Source: a virus. From it: 39,335 bases of DNA. Below, in pieces: positions 1-39,335 of the stretch. The position numbers and the translations under genes are program-made. Where the stretch lies: the IMG/VR virus record IMGVR_UViG_3300042892_000922, positions 1 through 39,335 of that record; one strand, written 5' to 3'. The stretch's first letter is position 1. The number at the start of each line of letters is the position of its first letter. The notes beneath the pieces are model-generated. The model had not been told where the DNA came from. It searched no databases and saw only the letters and a program-made list of their open reading frames with translations.

Positions 1-143
1 TCTTCCGTTACATGACTCCTGGTGCACGGGGAAGAAACGTGTTCAAATTAACTGATGGTTCTTTTGTTGAAGAGCAACCTTATGAAGACACAGACATTGC
101 TATCATCTATCATGGTGGACACATCCACGAATTAAGTGCACAA
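1..143. repeat. Terminal redundancy, left copy
   Basis: Bases 18-143 are identical to 39210-39335 (126 bp). Bases 1-17 match 39193-39209 except at positions 12, 14, 16 and 17. This is what a circular or circularly permuted genome gives after assembly, with ends overlapping by about one k-mer. The four mismatches change two adjacent codons (Met-Thr here, Leu-Arg in the right copy). Confidence 0.9.
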
Positions 144-191
144 GAAGAAGCAGATTTGATTGCTGCTGGATACGGGGATTACATAACATGA
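1..191 (+). CDS. Small protein after the capsid gene, 3' part (gene crosses the window ends)
   Basis: This is the continuation of the gene that starts at 39129; the first complete codon here is at position 3. Joined across the redundant ends it gives a protein of about 85 residues, rich in aromatic and acidic residues, ending at the TGA at 189-191. No family is recognised. It lies directly downstream of the capsid gene and its terminator-like hairpin, so a virion or head-completion role is possible but unproven. Its stop overlaps the next start in an ATGA, so the two are probably translationally coupled. Confidence 0.7.
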   Translation, partial: FRYMTPGARGRNVFKLTDGSFVEEQPYEDTDIAIIYHGGHIHELSAQEEADLIAAGYGDYIT

Positions 192-487
192 AACATAGAG
201 AGACACACCCTAACCTTGACGTTGAAGGATGTTTCGGTTGCAGAGTATCGCTAGTACATACAGGTATGAACTCCACCACTACTCGGGGTGCTGCCGTAAG
301 TCAGACAGAACAGAAGGCTCGTGGCTGGGACAAAGATATGCCAGCGTACCGACGGTTACGTAAACAGGGTTATCAGCCTCGTGGTATTGATGGTTCTGCC
401 CGTCTTGAGGCTACCGCTACTAGCGCAGCCCAAATTGAAAGCCGTCCCGATATAGAGAAACTTGTTGCCAGAGGAGTAGCAGAATGA
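188..487 (+). CDS. Conserved-type small phage protein with a His/Cys cluster
   Basis: 99 residues. An N-terminal cluster (His and Cys in about residues 3-18, including a CFGC pair) could bind a metal. The middle is basic and aromatic, and a short acidic helix closes the protein. The start is set by an ATGA overlap with the upstream stop, and its own stop overlaps the next ATG in the same way. That is typical of a tightly packed virion operon. The function is unknown. Confidence 0.65.
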   Translation: MKHRETHPNLDVEGCFGCRVSLVHTGMNSTTTRGAAVSQTEQKARGWDKDMPAYRRLRKQGYQPRGIDGSARLEATATSAAQIESRPDIEKLVARGVAE

Positions 488-645
488 AAAAGAAAGAAGT
501 TTGGGATAAACCAAACCCCAACAAGAAGTTAGAAAAATTGTCTCCGCAAGCAAAAGCGTCGGCTAAAGCCCGTGCTAAAAAAGCGGGTCGCCCGTACCCT
601 AACCTTATTGACAACATGGCTGCTGCCCGTTCAAAGAAGAAGTAA
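484..645 (+). CDS. Small Lys/Ala-rich basic protein
   Basis: 53 residues, strongly basic, with an Ala/Lys-rich middle (about residues 21-35) and a terminal Lys-Lys-Lys. It is coupled to both neighbours: ATGA overlap upstream and TAATG downstream. Similar tiny Lys-rich proteins with KKK ends occur at 5913 and 6064. Packaging-associated DNA binding is a reasonable guess, but no domain is recognised. Confidence 0.6.
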   Translation: MKKKEVWDKPNPNKKLEKLSPQAKASAKARAKKAGRPYPNLIDNMAAARSKKK

Positions 646-896
646 TGGCTATTGAATATCGTGGTGAAAAGTTTGCAGGGTACAACAAACCTAAAGCAAC
701 ACCGAAGGCAGGCAAGTCTCATGCTGTGCTCGCTAAGGAAGGCGACAAGGTGAAGTTGATTCGGTTCGGTCAGAAGGGTGTCCAAGGGTCACCTGATGGT
801 TCCGCCCGTAACGATGCCTTCAAAGCCCGCCATGCTAAGAACATTGCTAAAGGCAAAATGTCTGCTGCGTATTGGGCGAACAAAGTCAAATGGTGA
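645..896 (+). CDS. Small basic phage protein with an F-K-A-R-H motif
   Basis: 83 residues. The N-terminal half resembles a small beta domain. The C-terminal half carries a F-K-A-R-H-A-K motif followed by an A-A-Y-W-A-N-K-V-K-W end. Short proteins with this C-terminal pattern recur in environmental phages, but I cannot name a function. It starts at the TAATG junction with the preceding gene. A conserved virion-associated role is inferred from position only. Confidence 0.65.
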   Translation: MAIEYRGEKFAGYNKPKATPKAGKSHAVLAKEGDKVKLIRFGQKGVQGSPDGSARNDAFKARHAKNIAKGKMSAAYWANKVKW

Positions 897-914
897 CCTG
901 CTAGTATTCGGGTT

Positions 915-1259
915 ATGGCTGCACCTTTAACAGCAAACCTCACTTTTGTGCGTGGAGACACCTGGCAGTTCCAGGTTGTCATCACTTCCGATGAAGCAGG
1001 AGTGACCCCTGTAAACATTACTGGTTACACGTTTGCTGCTCAATGCCGTACCGCACCTGACATTGCTGCTATCTCTGGTACCGCTACTTGTACGGTTACT
1101 GACGGTGCTGCTGGTGAACTGCTTGTCTCTTGGTCTGCTACCACTACTGCTGCTATCAGTCCTGGTCTATATTATTGGGACTTACAACAGACTGCTGGTG
1201 CCTCTGTAACAACTATCATGGCTGGTCAGATTACGGTTCTTGCTGACGTAACACGGTAG
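915..1259 (+). CDS. Small beta-rich tail or fibre-base protein
   Basis: 114 residues. The V-R-G-D-T-W-x-F opening and the alternating Thr/Val/Ala pattern resemble small beta-sandwich proteins found next to phage fibre genes (baseplate-upper-protein-like). It sits 5 bp before the collagen-like fibre gene. No catalytic residues are apparent. A structural role at the fibre attachment site is inferred from pattern and neighbours. Confidence 0.6.
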
Positions 1260-1263
1260 GGCT

Positions 1264-2253
1264 GTGGAACGTTTCGTTATAGCCCAAGTAACTGACACGG
1301 TTACTCTTTATCAGCAGGACAATGTTTACCGCATTGTTAAGGCTGACCCTTCTTTGCCGATGGAGTACGGGCAACGTTTTGTTTTAGTTACAACTAGCAC
1401 TACTGGTCCTATCGGTGCACAAGGTCCTCAAGGGTTTCAGGGTGCTCAAGGATTTCAGGGTGCACAGGGTTTCCAAGGTGTGCAGGGACCTCAAGGGACT
1501 CAAGGTCCACAGGGGTTCCAAGGTTTCCAGGGTGCTCAAGGTTCACAGGGACCTCAAGGGGTGCAGGGTGCGACAGGTTCTCAAGGAGCCACAGGTCCAC
1601 AAGGTACACAAGGTTTCCAAGGCACGACTGGCGCACAAGGACCTCAAGGTTTCCAAGGCGACACTGGTTCTCAGGGTGCTACGGGACCACAGGGTGCTAC
1701 AGGCGCACAAGGTTCACAAGGACCACAAGGTTTCCAAGGTGACGTTGGTAGTCAGGGTGCTACAGGACCACAAGGTTTCCAGGGTGCACAGGGGGCTACT
1801 GGTGCTGACTCTACTGTTGCTGGTCCACAAGGTAGCCAAGGACCCCAAGGGTTCCAAGGAGCGCAAGGTGCGCAGGGTTCTGTTGGTCCTCAAGGTGCGC
1901 AGGGTTTCCAAGGGTTTCAGGGTGCGCAGGGTGCTACGGGTTCACCTGGTATTCAGGGTCCTCAAGGTGTTCAGGGTGCGCAAGGTCCACAAGGTGCGCA
2001 AGGTGATGTTGGTTCTCAGGGTCCTCAAGGCGCTACTGGTTCTCAAGGTCCACAGGGACCGCAAGGTGCGCAAGGTCCACAAGGGTTCACTACTTTAGAT
2101 GGTGCTACCGATGTAACTATTACTTCTCCCGTGACGGGACAGGCGTTGGTCTATGATGGGACATCTAGCCAGTGGGTGAACACGACCGCTAGTACAGACC
2201 CGATGAACGACAACAAGTTCACAGCAATAATCACGATGGACGTAGGAGTTTAA
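1264..2253 (+). CDS. Collagen-like tail fibre protein
   Basis: 329 residues from a GTG start. The N-terminal ~50 residues form a globular attachment-like domain. Residues ~50-280 are almost pure Gly-X-Y triplets, mostly with Gln or Pro/Phe at X/Y, interrupted once near residue 180 by A-D-S-T-V-A. The last ~45 residues form a small C-terminal head. Collagen-like triplets are a known trimeric shaft in phage fibres. The gene is flanked by other fibre components. Its repeats are similar at the DNA level to those of the gene at 8943. Confidence 0.88.
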
Positions 2254-2601
2254 GTGGCTACAGGCGATAGAAAAGAAACACGGCTTATAGGTCCGTCACA
2301 GTTGACTGCTACTGATGCAGGTTTAGGTGCTGCTGCGGTTGCGACTAGCCGTGAACACATTATTAAACAGGTTATTTTGACGAACACTTCGGGTACTGAC
2401 CGTCTAGTTTATTTGGGTATTGGTGGGGCTGCTACAGGTGGTGCTACGTCGAGGTTTCTTTCAGCGTTGCCTATCGCTGCGTACGATACGGTTGTGTTGG
2501 ATACGGCGTTGGTGTTGGTGGCTACGGAACGCTTGTGGGGTTACGCTGATTTGGGGAGTGCTGTGAACATTATTGTTACGGGTTGGATTAAAGAAGTCTG
2601 A
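2254..2601 (+). CDS. Fibre-associated small beta protein
   Basis: 115 residues from a GTG directly after the collagen-like gene's stop. It is Thr/Ala/Val-rich with alternating hydrophobic strands, and the C-terminal portion (L-W-G-Y-A-D ... I-I-V-T-G) resembles beta-sandwich accessory proteins of capsids and fibres. Its stop (TGA) overlaps the next ATG. It is probably structural; the exact position in the particle is unknown. Confidence 0.6.
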   Translation: MATGDRKETRLIGPSQLTATDAGLGAAAVATSREHIIKQVILTNTSGTDRLVYLGIGGAATGGATSRFLSALPIAAYDTVVLDTALVLVATERLWGYADLGSAVNIIVTGWIKEV

Positions 2602-3653
2602 TGGGTATTTCTTCGTCGCTTGGTTCGTCGGCTTTACTGCCCGCTGGTTTAGGTTTCCGCAATGTTCTGATTAACGGGGACATGCAGGTCAGCCAACGTT
2701 CTGCTGTTGGCACAGCCGTCACTGGCATAACCACAGGTGGTTGCAAAACTGCTGACCGTTGGGATTTGAATATGACCACATTTGGCACATGGTCGCAAAC
2801 GTGTATTGCAGATGCACCCACTGGTTCGGGTTTGCGCAATTCGTTAAAAATGGCTTGCACATCGGCGTATGCTTCTCCTGCTGCGGGAAACGAAATGCAA
2901 ATACGACAAAAACTTGAAGGACAAAATATCCAAGTTTTTCGTAAAGGCACAAGTTCTGCTAAAACTTTTGTGTTGTCTTTTTGGGTAAAGTCGTTTCAAA
3001 CTGGAACTTTTATTTGTGAACTTGAGGACCAAGACAACAGTAGAAACGTGAGTGCTTCATACACGGTTCTTGCAAGTGGTGTTTGGGAACAAAAGTTTAT
3101 TACATTTCCTGCCGATTCAACGGGTCAATTTGATAATGACAGCAATAGTTCTTTGGCTGTTATTTGGTGGATTGGTGCAGGTAGCAACTTTACTTCAGGA
3201 ACACTCGCAACAACATGGGTGACACCAACAACCGCCAACAGGGCGGTTGGGCAGACAAATGTGGCTTCTTCAACAAGCAACTACTGGCAGATTACGGGTG
3301 TGCAGTTGGAAGCAAACTTGCAGCCGACCCCGTTTGAGCAACGACCTATCGGTGTAGAACTAGCGTTATGCCAACGGTACTACCAGATTGGCAGACTTGC
3401 TGCTGCTGGATATGGAATAGTTGCAACTGTTGACTCGGGAGCGTATGGAAACTTTAGTTTCCCGACAAGAATGAGAGCAACGCCAACAATAACTGAATTA
3501 ACAAAAGCGCTTGGTGGTTCTCCTGTTGGATATGGCTCTGGAACAACATATATAGATGTGTCTGGATTTGGGTTTAGGTATAACCACGGTGGCGGGTCTG
3601 GTTCAGGCAACTTGTCTTTTGACCTAACATGGAGCGCAGCATCAGAACTATGA
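2601..3653 (+). CDS. Tail fibre / receptor-binding protein with carbohydrate-binding-type beta domain
   Basis: 350 residues. An N-terminal N-G-D-M-x-V-S-Q-R segment and an A-D-R-W motif are followed by a jelly-roll-like region (S-F-W-V-K-S, F-x-C-E-L) and a W-Q-I-T-G-V-Q-L-E ... P-F-E-Q-R ... L-C-Q-R-Y-Y-Q block at about residues 225-265. This combination recurs in tail-fibre proteins of many phages, where it is thought to contact host surface glycans. The C-terminal ~80 residues are Gly/Ser-rich. The ATGA at its end couples it to a small putative chaperone. Confidence 0.8.
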   Translation: MGISSSLGSSALLPAGLGFRNVLINGDMQVSQRSAVGTAVTGITTGGCKTADRWDLNMTTFGTWSQTCIADAPTGSGLRNSLKMACTSAYASPAAGNEMQIRQKLEGQNIQVFRKGTSSAKTFVLSFWVKSFQTGTFICELEDQDNSRNVSASYTVLASGVWEQKFITFPADSTGQFDNDSNSSLAVIWWIGAGSNFTSGTLATTWVTPTTANRAVGQTNVASSTSNYWQITGVQLEANLQPTPFEQRPIGVELALCQRYYQIGRLAAAGYGIVATVDSGAYGNFSFPTRMRATPTITELTKALGGSPVGYGSGTTYIDVSGFGFRYNHGGGSGSGNLSFDLTWSAASEL

Positions 3654-3817
3654 GTTACTCAATTTTAGAATCAGAACTTTTTGGAATAACAATTTTTCAT
3701 AAAAAAACCAAATCATGGATTCCATGTGACCCTGCCAACACGGATTATCAAGCCTATTTAGCGTGGGTTGCTGAAGGCAACACAGCAGAAGAATGGAACC
3801 CTAATGGGAATCAGTAA
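3650..3817 (+). CDS. Small fibre-associated protein, possible fibre assembly chaperone
   Basis: 55 residues from the ATG that overlaps the preceding fibre stop; an in-frame ATG at 3629 would overlap more and is less likely. The C-terminal half carries a P-A-N-T-D-Y-Q-A-Y-L-A-W-V-A-E-G-N-T motif common in short proteins encoded immediately after phage fibre genes, some of which act as fibre assembly factors. The chaperone role is by analogy. Confidence 0.6.
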   Translation: MSYSILESELFGITIFHKKTKSWIPCDPANTDYQAYLAWVAEGNTAEEWNPNGNQ

Positions 3818-4520
3818 CACTATTCCGCCGTCAAGGTTGATTCAGCCTGGGGTTGTAGCGAACACGGCTGCACGACCTACTAGCCCGTTCACGGGTCAGG
3901 CTATCTATCAGGTTGATACAAACCAAATGTTGATTTGGAACGGTACAGCATGGGTGATACCTAACACTCCTGCACAAAACCCTTCAGGTTTAGAGTTGAT
4001 TACACCTACATCGGTTGCAGGTACGGGAGTCACTTTGTCGGGTTCAACCGTGACGTACACCTCAAGTACAAGCAACATTAGTGTTAATGGCGTTTTCACT
4101 TCGCTTTACACTAATTACTGCGTGATGCTAACTGGAAGTGCTACCAGCGACCTTGACTCTGGTGTGCGCTTAAGGGCAGCAGGAACCGATTTAAGCACAT
4201 CTGTTTACCAATACGCATCTGATGGTTGGTACGGCTCAACACAAAACAGCGCAGGCGGGACCGCACAAACCAATGTCCCTTTCGCTTGTTCTTTTGGTAG
4301 CGGTAGAACATCTAGTAGCAAGATTGAATTTTTCAAACCGCAAACTACTGACGCATGGAAACCAATAAATGCTAACGTTACTTTTAGTCATTCGGCAGTT
4401 GGAGTGATTGTGCGAAACGTTGCAGGCAACGCTAACAGCGCCACGCAATTTGATGGGTTTACAATTACTAATACTGGAACGATAACTGGTTCATTGCATG
4501 TTTATGGATACAGGATTTAA
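3804..4520 (+). CDS. Modular tail fibre / receptor-binding protein, first paralogue
   Basis: About 238 residues from the ATG at 3804, overlapping the previous gene by 14 bp; an earlier in-frame ATG at 3768 exists. Residues ~19-50 (R-P-T-S-P-F-T-G-Q ... I-Y-Q-V-D-T ... W-N-G-T-A-W) match the N-terminal module of the gene at 4523, while the C-terminal beta-rich regions look unrelated. The common base with variable heads suggests alternative receptor-binding tips. Confidence 0.7.
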   Translation: MGISNTIPPSRLIQPGVVANTAARPTSPFTGQAIYQVDTNQMLIWNGTAWVIPNTPAQNPSGLELITPTSVAGTGVTLSGSTVTYTSSTSNISVNGVFTSLYTNYCVMLTGSATSDLDSGVRLRAAGTDLSTSVYQYASDGWYGSTQNSAGGTAQTNVPFACSFGSGRTSSSKIEFFKPQTTDAWKPINANVTFSHSAVGVIVRNVAGNANSATQFDGFTITNTGTITGSLHVYGYRI

Positions 4521-4522
4521 CT

Positions 4523-5092
4523 ATGGCTATTAACTCTTTGTCTACAGGATTTCGTCCAGGTGTCTGCACTTCTAGCACACGCCCCACAACCCCATATGAG
4601 GGGCAACAAATCTATGAGACTGATACGGACAAGTTGTTGGTGTGGAACGCAACGGCTTGGATTGTTATTTTTCCTGCACCCGCAGCAGCAGTGGAGTTAA
4701 CTTCTAACGCAAGTATCTCCAATGGTTCGGATACGGTAATTACTTGGTCATCGTCTGTCTACGATAATGACACCATGTTTAGTGCTGGGACTGCAAACCG
4801 TTTGACAATAAAAACTGCTGGTATCTATATTGTCACAGCAACATTGTGTTGGGTTACAAACTCCACAGGCGAACGTATTTCCTGGATACAAAAAAACAAT
4901 GACAACACTACGAGGTGGGGAAACCGTCGTGGCGGTGCTTGGTCTGGTCAAACCGAATATAGCATTTCTTCACAGATAACCTGCGCCGTAAACGACTACA
5001 TACAAATAGGCGTATATCAAAACTCAGGTGGTTCATTGGCTCTCAACTCTGTAGGTACAAGTAGAACTCGTCTAGAAGTTGCTAGAGCCTAG
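4523..5092 (+). CDS. Modular tail fibre protein with C1q/TNF-like head, second paralogue
   Basis: 189 residues. Residues ~18-50 repeat the R-P-T-T-P-Y-E-G-Q ... W-N-A-T-A-W module of the upstream gene. Residues ~65-189 have the strand pattern of a C1q/TNF-like trimeric jelly roll: I-K-T-A-G-I-Y-I-V-T-A, then S-W-I-Q-K-N-N, then a final T-R-L-E-V strand. Such heads are common receptor-binding tips. The fold is inferred from pattern, not from alignment. Confidence 0.7.
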   Translation: MAINSLSTGFRPGVCTSSTRPTTPYEGQQIYETDTDKLLVWNATAWIVIFPAPAAAVELTSNASISNGSDTVITWSSSVYDNDTMFSAGTANRLTIKTAGIYIVTATLCWVTNSTGERISWIQKNNDNTTRWGNRRGGAWSGQTEYSISSQITCAVNDYIQIGVYQNSGGSLALNSVGTSRTRLEVARA

Positions 5093-5109
5093 ATTTTTAA
5101 GTTGTCTGC

Positions 5110-5883
5110 ATGCTTAGTGTCATCACCTGCACATACAACACGCCATCCGAAGTCCTAGCCCGCACATGGGCATCACTCAAAGCCCAAACCTTTACTGATT
5201 GGGAATGGGTCATCTACGACGACTCCCCTGGCATGGATACATACAATCAGGTATACGGCTTCTGCTCCGACGAACGGTACAAGATACGGGTGTTTAGACC
5301 CCACGTACCATCAGGCGGAAACATCGGCTACGCAAAACACATGGCGTTCTCACTAGGTTTAGGCGAGATACTCGTTGAGTTAGACCACGATGACGAACTC
5401 ACCCCCGATGCCCTTGCTGAGATAGATGTAGCGTTCATTGACTACGGTGTCGGGTTCGTGTACTCCAACTGTGCAGAAGTTTTTGATGACGGCACTAGCG
5501 GTAAATACCCTGAAGGCTGGGCGTTCGGCTACGGCACGGAACGCTGGAACACCACCTACAACGTGTGGGAAATGATAGCGCCACCGTTAAACCGCACCAC
5601 CCTCAGCCATATCGTCTCGGTCCCCAACCATGTCCGATGCTGGCGGGCAGAAACCTACCGTGAACTAGGTGGACATGATGCCACCCTCCGTGTCGCAGAC
5701 GACTACGACCTGATAGTTAGGTCAGCCTTACATACCCGCACAGCCCATATAGACAAACTGTTGTACCTACAGCACATCGGGGCGCACACCGCTCAACGCC
5801 AACAGAACGCCCTTATTCAAGAACTTGTCCCCCAAATCCACCGCAAGTACGTGGAAGATATTGAGATAATGTTCTCGTGCTAA
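5110..5883 (+). CDS. Family 2 glycosyltransferase (GT-A fold)
   Basis: 257 residues. The protein opens with the GT2 strand V-I-T-C-T-Y-N-T-P. It continues with W-V-I-Y-D-D-S, a DXD-type metal/nucleotide-sugar site in V-E-L-D-H-D-D-E-L-T-P-D (about residues 93-104), and a later A-D-D-Y-D-L that fits the catalytic-base region. It therefore probably transfers a sugar from a nucleotide sugar. The target is unknown: virion protein, DNA or host envelope. It has no signal peptide or membrane anchor, so it should act in the cytoplasm. It closes the first fibre cluster. Confidence 0.85.
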   Translation: MLSVITCTYNTPSEVLARTWASLKAQTFTDWEWVIYDDSPGMDTYNQVYGFCSDERYKIRVFRPHVPSGGNIGYAKHMAFSLGLGEILVELDHDDELTPDALAEIDVAFIDYGVGFVYSNCAEVFDDGTSGKYPEGWAFGYGTERWNTTYNVWEMIAPPLNRTTLSHIVSVPNHVRCWRAETYRELGGHDATLRVADDYDLIVRSALHTRTAHIDKLLYLQHIGAHTAQRQQNALIQELVPQIHRKYVEDIEIMFSC

Positions 5884-5912
5884 TATGCAGGCAGCCCTAC
5901 TAAGGAGTATCC

Positions 5913-6032
5913 ATGTCTGCAAAAGGCGAGAAGTACAAGTCAATGTCAGCGATGAAGAAGCACGAGAAGTCTGAAGGCTCTAAGGAGCGCAAGATGGAAT
6001 ACGGCAAGAAGACTGTTAAGAAAAAGAAGTAA
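5913..6032 (+). CDS. Tiny Lys-rich basic protein
   Basis: 39 residues, about one third Lys, ending in K-K-K-K. A good ribosome site (AAGGAG at 5902-5907) precedes the ATG at a standard distance, which supports expression. The function is unknown; the composition suggests nucleic-acid binding. It is the first of two consecutive Lys-rich mini genes before the adaptor-like gene. Confidence 0.6.
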   Translation: MSAKGEKYKSMSAMKKHEKSEGSKERKMEYGKKTVKKKK

Positions 6033-6063
6033 CCCCCTAAACAAACCTAGATAGGACAACGAT

Positions 6064-6180
6064 ATGCCAATGGTCGGAAAAAAAGAGTTCCCATACACCA
6101 AAGCAGGCGAAACCGCTGCAAAAAAGATGGCTAAAAAAACTGGTATGCCAATGAAAAAGGCTGCTAAGAAAAAGAAGTAA
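6064..6180 (+). CDS. Tiny Lys/Ala-rich basic protein
   Basis: 38 residues, Lys/Ala/Met-rich with a K-K-K-K end. Its TAA overlaps the next start (TAATG), so it is linked to the adaptor-like gene. It could bind packaged DNA, but no domain is recognisable. It resembles the gene at 5913 in composition rather than in aligned sequence. Confidence 0.6.
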   Translation: MPMVGKKEFPYTKAGETAAKKMAKKTGMPMKKAAKKKK

Positions 6181-7067
6181 TGTCCACCGTCGCCCAAATC
6201 CTTACCCGTGCGCAACGCCAGTTGCTATCAGGGACTATTGAAGCCCGTAACAAACTGTCGGCATCCGTGTCGTCTACGGCTACTTCTATTTCTCTGACTT
6301 ACGACTTGAACTCTATCCGTGAAGGTGCGGTTATCCAGGTTGATAGCGAACTGATGTACGTGTGGGAGGTGGGCGCAGGAACTAAGACCGCTACGGTTGA
6401 ACGTGGCTTTAACGGCACTACAGCGGTGTCTCATGCGAGTGCTGCTGTTGTTATTGTGAACCCTAAGTTCCCTAGAGCACAGTTGTTTGAAGCATTGAAT
6501 GATGAACTGATGGATTTGTCCAGCCCTATGAACGGGTTGTATGACGTTAAAACATTGGACTTTAATTACAACTCGTCTAGACGGCAAACGAATATCCCGA
6601 TGACTGGCGATGTCATTGACCTGATTGAAGTCCGTTACCGTTACATTGCTTCTGATTACAAACAAGTCAATAACGTTACACTGTTACGTAACTTGCCTAC
6701 TAAAGATTTTGGTTCAGGCTACGGGCTACAAATAGATTCGCTTATCCCATCATCAACTGTTCGTGTCACCTACAAGACACCGTTCACTCGTGTCGGGTTG
6801 GAATCAGATGACCTGCAAGATGTTGCTGGGTTCCCTGAAAGTGCTGAAGATATCCTTGTTATGGGTATCCAAATTCGTGTTGTAGCGCCCCGTGAAATCA
6901 AACGTAACTTCACTGAATCTCAAGGCGAAACCCGTCGTGCCGATGAGGTGCCTGCTGGTGCTGTCGGTGGGTCTATCACTAACTTGTTGCGTTTGCGTCG
7001 TGACCGTATTACTGCTGAGGCTTCACGAATAAACCGTTTGCACCCAATTATTATTCAAAGGAACTGA
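6180..7067 (+). CDS. Head-tail adaptor / tail connector-like protein
   Basis: 295 residues. The N-terminal helix is followed by a compact beta insertion (about residues 50-92) with V-E-R-G-F-N-G-T-T-A-V-S-H, and then a helical segment F-P-R-A-Q-L-F-E-A-L-N-D-E-L typical of connector proteins. The middle is beta-rich and the C-terminus basic. Its place directly before the large tail protein fits an adaptor or gatekeeper that joins portal and nozzle in a short-tailed phage. The family is inferred from size, pattern and order. Confidence 0.6.
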   Translation: MSTVAQILTRAQRQLLSGTIEARNKLSASVSSTATSISLTYDLNSIREGAVIQVDSELMYVWEVGAGTKTATVERGFNGTTAVSHASAAVVIVNPKFPRAQLFEALNDELMDLSSPMNGLYDVKTLDFNYNSSRRQTNIPMTGDVIDLIEVRYRYIASDYKQVNNVTLLRNLPTKDFGSGYGLQIDSLIPSSTVRVTYKTPFTRVGLESDDLQDVAGFPESAEDILVMGIQIRVVAPREIKRNFTESQGETRRADEVPAGAVGGSITNLLRLRRDRITAEASRINRLHPIIIQRN

Positions 7068-7068
7068 T

Positions 7069-8934
7069 ATGGCGGTGACCACGTTCACTCTGCCGTATGT
7101 TGGTACGCCACCGTACTTCTCTGGTAGTTCTGTTTCTACATTAGTTCCTAACGTTTTCCCTATCGCTATTGATGGTCGCCCGTATATGGTTGACCAGAAA
7201 TCAGGCAGGTTTGGTCGCACGTATGAGCAGCGTGTTCGTGACTCTACGGACGATTCTACTTCTCCTGGTGAGGGTGCTATTAACCCTGGCGGTTTGTGGA
7301 GGCGTGGTCAGGACTCTTGGCATTTCGGTGCAGGTCAACAGTACGCTGATACCGCTGAGGCTAAGGATTACCAGTTCTATAAATCTAAAGGCATAGACAT
7401 TTGGACTAAAGGTCAAGTGTCGTTACTTAATGCTACGAAGTTGTCGTTAAGTAATGCTTCTACTTCTCAGCATATGGTTGTTTGTGGTACCCGTGTTTAT
7501 GTTGCGTTAAATAATGATGTCAAGTTCACTACTGACCCGTATGCGTCTAGCCCTACGTGGACTGCGGTAGTTGATGAGGCTGGTGGTACCGCAGCACCTA
7601 CAGGGACCGTTGCTGCTATGGCTACCGATGGCAACAAAGTTTACTTGGCGTACCCTACTGATGGCATAAGACAGGTTGTTCCTTCTGCTGACCCTGCAAT
7701 TATTTCAAACACAAAATTTACTACTGGTAGTGATTCTTACTATATGCTTGGGTTTGCTAAGAACTTTATGTTCGGGGCATATGACCACGACCTTCATGTG
7801 CTTGATACTAGTGGTGGCAAATCGTTTGCAATTGAACCTGACGATACGGCATTTCGTTTCGTTGGTGTAGCCACAGGACAAAACGCTGTGTACGCAGCAG
7901 GTTTTTCTGGAGAGAAATCTCTTGTATACAAAATCACTATCACCGCTGCTGGTTTACTAGACAAAGGCATCGTCGCTTTAGAACTACCGACAGGCGAAAT
8001 CGTTTCATCTATCTCTGGTTATCTAGGTTTTATCCTTATCGGGACAAACAAAGGTGTACGTTACTGTTCAACGGATGCACAATCTAACCTTGTTGCTGGA
8101 CCAATCATCCCTACTAGCGGTCCTGTACGGAAGTTCACATCCGAAGACAGGTACACCTATTTCACTTGGTCAAACTACGACGGTGTATCAACAGGTTTAG
8201 GCAGGCTAGACCTCTCTACTTTTGTTGCACCCAACCAGCCAGCGTTTGCTACAGACCTCATGTACACCTCAACAAACAATGTCTTAAGTGTTGCAACATT
8301 CAACAGCAAACGTTTGTTCTGTGTTAGCGGTATCGGTGTTATCGCTGAAGACTCCAGCGCCCTAGTTGCTTCAGGCGAAATAGAATCAGGCACCTACCGT
8401 TGGGGTATCCCTGACCGCAAGTTCGTAGCCAAAGTAGACACCCGTGCCACACCTCTCGTCGGTTCTATCACCCAATATCTGAACGTTGACGACACAGGGT
8501 ATGTACAACTTAACACTTGGGATGACATTGGTGACACCGAGAACTCTACTAACGGTACGGATACCCATGCTATTGAAGCATCGTTTAAGTTTGGTTTGAA
8601 CCGTGACGCTACCGTAACCAGTACAGGTCCAACGATGACACGCTGGATGTCACGAGCCTACGTAGCCCCGTTTAGAAGCCAACAGTTCGTCATCCCAATC
8701 CTGTTACACAACACTGTCCGTGTGCGGGACAAAGAATACTTCTATGACGTTGAAGAACACCAGACTTTCTTTGACAGTCTCATTGAATCACCCCGCATTA
8801 TCGTTCTTCAGATAGGCACGTTTGTTCATTCGGTGATCGTGGACGATTTGGAATGGGTCCCAGCAGATGCGACTGGCAACTACTGGTCTTTTGAAGGAAC
8901 ACTTATTGTTACACTACGAAGTGTAGAAAACTAG
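7069..8934 (+). CDS. Large tail protein, nozzle-like or minor tail protein
   Basis: 621 residues starting after a good AAAGGA site. The N-terminal region has an [20 protein letters not shown] stretch that I associate with minor tail proteins of actinophages. A long series of short beta segments follows, possibly propeller-like. The C-terminal ~120 residues form a separate beta domain. It lies between the adaptor-like protein and a collagen-like fibre, so it is likely the tail tube/nozzle or fibre hub. Confidence 0.65.
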
Positions 8935-8942
8935 GAGCAATC

Positions 8943-9887
8943 ATGGCAATTAAAAGCAGACGAGCATACAAAGGTGCAGCAGTAGCAAATGCGCTGGATA
9001 CAACTATTGCAGCCGACGCTGTAACCATAACGGTCAAAAGCAACTTCTCTGGATGGGACACTACGGGTACCCCGTTCTTCTGCGTTATTGACCCTGGCAC
9101 CACTAAAGAAGAAAAAGTTTGTGTCGTATACACGGGCACTAACACGTTGGCTATGGTTGACCCTGCTGCTACTTCTAGTTGGACAACAGCAGGTAACTAC
9201 GTTGCTGGGCGTGGAGTAGATAACACTACTGCCCGTGCACATGATGCTGGTGCCGTTATATATCCTGTGTTTACAGCATATGAGGCAAACGAGGCAAACG
9301 AACTTGTTTCCAAGTATGCGAGCACGGGTGCGATGGTCTATCAGGATGCTTCCAGTTTTGCTCAACTTGCGATTGGTACGCAAGGGCAAGTGCTCGCAGT
9401 TAACACGGGGGCTACTGCACCACAATGGAAGAACGTTGTTGACGTTGCATTGCAAGGACCTCAAGGTACGCAAGGACCCCAAGGCTCGCAAGGACCTCAA
9501 GGCTCGCAAGGTGCTACTGGTCCTCAAGGAAGCCAAGGACCACAGGGTGCTACAGGAAGTCAGGGAGCAACGGGCAGCCAAGGAGCAACTGGTCCTCAAG
9601 GTTCCACTGGACCACAAGGTACACAAGGACCTCAAGGCGCAACAGGCGCAACAGGCACCGCAACATGGAAGTACGGTTCAAGCGTAGTCAGCATGGTTTC
9701 TGGTTCTGCTGCCGTGACACATGGGGTAGGAGCAACACCATCAACAGCAGTTGTATCAAATGGTGACAATAGTGCTTTGTCTGCTTCGTTTGAAATTGCT
9801 TCGTTGGATGGGACTTATATAAACGTAAGGCAAATCGGCGGGACAGCAACAACTTCTGTTCGTGTAAACTGGATAGCAATTCCCTAG
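8943..9887 (+). CDS. Collagen-like tail fibre with N-terminal attachment domain
   Basis: 314 residues; TAGGAG lies upstream of the ATG. Residues ~15-120 form a beta domain containing [12 protein letters not shown], the same small-domain pattern as in the adaptor-like protein at 6180. Residues ~170-238 are Gly-X-Y triplets (G-P-Q, G-S-Q, G-A-T). The C-terminal ~75 residues (V-T-H-G-V-G-A-T-P ... V-R-V-N-W-I-A) form a compact tip of a type common in fibres. This is probably the fibre bound to the preceding tail protein. Confidence 0.85.
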
Positions 9888-9900
9888 AAAGAGAAACATC

Positions 9901-10131
9901 ATGGTCAAAGTACAAACAATCGTTCTCCGAGTCGCAGGCGTATTCGGCTCATCCGCATTAGCAGCCGTCGCTGGTGGTGCCATCTTCGGTGTAGAACTAT
10001 GGAAATCAGCCGCAATAGCAGGCGTAGTCTCAGCCTCCAAAGTAACCGAGTCATTGCTTCGCTCATGGTCTGAAGATGGTGTGCTTACTAAAGAAGAAGT
10101 TGCAGCAGCGTTCGGTAAAGCGAACAAGTAG
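9901..10131 (+). CDS. Putative holin
   Basis: 76 residues. A hydrophobic Ala/Val/Gly-rich segment (about residues 8-42) can span the membrane once or twice, followed by a charged C-terminus ending in an E-E-V-A-A-A-F helix. Its size, hydrophobic profile and position at the head of the lysis region resemble small actinophage holins. A holin would make the membrane lesion that releases the downstream endolysin. Confidence 0.6.
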   Translation: MVKVQTIVLRVAGVFGSSALAAVAGGAIFGVELWKSAAIAGVVSASKVTESLLRSWSEDGVLTKEEVAAAFGKANK

Positions 10132-11266
10132 AGTAGCAATAGCCCTTTCGGGGGCGCTGCTTATCCTGTTTGCTGTACGACCTGCCCATGCAGAGAATCT
10201 AGTAATCACCCAACCAACAGATTTTTGGTTTCATTATGATGATACGACTACCTTCAACGCCCGTACATACGACATACCGAACCACCCTTCAGACCCGCAA
10301 CTATGGCTCTATAACTCTGAAGGTACCCTCATATTCACTAACGACGACTACTATGGTTTACAAAGTCGTATACAAATCCAAGTAGAACCAGGCTGGTACA
10401 GACTTAAGGCAGGAGTTTGCTGTGGTCAACCTGACGTATGGCGTAGCGGTAACGGGTGGAACCTTGACTACGAATTATCTGTTGAAGGCGTAACGGATTC
10501 TCCTACAACCACTGAGCCTGCCACCACAACGACTAGCATTGAGGAATGGCAGACGACAACGAGCACAATAACTCTTACAACCGTGCAAGAGACTACCTCA
10601 CTACCTTCTACGAGTTCGCCAACATCGTCCACAACTACGACAACACTGCCTACCCCGACCACGACAACATCAACTACGTTAGCCCCGACTACGACGGAGC
10701 AGAGTACGACCACAACGGTCACCCCGTCATCCCTGTTGACTACGACGAGTTCGCTGATGTTGCCTACTACATCATTGCCGTCTACGAGCACGACAACTAC
10801 GACGGTATCCCCACCAGTGAGAACGACCACGACCCAAGTCTCAACCACTACGACTGGTACGCCCACAACGACGACTGTGGTCACCGCCCCAACCAGCACC
10901 GCCACTTCCGTTGCTACGAGTACGACTACGACGACGACGACAACTACGACGGCTGACACCCCTGAGGAGGCTGTAGCCATCCTTGAATCCTTCTCTGACC
11001 CTGTGGCAGTAGACGCAGCGATCACCCAGATTGCAGACAACCTAGACACCTTGACCACAGAGCAGTTGGATGAGATTGCTGCTGTCGTAAGTAAGGCACC
11101 CAAAGCGGTGAAAGAAAAGTTTGAATCCGAAATCAACATCTTCGGTGGGGGGCTAGATAACTACACTCCTGTGGGGTCAACCGTCAATGTGGGGGAACGT
11201 CGCACCCTTGTGGTTATTGGGGCTGTGCTTACAGCCATGCCAGTAATCGCCCCAAGAAGAAAGTGA
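10076..11266 (+). CDS. Secreted mucin-like Thr-rich protein with C-terminal membrane anchor
   Basis: Up to 396 residues. The start is uncertain: ATG at 10076, or TTG at 10100 behind AAGAAG; both overlap the holin gene. A basic n-region, a hydrophobic core (A-L-S-G-A-L-L-I-L-F) and A-H-A/E give a clear signal peptide. A globular domain of ~115 residues follows, then ~150 residues of Thr/Ser/Pro-rich mucin-like linker, then a helical domain. The last ~20 residues are a hydrophobic helix ending in R-R-K. The layout resembles actinobacterial cell-surface proteins, so host origin is possible. It may alter the host surface or aid lysis; the function is unknown. Confidence 0.75.
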   Translation: MVCLLKKKLQQRSVKRTSRVAIALSGALLILFAVRPAHAENLVITQPTDFWFHYDDTTTFNARTYDIPNHPSDPQLWLYNSEGTLIFTNDDYYGLQSRIQIQVEPGWYRLKAGVCCGQPDVWRSGNGWNLDYELSVEGVTDSPTTTEPATTTTSIEEWQTTTSTITLTTVQETTSLPSTSSPTSSTTTTTLPTPTTTTSTTLAPTTTEQSTTTTVTPSSLLTTTSSLMLPTTSLPSTSTTTTTVSPPVRTTTTQVSTTTTGTPTTTTVVTAPTSTATSVATSTTTTTTTTTTADTPEEAVAILESFSDPVAVDAAITQIADNLDTLTTEQLDEIAAVVSKAPKAVKEKFESEINIFGGGLDNYTPVGSTVNVGERRTLVVIGAVLTAMPVIAPRRK

Positions 11267-11278
11267 TAATCTCTACCT

Positions 11279-11449
11279 ATGCGTAAGTACCTTGCCTCCC
11301 TCTGCACCCTGATTGTGGCTGCCTGTTCCAGCGCATACATCATCATCACTTTGTCGGGCGACACCCGTACCCAAGCCCTTGGTATCACAGGTATTCTGCT
11401 TACTTGTACTGCTATCCTCATCGCTATTGAACTGAAAGAAGACGAATGA
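11279..11449 (+). CDS. Small two-helix membrane protein, holin-like
   Basis: 56 residues. Two hydrophobic stretches (about 5-26 and 34-51) are separated by a short polar loop, with a charged tail E-L-K-E-D-E. A V-A-A-C near residue 16 resembles a lipobox, though the second helix makes a simple lipoprotein unlikely. It overlaps the endolysin start by ATGA, which favours a lysis role such as holin or antiholin. Confidence 0.65.
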   Translation: MRKYLASLCTLIVAACSSAYIIITLSGDTRTQALGITGILLTCTAILIAIELKEDE

Positions 11450-12042
11450 AAAATGTTGGACTTTCTAAGATTCGGAAAAAACAAATGAAATATCCTTACA
11501 AGAAACTTGTTGTGCCTGCTGAGATAGAAAAACTCGGCAACGGCAAACTCAAGCCAGCGATGCTTGCCTCTGTGAAATGTGGCGGGAAAATGTATACGCC
11601 TGTCGCAGCAAAGTTCAACGAACTGTATGACGCAGCCCTTGCAGCAGGTCACAAACTCCGCAACGTGGGCGACTACCGTTCCTTTGAAGCACAGTTAGGT
11701 TTGTTCAAAGAACGTTACCGTCCCGCTGAAGACCGTGACTGGGAGGATAAGAAGAAAGGTATTCTTTTGGATACCCAACGTGTCAAGCGTACATATGAGA
11801 ACCAAACATGGTTGCTACGCAACGGGTTCTCACCGTGCTCAACCCCAGGCAAATCAAATCACGGTTTCGGTTTGGCTATTGACGTTGGTGTAGAACGTAA
11901 AGGAAAACTTGTTGCTCTCGCATCAGACAAGAAGGGTGCAGAATGGATGTGCGCTAACGCCCCCGAATTCGGGTTCTACCTACAATCAGATGACCCTTCC
12001 AGTCGGGAGTTTGAAATCTGGCATTGGCAGTTCGCAGGATAA
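11446..12042 (+). CDS. Endolysin: M15 / VanY-type D-Ala-D-Ala peptidase
   Basis: 198 residues. It carries the M15 pattern: Y-R-S-F-E-A-Q near residue 78, then S-N-H-G-F-G-L-A-I-D-V (zinc His and Asp ligands, about 139-149), then E-I-W-H-W (catalytic Glu and third zinc His) close to the C-terminus. This family cuts peptide stems of peptidoglycan. It has no signal peptide, so it would need the neighbouring holins for release. Translation is probably coupled to the upstream membrane gene by ATGA. Confidence 0.88.
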   Translation: MKNVGLSKIRKKQMKYPYKKLVVPAEIEKLGNGKLKPAMLASVKCGGKMYTPVAAKFNELYDAALAAGHKLRNVGDYRSFEAQLGLFKERYRPAEDRDWEDKKKGILLDTQRVKRTYENQTWLLRNGFSPCSTPGKSNHGFGLAIDVGVERKGKLVALASDKKGAEWMCANAPEFGFYLQSDDPSSREFEIWHWQFAG

Positions 12043-12044
12043 TC

Positions 12045-12131
12045 ATGGGCTTCCTCGGTTTTATGGGGTTCGCTGTGTTTGGCTTGGTTGCTATCCATTT
12101 CTTTTTAGATTGGTTGATGGGTGATGATTAA
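12045..12131 (+). CDS. Very short membrane protein
   Basis: 28 residues, almost entirely one hydrophobic helix (F-L-G-F-M-G-F-A-V-F-G-L-V-A-I) with an acidic end. It begins 2 bp after the endolysin stop and overlaps the next ATG. The arrangement supports a real lysis-cassette gene, although the length makes it uncertain. Confidence 0.5.
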   Translation: MGFLGFMGFAVFGLVAIHFFLDWLMGDD

Positions 12132-12240
12132 AGGTCTTGCTTCTATCGCAGCGTTCGGTGTGCTTGTGTTCGCTGTCGCTATCGGCATCTTTGAAGTGTT
12201 GCACCGTACACAATCTGAAGACTGGCAGATGTACGAGTGA
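12124..12240 (+). CDS. Short single-span membrane protein, lysis cassette
   Basis: 38 residues: one transmembrane helix (about 4-24) followed by a short polar tail. It overlaps the previous gene by 8 bp and the next by a GTGA junction. Dense coupling with the endolysin and a holin-like gene suggests a holin partner or spanin-like accessory; the role is unproven. Confidence 0.55.
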   Translation: MIKGLASIAAFGVLVFAVAIGIFEVLHRTQSEDWQMYE

Positions 12241-12413
12241 ACGAAGCAATCGTTGTCGCCTCTATCGCAGCCATTGGTGGTGTCCTTGCAGCCCTAGTTC
12301 AGGGCTTAAGAAAGGAAAACCGTAACGACCATGCGCTTGTATCCAACAGTCTTAACAGGATTGAAATAAAGTTAGATAACCATATTGACGACCACCTCAA
12401 AGGTGATGTCTAG
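12237..12413 (+). CDS. Holin-like protein: one membrane span plus amphipathic tail
   Basis: 58 residues from a GTG inside a GTGA overlap. A transmembrane helix (about 4-22) is followed by a cytoplasmic segment with a heptad-like N-R-I-E-I-K-L-D-N-H-I-D-D-H. That layout resembles the second holin-type proteins of actinophages (DUF2746-like). It probably works with the endolysin. Confidence 0.6.
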   Translation: MNEAIVVASIAAIGGVLAALVQGLRKENRNDHALVSNSLNRIEIKLDNHIDDHLKGDV

Positions 12414-12433
12414 GGTGTAGAGTGGCTGGTCTT

Positions 12434-12577
12434 ATGACCATTGAAACGCTCCAAGACATCCGCCATTTTCTCACCCGTGTAGTCGCTCATGGTGATGAGC
12501 AAACCCGCCTATTAGAATCAGTTGACAGGCTTGATGCGTTCATTCACGCCATGCAAAAGGTACGCCAAGCAGCGTAA
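12434..12577 (+). CDS. Small helical protein of unknown function
   Basis: 47 residues from ATG 12434; an in-frame GTG at 12422 would add four residues. The sequence is predicted helical, with charged and hydrophobic residues alternating (T-L-Q-D-I-R-H-F-L-T-R). No membrane span or motif is seen. It sits between the lysis genes and the small zinc proteins. Confidence 0.45.
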   Translation: MTIETLQDIRHFLTRVVAHGDEQTRLLESVDRLDAFIHAMQKVRQAA

Positions 12578-12591
12578 GGTAGGCTGAAATC

Positions 12592-12702
12592 ATGCCAGTT
12601 TTGTACTACTGCCTTGATTGCGACACCGCTTGGACAGCCAGCGAAGGTCGCTATTGCCCCGTCTGCAAACAAGAGGGAGCAGAGGAACATGGAACAGAAT
12701 GA
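12592..12702 (+). CDS. Mini zinc-ribbon protein
   Basis: 36 residues with C-L-D-C ... C-P-V-C, a minimal two-knuckle zinc ribbon. The C-terminus is acidic. It overlaps the next gene by 14 bp. Such mini ribbons are frequent in phages and may bind nucleic acid or a protein partner. Confidence 0.6.
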   Translation: MPVLYYCLDCDTAWTASEGRYCPVCKQEGAEEHGTE

Positions 12703-12973
12703 GACTACGTTTGAAATGGTTTGTGTCCGATGGGCTGACGCTCATGCGGGCGAAGGTCACTGGTCTTTGTTAGAAGATGAAGATAGCGGTGAACACATTG
12801 TTGAAACGGTAGGACTTTTGATACCACCAACCGAGGGTGGGAAGAAAGAACATTTGACTATCGCACAGTCTGTTAGCCCCGATGGTTTCGTTGACCACGT
12901 AATTTTTATTCCTGTGTCAATGAGCAGGAGTGTGACTTTTCTCACACCACGCACAAACCCCTTGACAATGTAA
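12689..12973 (+). CDS. Conserved-type phage protein of unknown function
   Basis: 94 residues from the ATG at 12689, chosen because AGAGGA lies just upstream; a start at 12614 would overlap the zinc-ribbon gene far more. The pattern W-A-D-A-H ... T-V-G-L-L-I-P-P ... F-V-D-H-V-I-F-I-P-V recurs in short actinophage proteins. Its 3' end contains the CRP-type site and the -35 element of the next operon. Confidence 0.65.
   Translation: MEQNETTFEMVCVRWADAHAGEGHWSLLEDEDSGEHIVETVGLLIPPTEGGKKEHLTIAQSVSPDGFVDHVIFIPVSMSRSVTFLTPRTNPLTM
12931..12946. promoter_or_regulatory. CRP/GlxR-type palindrome upstream of the recombination operon
   Basis: TGTGACTTTTCTCACA is an exact TGTGA-N6-TCACA. It ends 15 bp before the TTGACA at 12962, so its centre is at about -58 from the inferred start. 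The consensus is that of CRP-family activators in actinobacteria. Confidence 0.65.
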
Positions 12974-12990
12974 CACCCCTTCTGTACTCT
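12962..12990 (+). promoter_or_regulatory. Candidate promoter of the recombination operon
   Basis: TTGACA (12962-12967), a 17-bp spacer and TACTCT (12985-12990). The -35 is perfect and the -10 fits the looser actinobacterial TANNNT. It overlaps the 3' end of the preceding gene and lies about 35 bp before the exonuclease ATG. The weak -10 with a CRP-type site upstream would suit an activator-dependent promoter. Confidence 0.6.
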
Positions 12991-13024
12991 CTCCCCTGAA
13001 ACGTATAACAACGAAAGGGGAGAC

Positions 13025-13981
13025 ATGAGTCTTCAACGATACCGAATATCAAAACCTGAACACGGCAGCCAAGACTGGTTGAACATCAGGTTCCGTGACG
13101 AACAAGGGAACAAGCGTGTGAGTGCATCAGCAGTCGCAGCAATCTACGACTTGCACCCGTTCGTGCCGAGAGACACCTACGCAGCAGAACTGCTCAGTGA
13201 CGTTGCACCTGTACCCATCCCACCCAACCCTGCAATGGAACGAGGCAACCGTCTTGAACCATTCGTGTTGGAATGGGCAGCCGACAAACTTGGTATCACC
13301 TTTGATACACCCGAAGAAATGTTTGTGGTCAACACAGACGGTGGTGCACGTATGGTGTCCACCCTTGACGGCTTCCACGAGGACGGTGACATCCGTAAGG
13401 TGCTGGAAATCAAAACCACTACCCGTCCTTGGGAGGGGCAACTGCCTGACTACTGGCGTATCCAAGGTGTACAGCAAGCCATCTGTGCTGACGTAGATGA
13501 GGTGACATGGGCAGTCTTTGACCCGTCGTTGTCGCTTCACCTGCACGTACAGCCTGTGCCTGACGCTGAGAAGCAAGAGCACATCAAGGCAGTAGAACTT
13601 TGGTTGAACGCTATTGACATGGACATGACACCAGCAGGAGTCAAGTGGTCATACGAAACGATTAACCGCCGTTACGCTAAACCTGAGGCACGTACAGTTG
13701 AGTTACCCTCCGACGCAACTGAACTTGTTGCACGACTTAAGCACGTTAAAGCAGAACTTAAGTCCTATCAGGAACTTGAAGATCAATTAAAAGCAGAACT
13801 TTGCGAGTTGCTTGGCGACGCTGATACTGGTACCGTTAACGGTACAGTCGTTGCGACTTGGAAGGGACAGACGAGGGACAGCCTTGACATCAAGGCGTTC
13901 AAAGCAGCCTGCCCTGACATTGCAAAAGAATTCTCACGACAAACAACAACACGTACATTGCTCTTGAAAGGGGCTAGATAA
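13025..13981 (+). CDS. YqaJ-type recombination exonuclease
   Basis: 318 residues after a strong GAAAGGGGAGAC leader. The PD-(D/E)XK core is visible: G-N-R-L-E-P-F-V-L-E (about 77-86), T-L-D-G with the metal Asp (about 117-120), L-E-I-K-T-T with the E-x-K pair (about 130-135), then Q-G-V-Q-Q. The C-terminal part is a Leu/Glu/Lys helical region. YqaJ nucleases resect double-strand ends and work with a phage annealing protein, which follows with a one-base overlap. Confidence 0.85.
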   Translation: MSLQRYRISKPEHGSQDWLNIRFRDEQGNKRVSASAVAAIYDLHPFVPRDTYAAELLSDVAPVPIPPNPAMERGNRLEPFVLEWAADKLGITFDTPEEMFVVNTDGGARMVSTLDGFHEDGDIRKVLEIKTTTRPWEGQLPDYWRIQGVQQAICADVDEVTWAVFDPSLSLHLHVQPVPDAEKQEHIKAVELWLNAIDMDMTPAGVKWSYETINRRYAKPEARTVELPSDATELVARLKHVKAELKSYQELEDQLKAELCELLGDADTGTVNGTVVATWKGQTRDSLDIKAFKAACPDIAKEFSRQTTTRTLLLKGAR

Positions 13982-14640
13982 TGGAAGATAATAAGCAAGC
14001 ACTATCAAACATCCTCACTAAGTATGGGGTGCCTGACCCGAAAATTGTTGGCAAGTTGCCACGCAAAACAAAAACTGGTGGGACAATCCATTTGGATTTT
14101 GTCGGTCACGCTGACATCACAAAATTTTTGATTGAAACCGACCCGAACTGGCGTTGGGTACCGATTGAATGGAAAGACGGGCGACCTGCTATCCATGTTG
14201 AGAACGGCATGGCTACCATGTGGGGCGAACTCACTGTCTTAGGACAAGCACGGCTGGGTGTTGGTTCAGTTGAAGCGAACAAACCCGATCGGGACAAGGA
14301 ACTTGTGAGCGATTTTCTCAGGAACGCAAGTATGCGTTTCGGATTCGCAACCAGCCTTTGGGCAAAATCCGAATGGGAGGACTTGGAGAATAGCCCTAGT
14401 CCAACACCAACCAACAAGCCCGTACCTAAGGCAGCACCTAAGCCTGAGCCAGCAACAGACGGGTTTATCAGCAACGAGCAACGCCAGCAACTACAGGCTG
14501 CTTGCGCCAAGGCAGGCATCGCACCAGAAGTCATGGCACAAAACGCAGGCTTAGACTGGAACGGCGACATCAAAGACTCCGACATCCCAGCCCTACGTGC
14601 AGCGTTCAAAGAACTCAAAGAGTTTAAGGAAGGTGCATGA
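13981..14640 (+). CDS. Single-strand annealing protein, Rad52-like (Sak3/DUF1071-like)
   Basis: 219 residues. The segment D-F-V-G-H-A-D-I-T ... D-P-N-W-R-W ... G-E-L-T-V-L-G-Q-A-R-L-G-V-G ... F-L-R-N-A-S-M-R-F-G (about residues 37-120) matches the core I associate with Rad52-like actinophage annealing proteins. A Pro-rich linker (about 140-158) and a small helical C-terminal domain follow. It should anneal single strands made by the upstream exonuclease. The one-base overlap (TAATG) supports a functional pair. Confidence 0.75.
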   Translation: MEDNKQALSNILTKYGVPDPKIVGKLPRKTKTGGTIHLDFVGHADITKFLIETDPNWRWVPIEWKDGRPAIHVENGMATMWGELTVLGQARLGVGSVEANKPDRDKELVSDFLRNASMRFGFATSLWAKSEWEDLENSPSPTPTNKPVPKAAPKPEPATDGFISNEQRQQLQAACAKAGIAPEVMAQNAGLDWNGDIKDSDIPALRAAFKELKEFKEGA

Positions 14641-14831
14641 TGGCTAACAAACGAACCGTTGACCCCGACTCGCTTGAACCATCAGTCAAGATTGTTGGGC
14701 TACGCCTTACCAGTAAGCAACTCCAATACATTGAGATGCTATGCGAGCAGGAGAAGTGTTCCCGTTCAGAGTTGTTCCGTCGCCTACTTAACCGTGAGGC
14801 ATACAAGGCGATGGAGCCACAACCGTTTTGA
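14637..14831 (+). CDS. Ribbon-helix-helix DNA-binding protein
   Basis: 64 residues. A strand V-K-I-V-G-L-R-L-T is followed by helix K-Q-L-Q-Y-I-E-M-L-C and helix S-R-S-E-L-F-R-R-L-L, the CopG/Arc-type RHH fold. These proteins dimerise and bind tandem or palindromic operators. It starts by overlap with the annealing gene (AAGGAAGG upstream). It is the only clear classical repressor-sized regulator in the window besides WhiB. Confidence 0.75.
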   Translation: MMANKRTVDPDSLEPSVKIVGLRLTSKQLQYIEMLCEQEKCSRSELFRRLLNREAYKAMEPQPF

Positions 14832-15160
14832 ACTTAAGGCATGGGAAACTAAACACATACAAACGAGATGGATGTCGTTGTGACCTATGCAAAGAAGTAG
14901 GTAGCAAATACAATGCCACCCGTTACCGCCCGCAGTTCCGTCTTCCGATAGCGCCTATTCTTGAGTGTTTGGATTCTAGTCAGAACACTAAACGTGTGAG
15001 GTTGGAGCAACGTTATGGGGAACGTGGCGTGACTATTGGTTTCGCTGACCGTTTCTGTATCAGCATGGGCAAGCACCCTTGGGAAGTTTACGGTGACTTA
15101 TGGTTCCAAGATTTATGGGACAAGGAGAAAAAGAATGAGCAACGAAATAAGAATCGGTGA
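14828..15160 (+). CDS. Small putative zinc/DNA-binding protein
   Basis: 110 residues from a TTG start that overlaps the previous stop. The N-terminus has H-G ... Y-K-R-D-G-C-R-C-D-L-C ... Y-N-A-T-R-Y-R, a Cys/His cluster common in small actinophage proteins. The C-terminal half (G-V-T-I-G-F-A-D-R-F-C ... K-H-P-W-E-V-Y-G) looks like a small helical DNA-binding domain. The regulatory or nucleolytic role is unknown. Confidence 0.6.
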   Translation: MNLRHGKLNTYKRDGCRCDLCKEVGSKYNATRYRPQFRLPIAPILECLDSSQNTKRVRLEQRYGERGVTIGFADRFCISMGKHPWEVYGDLWFQDLWDKEKKNEQRNKNR

Positions 15161-15383
15161 TTATTACCCTGACATAGACAAAGATGGATATGTGCGTATC
15201 CATCAGTATGACTTGGGTCAGTTGATTAAACAGGCTAACGGTGCATACAACATGGTGAAAGACGTAAATGCTTTACTGTTAGACATTTCACGCTGGCGTA
15301 GAACGGCAGAAGTATTGGCTCGTGAGTTAGGCAAAGTTGAATACGCCCTTGCTGAATACGAGAATCAGAAAGATGGGCTATGA
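15135..15383 (+). CDS. Small protein of unknown function
   Basis: 82 residues from ATG 15135, chosen for the AAGGAG 7 bp upstream. An acidic N-terminus precedes a long helix (about 40-80, with K-D-V-N-A-L-L-L-D-I-S-R-W-R-R-T-A). It overlaps the upstream gene by 26 bp and the next by ATGA. No family is recognised. Confidence 0.55.
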   Translation: MSNEIRIGDYYPDIDKDGYVRIHQYDLGQLIKQANGAYNMVKDVNALLLDISRWRRTAEVLARELGKVEYALAEYENQKDGL

Positions 15384-15715
15384 GCAAAGCAAAACAAAAA
15401 GGCACAGCAGCAGAGACAGCAGTTGTCAACTACCTGAAAGATAACGGGTTCCCTTACGCTGAACGTCGTGCATTGCATGGCAACCTTGATAAGGGTGACA
15501 TCACAGGGTGTGGACCAATCGTGTTTGAAGTGAAAGACCACGCCAAGATCACCCTGTCTGCATGGTTAAAAGAACTGGAAGAAGAGATGGTGAACGCCAA
15601 CGCTGGTACTGGTGCTGTCATTGCGAAGCGTCGTGGCACCACCAAGGTGAAAGACTGGTATGCAATCATGCCCGTGTGCCAACTGGTTGACTTACTTAAG
15701 GAAGCAGGTTACTGA
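15380..15715 (+). CDS. Holliday-junction-resolvase-like PD-(D/E)XK nuclease
   Basis: 111 residues. K-G-T-A-A-E-T-A-V (conserved Glu, about 7-15), then L-D-K-G-D-I-T-G (Asp, about 36-43), then V-F-E-V-K-D-H (E-x-K, about 47-53) and a following helix are the layout of Hjc/archaeal-type resolvases and related small nucleases. In a phage without a replisome it could process recombination intermediates before packaging. The start overlaps the previous gene by ATGA. Confidence 0.75.
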   Translation: MSKAKQKGTAAETAVVNYLKDNGFPYAERRALHGNLDKGDITGCGPIVFEVKDHAKITLSAWLKELEEEMVNANAGTGAVIAKRRGTTKVKDWYAIMPVCQLVDLLKEAGY

Positions 15716-15855
15716 TGGGTTGTACTTGTAGCGTTAACTTCACTTGGGAATCGGGTCCTTGTAGTTCTTGTAGTGGCGAGTACCCATGTGAAGGTGGGTG
15801 CGGTGAACAAGCCTGTGACTGCATATGCGACGAAGAAACAGACGAGGACGAATGA
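15715..15855 (+). CDS. Cys-rich mini protein
   Basis: 46 residues with nine cysteines (residues 3, 5, 16, 19, 25, 29, 34, 36, 38) and an acidic tail. The density fits a small zinc-cluster protein. It starts inside the TGATG junction of the resolvase-like gene and overlaps the next gene by ATGA. Function unknown. Confidence 0.55.
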   Translation: MGCTCSVNFTWESGPCSSCSGEYPCEGGCGEQACDCICDEETDEDE

Positions 15856-16343
15856 CAACTATAGTTACGTTAGAACCTTGGGAATATGAATGGGCTTGCT
15901 CCATTGGTATCCGCAGGTTCACGGCGAACTGGAATAAAAAAGATGCGTCGCACTACAAAGCGGAACTGATGGAAGACAACCGAACAGCACAGGTAGCAGC
16001 GTGTATAGCGGAACTTGCTGTTGCTAAAGCAATTAACCACTACTGGTCGGGGCACGTATGGTCTGGCACCGAACATTCTAAATATAAAAGTGTTCCCGAC
16101 GTTGGCACTAACATTGAAGTACGTCGGGTGCGCAAAGGCACTACAGCAGCAGTGCGCAAACACCAATTAGGTATGGGTCTAAAACTTTTTGTTGCTTACC
16201 CTCAGCCACCTGAGTTCAGGGTTTGTGAGATATGGGGCTGGATGGATTACGATGAAGCATGGCAGTTAGGAACTCCGTCTTCGTATGCGCCTGATACAAC
16301 ACGCCTCATTGAGCGAAGCAAGTTGTTCGTTCTTCCCTGCTAG
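15852..16343 (+). CDS. Phage protein with possible nuclease-like fold
   Basis: 163 residues from the ATG overlapping the previous stop. An A-C-I-A-E-L-A-V-A-K-A-I helix is followed by V-P-D-V-G-T-N-I-E-V-R-R-V, reminiscent of PD-(D/E)XK folds (Glu ... Asp ... E-x-R instead of E-x-K), then strand L-F-V-A-Y. The substitution of Arg for Lys makes catalysis uncertain. It ends the first tightly linked part of the recombination operon. Confidence 0.55.
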   Translation: MTTIVTLEPWEYEWACSIGIRRFTANWNKKDASHYKAELMEDNRTAQVAACIAELAVAKAINHYWSGHVWSGTEHSKYKSVPDVGTNIEVRRVRKGTTAAVRKHQLGMGLKLFVAYPQPPEFRVCEIWGWMDYDEAWQLGTPSSYAPDTTRLIERSKLFVLPC

Positions 16344-16417
16344 ACTCATCTAATCCGTTTAACACTTGGAGGTCTATGGAAACAAACTAACCCTTGCCGT
16401 CTATGAAAGGAGCCACC

Positions 16418-16882
16418 ATGCGGAAACGCACTCTGACCCCCTTAATCGCAGCCCTAATCGCTGCTCCAACATTCCTCTTATCCACCCCTACAATCGCCTC
16501 TAACGGATTCAAATGTCCGAAAGCAATGGCACTAGCCCTACAGGTGGGCTTCAAAAAGAAAGACCTGCCAACACTGGACTACATCATTTACCGTGAGTCC
16601 CGATGCAACCCCAAGTCCATAGGGCACAACCGTAGAACAGATGGGACAGTCTGGTCATCGGATTATGGACTTACCCAGATCAACAACTACTCTTGGATTA
16701 CTTACTTAAGAAACAAGAAATTAGTACACAAATCCTCCGATCTGCTAGACCCATTCACTAACCTAAAAGCAGCGAAACTTCTATACGACTACTCGCTACA
16801 ACATGGTGGTAACCAATGGAGACAGTGGAACACAAAGACTTGGAAAGGTTCTGGAAAAAAGTTGCCCACACTCACCCGCTAA
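16418..16882 (+). CDS. Secreted lytic-transglycosylase-like protein
   Basis: 154 residues from the ATG preceded by AAAGGAG. A signal peptide (R-K-R then L-I-A-A-L-I-A-A-P-T-F-L-L, cleavage near A-S-N) precedes a small SLT-like domain: Y-R-E-S-R-C-N-P holds the catalytic Glu, followed by D-Y-G-L-T-Q-I-N. The size is small for this family. It is exported and would act on peptidoglycan, unusual inside a recombination operon; a cell-wall role at entry, superinfection or lysis is possible. Confidence 0.75.
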   Translation: MRKRTLTPLIAALIAAPTFLLSTPTIASNGFKCPKAMALALQVGFKKKDLPTLDYIIYRESRCNPKSIGHNRRTDGTVWSSDYGLTQINNYSWITYLRNKKLVHKSSDLLDPFTNLKAAKLLYDYSLQHGGNQWRQWNTKTWKGSGKKLPTLTR

Positions 16883-17253
16883 AATGCTGGTGGTGGACAG
16901 CAACACAGAACCACGAAGGCTACGGAAACTTCCATCACAAAGGGAAGAACAAAGCAGCACACCGCTTTAGTTTCTACATCACATACGGTTACTACCCTGA
17001 AGTCGTAAGACACAAGTGTGATAACCCACGATGCGTCAACCCGTTTCATCTACAAGCAGGTACACAAAAAGAAAACTGCCAAGACACCGTTGCACGGGGC
17101 AGACACCATAATCAAAACAAGAACCAATGCAGCGAAGGACATCTGTATGACGAAGCGAACACGTATTTCTACGCAGACGGACGGCGAGACTGCCACACCT
17201 GTCGTAAGAAAAGAAACAAAGACTACAAAGAAAAGATCAGAGTGGATCTGTAA
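16816..17253 (+). CDS. HNH endonuclease (homing-type)
   Basis: 145 residues. A-H-R-F-S-F ... V-R-H-K-C-D-N-P-R-C-V-N-P-F-H-L forms the HNH core (about residues 48-80), followed by a C-x-x-x-H / C-x-x-C knuckle (about 104-128). The start overlaps the transglycosylase-like gene by 67 bp and has a weak ribosome site, so a slightly later start is possible. Free-standing HNH enzymes in phages are often mobile; the deep overlap suggests late insertion. Confidence 0.8.
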   Translation: METVEHKDLERFWKKVAHTHPLKCWWWTATQNHEGYGNFHHKGKNKAAHRFSFYITYGYYPEVVRHKCDNPRCVNPFHLQAGTQKENCQDTVARGRHHNQNKNQCSEGHLYDEANTYFYADGRRDCHTCRKKRNKDYKEKIRVDL

Positions 17254-17371
17254 CTCTTGCCATGTCGGGGTCACCCTCCATGTGCGACCAGCAGAACCAC
17301 CAACCCATGTCTGTCGTAAGGCAGCAAACAAAACAAAACAACTAACCCTGAAAGGGGAATCAAATGAGTAA
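17147..17371 (+). CDS. Small zinc-ribbon-like protein
   Basis: 74 residues from ATG 17147 (AAGGA upstream), overlapping the HNH gene in another frame. The C-terminal half has W-I-C-N-S-C ... P-P-T-H-V-C, a CxxC ... HxC zinc site typical of short actinophage proteins. The first half is Thr/Lys-rich and may be partly an artefact of the overlap. It overlaps the SSB gene by 8 bp. Confidence 0.5.
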   Translation: MTKRTRISTQTDGETATPVVRKETKTTKKRSEWICNSCHVGVTLHVRPAEPPTHVCRKAANKTKQLTLKGESNE

Positions 17372-17765
17372 CCACATCACCATTCACGGCAACGTGAGCC
17401 AAGAACCAGAGATGCGAGTAACAACATCAGGTCTTAACGTCCTGTCGTTCAGCGTCGCAGACTCATACGGCAAAGACGAAAAGAAAAAGGTGACGTTCCA
17501 CAACATCACCGTGTTCGGACAACTAGCAGAGAACGTAGCATCATCCATCAAAAAAGGTGACAGCGTAATCGTCACTGGTCGCATGGAAACCGATGAGTAC
17601 ACCAAGAAGGACGGCACCAAAGGCAAAAGCACCAAAGTAATTGCCGACGAAGTAGCGTTCTCAATGCGTTGGACTGTCGTCATGGCAGACCAAACAGCAA
17701 AGACAATGGGCACCATCACTAAAGCGTTCCCATCAGCAAGCATCTTCACAGACGATGACTTCTAA
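17364..17765 (+). CDS. ssb: Single-stranded DNA-binding protein
   Basis: 133 residues after GAAAGGGGAATCAA. The OB-fold pattern is clear: I-T-I-H-G-N-V ... P-E-M-R-V, then V-T-F-H-N-I-T-V-F-G-Q-L-A-E-N-V, then K-G-D-S-V-I-V-T-G-R-M-E. The acidic tip T-D-D-D-F resembles the C-terminal tail of bacterial SSBs that recruits partners. It likely protects single strands made by the exonuclease and annealing pair. Confidence 0.9.
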   Translation: MSNHITIHGNVSQEPEMRVTTSGLNVLSFSVADSYGKDEKKKVTFHNITVFGQLAENVASSIKKGDSVIVTGRMETDEYTKKDGTKGKSTKVIADEVAFSMRWTVVMADQTAKTMGTITKAFPSASIFTDDDF

Positions 17766-18010
17766 TGGACTGGACAAAAATATCTTTTGACATATGGATG
17801 GAAGCAGGCATCATCAACGGGTTTGTTGGTGCACCCATCTGCTCTACCCATGACGGGATACCAACGTCAGCGAACGAAGACGAACAGTACGAAGATGGCG
17901 ATGACCCGTGCATCCACATCCTTAGGCTCTACTCATCTTCCGAACATAAGACAGAAGTAGAAGAGAACCATTCACCGTCGCTATGGCGCAGAACGAACCA
18001 AGGTTTGTGA
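17765..18010 (+). CDS. Conserved-type actinophage protein of unknown function
   Basis: 81 residues. The pattern G-A-P-I-C-S-T-H-D-G-I-P-T-S ... G-D-D-P-C-I-H-I-L-R-L-Y ... H-S-P-S-L-W-R is one I recognise from short proteins near WhiB and SSB genes in actinophages, without a known role. Conserved Cys and His could bind metal. It starts at the TAATG junction after SSB. Confidence 0.7.
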   Translation: MDWTKISFDIWMEAGIINGFVGAPICSTHDGIPTSANEDEQYEDGDDPCIHILRLYSSSEHKTEVEENHSPSLWRRTNQGL

Positions 18011-18141
18011 ACATTTGCGACCATTGCGGAACAGTCACGTTAGCCCTCACCACTTGGAAAGCCGAACAAGTGGTGGGGTGTGACTGCTCCTGTCATAAGA
18101 AAGTAATCACCAGCAAGCCCACTAAGAAACGGAAACGATAA
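17983..18141 (+). CDS. Mini zinc-finger protein
   Basis: 52 residues: C-D-H-C near the N-terminus and C-D-C-S-C-H in the middle, with a very basic tail (K-K-R-K-R). It overlaps the preceding gene by 28 bp and meets the WhiB gene at TAATG. Probable nucleic-acid binding; partner unknown. Confidence 0.55.
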   Translation: MAQNEPRFVNICDHCGTVTLALTTWKAEQVVGCDCSCHKKVITSKPTKKRKR

Positions 18142-18428
18142 TGCAGCGACGTAGATGGTGGGGCGAAGACGCAGCGTGTCAAGGAGTCGGGCATCACATC
18201 TTCTTCCCCGACACCAAGAAGGGTGACTGCAAAGGTAAACTCGTAGCCCTGTACGCTGAAGCAAAAACGTACTGTGATCGTTGCCCCGTGAGCAGTGAAT
18301 GTTTAGAGTCGCAACTTAAGTACGAAGTGGACACCTTCCAGCATGACGGTATGTGGGGTGGGCTGACACCAACGGAGCGCCGTGTCCTGATCGCTGACCG
18401 TGAATGGAAAAGGCGAAGCCCCCGCTGA
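18141..18428 (+). CDS. WhiB-family iron-sulfur transcription factor
   Basis: 95 residues. Four cysteines in the WhiB arrangement (C13, then Y-C-D-R-C-P-V-S-S-E-C) would hold a 4Fe-4S cluster. The G-M-W-G-G turn and the basic T-P-T-E-R-R tail complete the family signature. WhiB proteins are confined to actinobacteria and their phages, so this is the best host marker in the window. Phage WhiB proteins can bind the host sigma factor. It is last in its operon; its stop lies inside the terminator stem. Confidence 0.93.
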   Translation: MQRRRWWGEDAACQGVGHHIFFPDTKKGDCKGKLVALYAEAKTYCDRCPVSSECLESQLKYEVDTFQHDGMWGGLTPTERRVLIADREWKRRSPR

Positions 18429-18455
18429 GGAAGGGGACGAACCCAGCGGGGGCTT
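18416..18455 (+). terminator. Hairpin terminator between convergent operons
   Basis: A perfect 12-bp stem (AAGCCCCCGCTG at 18416-18427 with CAGCGGGGGCTT at 18444-18455) with a 16-nt loop, followed by CT-rich sequence. It overlaps the end of the WhiB gene and lies between the rightward operon and the end of the leftward operon, so it could work in both directions. Confidence 0.8.
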
Positions 18456-18481
18456 CTATGAAAGGAGTCTAGCAGGGACGG

Positions 18482-18748
18482 CTAGAGCCTCTCAATCTTG
18501 TAAGCAGTATAGCGGTTAAGATCGCTTCCTACTGCACACATCTCCGCTTCTTTTAACGAAGGGAATGTGGTTGCTTTATCTTTGTGGTCTGTCCAGCACC
18601 ACACTTTGTTCACATGGATTTTGTAGTAGCCCCGTGAACGGGTAAGCATGGGGTGGATCATTCGGATGATTACCCAATGCTGTCGTGGTGGTTGTTTCTT
18701 AAGACAGACCTCTTGTTCTTTTACTTTCCTGAGCAGTATGCCTCGCAT
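18482..18748 (-). CDS. Small protein of unknown function
   Basis: 88 residues from the ATG at 18748, chosen because GGAAGGA lies 5-6 bp upstream; longer starts lack this. It is basic at the N-terminus, then has the pattern Y-Y-K-I-H-V-N-K-V-W-C-W-T ... F-P-S-L-K-E-A-E and a T-A-Y-K-I-E-R-L end, which looks like a compact alpha/beta domain. It is last in the leftward operon and overlaps the previous gene by 28 bp. Confidence 0.6.
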   Translation of the reverse strand: MRGILLRKVKEQEVCLKKQPPRQHWVIIRMIHPMLTRSRGYYKIHVNKVWCWTDHKDKATTFPSLKEAEMCAVGSDLNRYTAYKIERL

Positions 18749-19122
18749 GTGCATCCTTCCAAGCAGTCGGGTGTGATGACCACTTGGATATCTGAAGCGA
18801 TGTTGTACGGTACAGTGCACACGAAGTAGCCAATCGGGGTCATCCAATCCACGAAAGTATTGGTGATATACATACCGTTGTTCTGCCCGTCCACGTATGA
18901 CCACACTAGGTTCTTCGGTTGCGAGAACACAAACTCTTTCTCCTGACCGTATGGCTCAAACATCACACCGTTGTCTTCGTCGTTGTCTGTCCAACCAGTA
19001 CACCCAGCATCAAGGTAGATGTGGTTAGGTATTGGCTTGTATTTTTGGATGAACTCGTCCACCGTAAGCGTGATGATGTCCGTACTTAAGGCAGACGGAT
19101 GGTTAGGACTGACCTTGCTCAT
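18721..19122 (-). CDS. Conserved-type actinophage protein of unknown function
   Basis: 133 residues from ATG 19122 behind GGGAGGAAAAG. The pattern V-D-E-F ... Y-K-P-I-P-N-H ... M-F-E-P-Y-G-Q-E ... V-W-S-Y-V-D-G ... I-G-Y-F-V recurs in small actinophage proteins. A Cys-rich end (C-L-E-G-C-T-C-E-A-Y-C) could bind metal. It overlaps its upstream neighbour by 20 bp. Confidence 0.65.
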   Translation of the reverse strand: MSKVSPNHPSALSTDIITLTVDEFIQKYKPIPNHIYLDAGCTGWTDNDEDNGVMFEPYGQEKEFVFSQPKNLVWSYVDGQNNGMYITNTFVDWMTPIGYFVCTVPYNIASDIQVVITPDCLEGCTCEAYCSGK

Positions 19123-19264
19123 CTTTTCCTCCCACTCGGATAGCCCAACCGTTGTCCATGTCGGCGCTGATTTCCCTGAAGTACCGCTCCAATGTGTATG
19201 ACTTGAACCAGTTGATAGGTGCATCGTCGGGGTGTGTAATTGTAATTGTTAAATGCGTTTCCAT
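19103..19264 (-). CDS. Small protein of unknown function
   Basis: 53 residues with an alternating N-terminal strand (T-H-L-T-I-T-I-T-H) and a short helix, ending before the next ribosome site. It overlaps genes on both sides (16 and 20 bp), as in the rest of this operon. No family is recognised. Confidence 0.5.
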   Translation of the reverse strand: METHLTITITHPDDAPINWFKSYTLERYFREISADMDNGWAIRVGGKDEQGQS

Positions 19265-19440
19265 AATGGTGTCTCCTGTTTGTTGAATGTTGAGTAATCG
19301 GTTTCGTGTAATGCTTGGAAGTCTTCGGTGTTCTTATCGCAAATGTATTTCCATATCTTGTCGTCGCCAGTAGCGTTGAGGTCTGCCCACCCTGTAGGTG
19401 TGGCTGTGATGGTGCGAGTGCAATGTATGCAAGTACTCAT
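19249..19440 (-). CDS. Small zinc-knuckle protein
   Basis: 63 residues. C-I-H-C near the N-terminus and I-C-D-K further on suggest a small metal site. The start has the recurrent CTTAAGACATG context of this block, with AAGGAG 9 bp before the ATG. The stop of the upstream gene lies inside that context. Confidence 0.55.
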   Translation of the reverse strand: MSTCIHCTRTITATPTGWADLNATGDDKIWKYICDKNTEDFQALHETDYSTFNKQETPLWKRI

Positions 19441-19443
19441 GTC

Positions 19444-19677
19444 TTAAGACTCCTTCTCTACAAACACTCGCTGAAATATTCTCGTTTCGGTAGCGCCTTC
19501 TTCTACCTTGTATGCGTCCACTACCACTAGACCATTGTCAAAGTGCAGACGGAACTCCATGTCACCCAGACTGAACCAGAACTGGTAGTCCGTGTCGTAG
19601 TTCTCGCCAAGCCCTTCCTCAATGAAACACTGAGCATACCCGTTGGCGTATGCCTTTTGTTGCGCTGTAACTCTCAT
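19444..19677 (-). CDS. Small protein of unknown function
   Basis: 77 residues. A helical start (T-A-Q-Q-K-A-Y-A-N-G-Y-A-Q) is followed by beta strands (F-W-F-S-L-G-D-M-E-F-R-L-H). Start context CTTAAGACATG behind GAGGAGG. The stop TAA forms part of the next gene's start context, leaving only GAC between them. No known family. Confidence 0.55.
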   Translation of the reverse strand: MRVTAQQKAYANGYAQCFIEEGLGENYDTDYQFWFSLGDMEFRLHFDNGLVVVDAYKVEEGATETRIFQRVFVEKES

Positions 19678-19680
19678 GTC

Positions 19681-19839
19681 TTAAGCCTCCTCTTCCATCT
19701 CATCCACCGTGCACACGAAATCGTCACCGCTTGCAGGGTTCGCCTCACCGAACGCTGCCCACGCCATATCCTCTGCGTCGTCCTCGTTCTCTGCTGTGAC
19801 CCGTACCGAATAGTAAAAAGTTACGTTGTACTCTTTCAT
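19681..19839 (-). CDS. Small acidic protein of unknown function
   Basis: 52 residues. A strand Y-N-V-T-F-Y-Y-S-V-R-V-T is followed by an acidic helix E-N-E-D-D-A-E-D-M-A, a layout common in small phage proteins. ATGA overlap with the upstream gene; the end runs into GAGGAGGCTTAAGACATG of the next. Confidence 0.55.
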   Translation of the reverse strand: MKEYNVTFYYSVRVTAENEDDAEDMAWAAFGEANPASGDDFVCTVDEMEEEA

Positions 19840-20288
19840 GCTGACGCTCCGAACAATGCTTCTGCCTCAACCACGAAGTCGGGTGTGCTGTCCCACGAAT
19901 AGAACCCACGTGAAGTGCACGAACCATCCCAATCAATCTTGAGAACCTCCATCCCCTCACGACTTAAGACATAAGCGTACTCACAACCGCCCTTGTCGCC
20001 ATCGTCGGTGATGTACCAGTCCTCGGTGCTGTCGTTATGAGCGAACCCGTAACCACTGACCCACTTGAGCGCCTCACGGAACTCGCTTTCATCTTTCTCG
20101 TGGCTTGCCGTGATACTGCTCCACGACTTGTTGTCCGTGATGAGAGTCTTCACTGCTTCACCTAGCCCGTCACGTTGCACGATGTGCCACACGCCAGCGC
20201 CTACGCCCTGAGGGTAGCCGTCCCAATGCACATAGCGCCCGAACCATCCGATGCTTGTCTTCAATGCGATAACACTTCTTGTACCCAT
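19836..20288 (-). CDS. Conserved-type actinophage protein (G-T-R-S-V start)
   Basis: 150 residues. The N-terminal M-G-T-R-S-V-I-A, the G-R-Y-V-H-W-D-G-Y-P-x-G-V-G motif and the later W-D-S-T-P-D-F form a family I have seen repeatedly in actinophages without an assigned function. It is preceded by a ~100-nt structured leader with two hairpins and starts after AATAGGGAGAATAAA. Confidence 0.7.
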   Translation of the reverse strand: MGTRSVIALKTSIGWFGRYVHWDGYPQGVGAGVWHIVQRDGLGEAVKTLITDNKSWSSITASHEKDESEFREALKWVSGYGFAHNDSTEDWYITDDGDKGGCEYAYVLSREGMEVLKIDWDGSCTSRGFYSWDSTPDFVVEAEALFGASA

Positions 20289-20311
20289 TTTATTCTCCCT
20301 ATTTGCTTTCG

Positions 20312-20334
20312 CCCGTAGTCCCTTTGATTACGGG
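20312..20334 (-). promoter_or_regulatory. Leader hairpin upstream of the 20288 gene
   Basis: On the minus strand, CCCGTAATC-AAAGG-GACTACGGG forms a 9-bp stem with one mismatch and a 5-nt loop, about 24 nt before the start codon. Its core resembles the hairpin at 20806-20824, which also precedes a start codon. Confidence 0.5.
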
Positions 20335-20338
20335 GTAG

Positions 20339-20416
20339 TGGATGGTCGGGGCTTGCACCCGACTGCCTGCTAGTCACCCTGCCTTAAGTCCTAAACAATA
20401 AACTCAATACCATCCA
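20339..20416 (-). other. tRNA-like 78-nt fold (uncertain)
   Basis: On the minus strand TGGATGG (20416-20410) can pair with CCATCCA (20345-20339) as a 7-bp acceptor-like stem. Directly inside it, TCGGG-TGCAAGC-CCCGA has the size and place of a T arm. No convincing D or anticodon arm is seen in the 47 nt between, and the 5' arm overlaps the end of the 20594 gene. It may be a relic, a mimic or a plain leader structure. Confidence 0.25.
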
Positions 20417-20594
20417 AGAAGCCGAGTGTCATTGGCTCGCCCGTCTTGGTGTCTGTGCCTTCAACGTCCACCGTACCTCGCTTCTTGTAATGTGTCACCT
20501 TGGTTACCGTCATTGAGTCGTCCCCAAACATTTCTGTTTTGATGACCATACCGATAGGTAATTCTGATACAGGTATTCTTGTGAATGTACTCAT
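20391..20594 (-). CDS. Small beta-barrel-like protein
   Basis: 67 residues. V-S-E-L-P-I-G-M-V-I-K ... V-T-K-V-T-H-Y ... G-T-V-D-V-E-G-T-D has the strand spacing of small SH3-like or OB-like barrels. Start context CTTAAGACATG. It follows the gene at 20783, with the stop of that gene 3 bp before this ATG. Confidence 0.55.
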   Translation of the reverse strand: MSTFTRIPVSELPIGMVIKTEMFGDDSMTVTKVTHYKKRGTVDVEGTDTKTGEPMTLGFLDGIEFIV

Positions 20595-20597
20595 GTC

Positions 20598-20783
20598 TTA
20601 AGCCAGTATCTTAAGGTCACTCGGCTCAAACATAATGTCGTCACCTAAAAACCCGTTCCTGTCCATGATCTGCACGAAGATGAAGTCTCCTTCATCATCT
20701 GACCCGATCTCGGTGATGGTTCCAGTCCGACCACAATACGCATGGAGCGTGTTGATGACCGTCACTTTGTCTTTCTTCTTCAT
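20598..20783 (-). CDS. Small KOW/SH3-like protein, first gene of leftward operon 1
   Basis: 61 residues. K-D-K-V-T-V-I-N ... C-G-R-T-G-T-I-T-E-I-G ... F-I-F-V-Q-I-M-D resembles a KOW-type small barrel that binds nucleic acid or ribosomal partners. It is the first gene after the strong promoter at 20830-20858. Its start has the variant CATAAGACATG and a hairpin just upstream. Confidence 0.6.
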   Translation of the reverse strand: MKKKDKVTVINTLHAYCGRTGTITEIGSDDEGDFIFVQIMDRNGFLGDDIMFEPSDLKILA

Positions 20784-20805
20784 GTCTTATGTCCCTTCTA
20801 TTCTG

Positions 20806-20824
20806 TGTAGTCCCCTTGACTACA
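20806..20824 (-). promoter_or_regulatory. Hairpin at the 5' end of leftward operon 1
   Basis: TGTAGTC-AAGGG-GACTACA is a perfect 7-bp stem with a 5-nt loop, at about +1 to +18 of the transcript expected from the promoter at 20830. It could act as an operator in DNA or as an RNA-stability or translational element. Confidence 0.55.
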
Positions 20825-20829
20825 ACACC

Positions 20830-20858
20830 AGTATATCAAACCGTTAAACAGTTGTCAA
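20830..20858 (-). promoter_or_regulatory. Strong sigma-70-type promoter of leftward operon 1
   Basis: On the minus strand TTGACA (20858-20853), a 17-bp spacer and TATACT (20835-20830). The spacer region contains two AACNGTT units 8 bp apart (20839-20845 and 20847-20853), a possible operator. This is the best promoter match in the window. Confidence 0.8.
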
Positions 20859-20868
20859 GTCTTTTCTT

Positions 20869-20884
20869 TGTGAAATATGTCACA
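20869..20884. promoter_or_regulatory. CRP/GlxR-type palindrome upstream of leftward promoter 1
   Basis: TGTGAAATATGTCACA (plus strand) is an exact TGTGA-N6-TCACA. It ends 10 bp upstream of the -35, centre at about -53 from the inferred start. Confidence 0.65.
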
Positions 20885-20911
20885 CTATAAAACCCTTCTG
20901 TCTTAAGGAAG

Positions 20912-20957
20912 TTAGGCACACCCAACACCAAATGTAAGGTGCACCTAACATCCTGTC
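20912..20957. repeat. Iteron-like array, two 23-bp units
   Basis: Units at 20912 and 20935 share T-x-A-G-G-N4-C-C-x-A-A-C-A: TTAGGCACACCCAACA and TAAGGTGCACCTAACA. The core TAAGG-N4-CCTAA is itself an inverted repeat. Three more units occur at 23569-23637 with the same 23-bp step. This copy lies upstream of the CRP-type site and promoter of operon 1. Confidence 0.65.
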
Positions 20958-21128
20958 TTAAGACTCAACCTCCCTAAAACAATCTGTGCACGGAATCCAC
21001 TCGCTGAGTGGATGACCCATACCATCAACCCACCTAAACATATGTATAGCATCCAGTGAAGAGTGCTCGCCCCAACGGTAGAGACGGTCACCACCCATAG
21101 TTCCTGAGTCTTCAATCCATCTACTCAT
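20958..21128 (-). CDS. Small protein of unknown function, last gene of leftward operon 2
   Basis: 56 residues from the ATG in an ATGA overlap. Trp-rich (R-W-I-E, Y-R-W-G, F-R-W-V, E-W-I-P) with C-T-D-C near the end, which may bind metal. It ends in GTCTTAAGAC, next to the iteron-like repeats. No family recognised. Confidence 0.55.
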   Translation of the reverse strand: MSRWIEDSGTMGGDRLYRWGEHSSLDAIHMFRWVDGMGHPLSEWIPCTDCFREVES

Positions 21129-21331
21129 ACGAACCACTCTCCCTCTGTCTTAAGACTCAATGACGAACCCGAAACCCACCGTGCACCAGAACCAGACTTC
21201 GGGGTGATCTGATAATCAACAGACCCCCACCGTAAGCGACTGTCCACAATGGTGACCTCGTACTTAAGTCCTGAGCCGTCATCCCACTCCCCGACCTTAC
21301 CGATATTCTTCATAAGTTCTAACGTGGTCAT
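21125..21331 (-). CDS. Small beta-rich protein of unknown function
   Basis: 68 residues: L-K-Y-E-V-T-I-V-D-S-R ... G-S-V-D-Y-Q-I-T-P-K-S-G-S-G-A-R-W-V, a pattern of consecutive strands seen in short actinophage proteins. ATGA overlaps at both ends, so it is coupled to its neighbours. Confidence 0.6.
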   Translation of the reverse strand: MTTLELMKNIGKVGEWDDGSGLKYEVTIVDSRLRWGSVDYQITPKSGSGARWVSGSSLSLKTEGEWFV

Positions 21332-21588
21332 CCCTCTTCCCTCGCTTTCTTCACTGCCTCTTCATACCTGATGTGATCGGCAAGGCTTGCTAGTGCTTCG
21401 GCTTGATACTGCTCTTTACGTATCTGCTCCATCCTTGACTCTGGTCTACCGTCCACCCCGTAGCCGTCACGATTGACCAGCCAGCCCCTAGCCTCTTCAA
21501 GGTCTTGAATTATGTAGTCAATTTCCCTGACCATATTTTTACGGTGCTGATTTATTTTTTTCTCTATTTGCTCTAATATAATTTCCAT
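21328..21588 (-). CDS. Small coiled-coil-like protein
   Basis: 86 residues, highly charged and helical: I-L-E-Q-I-E-K-K-I-N-Q-H-R-K-N then a second helix with E-A-L-A-S-L-A-D-H-I. Start context CTTAAGACATG. Probably a dimeric adaptor-type protein; function unknown. Confidence 0.55.
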   Translation of the reverse strand: MEIILEQIEKKINQHRKNMVREIDYIIQDLEEARGWLVNRDGYGVDGRPESRMEQIRKEQYQAEALASLADHIRYEEAVKKAREEG

Positions 21589-21591
21589 GTC

Positions 21592-21723
21592 TTAAGACCT
21601 TCCCTTAATTTTGTTGTAAATGTTTTCTACTTTTCCCATAACCCATATGCTTGCGATAGTTAGCACTACCCATGCGCCCATGCATAGGAGCGCCTCTACT
21701 ACATCACCGTTATCTCGTATCAT
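21592..21723 (-). CDS. Small single-span membrane protein
   Basis: 43 residues. The hydrophobic segment at about 10-29 (A-L-L-C-M-G-A-W-V-V-L-T-I-A-S-I-W-V) is followed by a basic tail. It starts in an ATGA overlap and its context is the variant CTTAAGTCATG. The stop is 3 bp before the next ATG. It is the only membrane protein in the leftward block and could act on the host envelope. Confidence 0.55.
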   Translation of the reverse strand: MIRDNGDVVEALLCMGAWVVLTIASIWVMGKVENIYNKIKGRS

Positions 21724-21980
21724 GACTTAAGTCCTCCATTGTGCATGTCTGCCTTACGACTGACGTTCACCTCATCTACCATGAAGTAAGCGTCCTCGGG
21801 TGCTGGTGTCCCTGCCTCAGTGAGTAGCCTTTTCGCCTCGTGAATGGCAGTGGCGTAGCCGTGCCCGTACTGGTAGGGGGCGAATAATTGTTCGCCTGTC
21901 GGGGTAACCACTCTCATGGTGAAGTAGGAGGAACCCTGCCTAAACCATTTACGGACGCATAAAGTGTATGTAACTCTCAT
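21720..21980 (-). CDS. Small protein of unknown function
   Basis: 86 residues. N-terminal strands (T-Y-T-L-C-V-R-K-W) followed by A-T-A-I-H-E-A-K-R-L-L helix and V-D-E-V-N-V-S. A small alpha/beta fold is likely. Start context CTTAAGACATG. No family recognised. Confidence 0.55.
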   Translation of the reverse strand: MRVTYTLCVRKWFRQGSSYFTMRVVTPTGEQLFAPYQYGHGYATAIHEAKRLLTEAGTPAPEDAYFMVDEVNVSRKADMHNGGLKS

Positions 21981-21983
21981 GTC

Positions 21984-22238
21984 TTAAGCCCCGACCTTTC
22001 GTGCTACCACTGATGCACTAAAGCGAGTGCCACCTAGAGGGTTACCGCAGAAGTCACAGGAACTCCACGAGAATGAGCCTTCATCGTCATTGTCTGAGAA
22101 TGGTTCATCTCCCCATAGTTCTAACCCTTTTGCGTAGGCGCTCGAGTGACCGCTTTCGCTGTATCCGTCGTATGTAGGTGCTCCACTTGCGGCAACTTGC
22201 AAGCAGTCTGAGCAAACTTCTAACGTATATTTTTTCAT
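21984..22238 (-). CDS. Zinc-ribbon protein, conserved-type in actinophages
   Basis: 84 residues. C-S-D-C near the N-terminus and C-D-F-C-G-N-P-L-G-G-T-R near the C-terminus form a split zinc ribbon. The internal acidic loop (S-D-N-D-D-E-G) is variable-looking. Start context CTTAAGACATG, preceded by a 131-nt leader with two hairpins. Confidence 0.65.
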   Translation of the reverse strand: MKKYTLEVCSDCLQVAASGAPTYDGYSESGHSSAYAKGLELWGDEPFSDNDDEGSFSWSSCDFCGNPLGGTRFSASVVARKVGA

Positions 22239-22369
22239 GTCTTAAGTCCCTTTCAACATGGTTAGTATTTTTCGGAGCGGAATTGCTCCCCGTCACCCTC
22301 CCCCGTAGGGGAGAGATCAGGCAACAATTACCCTATCTGATATGTTGCACGGTTCCACCGTGACATTTG
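22239..22369 (-). promoter_or_regulatory. Structured intergenic leader with two hairpins and a GTGAC palindrome
   Basis: No gene. It holds CTCCCC-CGTA-GGGGAG (22298-22313), GGAGC-GGAATT-GCTCC (22274-22289), and at its upstream edge GTGACATTTGTCAC (22360-22373), which runs over the stop of the SprT-like gene and keeps the GTGA-N6-TCAC core. No good -10 was found, so it may be an internal leader rather than a promoter. Confidence 0.5.
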
Positions 22370-23137
22370 TCACTCTGCCGTGAACGCCTCCCCACACCCG
22401 TCACAAGTCACGCCCTTGTCTAACACTGTGCGAGATGCTCGGAGCGTAGAGCCACATCCACAGGTAGCCTTGAGGAGGTTCTTATTTCGCCCTGTAGGGG
22501 TAGGAGCGCCTCCACCAAAGGTGAACCCTCCACCCATACCGCCACTGCCACTAGAGCGCCCATGATTAGCCATAGCCGTGAGCGAGTCATCTATCTTCTT
22601 AATCTGTTTTGCCCAAGTCTTACGGCATGACTCGGGAACCTCAGTATGACTCCACCCGATAGACTCACTAACCTTAGTGATCTCTAACCCGAAAAGCCCT
22701 TCGGCAGTTGCCTTGAACTTTTTGTTATGTCGTCCGTTACTGTCCGTGTCCCTCACGCCGTCTCGCATATTTGCGGCATGTGCCGCCTCATGGGCAAGGG
22801 TACCGAACACTGACCGTGCACCACGTCCCAAGTTTTCACCCGAAACCATGATCTCATGGAAACCCCGTTCCACTGTCTTAAGTCCTAGCCCGACCGTCAC
22901 GGCAATGTGACCATAGGCATAGTCTGTGTCTAGTTCCTGTGCCTCACTGAGCCATGCACGATTACTGTACGTGATATGACCCCAAGCCCTAGCGTCCCTC
23001 TTCACTACCATGATGGCAGGTGGGAGGGCTTTACCCGTGACCCGTTCAACGTGTGCCGATAAATCGGCATACACTGAGTGTAGCGCCTCTACAATTGGGG
23101 CAAGTGTTGCCTCATCTGTCTTAAGTGTTGTATCCAT
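22370..23137 (-). CDS. SprT-like zinc metalloprotease
   Basis: 255 residues. The H-E-A-A-H zinc-binding motif (about residues 115-119) followed by D-S-N-G-R-H-N-K-K-F marks a SprT-like fold. A Gly-rich linker (about 195-215) leads to a C-terminal zinc ribbon (C-G-C-G ... C-D-G-C-G). Eukaryotic SPRTN cleaves DNA-protein crosslinks; phage versions are common but uncharacterised. It may remove host proteins from DNA. It is the largest protein of the leftward block. Confidence 0.8.
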   Translation of the reverse strand: MDTTLKTDEATLAPIVEALHSVYADLSAHVERVTGKALPPAIMVVKRDARAWGHITYSNRAWLSEAQELDTDYAYGHIAVTVGLGLKTVERGFHEIMVSGENLGRGARSVFGTLAHEAAHAANMRDGVRDTDSNGRHNKKFKATAEGLFGLEITKVSESIGWSHTEVPESCRKTWAKQIKKIDDSLTAMANHGRSSGSGGMGGGFTFGGGAPTPTGRNKNLLKATCGCGSTLRASRTVLDKGVTCDGCGEAFTAE

Positions 23138-23140
23138 GAT

Positions 23141-23365
23141 CTAGCGCCCTCCCTCTACTTCGCCTTTTTTGTCCCATTCGTAGCCGTAAGCCTCTAACCA
23201 TCCGCAAGCGTTTAGAAAAGTTCCCCGAAGAAATGCGGGGTTATCTTTCTTCAATGCGTGAGCAATAGCCGTAGTGATATCGGCATAGGTGCCTAGGTCT
23301 AGGTTCCCTGCCGTAAGTTCGGCATGAATAGCCTCCGCTATTAGTTCATAATCTTTTTTGGTCAT
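23141..23365 (-). CDS. Small protein, first gene of leftward operon 2
   Basis: 74 residues from ATG 23365 (AGGGGACAAC upstream). A longer in-frame ORF reaches 23566 but would run through the promoter, CRP-type and LexA sites, so the short start is preferred. M-T-K-K-D-Y-E-L-I-A-E-A-I then D-N-P-A-F-L-R-G-T-F-L-N-A-C is a pattern common in small actinophage proteins. Function unknown. Confidence 0.65.
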   Translation of the reverse strand: MTKKDYELIAEAIHAELTAGNLDLGTYADITTAIAHALKKDNPAFLRGTFLNACGWLEAYGYEWDKKGEVEGGR

Positions 23366-23383
23366 GTTGTCCCCTGTCGTAAG

Positions 23384-23399
23384 TGAGGCGATCACCTCA
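23384..23399. promoter_or_regulatory. Operator-like palindrome at the start of leftward operon 2
   Basis: TGAGGCGATCACCTCA is palindromic with one mismatched pair and lies at about +1 to +16 of the inferred transcript. The position suits a repressor site; the binding protein is unknown. Confidence 0.5.
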
Positions 23400-23406
23400 T
23401 GAAAAC

Positions 23407-23435
23407 ATCGTACAGGAAACGTGCAACGATTGCAA
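23407..23435 (-). promoter_or_regulatory. Candidate promoter of leftward operon 2
   Basis: Minus strand TTGCAA (23435-23430), 17-bp spacer, TACGAT (23412-23407). Both hexamers match four of six positions, and the -10 fits TANNNT. A CRP-type site 25 bp upstream and an operator-like palindrome at the start point support it. Confidence 0.55.
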
Positions 23436-23460
23436 GCACCTAGAGCACATTTCTTCCCAA

Positions 23461-23476
23461 TGTGACGAAATTCACA
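23461..23476. promoter_or_regulatory. CRP/GlxR-type palindrome upstream of leftward promoter 2
   Basis: TGTGACGAAATTCACA, an exact TGTGA-N6-TCACA. It sits 4 bp from a LexA box, so the two regulators would bind side by side. Confidence 0.65.
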
Positions 23477-23480
23477 CACA

Positions 23481-23494
23481 CGAACACCTGTTCG
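23481..23494. promoter_or_regulatory. LexA (SOS) box 1
   Basis: CGAACACCTGTTCG, an exact CGAAC-N4-GTTCG as bound by Gram-positive and actinobacterial LexA. Confidence 0.8.
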
Positions 23495-23540
23495 CATAAA
23501 CAGTAACCAGCGTGTAAAATAACCAACGAATAAAACAAAC

Positions 23541-23554
23541 CGAACACCTGTTCG
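23541..23554. promoter_or_regulatory. LexA (SOS) box 2
   Basis: CGAACACCTGTTCG, identical to box 1 including the flanking CA, exactly 60 bp away, which could allow cooperative or looped binding. Confidence 0.8.
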
Positions 23555-23568
23555 CAAGCCCAACAATG

Positions 23569-23637
23569 TAAGGATGACCTAACACAATAAGTAAGCCCAA
23601 CCAAACACAAAGTGTGAGGTATGCCTAACAAGGCTCG
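23569..23637. repeat. Iteron-like array, three 23-bp units
   Basis: Units begin at 23569 (TAAGGATGACCTAACA), 23592 (TAAGCCCAACCAAACA, degenerate) and 23615 (TGAGGTATGCCTAACA). The strict 23-bp step and common core match the two-unit array at 20912. Iteron arrays are known from plasmid and phage origins and from multi-site operators; which applies here is open. Confidence 0.6.
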
Positions 23638-23720
23638 GTTATTTGCAGGCTACAAGTATTTTATTTGCTGTGTGCAAGTATCGGCGGGTTTGTTTGTAGT
23701 CTGCAACTATCGGGGGTGGG

Positions 23721-23810
23721 TGTGTCTTTTGTCACATGGGCGAACGTATGTTCGGGTCTGTGTCGTCGGTCACACCAGCGAACGTGTGTTCGTCTGTGAC
23801 ATCCGTCACA
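23721..23810. promoter_or_regulatory. Alternating CRP-type and LexA palindrome array
   Basis: Five palindromes in 90 bp: TGTGTCTTTTGTCACA (23721-23736, one mismatch to the CRP consensus), LexA box CGAACGTATGTTCG (23741-23754), TGTGTCGTCGGTCACA (23759-23774, one mismatch), LexA box CGAACGTGTGTTCG (23779-23792), exact TGTGACATCCGTCACA (23795-23810). Start-to-start spacings are 20, 18, 20 and 16 bp, close to two helical turns, so all sites could face one side of the DNA. Confidence 0.7.
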
Positions 23811-24296
23811 CAACTGGGGCTGTGCCGAGGGTGCGGGTGGCGGGGCTATATGTATATGTCTTTTGCCTGGATTCACTCTTTTGTTTTGTGTCACGTTGGG
23901 TGGTGGCTTGGTGACTGTGTGTGGTTTTTTGTTCTTGCAGGGGGGAGGGGTTTTGGGCTTTGGTGTAAGTGTTTGACGTTTAGGGTGCGGGGGAGACTGT
24001 TGACCTGAACTCTTGCCACTTCTTTGCTCTCTGTCTTGTAATGGAAACATATTGGATGAAGAACCAGAACTGCTCCATAAGAAGGAGCAATCTGTATTGT
24101 CCATGTCCTGTCTTCTTGGCAACAACGAGCGTAGCGAGGCGTTAGCCCGAACGTAGTGAGGTGTTCTTAGTCCCCCCACGGTTTAGAACTATTGTTCAAG
24201 GTCGCCGTGACCAGTATTTTCTAGCCGACACCAATTTTTATGATATGACGTTCATAACGCTGCTTGTCCCGCTAACACAACAGGGGAAGGACGGTC
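23811..24296. other. Non-coding remainder of the control region and late leader
   Basis: No gene is supported over ~490 bp. Visible: a TATATG (23847-23852) about 56 bp downstream of the centre of the CRP-type site at 23795, a possible activator-dependent -10 without a -35; the promoter at 24013; a TGCTCC-ATAAGAA-GGAGCA hairpin (24071-24089); a GGTC-GCCGT-GACC hairpin near 24201; and two imperfect copies of a GTAG-x-GAGG phrase near 24131-24160. Long ORFs here overlap the regulatory palindromes. Confidence 0.5.
24013..24042 (+). promoter_or_regulatory. Candidate late promoter
   Basis: TTGCCA (24013-24018), 18-bp spacer, TGTAAT (24037-24042), each five of six matches. It faces the terminase and capsid block and would give a leader of about 250 nt before the first likely gene. 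Confidence 0.6.
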
Positions 24297-24464
24297 ATGG
24301 TTACTTCTTGGTTGCAGGGAACATCTACCCAGGTTTCCCTGTTTACGTCCCGCACCATGCAAACGGTGTACAACCATGAATTCTTTTCAGATGACAACAT
24401 CATACTACACGATGCCTGCTACTATTTGCAACATGAAGAAGAACAATACTCGTGGCATGAATGA
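24297..24464 (+). CDS. Small acidic protein, first gene of the late block
   Basis: 55 residues from ATG 24297, which has a good GGGGAAGGA five bases upstream. The C-terminal half (N-H-E-F-F-S-D-D ... Y-Y-L-Q-H-E-E-E-Q-Y-S-W-H-E) is acidic and aromatic. A competing ORF in another frame (24161-24379, GTG) lacks a ribosome site. Its end overlaps the next start by 8 bp. Confidence 0.5.
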   Translation: MVTSWLQGTSTQVSLFTSRTMQTVYNHEFFSDDNIILHDACYYLQHEEEQYSWHE

Positions 24465-25116
24465 CAAAGGTAAAGTTGTCAAAAACACTACTAACGCACC
24501 AGAGACCAAAGGTGTCGTGTGGGGTGGTGTTAAACCTACTACTGCTGTTACTGCCAAAGGGCAGAAAGCCACAGGTCTTGCTAAGGGTGGTCCGTCTATA
24601 CCAAGCATGAGTGGCAAAGGTAACAAAGGTGCGTTTGCTGGTTCTGGTGCTTCTGTCGCTCAAGGGTTTGCTTTATCTGAACCTACTAAACCTAAAAACA
24701 TTATTAACGCTGCACTAGCAGTAACTGCTCTGCCAGGTAAGGGACAGATTGCTAAAGCCATATCTAATAAGGTTGGGTCTATAACCGCAGAATCTAGTTT
24801 GGCTACATATCGTGGTCTTGGTAAATCTGGTGCAGGTGGCAATGTAGTTAAATCAACACTGCGTTCCTCGGCTGCTCCAAAGGTGACAACACAAACAGCA
24901 GTTGGTTCTGAAGCGCAACAGGCTGCACGTATGGGGAACCTATTGATGGGTGCATACAAGCAGTCTGGTCGGGCAGGAAGAACGGCTTCCGTAACCACTG
25001 GACGTGCTTTAGCCCAAGTTGGTAAAACTGTTCGTAACGTTCAAGTTGCTGGTGCTGCTGCTGTTGTGGCTAAAAAAACTGCACCTCAAAACAAATCTAA
25101 AAAAAACAAACGCTAA
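24457..25116 (+). CDS. Gly/Ala/Lys-rich protein before the terminase
   Basis: 219 residues from ATG 24457; ATG 24433 in frame is an alternative. Low-complexity and basic: many K-G, G-K-G and S-G-A-G motifs, a helical centre (N-A-A-L-A-V-T-A-L-P) and a very basic end (K-S-K-K-N-K-R). It looks like a DNA-binding virion or packaging accessory. No small-terminase fold is evident. The terminase follows after 13 bp. Confidence 0.55.
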   Translation: MNDKGKVVKNTTNAPETKGVVWGGVKPTTAVTAKGQKATGLAKGGPSIPSMSGKGNKGAFAGSGASVAQGFALSEPTKPKNIINAALAVTALPGKGQIAKAISNKVGSITAESSLATYRGLGKSGAGGNVVKSTLRSSAAPKVTTQTAVGSEAQQAARMGNLLMGAYKQSGRAGRTASVTTGRALAQVGKTVRNVQVAGAAAVVAKKTAPQNKSKKNKR

Positions 25117-25129
25117 CTAAGGAGTCCTA

Positions 25130-27103
25130 TTGGGGACCAAGAGAGCAGTTAACCCTGCCGATAAAGCCAAGTTCTTCGCTGCGATAACTGCGGGGCAATC
25201 TATAACTGAAGCGTCACGGATGGCTGGCATCCACATCAACACAGGTTCTAACTGGTTGAAGAAAGCAAAAGCGGTAGAAGCAAACCGTAAAGCAGCCGAA
25301 CATGGTGTTCAACGCCAGCGGGCTAACCAGGGTGGCATCCAAAAAATTGCGTACCAAGATTTGATGGAAGCCATTGATCTCCCTGGCGCATTGAAAGAAG
25401 AAGACTTATGTGAGGAAGCCAGACGGGGTTTGCATGATTTTGATTACTTTCGTAGAAGGTACCTTGGTCGTGTCCCATCCCCTTGGCAGGTAGAAGCAGC
25501 CGTCACACTAGTTGAACTGTTGGAGTCGGAAGAAAAAGAATTTGTTGTACTTAACGTTCCTCCTGGCGCTGGTAAGTCCACCCTGTTCCATGATGTAGCA
25601 GTTTGGGCTATCTGCCGTAACAGGCGTGTGCGTGTGATGATTGGTTCTGTTTCTTTCGCTATGGCTAAACAGTATTCCCGCCGTATCCGTGAAACACTTG
25701 AACGGGTGATGCCGTTGGAACCTGACCCTATGCAAGTAACGAAAGGGCTAGCACTCAATGCTGAAGGATGTCTCTCTATTGATTACGGTAGGTTCAAACC
25801 TACAGACAAAGGGGCGCTCTGGCGTTCAGAAGAGTTTGTTGTTGAACAACTTGACGGTAATGGACTTGACAACAAAGAACCCACAGTACGTGCATACGGT
25901 ATTGAATCAGAGTTCATCGGACACCGAGCAGACTTATGCCTATTTGACGACGTATCATCGCCCGATAACTCCCGTGAATCTGTCTCAAGGGATAAATTGT
26001 TGGAAAGATGGGACAATGTGGCGGAAGCACGTTGCGACCCAGGCGGGCTACTGGCAGTTGTTGGACAGCGCCTCGGCAGTGGCGACTTATACGCACATTG
26101 TCTCTCCAAAGTTACCTACGATGAGGACATAGATGACACATATGACGGGTCGGACATCACTGATCTGGAAGATTTAGAACGAATAGAACCTTTGAAACGT
26201 TCCAAATATAGGCATATCATCTATAAAGCATATTATGAGGAACTAGACACAGGGAAAGAATCTAAACGGTTTAGTTCCCAGCCGTATCCTAATGGTCCAC
26301 TGCTTGACCCTAAGCGCCTCCCTTGGAAAGACTTGTCTTATATACGACACAACAAACCTGACATCTTTCGGGTGGTTTATCAACAGGAAGACTTGGATTT
26401 AGATGCCAGACTTGTGGATAGAACGTGGATAACGGGTGGAAAAGGTGTGGATGGTGTTGAATATGTTGGTTGTATAGACAACGACAGGCAACCAGGGTTC
26501 ATCACTAGAGGGTTAGCCCGCCCTTGGGTGTCTATTGTGTCGGTTGACCCATCCCCAACAATGTTCTGGGCACTCACATGGTTCATCTACCAGCCCGAAA
26601 GCAACCTTTACCATGTTGTAGACATCGCTAGACAGAAACTTACTGCCGAAGAACTACTTGGTTTTGACACAGGAACAGGTGTCTACTCAGGAATCATGCA
26701 AGAATGGCAAGACAGGTCACACGATATGGGCTACCCCATCTCGCATTGGGTGGTAGAAATCAACGCTGCCCAACGATTCCTCCTAGCGCACGACTTTGTA
26801 CGCAAATGGCAAACCCGTGAGAACGTAAACGTCGTACCCCATACCACAGGCAGAAACAAACTAGACGAAAACCTGGGTGTGGAAGCCTTACTCCCACCTT
26901 TACTCCGCACAGGAGCCGTCCGATTCCCGACTATGCGCAACAACTGGAAGACACTCGCAGCCGTAGAAGAACTCACTTCATGGCATCGTGACAAAAAGAA
27001 CGGCACCGACATCGTGATGGCATTATGGATGGGTGTACTCAACCTCCCCAACCTGACCACCGTAAAGAAGCCACCAAAAATGTGGCGACCATCCTGGCTA
27101 TGA
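25130..27103 (+). CDS. terL: Terminase large subunit with N-terminal small-subunit-like HTH
   Basis: 657 residues from a TTG behind AAGGAG. Residues ~15-50 (A-I-T-A-G-Q-S-I-T-E-A-S-R-M-A-G-I-H-x-N-T) form a helix-turn-helix like those of small terminases. The ATPase has Walker A P-P-G-A-G-K-S-T (about 145) and Walker B L-C-L-F-D-D-V (about 270). The nuclease has V-S-V-D-P-S (about 470) and a late T-D-I-V-M-A-L. It cuts and pumps DNA through the portal. No separate small terminase was found. Confidence 0.9.
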   Translation: MGTKRAVNPADKAKFFAAITAGQSITEASRMAGIHINTGSNWLKKAKAVEANRKAAEHGVQRQRANQGGIQKIAYQDLMEAIDLPGALKEEDLCEEARRGLHDFDYFRRRYLGRVPSPWQVEAAVTLVELLESEEKEFVVLNVPPGAGKSTLFHDVAVWAICRNRRVRVMIGSVSFAMAKQYSRRIRETLERVMPLEPDPMQVTKGLALNAEGCLSIDYGRFKPTDKGALWRSEEFVVEQLDGNGLDNKEPTVRAYGIESEFIGHRADLCLFDDVSSPDNSRESVSRDKLLERWDNVAEARCDPGGLLAVVGQRLGSGDLYAHCLSKVTYDEDIDDTYDGSDITDLEDLERIEPLKRSKYRHIIYKAYYEELDTGKESKRFSSQPYPNGPLLDPKRLPWKDLSYIRHNKPDIFRVVYQQEDLDLDARLVDRTWITGGKGVDGVEYVGCIDNDRQPGFITRGLARPWVSIVSVDPSPTMFWALTWFIYQPESNLYHVVDIARQKLTAEELLGFDTGTGVYSGIMQEWQDRSHDMGYPISHWVVEINAAQRFLLAHDFVRKWQTRENVNVVPHTTGRNKLDENLGVEALLPPLLRTGAVRFPTMRNNWKTLAAVEELTSWHRDKKNGTDIVMALWMGVLNLPNLTTVKKPPKMWRPSWL

Positions 27104-27158
27104 AACCCATATGTTATTGTTGCTCAGCACCCTAAACACTTTTTAAGGACATAAAATC

Positions 27159-27446
27159 ATGGCAAAGAAACCAGGAATGAAAGATTCAGCAGCATCCGCA
27201 TACATGTGGGATAACAGCAAGTCTGGTGGCAAAATGCCAAAGGACAATAAGAAACCTGCTCCAGCAGCAAAGAAACCTGTTGCTCCTTCTGCACCAAAAT
27301 ATCAGAAACCTGAACCAGTAAAACCAGCAGTTAAAAAAGTTACTTCTGCTGGACGTACTGGTAGCAGAGGTGGAAGTATGCCTTCAGTTAAAGCAACACC
27401 AAAGCCCGCTGCAAAAAAACCCAGTCGTTCAATGATCGGCAAATAG
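27159..27446 (+). CDS. Histone-H1-like Lys/Pro/Ala-rich protein
   Basis: 95 residues after TTTAAGGACAT. It consists largely of K-K-P, P-A-A-K-K and K-P-A repeats, resembling the tail of linker histones, with no hydrophobic core. It would bind DNA non-specifically. Its place between terminase and portal suggests a role in packaging or within the capsid. Confidence 0.65.
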   Translation: MAKKPGMKDSAASAYMWDNSKSGGKMPKDNKKPAPAAKKPVAPSAPKYQKPEPVKPAVKKVTSAGRTGSRGGSMPSVKATPKPAAKKPSRSMIGK

Positions 27447-27452
27447 CCACAA

Positions 27453-29276
27453 ATGATTAGTGTTGAAGAAATTGTAGAACTTTACAAGCAGCGCAACGAA
27501 GCGCAAGGTCCAGTTCTGCAACAAATGCGTCAAGTGCGCAGTCTTGCCAACGGTGACATCATTGTTCCGTTAAACGAATTAGACCGCAACACTAAATCAT
27601 CTGTAGCAAACCTGTTGGTACAAGGGTTAGACCAGATGAGTATGCGTGTCGCATCAACAATGCCAGTGCCATACTTCCCTGCTTTGCGAGAAGGCAACGA
27701 AAGAAGCATGAAACTAGCACGAGATCGCAAACGTGCACTGCTTTCCATTTGGGATCAGAACCGCATGAACCAAAAAATGCGTCGCCGTGCCCGTCACTTG
27801 ATTGCATACGCTTCTGCACCTATCTTTCTTAAGCCAAACTTTGATAAACGCATCCCCGAATGGCACCTACGCAACCCGTTAGACACATTCCCTGCACCAT
27901 TAAACGACCCTGACAACCCTGTACCTGACGATTGCATCTTTACTTACAGCCGTACATACGACTGGATTGCCAAGAACTACGGTCCAATCATCAACGGTGT
28001 GCTTCGTACTGCTACTGCACGACCAGACACCAAGTTTACCATCCTTGAATACGTATGCGATGAAGAAGTAGTAACACTTTGTTTAGGTGACGAACGCCTA
28101 CGTGACCCTATTACAGGCTTACCTTTCCCTGGTGCTGATGCTGTAGAACTAGGACGAGTAAACAACCGCACAGGTATGCCACTCGTAGTCATTCCACAGC
28201 GCATTACGTTGGACAAACCACACGGACAGTTTGATGGTTTGCTCGGAATGTATTACACCCGTGCCCGTTTGCAGGCACTCACCGAAATCGCTATTGAACG
28301 AGGCATCTTCCCTGACGAATACCTTGTCGCTCGCCCTGGCGAAAACCCTGAAATCATGCAGATTGCTGACGGCAAAACAGGACAGTTGGGTATGGTTAAG
28401 GGTGGCGACATTCAGCAGTTACAACAAAACCCTGGCTACAAAACCGATGTTGCTTTAGATCGTCTTGAACGACAGGAACGTTTAGAGGGTTCTATCCCCG
28501 CAGAATTCGGTGGAGAATCAGGAACAAACATTCGTACAGGACGCAGAGGCGACTCTATCCTTTCAGCCACAGTTGACTTCCGTGTACAAGAATCACAAGA
28601 ACTTCTTGCTACATCTATGGTTGAAGAAGACAAGATTGCTATTGCAATGGAGAAAACCTATTGGGGTAACAACCCTAAATCGTTCTTCATCCCAGGTCTC
28701 AAGGGCGGTATGGCTGACTATACCCCTAACAAACTGTGGGAAACAGACTTTCATTATGTCGCATACTCTGCATCAGGTAGCGATGTCAACAGTTTGATTG
28801 TTGGTTTAGGTCAACGATTGGGCACAGGACTTATGTCTAAAGAATCTGCTCGTGAAGCAGATCCGTTGATCTCTGATCCAGAGTTGGAACGTGACCGCCT
28901 AGTTGCTGAAGGTATTGAACAAGCATTGATGGCTTCTATCCAGTCACAAGCAGCAGACCCTAATGGTCCATACCAACCTGATGATCTCGCATATATTGCT
29001 ATGCAAGTACAATCAAACCGTATGTCTCTTGCTGAAGCGATACAAGCAGCACAGAAACGTGCACAAGAACGCCAAGCAACAGCAGCACCAGCAGGTGTGC
29101 CAGAAACAATGCCTGGTTTAGCGATGCCTGGTATGGGTGCAGAACAGCCAATGGGTTCAGCAGAACCATCAGTAAACGATTTGTTATCACAACTAGGTGG
29201 TGGACAAGCAGGTGCAGCACAAGCACCAAGTTCACCAGGTTCAGTCTTAAGTCTTGCAGGGAGATTAGGTGGCTAA
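27453..29276 (+). CDS. Portal protein
   Basis: 607 residues. Length, position after the terminase and layout fit a phage portal: helical N-terminus, an A-P-I-F-L-K-P-N-F and T-F-P-A-P-L region (about 120-150), long central alpha/beta body, and a Gln/Ala/Pro/Gly/Met-rich C-terminus. Portals form the dodecameric DNA channel that binds terminase and the adaptor. No ribosome site is obvious, so expression may depend on upstream translation. Confidence 0.8.
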   Translation: MISVEEIVELYKQRNEAQGPVLQQMRQVRSLANGDIIVPLNELDRNTKSSVANLLVQGLDQMSMRVASTMPVPYFPALREGNERSMKLARDRKRALLSIWDQNRMNQKMRRRARHLIAYASAPIFLKPNFDKRIPEWHLRNPLDTFPAPLNDPDNPVPDDCIFTYSRTYDWIAKNYGPIINGVLRTATARPDTKFTILEYVCDEEVVTLCLGDERLRDPITGLPFPGADAVELGRVNNRTGMPLVVIPQRITLDKPHGQFDGLLGMYYTRARLQALTEIAIERGIFPDEYLVARPGENPEIMQIADGKTGQLGMVKGGDIQQLQQNPGYKTDVALDRLERQERLEGSIPAEFGGESGTNIRTGRRGDSILSATVDFRVQESQELLATSMVEEDKIAIAMEKTYWGNNPKSFFIPGLKGGMADYTPNKLWETDFHYVAYSASGSDVNSLIVGLGQRLGTGLMSKESAREADPLISDPELERDRLVAEGIEQALMASIQSQAADPNGPYQPDDLAYIAMQVQSNRMSLAEAIQAAQKRAQERQATAAPAGVPETMPGLAMPGMGAEQPMGSAEPSVNDLLSQLGGGQAGAAQAPSSPGSVLSLAGRLGG

Positions 29277-29637
29277 GAATTACTCTAACCGTACAGATTT
29301 GCAGAACCCCGCACAGAAAATTGCTAAACAAGCAGCAACGGGTCAAGCATACGGGGAAGCAAAAAAGCAAATGGACTCACAAAGCGCTGTACCTATGGGT
29401 GCAAGCCCTACTCAAGCAGCACCCCCACCGCAAGTTCAACGCCCAACTCCAGGTGGGTTAGGTGATTTGGCTAGACCAACGGAACGCCCAGGCGATTTGA
29501 TGACACCTATGTATCAGAACACACCAATGATGTTCAACTCAACTGATCCTGTGATGGCTGAACTGTCCACACTTTATGCTCAATTCCCTAACGATGACCT
29601 TGCTTCATTGTTGTCAGCATTAAAGTACGGTAACTAA
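29269..29637 (+). CDS. Small virion-region protein of unknown function
   Basis: 122 residues from a GTG that overlaps the portal's last codons. N-terminal Lys/Gln/Ala helix, Pro-rich middle (A-P-P-P-Q-V-Q-R-P-T-P-G-G), then a short helical C-terminus (A-E-L-S-T-L-Y-A-Q-F-P). Its place between portal and giant protein suggests a head or ejection component. Confidence 0.55.
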   Translation: MAKNYSNRTDLQNPAQKIAKQAATGQAYGEAKKQMDSQSAVPMGASPTQAAPPPQVQRPTPGGLGDLARPTERPGDLMTPMYQNTPMMFNSTDPVMAELSTLYAQFPNDDLASLLSALKYGN

Positions 29638-29640
29638 ATT

Positions 29641-32600
29641 ATGATGACACCCGAAAACGAAGACGCAATTTGGAACACGCTTGCCGAAGAAGAACGACGC
29701 AGAAACTCTTTCTCCGCTACAGGCACACCAGAGACAGCGCAACGTGTAGGGCAAATCCATAACCAGTTCCCGTTCCTTGACGCTGGCGTAAAACTGTCTG
29801 CTGCTAAAGCAAACCTTACAGACGAACAAGTATTACAAATCGCTAAGTCTGCTGCAAGAGTACAACCACAACTTCAAGAACAAAAGAAAAAACAAAAAGG
29901 TTTTCTTGAACGCAACTTCACAGACAAAATTAAAACTGCTTCACGCTACACATTCTCTGCATTAAACCTTCCTACGGACTTGGTACAAAATGCTGCGTCA
30001 CAAATCTTTGATGACAAACCAGGGTTCAACGGTTGGTTCATATCAACCGATCTAGGTTCCCTCATAGCCAACGACACCGAATCAGGGTCAGGATATTTCT
30101 CTGGTGGCAAAGCAAAAGAACTACAAGCGAAACGTGCCCGTGAATTTCGTGGCACAATCAACGGTGAAGCCTTCACTATCGGTAGAGGGTTAGCCTCAAC
30201 GTTCCTCACCCCAGACTCAACTGCCTACCGTTTGATGTCAGGCGCATTTGACGCAGGAGTTGCCATTGCTCTACCTGCCGTACCTGGCGCTAAACAAGCA
30301 GGTCAAGCAATCCGTGCAGCGGAAGCAGCAGGAGAAGGTGGCAAGGTAGTTGAAACCCTTGCAGGCGCAACACGCCTCATGGGTACAGGCGCTAAAGAAA
30401 TTGGCGCAACAAAACTAACCCGCCAAGCGATTGACGATATACGAGCAGGCATTATCCACGGTGATGCCGTTGACTACGAAGCAGCCAACCGTTTCTTCAA
30501 AACTGGCACAGGCAGGCGTATCGTCCAACGCACAGCAGAAACAAAAGACTTTGCAGAAACATGGAACCTGTGGGGAAAGAAGATTGACCCACAAACAGCC
30601 CTAGAACTTGCTAACGCTAAAACAGAAAAAGAAGTAATGGATGTCCTGTTGGACAAACTTGGCACATCTGTAACAAGCACACAGCAACTTGGTGGCACAA
30701 AACGTGTATACCTTTCACTTGCACAGCGCAACAAAATGCTTGCCTCTATGCCATTCGGTGAAGGTGTATCACGAGCATGGTCAAAAATGCCACAACGTAG
30801 CATCAACTTGTTCCAAGCAGAATCGCCTAAAGACCAGATAGACCAACTCAATACCGTTGAGCGTTCATTAGCGTTGTTCAAAGTCAACCCAGAAAAACGT
30901 GCTGCCATCATCAACGCTGCTGGAGAATTACTTGTCACTAAAGACATTAAAGGTATTGAAAGATTCTACAAAAATCTAGAAGAAGTAGCCAAGAAATCTA
31001 TGGTGGAGGCAGGTGCCCACAAAAACTTTCTTGAAGAAATCTATGGTGGTTTCACACGCTACCGTGAAGACCTTCCCCAATTCAGCGCAGATGATTTAGG
31101 CAACTTTGAAGATCATGGTATTGCAGCCCGCATCCTTACCGACCAACCCAATGCTGGCGACCTAGTTGTAACCAGCCCTCTCGCTACAACAGAGATGGCA
31201 AAGAACGAGTTTCATATTCCTGACCCTCGTTTGATGCGTCGTTTGTCTAACAACTGGAACTGGTTGTGGGTTAAGAAAGACCCTAACCTTGAACAGTTAG
31301 CAGGTCAGTTACGTTTGCCTTTTGCTGTTGTAGAGAACATCCAAGAAAAAGTTTGGCGACCATTCATTACGGCGACTATTGGTAACTTCACCCGTAACGT
31401 AGTTGACTCTCAAGTGTCTATTGCATTGTCTGGGAAGAAGGGCGCAATCAGTCCTTTCACACACCCTTGGCAGTACTACACAATGCTAAAAAACAGTGAC
31501 AGATTAACAACAATTGTTGGCAACAACTTTGACGAACCGATACGTGCAAGTCTAATAGACGAAGCATTGAACGCAGAACGCACAGCGACCCGTGATGCAC
31601 TTAATGCTCAATGGCAAGACCCTGTTGAGATGCACCGTAAAGCACAAAAGATAGGTACATTCAAAGCCTATCAACGGACTAAAGAAGTATCAAATGATTT
31701 TGCTCGTGCTCATGGGGATGAACTTGGACGCATATCTGGCGACTGGTCTATAGGCAAACTTGCTGGACGTAATGAAGACGCTCTAAGTGTTGACGAAATC
31801 ATTGCTCGTGTACGTAGCGGTACTGATCCTGAAGCAACCAAATGGTACCAAACAGTAAAGAGTAACTACGGTTCAGGTGTCCCTATCCGCAACAAAGTTA
31901 CAGGCGAAGAATCATTTGTAAAGATTGACTTGGAAGTTGACCAGAACCTTCGCATCATATTAGAAGGCAATGCCCGTCGCTTAGAGAAATTGACAGGCAA
32001 TGATCCTTCATTGATAGACGCTATCGGTAGAGGCTTGCTCCCACCTGTTACCGTTAAAGCCAAAAATGTTGTTGGCGATATCAAAGATGGCGCACGAGTA
32101 ATCGTCAAAGAGTTTGATATAAGAACAAAAAAATACATTGAACACGAAGCAACAGTCACAAACTTTGGTGGGCGCACAGGCGATGTTGAAGTTCGTTACT
32201 TTGCTTGGGATGGTTTGGGCGACAACAGCAAGAAATTTGAAGAACTATTACGGACTCCTGGGGTATACGAAAACCCTAACATTGCTACCCGCATGGTTGG
32301 TGAAGTACGCAACCCAGACACCCCACAAGCAGCAACACTCAAATCATCTATGGACCGCATGGTACGCAAATTCCATGCGACACTATACGATCAGCCAACA
32401 GCAAAACTAGAACGCTCACCATTGTTCCGTAGCCTTTACTACACATGGGTAGACAAACTTGCTATATCAATGGACCACGATTCTGTAATCAAAATCATTG
32501 ATGACGTTATGACAAACTCAGGTGGGAAAAACCCTGAACAGTACCTACCTGCTGGACTGTGGAAAAAACTTAACGACTTCAAAGATAACCCTGACAAACT

Positions 32601-34149
32601 TTACGGCACCATCAACCGTGAACAAGTCAACGCTTTTGCAGCAGGAAACGCATTAGACGAAATGGAAAAGATGTTGTACAACGCTACAGAGCGTCGCAAC
32701 TTCACCGACGTTATGCGTGTCATCTCACCGTTCGCCCAACAGCAAGCAGAGTTCCTTGGTCGTGTCGGACGTGCGACTTTGGTAAGAGGCAAACTAGGTG
32801 TAGTTCCTAACCCGCAAAGCCTGCGTAAATTACAGTTGATTATTGATGGTGGTAAAGAAGCCGACCCTGATGGTGACGGGCGTGGATTCTTTTTCACAGA
32901 TCCAACCACAGGTCAATGGTCATTTTCTTTCCCTTTGTCGGGTGAATTAACGAAACTTGCTACAGGTATAAGTGCCCCTATCACAGCACCAGTTAAGGGA
33001 GTTGTGTTGGGTCTTGACGTAAGACCTGGACTTGGACCATTCGCTACTGTTGCAGCATCTCAAATACTGCAAGACACACCGAACTTTGACTTCGCTAGAA
33101 ACATCTTAACTCCTTACGGCGAACGGAATGACCCTGTTGCTGCCCTCATCCCGACTTGGCTTTTGAAAATCAAAGAAGGTATCCAAGGCAAAGAAGGCGG
33201 TAAGTTTTTTGCTAACACCTATGTTGAAACCATGCAGGCTTTATCTGCCTCTGGCAAATATGAACTGTCTAACCCAGACGAACAACAACGGTTACTAAAT
33301 GATGCTCGCACTAAAGCACAAATGCTTACCGTCTTGCGTGGCGTAACACAGTTTACGGGTCCCGCTTCAGGCAAGTTTGATATGACTGTACCTACAGAGC
33401 AGGGCGACATCCATGCGACAGGGCTTGCCTACGCCTTGCAAAACTTGCGTGATGACAACTACGACACCGCTACCCTAAGGTTTATTGAAATCTTCGGTGA
33501 GGATGCGTTTAACTATTTGTCCAACAAAAGCATATCCGAAGTGGGTGGGCTTGAAGCATCTAAAGAGTTCTTTGATTTTCAACGCAACAACGATACTTTA
33601 TTTGCACAGTACAAGGATATTGCAGGATACTTCGGTCCATCAGGAACCGAGTTCCACTTTGAGGCTTACACCCGTCAACTAGAAACAGGACAACGACGCA
33701 AACTCACAGCAAAAGAAGTCCTTGACGCTTCCCAACGAGCCATCGGTCTTGCCTACTACAAAGATATGCGCAGCAAATTCGGTGGCACACTAGGCAAAGA
33801 AGAACGCCTGTACCTGAATGACTACAAGGAAGTTATTAAAAAGCGTTACCCTGGTTTCGCCAACATGACTTACGACCCACAGAAAACGCAACGGCAAATA
33901 GACCAACTGTTCCAAGCAGCCAAATCTGATGGGTTGCAAGAAAACGGTGCTGCACAAGCAATCAACTACTATGAAGAAATCCGAGCCAACGCTTTAGCCG
34001 AGGCAAACAAGCGGGGCTTCACATCACTCAAAAGCGAAAAGTTGGCTGACCTCCACGAGTACCTGTCTTCTTATGCTGCTGCCCTCGTAGAAAAATACCC
34101 TGACTTCGCCAGAGTGTATGATCGTTTATTGTCACAGGAGATTGAATAA
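29641..34149 (+). CDS. Giant virion protein, probable internal/ejection protein
   Basis: 1502 residues (ATG 29641, or 29644), the largest gene in the window. Mostly charged, helical sequence without long hydrophobic spans; an early Ala/Gly-rich segment (about 200-235) could be membrane-active. No tape-measure heptads, lysozyme or polymerase motif was seen. In short-tailed phages a very large protein near the portal is often an internal core protein ejected with the DNA; that role is inferred from size and order. The stop overlaps the next start (TAATG). Confidence 0.6.
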   Translation: MMTPENEDAIWNTLAEEERRRNSFSATGTPETAQRVGQIHNQFPFLDAGVKLSAAKANLTDEQVLQIAKSAARVQPQLQEQKKKQKGFLERNFTDKIKTASRYTFSALNLPTDLVQNAASQIFDDKPGFNGWFISTDLGSLIANDTESGSGYFSGGKAKELQAKRAREFRGTINGEAFTIGRGLASTFLTPDSTAYRLMSGAFDAGVAIALPAVPGAKQAGQAIRAAEAAGEGGKVVETLAGATRLMGTGAKEIGATKLTRQAIDDIRAGIIHGDAVDYEAANRFFKTGTGRRIVQRTAETKDFAETWNLWGKKIDPQTALELANAKTEKEVMDVLLDKLGTSVTSTQQLGGTKRVYLSLAQRNKMLASMPFGEGVSRAWSKMPQRSINLFQAESPKDQIDQLNTVERSLALFKVNPEKRAAIINAAGELLVTKDIKGIERFYKNLEEVAKKSMVEAGAHKNFLEEIYGGFTRYREDLPQFSADDLGNFEDHGIAARILTDQPNAGDLVVTSPLATTEMAKNEFHIPDPRLMRRLSNNWNWLWVKKDPNLEQLAGQLRLPFAVVENIQEKVWRPFITATIGNFTRNVVDSQVSIALSGKKGAISPFTHPWQYYTMLKNSDRLTTIVGNNFDEPIRASLIDEALNAERTATRDALNAQWQDPVEMHRKAQKIGTFKAYQRTKEVSNDFARAHGDELGRISGDWSIGKLAGRNEDALSVDEIIARVRSGTDPEATKWYQTVKSNYGSGVPIRNKVTGEESFVKIDLEVDQNLRIILEGNARRLEKLTGNDPSLIDAIGRGLLPPVTVKAKNVVGDIKDGARVIVKEFDIRTKKYIEHEATVTNFGGRTGDVEVRYFAWDGLGDNSKKFEELLRTPGVYENPNIATRMVGEVRNPDTPQAATLKSSMDRMVRKFHATLYDQPTAKLERSPLFRSLYYTWVDKLAISMDHDSVIKIIDDVMTNSGGKNPEQYLPAGLWKKLNDFKDNPDKLYGTINREQVNAFAAGNALDEMEKMLYNATERRNFTDVMRVISPFAQQQAEFLGRVGRATLVRGKLGVVPNPQSLRKLQLIIDGGKEADPDGDGRGFFFTDPTTGQWSFSFPLSGELTKLATGISAPITAPVKGVVLGLDVRPGLGPFATVAASQILQDTPNFDFARNILTPYGERNDPVAALIPTWLLKIKEGIQGKEGGKFFANTYVETMQALSASGKYELSNPDEQQRLLNDARTKAQMLTVLRGVTQFTGPASGKFDMTVPTEQGDIHATGLAYALQNLRDDNYDTATLRFIEIFGEDAFNYLSNKSISEVGGLEASKEFFDFQRNNDTLFAQYKDIAGYFGPSGTEFHFEAYTRQLETGQRRKLTAKEVLDASQRAIGLAYYKDMRSKFGGTLGKEERLYLNDYKEVIKKRYPGFANMTYDPQKTQRQIDQLFQAAKSDGLQENGAAQAINYYEEIRANALAEANKRGFTSLKSEKLADLHEYLSSYAAALVEKYPDFARVYDRLLSQEIE

Positions 34150-34898
34150 TGTCAGAAACAGGACCATCATCAGTAGACCCAGCCACCTACGCTGCTGCTA
34201 ACGCCTTCTCTGGAGTAAGTGCATCTTCAGGAACGACTGGTGTATCCGAAGGTTACAAACCTAAACCAAACTATATTGCTCCTCCTCAACGGGTAGAGGG
34301 TGGTTTGTTTAGCCCAGAAACACGTATGTCTGTTTCGGGTGTTGTAGGGGCAGACAACACAGTTAACCCTTTTTATGATTTGACTACGAGACCAGCAGAG
34401 ATTCTTGGTTCGCTAGATGACGTATCACGTTCTAAACTAATCAATGAATTGCAATCTCGTGGATGGTACGGGTCTTCAAAATCAGAAGGTGGTTTTGGAG
34501 ATAATGACCGTGCAGCGATGCGTGACTTGTTGTACTACAGCAACGTTCAAGGACGCACATGGGACCAGGTTCTTAGCACGGTAGCAAAAGCCCCTATCAC
34601 GGGTGCAGGTGGTGGCGGTGCGGTAAAGCAAGTATCTTCAACTGAAGACCTTATTGCTATTGCTAACAAAACTGCTCTTGCTACTATCGGAAAGAAGTTG
34701 TCACCTGAACAGACCAAGGCTTTCTCTCAGGCTTACCAGCAGGCACAACGGGCTGACATGGGTGGTGCACCGCAGAACGCACCTTCTGCTGATGTCTTCT
34801 TCCAGAACCGTATTGAGCAACAATATGGTGCTGAGACTGATGCCTACAAGTATCTTGGTGCTATATCTAATGTCGCTAAATTATTGGAGAGTTTGTAA
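34149..34898 (+). CDS. Virion-region protein, possible internal core component
   Basis: 249 residues. Ser/Thr/Ala/Gly-rich first half, then an acidic and helical part with L-S-P-E-Q-T-K-A-F-S-Q-A-Y-Q-Q-A-Q-R and a C-terminal helix. It sits in a run of four consecutive genes joined by 1-4 bp overlaps. Function unknown; probably part of the same assembly as the giant protein. Confidence 0.55.
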   Translation: MSETGPSSVDPATYAAANAFSGVSASSGTTGVSEGYKPKPNYIAPPQRVEGGLFSPETRMSVSGVVGADNTVNPFYDLTTRPAEILGSLDDVSRSKLINELQSRGWYGSSKSEGGFGDNDRAAMRDLLYYSNVQGRTWDQVLSTVAKAPITGAGGGGAVKQVSSTEDLIAIANKTALATIGKKLSPEQTKAFSQAYQQAQRADMGGAPQNAPSADVFFQNRIEQQYGAETDAYKYLGAISNVAKLLESL

Positions 34899-36601
34899 TG
34901 GCTCAATCGCCAGTAGACCCAAACAACAAGGTTGGTCCTTTAGAACGTCGCATTGGTGAACCCAATCGTGTTGTTAGCCCACCTGCACCAGCAAAAAAGA
35001 CTGTTGCTAAAAATACCAACACAGAACTTGAAGTATCTCGTAACGAATACGAGGCATTAAAAGGTTACCTTGAACAAGCCAATGCTGCATTGCAAGGCTT
35101 TGCACCTGGGATTGGTGGGGCTGCAACCAGCGTTAACTTTGATGGCAATGTATACAACATTGACCAAATGCGCAAAGAAGTTGACAGAATCAAGAAAGAA
35201 CACGATGTTGCTAAGAAACGTTTTGATGCTGCAAACAAAGTTGTTGGCGGTGTCCAAGACAGGCTCACAAAGATTACTAGCAAGATTGATGATGCTGTAG
35301 AGAACAACAAAATAAACAAAGGTGCTGGCGTTGCACCTGCTATGTCTGAGGCAGAGTTAACTAAACTTCGTCAAGAACAAGCAGCAATCAAGAAAGAACT
35401 TGATGGCGTTAAGAATATCCCTGCTGGGCAAAAGGTAGTTGCTACTACAGCCAAAACCACACCGAAGACTGCTGTTGCTCCTGTTAAAAAGGCAGACCCC
35501 GCTGTTGTCGCTCCAGCCCTTGCAGCAAACAAAACTATTACTCCTGAAGCAGCAGCAATAAAGAAACCTGCTGTTGTCACTGGCGGTGGTGGTGCAGGTG
35601 GTCGCACGACTACAGGTGGTGGCACTGGCGCTAAAGGTGGCGGTAGTGGGACTGTTACCCCTCCGAAGCCAGGTAAACCAGTCAAACCAGGTGCCAAGAA
35701 ACCCACTACTGATTGGTCAACAATCGTTCAGCAAGAGTTCGGTCCATTGTGGGACGTGTACAACACCAACCCTGATGTAAAGAAAGTTCTTGACGACGCT
35801 GTAGCAGGCGGGTACCAGAACGATGAAGTGCAGATGGCAGAGAAACTGCGCAGTACATCTTGGTTCCAAACAACCGAACGTTCAGCCCGCCAGTTTGCTA
35901 TACGCCAATCAACCGACCCTGCACAGGTAGACGATGAAATCAACATAAAGGTTGAAGACTTCCGTGCAACAGCACTCGCTAATGGTTTTACGTTTGATGA
36001 TGCAACACTACGCAAACTAGCAACCGACTCAACAAAGTACGGTTGGTCAGCAACACAAACACAGAACGCCGTAGGGTCCGAGGCTGTAGCCCAGGCACAA
36101 GGGCGTGGTGCACAAGGAATGAAAGACTTAAGGTCTGGAACACTAGGGCAGAACCTCCGCAAGATTGCTGCTGGATATGCACAGAAACCGTCCGAGGCTA
36201 CGTTTGACCAGTTCGTTATTGAAATTATGAACGGCACTAAAACCGAAACACAGTTCACCGATGCTATGAGAGAGTCAGCAAAAAGCCAGTTTCGTTCCCT
36301 TCAACCTGGTCTTGACAAGGGTTCAGACGTAGACACTTTACTTGCAGGCTACAAACAACAGGCTGCTCAAGTACTTGGGACTGCTGTTGATACGTCACAG
36401 ATTGACTGGACTTCCGACAAGTGGAACAAAGCATTGAACTACCGTGATGAGAAGACTAACGAGTTCCGCCAGATGGATTTGTGGGAATGGAACAAGTATC
36501 TCCGCACCCTCCCTGAATGGCAGAATACTGATGATGCTAAACGGACGTACCAGAATGTTGCGTATTCTTTGGCTCAAGGATTTGGAAGGATGCCACAATG
36601 A
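34898..36601 (+). CDS. Virion-region protein with coiled coil and Ala/Pro/Gly linker
   Basis: 567 residues. Residues ~45-165 form a coiled coil (E-Y-E-A-L-K-G-Y-L-E-Q-A, then K-K-E-H-D-V-A-K-K-R-F). A low-complexity K-P-A-V / G-G-G-G-A-G-G linker follows (about 185-270), then a helical domain (W-S-T-I-V-Q-Q-E-F-G-P-L-W) to the end. The two-domain, flexible layout suits an internal core or ejection protein. Coupled to both neighbours. Confidence 0.55.
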   Translation: MAQSPVDPNNKVGPLERRIGEPNRVVSPPAPAKKTVAKNTNTELEVSRNEYEALKGYLEQANAALQGFAPGIGGAATSVNFDGNVYNIDQMRKEVDRIKKEHDVAKKRFDAANKVVGGVQDRLTKITSKIDDAVENNKINKGAGVAPAMSEAELTKLRQEQAAIKKELDGVKNIPAGQKVVATTAKTTPKTAVAPVKKADPAVVAPALAANKTITPEAAAIKKPAVVTGGGGAGGRTTTGGGTGAKGGGSGTVTPPKPGKPVKPGAKKPTTDWSTIVQQEFGPLWDVYNTNPDVKKVLDDAVAGGYQNDEVQMAEKLRSTSWFQTTERSARQFAIRQSTDPAQVDDEINIKVEDFRATALANGFTFDDATLRKLATDSTKYGWSATQTQNAVGSEAVAQAQGRGAQGMKDLRSGTLGQNLRKIAAGYAQKPSEATFDQFVIEIMNGTKTETQFTDAMRESAKSQFRSLQPGLDKGSDVDTLLAGYKQQAAQVLGTAVDTSQIDWTSDKWNKALNYRDEKTNEFRQMDLWEWNKYLRTLPEWQNTDDAKRTYQNVAYSLAQGFGRMPQ

Positions 36602-37446
36602 GTGCTCGTGATGATGCTCTAACTTTACTTAATGAATTTGGTTTGGGTGCTCTTATAGACAAACTTGACCAAGCAATCCAAGATGACCCTACACAGTTCC
36701 AGACACAGTTCGCTGCTGAGAACGCTATGCGTATTGTCCGAGACACCCCTGAATACAAGACTCGTTTTAAGGGTCTTGAGTTGCGTTCTAAAGCAGGGTT
36801 CCCCCCTATTAGCGAGAGACAGTACGTCCAGATTGAGGATGACTACCGCCAGGTTCTACGCACCAATGGTATGCCTTTAGGCTTTTACGACAGCCAACAG
36901 GATTTTGAGAAGTTCATCGGTAACGACATTCGTGGCGACGAACTCAACACCCGCATCCAAGGTGGCATCCGTGCCGTGCAAGAAGCCGAACCTGGAACCG
37001 TAGCCGAACTCAAACGGTTGTACGGTTTAGGCGATGGTGACATTGCAGCGTTCTTCCTAGACCCAGAGAAAACCAAAAACACTGACGTTGTACGTCGTGC
37101 CGAAGCAGCCCGTCGTGCCACCGCAGCAAGAGAACAAGCAATAGAAATCAGCAGGCAACAAGCAGAAGAACTTGTTAATCGTGGTGTCACCCAATCGGTA
37201 GCACAACAAGGTTTCACAAACATCTTAGAAAGCCAACAACTGTTCGGCACAACGACAGCCGAAGCAGCAGCAGGTGAAACCGCTATCAGCCAAGCAGAAC
37301 AAATTGCTGGCACCTTTGGTACTAACGCAGCAGCACAGCAACGTATCGCCACTCGTCGTCGCAAACGCACCGCAGAATTTGAACAAGGTGGTGGGTTAGC
37401 AGCAACACAACAAGGTGTCGTCGGTCTTAGGACAGTCGGACAATAG
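36598..37446 (+). CDS. Helical Gln/Ala-rich virion-region protein
   Basis: 282 residues starting in an ATGA overlap. Strongly helical, with many Q, A, E and R residues (R-R-A-E-A-A-R-R-A-T-A-A-R-E-Q-A), ending in a Gly/Gln tail. It is the last gene before the structured capsid leader. Probably the fourth component of the internal virion module; no motif for catalysis seen. Confidence 0.55.
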   Translation: MSARDDALTLLNEFGLGALIDKLDQAIQDDPTQFQTQFAAENAMRIVRDTPEYKTRFKGLELRSKAGFPPISERQYVQIEDDYRQVLRTNGMPLGFYDSQQDFEKFIGNDIRGDELNTRIQGGIRAVQEAEPGTVAELKRLYGLGDGDIAAFFLDPEKTKNTDVVRRAEAARRATAAREQAIEISRQQAEELVNRGVTQSVAQQGFTNILESQQLFGTTTAEAAAGETAISQAEQIAGTFGTNAAAQQRIATRRRKRTAEFEQGGGLAATQQGVVGLRTVGQ

Positions 37447-37596
37447 TTGCACAGCACAAATAATGTGCTAACTTATACACGAGGCTGAAAGCCAGAACCC
37501 ACAGGTATCCCCCGTAACTGTGGCGTACATATCGGGGTGTAACCAATGTAGCCACCTAAATCCTCCGTTTAGGTGTGGACTTAAGGAGAGTGCCAT
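37447..37596 (+). promoter_or_regulatory. Structured leader of the scaffold-capsid genes
   Basis: Non-coding, 150 bp. In order: palindrome AGCACA-AATAA-TGTGCT (37453-37469); hairpin GGCT-GAA-AGCC (37483-37493); stem CCACAG/CTGTGG (37499-37504 with 37518-37523) whose loop CCCCG (37510-37514) can pair with CGGGG (37533-37537) as a pseudoknot; hairpin CACCTAAA-TCCTCCG-TTTAGGTG (37553-37575); then AAGGAG and the ATG. It may carry a promoter (TTGCAC at 37448) but no clear -10 was found. It could set capsid expression at RNA level. Confidence 0.55.
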
Positions 37597-38052
37597 ATGT
37601 CTAACTTTGAAGAAGAATTCTACGAAGACGACAGCGACCAACCACCAAGCCAGAACCCTGTTCGGGCACAGTTGAAAGCGCAAGAGAAAGAACTCCGAGA
37701 ATTGCGTAAGCAGTTAGCGGAATCCCAGACGGTCCAGAAAGAACTGGCGTTTGTGAAAGCAGGCATAGACCTGACTTCACCAATGTCAAAGTATTTCATT
37801 AAAGGCTACGACGGGGAACTTACTCCCGAAGCAATCAGGTTGGCAGCAGAAGAAGCACAATTGATTACACCCCAAGTTTCAGAAGAAGACCAGGCTGAAA
37901 AGCAAGGCTGGAAGCAGACGAACAAGATCGCTGCTGGCAGTGAAGTGTCTCCTCCTCCTGCTTCTTGGATTAAACGTATTCAGGATGCTGCGTCCAAGGA
38001 TGAAGTCTTTGCAATTTATGAGGAAGCATCGGCACAAGGAATTGAACTTTAA
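37597..38052 (+). CDS. Scaffolding-like protein
   Basis: 151 residues after TTAAGGAGAG. Acidic N-terminus, a charged helix (A-Q-L-K-A-Q-E-K-E-L-R-E-L-R-K-Q-L) typical of scaffold cores, and a smaller C-terminal part with S-W-I-K-R-I-Q. The place directly before the capsid gene fits a scaffold guiding shell assembly. Confidence 0.75.
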   Translation: MSNFEEEFYEDDSDQPPSQNPVRAQLKAQEKELRELRKQLAESQTVQKELAFVKAGIDLTSPMSKYFIKGYDGELTPEAIRLAAEEAQLITPQVSEEDQAEKQGWKQTNKIAAGSEVSPPPASWIKRIQDAASKDEVFAIYEEASAQGIEL

Positions 38053-38083
38053 CCTCACCCCTCTTTTGTAAAGGAATATAATC

Positions 38084-39067
38084 ATGGCTGATTACTACGC
38101 AGCAGAAACTGGTACCGCCCAGTTGACAACCGACCAGGTTGCATTTGAAAAGTTGGCATACTTCGCCCTTCGTCCAGAACTGTACTTTGACCAGTTCGCA
38201 GACGTTCAGGCAACGAACGCTACCAACCCAGGTGCATCAATCAAATTCACAATCTTCAACGACATGGCAGCAGTAACCACTGCCCTTTCGGAAACTGAAG
38301 ACGTTACCCCTGTAGCAATGAGCGACAGCCAAGTAACAGTTACGCTTAACGAATACGGTAACGCAACTGTAACAACCGCTAAACTCCGTGCATCTTCGTT
38401 CCTCCCTGTTGACCCTGTAGCAGCAAACGCTGTCGGTTACAACGCAGGTTTGAGCATTGACACAATTGCTTCAGACGTACTCAAGGCTGGAACAAACGTA
38501 ATCTACGCAACAGGTGGAACCGACACCGCAACCGCCCGTATTGACATGGACGTTGACGACACCCTCACCGCCAAAGACATCCGTCGTGCAGTGGCACAAT
38601 TGCGTGGAGCAAACGTACCAACCATCAACGGCAACTACGTTGGCTTCATCCACCCAGACGTTTCATACGACCTTCGCAGCATCACCGATGCTTCAGGTTG
38701 GCGTGACTCGTACAAGTACACCAACGCAATGCCTCTTTACAACGGTGAAATCGGTATGTTTGAAGGTGTACGTTTCATGGAATCAGCACGTGCCCCAATC
38801 TTCGCTAACGCTTTCAACGGCGCTGGCGCAGCAGGTACAGGCGATTCATACGCAACACTCATCATGGGTTCCCAGGCTCTCGCTAAAGGCATCTCCCTTG
38901 GTGGCGAGTACGGTGCACAGCCTACGATTGTGTACGGCAACATCACCGACCTCCTCAAGCGTTTCCGTCCAGTCGGCTGGAAGCACTTCGTTGGTTACGG
39001 CGTGTTCCGTGAAGCAGCACTTCGTCGTATTGAATCTGCTTCAAGCATCGGTGCTAACGCTTCGTAA
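38084..39067 (+). CDS. Major capsid protein, N4-gp56-like family
   Basis: 327 residues after AAAGGAATATAATC. Family signs: F-E-K-L-A-Y-F-A-L-R-P-E near the N-terminus, a middle A-K-D-I-R-R-A-V-A-Q-L-R-G-A-N-V-P, then Y-V-G-F-I-H-P-D-V-S-Y-D-L-R (about 186-199), and G-E-I-G-M-F-E-G-V-R-F-M-E-S (about 221-234). This pattern belongs to HK97-fold capsid proteins of the N4-gp56 type. The codon choice is the most even of the window, as expected for a highly expressed gene. A terminator hairpin follows. Confidence 0.88.
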   Translation: MADYYAAETGTAQLTTDQVAFEKLAYFALRPELYFDQFADVQATNATNPGASIKFTIFNDMAAVTTALSETEDVTPVAMSDSQVTVTLNEYGNATVTTAKLRASSFLPVDPVAANAVGYNAGLSIDTIASDVLKAGTNVIYATGGTDTATARIDMDVDDTLTAKDIRRAVAQLRGANVPTINGNYVGFIHPDVSYDLRSITDASGWRDSYKYTNAMPLYNGEIGMFEGVRFMESARAPIFANAFNGAGAAGTGDSYATLIMGSQALAKGISLGGEYGAQPTIVYGNITDLLKRFRPVGWKHFVGYGVFREAALRRIESASSIGANAS

Positions 39068-39088
39068 GAAGTACCGCCCAGAGCATCA

Positions 39089-39114
39089 GCCCTCCGCTTC
39101 GGCGGGGGGCTTTT
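39089..39114 (+). terminator. Terminator after the capsid gene
   Basis: GCCCTCCGC-TTCG-GCGGGGGGC then TTTT: a 9-bp stem with one G-T pair, a stable TTCG tetraloop and a short T-run. It lies 22 bp after the capsid stop and 15 bp before the next gene, so it probably reduces rather than stops transcription into the tail genes. Confidence 0.8.
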
Positions 39115-39128
39115 GCTATTGTGGGGAC

Positions 39129-39335
39129 ATGGCAACATTCAAAACCCCAACAGACCCATTCGTGTTTTGGGCTGAACCAGGTGAATCGGGTATCTTCCGT
39201 TACCTCAGACCTGGTGCACGGGGAAGAAACGTGTTCAAATTAACTGATGGTTCTTTTGTTGAAGAGCAACCTTATGAAGACACAGACATTGCTATCATCT
39301 ATCATGGTGGACACATCCACGAATTAAGTGCACAA
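39129..39335 (+). CDS. Small protein after the capsid gene, 5' part (gene crosses the window ends)
   Basis: Starts with ATG 39129 and is open to the window end, then continues at position 144 of the window. It has aromatic and acidic residues (F-V-F-W-A-E-P-G-E-S-G ... Y-H-G-G-H-I-H). The segment from 39193 is the redundant copy. Function unknown; likely a small head or neck protein given its place. Confidence 0.7.
   Translation, partial: MATFKTPTDPFVFWAEPGESGIFRYLRPGARGRNVFKLTDGSFVEEQPYEDTDIAIIYHGGHIHELSAQ
39193..39335. repeat. Terminal redundancy, right copy
   Basis: Matches positions 1-143 with four mismatches, all within 39204-39209; the last 126 bp are identical. See the left copy. Confidence 0.9.

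Follow-up and report, generated by a model that had tools for sequence, protein, structure and literature searches.

Putative CRP-type and LexA-type operators in the control regions of uncultured actinobacterial viruses

We analysed a viral stretch of 39,335 nucleotides (the window; IMG/VR record IMGVR_UViG_3300042892_000922, positions 1 to 39,335) in which five palindromes resembling CRP-type and LexA-type operators alternate within 90 bp. The five palindromes are real and far above chance, and in a large group of uncultured actinobacterial viruses apparently genuine sites of both kinds lie in the control region that separates early from packaging genes. They are probably operators for two host regulators, a CRP-type protein that activates phage promoters and LexA, which represses them. 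Since the putative sites are those of sensors of DNA damage (LexA) and of carbon or cAMP state (CRP-type), gene timing in the virus probably follows the condition of the host cell. The original prediction of host CRP and LexA sites in phage promoters held for the classes of site, their regulatory placement and their conservation, and failed for a DNA face shared by the regulators and for conservation of the exact array.

The array begins with a CRP/GlxR-type box, C1 (TGTGTCTTTTGTCACA, 23721–23736, plus strand), followed by a LexA-type box (CGAACGTATGTTCG, 23741–23754), a second CRP/GlxR-type box, C2 (TGTGTCGTCGGTCACA, 23759–23774, plus strand), a second LexA-type box (CGAACGTGTGTTCG, 23779–23792) and a third CRP/GlxR-type box, C3 (TGTGACATCCGTCACA, 23795–23810, plus strand). 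C1 and C2 fit GTG(N)6GNCAC, and both LexA-type boxes, which like the others in the window are given without strand, have inner R..Y bases. The letters reproduce exactly the alternating CRP-like and LexA palindromes at 16–20 bp steps that had been proposed, with start-to-start steps of 20, 18, 20 and 16 bp and centre-to-centre steps of 19, 19, 19 and 17 bp. A second CRP–LexA pair, expected at 23461–23494, is also present (TGTGACGAAATTCACA and CGAACACCTGTTCG), together with an extra LexA-type box at 23541–23554 (CGAACACCTGTTCG) that is kept in the related locus L117. The idea that both regulators would bind on one DNA face is ruled out, because the centres of the five sites are 17–19 bp apart and the helix turns every 10.5 bp. 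Part of the array resembles the product of tandem duplication of a CRP–LexA unit, the two copies lying 38 bp apart with 79% identity (repeat D1).

Chance levels were taken from first-order Markov simulations, with dinucleotide frequencies kept, of positions 23369–24375 and of the whole window. Within 23369–24375, four LexA-type words were seen against a simulated mean of 0.0015, and four CRP-type words against 0.09. The LexA-type CGAAC-N4-GTTCG palindrome occurs four times in the whole 39-kb window (0.04 simulated), always inside 23481–23792. The CRP-type TGTG-N8-CACA word occurs six times (1.7 simulated), four of these in 23461–23810 and the others at 12931 and 20869. This window-wide total is only mildly high, because six was also the maximum across 300 simulations, and it is the clustering of CRP-type words, rather than their total, that is striking. 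Local GT-richness on one side of the region and CA-richness on the opposite side might suit palindromes arising by chance in low-complexity DNA; the gulf between simulated and observed sites, conservation across relatives and the blind palindrome count described below refute that reading, which deserves almost no credence.

The intergenic region lies between two gene blocks. The leftward operon comprises small genes and a SprT-like gene (22370–23137, minus strand; phrog_6361, E=1.2e-32; the Pfam SprT-like match, at E=0.00077, does not reach its cut-off), and the rightward block opens with a gene at 24376 and the terminase large subunit (25130–27103, plus strand; phrog_38, E=3.1e-57), which lies downstream of the rightward promoter. 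Elsewhere the window encodes a RecE-like exonuclease, an annealing protein, a RusA-like resolvase and a single-strand binding protein, as well as a WhiB-like gene (18141–18428, plus strand; Pfam Whib, E=5e-16) that marks the host as probably actinobacterial. No integrase or CI-type repressor was found among the window proteins scanned, and neither a lysogen nor a plasmid form was seen; the record is possibly incomplete, since it is a virus contig without end repeats.

Candidate promoters accompany the boxes on both sides of the region. The CRP/GlxR-type box of the leftward promoter (TGTGACGAAATTCACA, 23461–23476, minus strand) reads in the GNCAC form on the minus strand (TGTGAATTTCGTCACA) and lies 4 bp from the LexA-type box at 23481–23494 (CGAACACCTGTTCG), a close pairing also found in L067, L079 and L098. 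The likely leftward promoter, TTGCAA-17-TACGAT (23407–23435, minus strand), is 25 bp beyond this CRP-type box, an offset that recurs in L131 and L137. The CRP/GlxR-type box of another leftward operon (20869–20884, minus strand; TGTGACATATTTCACA on that strand) has the commonest geometry among relatives, with a TTGACA-17-TATACT promoter 10 bp beyond it (20830–20858, minus strand). The box ahead of the recE-like operon (12931–12946, plus strand) lies 15 bp, off phase, from the TTGACA-17-TACTCT promoter (12962–12990, plus strand) of the recE-like gene at 13025 (plus strand). One of the three CRP-type promoters of the window (20869, gap 10) is therefore in the 10/21/31 phase, the gaps at 12931 and 23461 being 15 and 25 bp. 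On the rightward side, a likely −10 (TATATGTATATG, 23847–23858, plus strand) of the promoter toward 24376 and terminase at 25130, both on the plus strand, is followed by conserved GGATTCACTCTTTT; the conserved stretch after the array contains TATATGTATAT and GGATTCACTCTTTT. The centre of C3 would lie about 57–63 bp ahead of the predicted rightward start, and a consensus −35 was not found for the rightward promoter, whose link to the array is not firm. From gene content we infer that the leftward and rightward regions are early and late promoters, respectively, and LexA-type boxes are present at both.

Across the phage group, CRP-type boxes show helically phased placement upstream of −35/−10 elements, at 10–11, 20–21 and 31 bp. 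The gap between box and TTGAC is 10 bp in 42 non-redundant cases, 11 bp in 8, 20–21 bp in 6 and 31 bp in 5, with about 0.6 cases expected per offset, and in most phage loci the −10 follows TTGAC at 17 bp. One-turn steps of this kind are a requirement for an activator that touches RNA polymerase. With a 17-bp spacer the box centres fall at about −53.5, −64 and −74.5, a few base pairs off the −61.5/−72 series of Escherichia coli CRP. A scan of the whole of IMG/VR found gaps of 10–11 bp in at least 119 stretches, compared with 22 for the half-turn gap of 15–16 bp. Of the 116 gap-10 loci that were new among the matches listed, 94 hold a homologue of a window protein, and the gap-10 geometry is therefore a signature of this phage assemblage. 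Moreover, a LexA-type box lies near 35 of 138 gap-10 promoters among the matches listed and near none of 21 gap-15 controls. With a LexA half scrambled, a separate control scan matched 9 stretches where the intact pattern matched 34, a difference that is weak taken alone. The gap-10 promoters L305–L420 also show, among the matches listed, an orientation-specific A at CRP-box position 9 (116 of 138) and C at position 6 (111 of 138).

Relatives were gathered by terminase and by SprT, with the SprT-like gene as anchor for their comparison, and both site classes are frequent upstream of these genes. We counted palindromes blind (5-bp arms, gaps of 0–12) in a non-redundant set of 55 regions that precede the phage SprT-like gene. 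The counts are not independent, given the relatedness of the phage loci. Among 13,312 palindromes, found on average in 0.11 regions each, TGTGA-N6-TCACA ranks first (22 of 55 regions), two overlapping forms of the LexA-type word rank second (GAACA-N2-TGTTC, 17 of 55) and third (CGAAC-N4-GTTCG, 16 of 55), and GTGAC-N4-GTCAC, part of the CRP-type box, ranks fourth. In downstream control stretches the TGTGA word occurred in 7 of 53 and the CGAAC word in 1 of 53. Phages whose terminase is 24–25% and SprT 33–36% identical to those of the window keep the arrangement CGAACATCTGTTCG-8 bp-TGTGACCGACATCACA-10 bp-TTGACT-17 bp-TAAAGT, in which CGAACATCTGTTCG is the LexA box and TGTGACCGACATCACA the CRP-type box.

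The five-site array is complete only in the window and L117, with degenerate copies in L005, which rules it out as a conserved unit. The core of the rightward promoter is conserved in L005, L009, L018 and L021, and more distantly in L026, L027, L051, L067 and L152; in some relatives this core stands without the array, and L018 has nothing but LexA-like boxes there and L021 palindromes of other kinds. Since the core occurs in relatives without the array, the array is an addition in the closest lineages and not the core itself. Conservation in related phages thus extends to both site classes upstream of phage genes, whereas the exact array and its spacing are confined to the closest relatives. 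Rows of CRP-type boxes 20–27 bp apart, seven in L088:9435–9607 and eight in L105:7287–7479, each have a LexA-type box at the end. Separately, the same cassette of CRP-type box and promoter stands at L117:11887 and at window position 20869, differing places in closely related phages, which suggests that promoter modules move between operons.

The LexA-type boxes resemble those of actinobacterial SOS genes. Their inner bases, which lay outside the search pattern, are R..Y in 128 of 134 distinct phage boxes, and all four exact boxes of the window combine the CGAAC-N4-GTTCG palindrome with inner R..Y. The phage word agrees with the Streptomyces venezuelae LexA box, tCGAAC-N4-GNNCGa (PMC9380542). 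It is found in 26 of 26 small actinobacterial genomes and, at many of the loci read, stands ahead of recA (L239, L241, L248–L250, L254 and L256) or lexA (L245–L247 and L252). Its position at phage promoters varies, from about 42 bp ahead of the −35 to farther upstream, downstream of the start (L008, L009 and L014) or beside a CRP-type box; CRP–LexA centre distances peak at 17, 19, 23 and 24 bp in a set partly fetched under a gap limit. This agreement with recA and lexA boxes bears on another reading, in which the sites are repeated elements of an origin of replication or a partition site and their likeness to LexA and CRP operators is incidental. Dense repeats and a nearby change of sign in GC skew would suit such a site, but the skew switches where transcription diverges, unrelated operons have these boxes ahead of them too and the promoter geometry largely refutes the idea, which we hold to be very improbable.

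Host proteins are the likely binders, because 27 phage records contain neither a recognisable CRP-type HTH nor a recognisable LexA DNA-binding domain; a phage-encoded LexA or CRP was rejected on this ground. A CRP-type regulator is present in 26 of 26 small actinobacterial genomes. The boxes have the TGTGA-N6-TCACA or GTG(N)6GNCAC form of CRP/GlxR operators and fit the consensus of both Streptomyces Crp, GTG(N)6GNCAC, and GlxR, GTG(N)8CAC (PMC10033298), although the motif of the window's own host may differ. No close isolate for host assignment emerged from terminase and SprT searches of phage records and prophages, and the SprT homologues of bacterial genomes, almost all of them in actinobacteria, are far off and without paired boxes.

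A search for CRP-type targets in small actinobacterial genomes turned up avoidance instead: these genomes, possibly host-like, avoid the CRP palindrome, whereas larger ones are enriched in it relative to a reversed control. GTGA-N6-TCAC occurs 1–16 times per genome, against 11–43 for the reversed word, in G042, G061, G079, G084, G094, G100, G108, G120, G142, G152, G154 and G162. All of these genomes encode a CRP-type regulator even so, and the word is present in cultured phages that infect such bacteria. Avoidance is one reason to consider that TGTGA-N6-TCACA is read by some other protein, phage-encoded, of the host CRP/FNR family or unrelated, in which case the promoter logic would stay and the signal would not be carbon. 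The A at position 9 in 116 of 138 listed promoters, an asymmetry that a site for a symmetric dimer would not require, and the WhiB-like proteins of many of these phages point the same way. We nevertheless think this unlikely, given that the box fits the Streptomyces Crp and GlxR consensus, that phased upstream placement suits CRP, that the 27 phage records have no CRP-type HTH gene and that the word is enriched in the larger actinobacterial genomes.

Under the preferred reading of host CRP-type and LexA operators, the binding, the direction of each effect, the response to cAMP and the timing can be inferred from sequence as follows. A host CRP/GlxR-type protein, whose known relatives are cAMP-responsive, would bind upstream and activate by contact with RNA polymerase, and in a carbon-limited or cAMP-rich cell it would turn on the phage promoters. 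Host LexA would sit beside the CRP-type boxes or over the transcription start and lower transcription, until SOS cleavage, set off by damage to the host or by phage replication itself, lifts the repression. The array may be an addition specific to its lineage, partly the product of tandem duplication, upstream of a conserved promoter core for the rightward (terminase/structural) genes, and within the array LexA would probably hinder CRP at adjoining boxes. Arrays of near-perfect palindromes, such as the seven CRP-type boxes of L088 and the eight of L105, on multicopy phage DNA could alternatively act as decoys, the amplified sites titrating host LexA and CRP from host promoters rather than mainly controlling phage ones. 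Most promoters have single, non-arrayed boxes, however, and in most cases the distance to the −35/−10 promoter is strict, which makes a decoy role improbable.

Host LexA and CRP each have precedents at such elements. Excerpts of work on the Bacillus thuringiensis phage GIL01 describe host LexA binding early and late promoters with no phage repressor (PMC6182141, PMC4551915), and the window phage is alike in having LexA boxes at its predicted early and late promoters. According to the same excerpts GIL01 differs in its Firmicute host, its need for phage gp7 and the activation of its late promoter by gp6, a LexA homologue, and the available parts of these papers do not mention CRP boxes (PMC6182141, PMC4551915). 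The superintegron integrase promoter of Vibrio cholerae drives a mobile-element gene that is LexA-repressed and cAMP–CRP-activated (PMC3948777). That system likewise brings LexA and CRP inputs to a mobile element, and its divergent overlapping promoters share a CRP box, but it is chromosomal and Gram-negative, and the box has a class II position, its centre at −41.5 relative to the divergent promoter. Colicin-type promoters combine SOS and catabolite inputs through LexA and CRP. The carocin system also joins LexA and CRP inputs to one bacteriocin system (PMC10253576). Colicins and carocin differ in being enterobacterial bacteriocin genes rather than phage early or packaging promoters. The development of E. 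coli phage T1 is tied to host CRP, yet the available part of that paper describes action through the phage regulator Pir and does not mention a LexA–CRP site pair (PMC6737242). The cultured Ca. Planktophila phages LanE43-AprE7 and AprF5 (PMC10202952) are related only distantly to the window phage, at about 40% for the major capsid and 24% for the terminase. They share the WhiB-like gene and CRP-type boxes ahead of genes near terL, and differ in lacking an exact LexA-type box and encoding a sigma-70-type factor.

We found no report of LexA and CRP together on phage promoters in the open-licence literature, in keeping with the original view that such a switch was not known from described phages. 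The parts are known already; their combination, conserved between very distant phages, appears new. To our knowledge, few phages of the abundant, slow-growing freshwater actinobacteria have been cultured, and we know of no account of how they decide when to grow. The promoter signature, a CRP-type box, 10 bp, TTGACA, 17 bp and a −10, often with a LexA box beside it, is searchable. It provides a testable way to connect the timing of the phage with the carbon state of the host and with DNA damage, and it helps to spot this phage group, together with its operons, in metagenomic data.

A third palindrome, GTWAGG-N4-CCTAAC, is conserved in the same intergenic region, as the iron-box-like GTAAGGATGACCTAAC at 23568–23583 and as GTGAGGTATGCCTAAC at 23614–23629 (neither assigned a strand). 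It also occurs beside CRP-type boxes at 20911–20926 and 20934–20949 of the window and in L005, L008, L009, L010, L086 and L117, the L086 copy (GTTAGGTTAGCCTAAC) being near part of the DtxR/IdeR iron box; a clear regulon was not obtained for it in host genes. A broader and rather doubtful possibility is that a hub of host regulators replaces the phage's own repressor. A CRP-type protein reporting carbon, LexA reporting damage, possibly from phage replication, and an iron-box-like third factor would then act on one intergenic region to time early and packaging genes, possibly with reversible dormancy in slow-growing freshwater actinobacteria. Between these palindromes and the array, positions 23639–23710 hold three copies of a TTGYARNYTRCAA-like palindrome (TTGCAGGCTACAA, TTGCTGTGTGCAA and TTGTAGTCTGCAA), partly kept in L005, L010 and L117. 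Finally, two presumed tail genes of the window (1264–2253 and 8943–9887) contain collagen-like GPQGxQG repeats.
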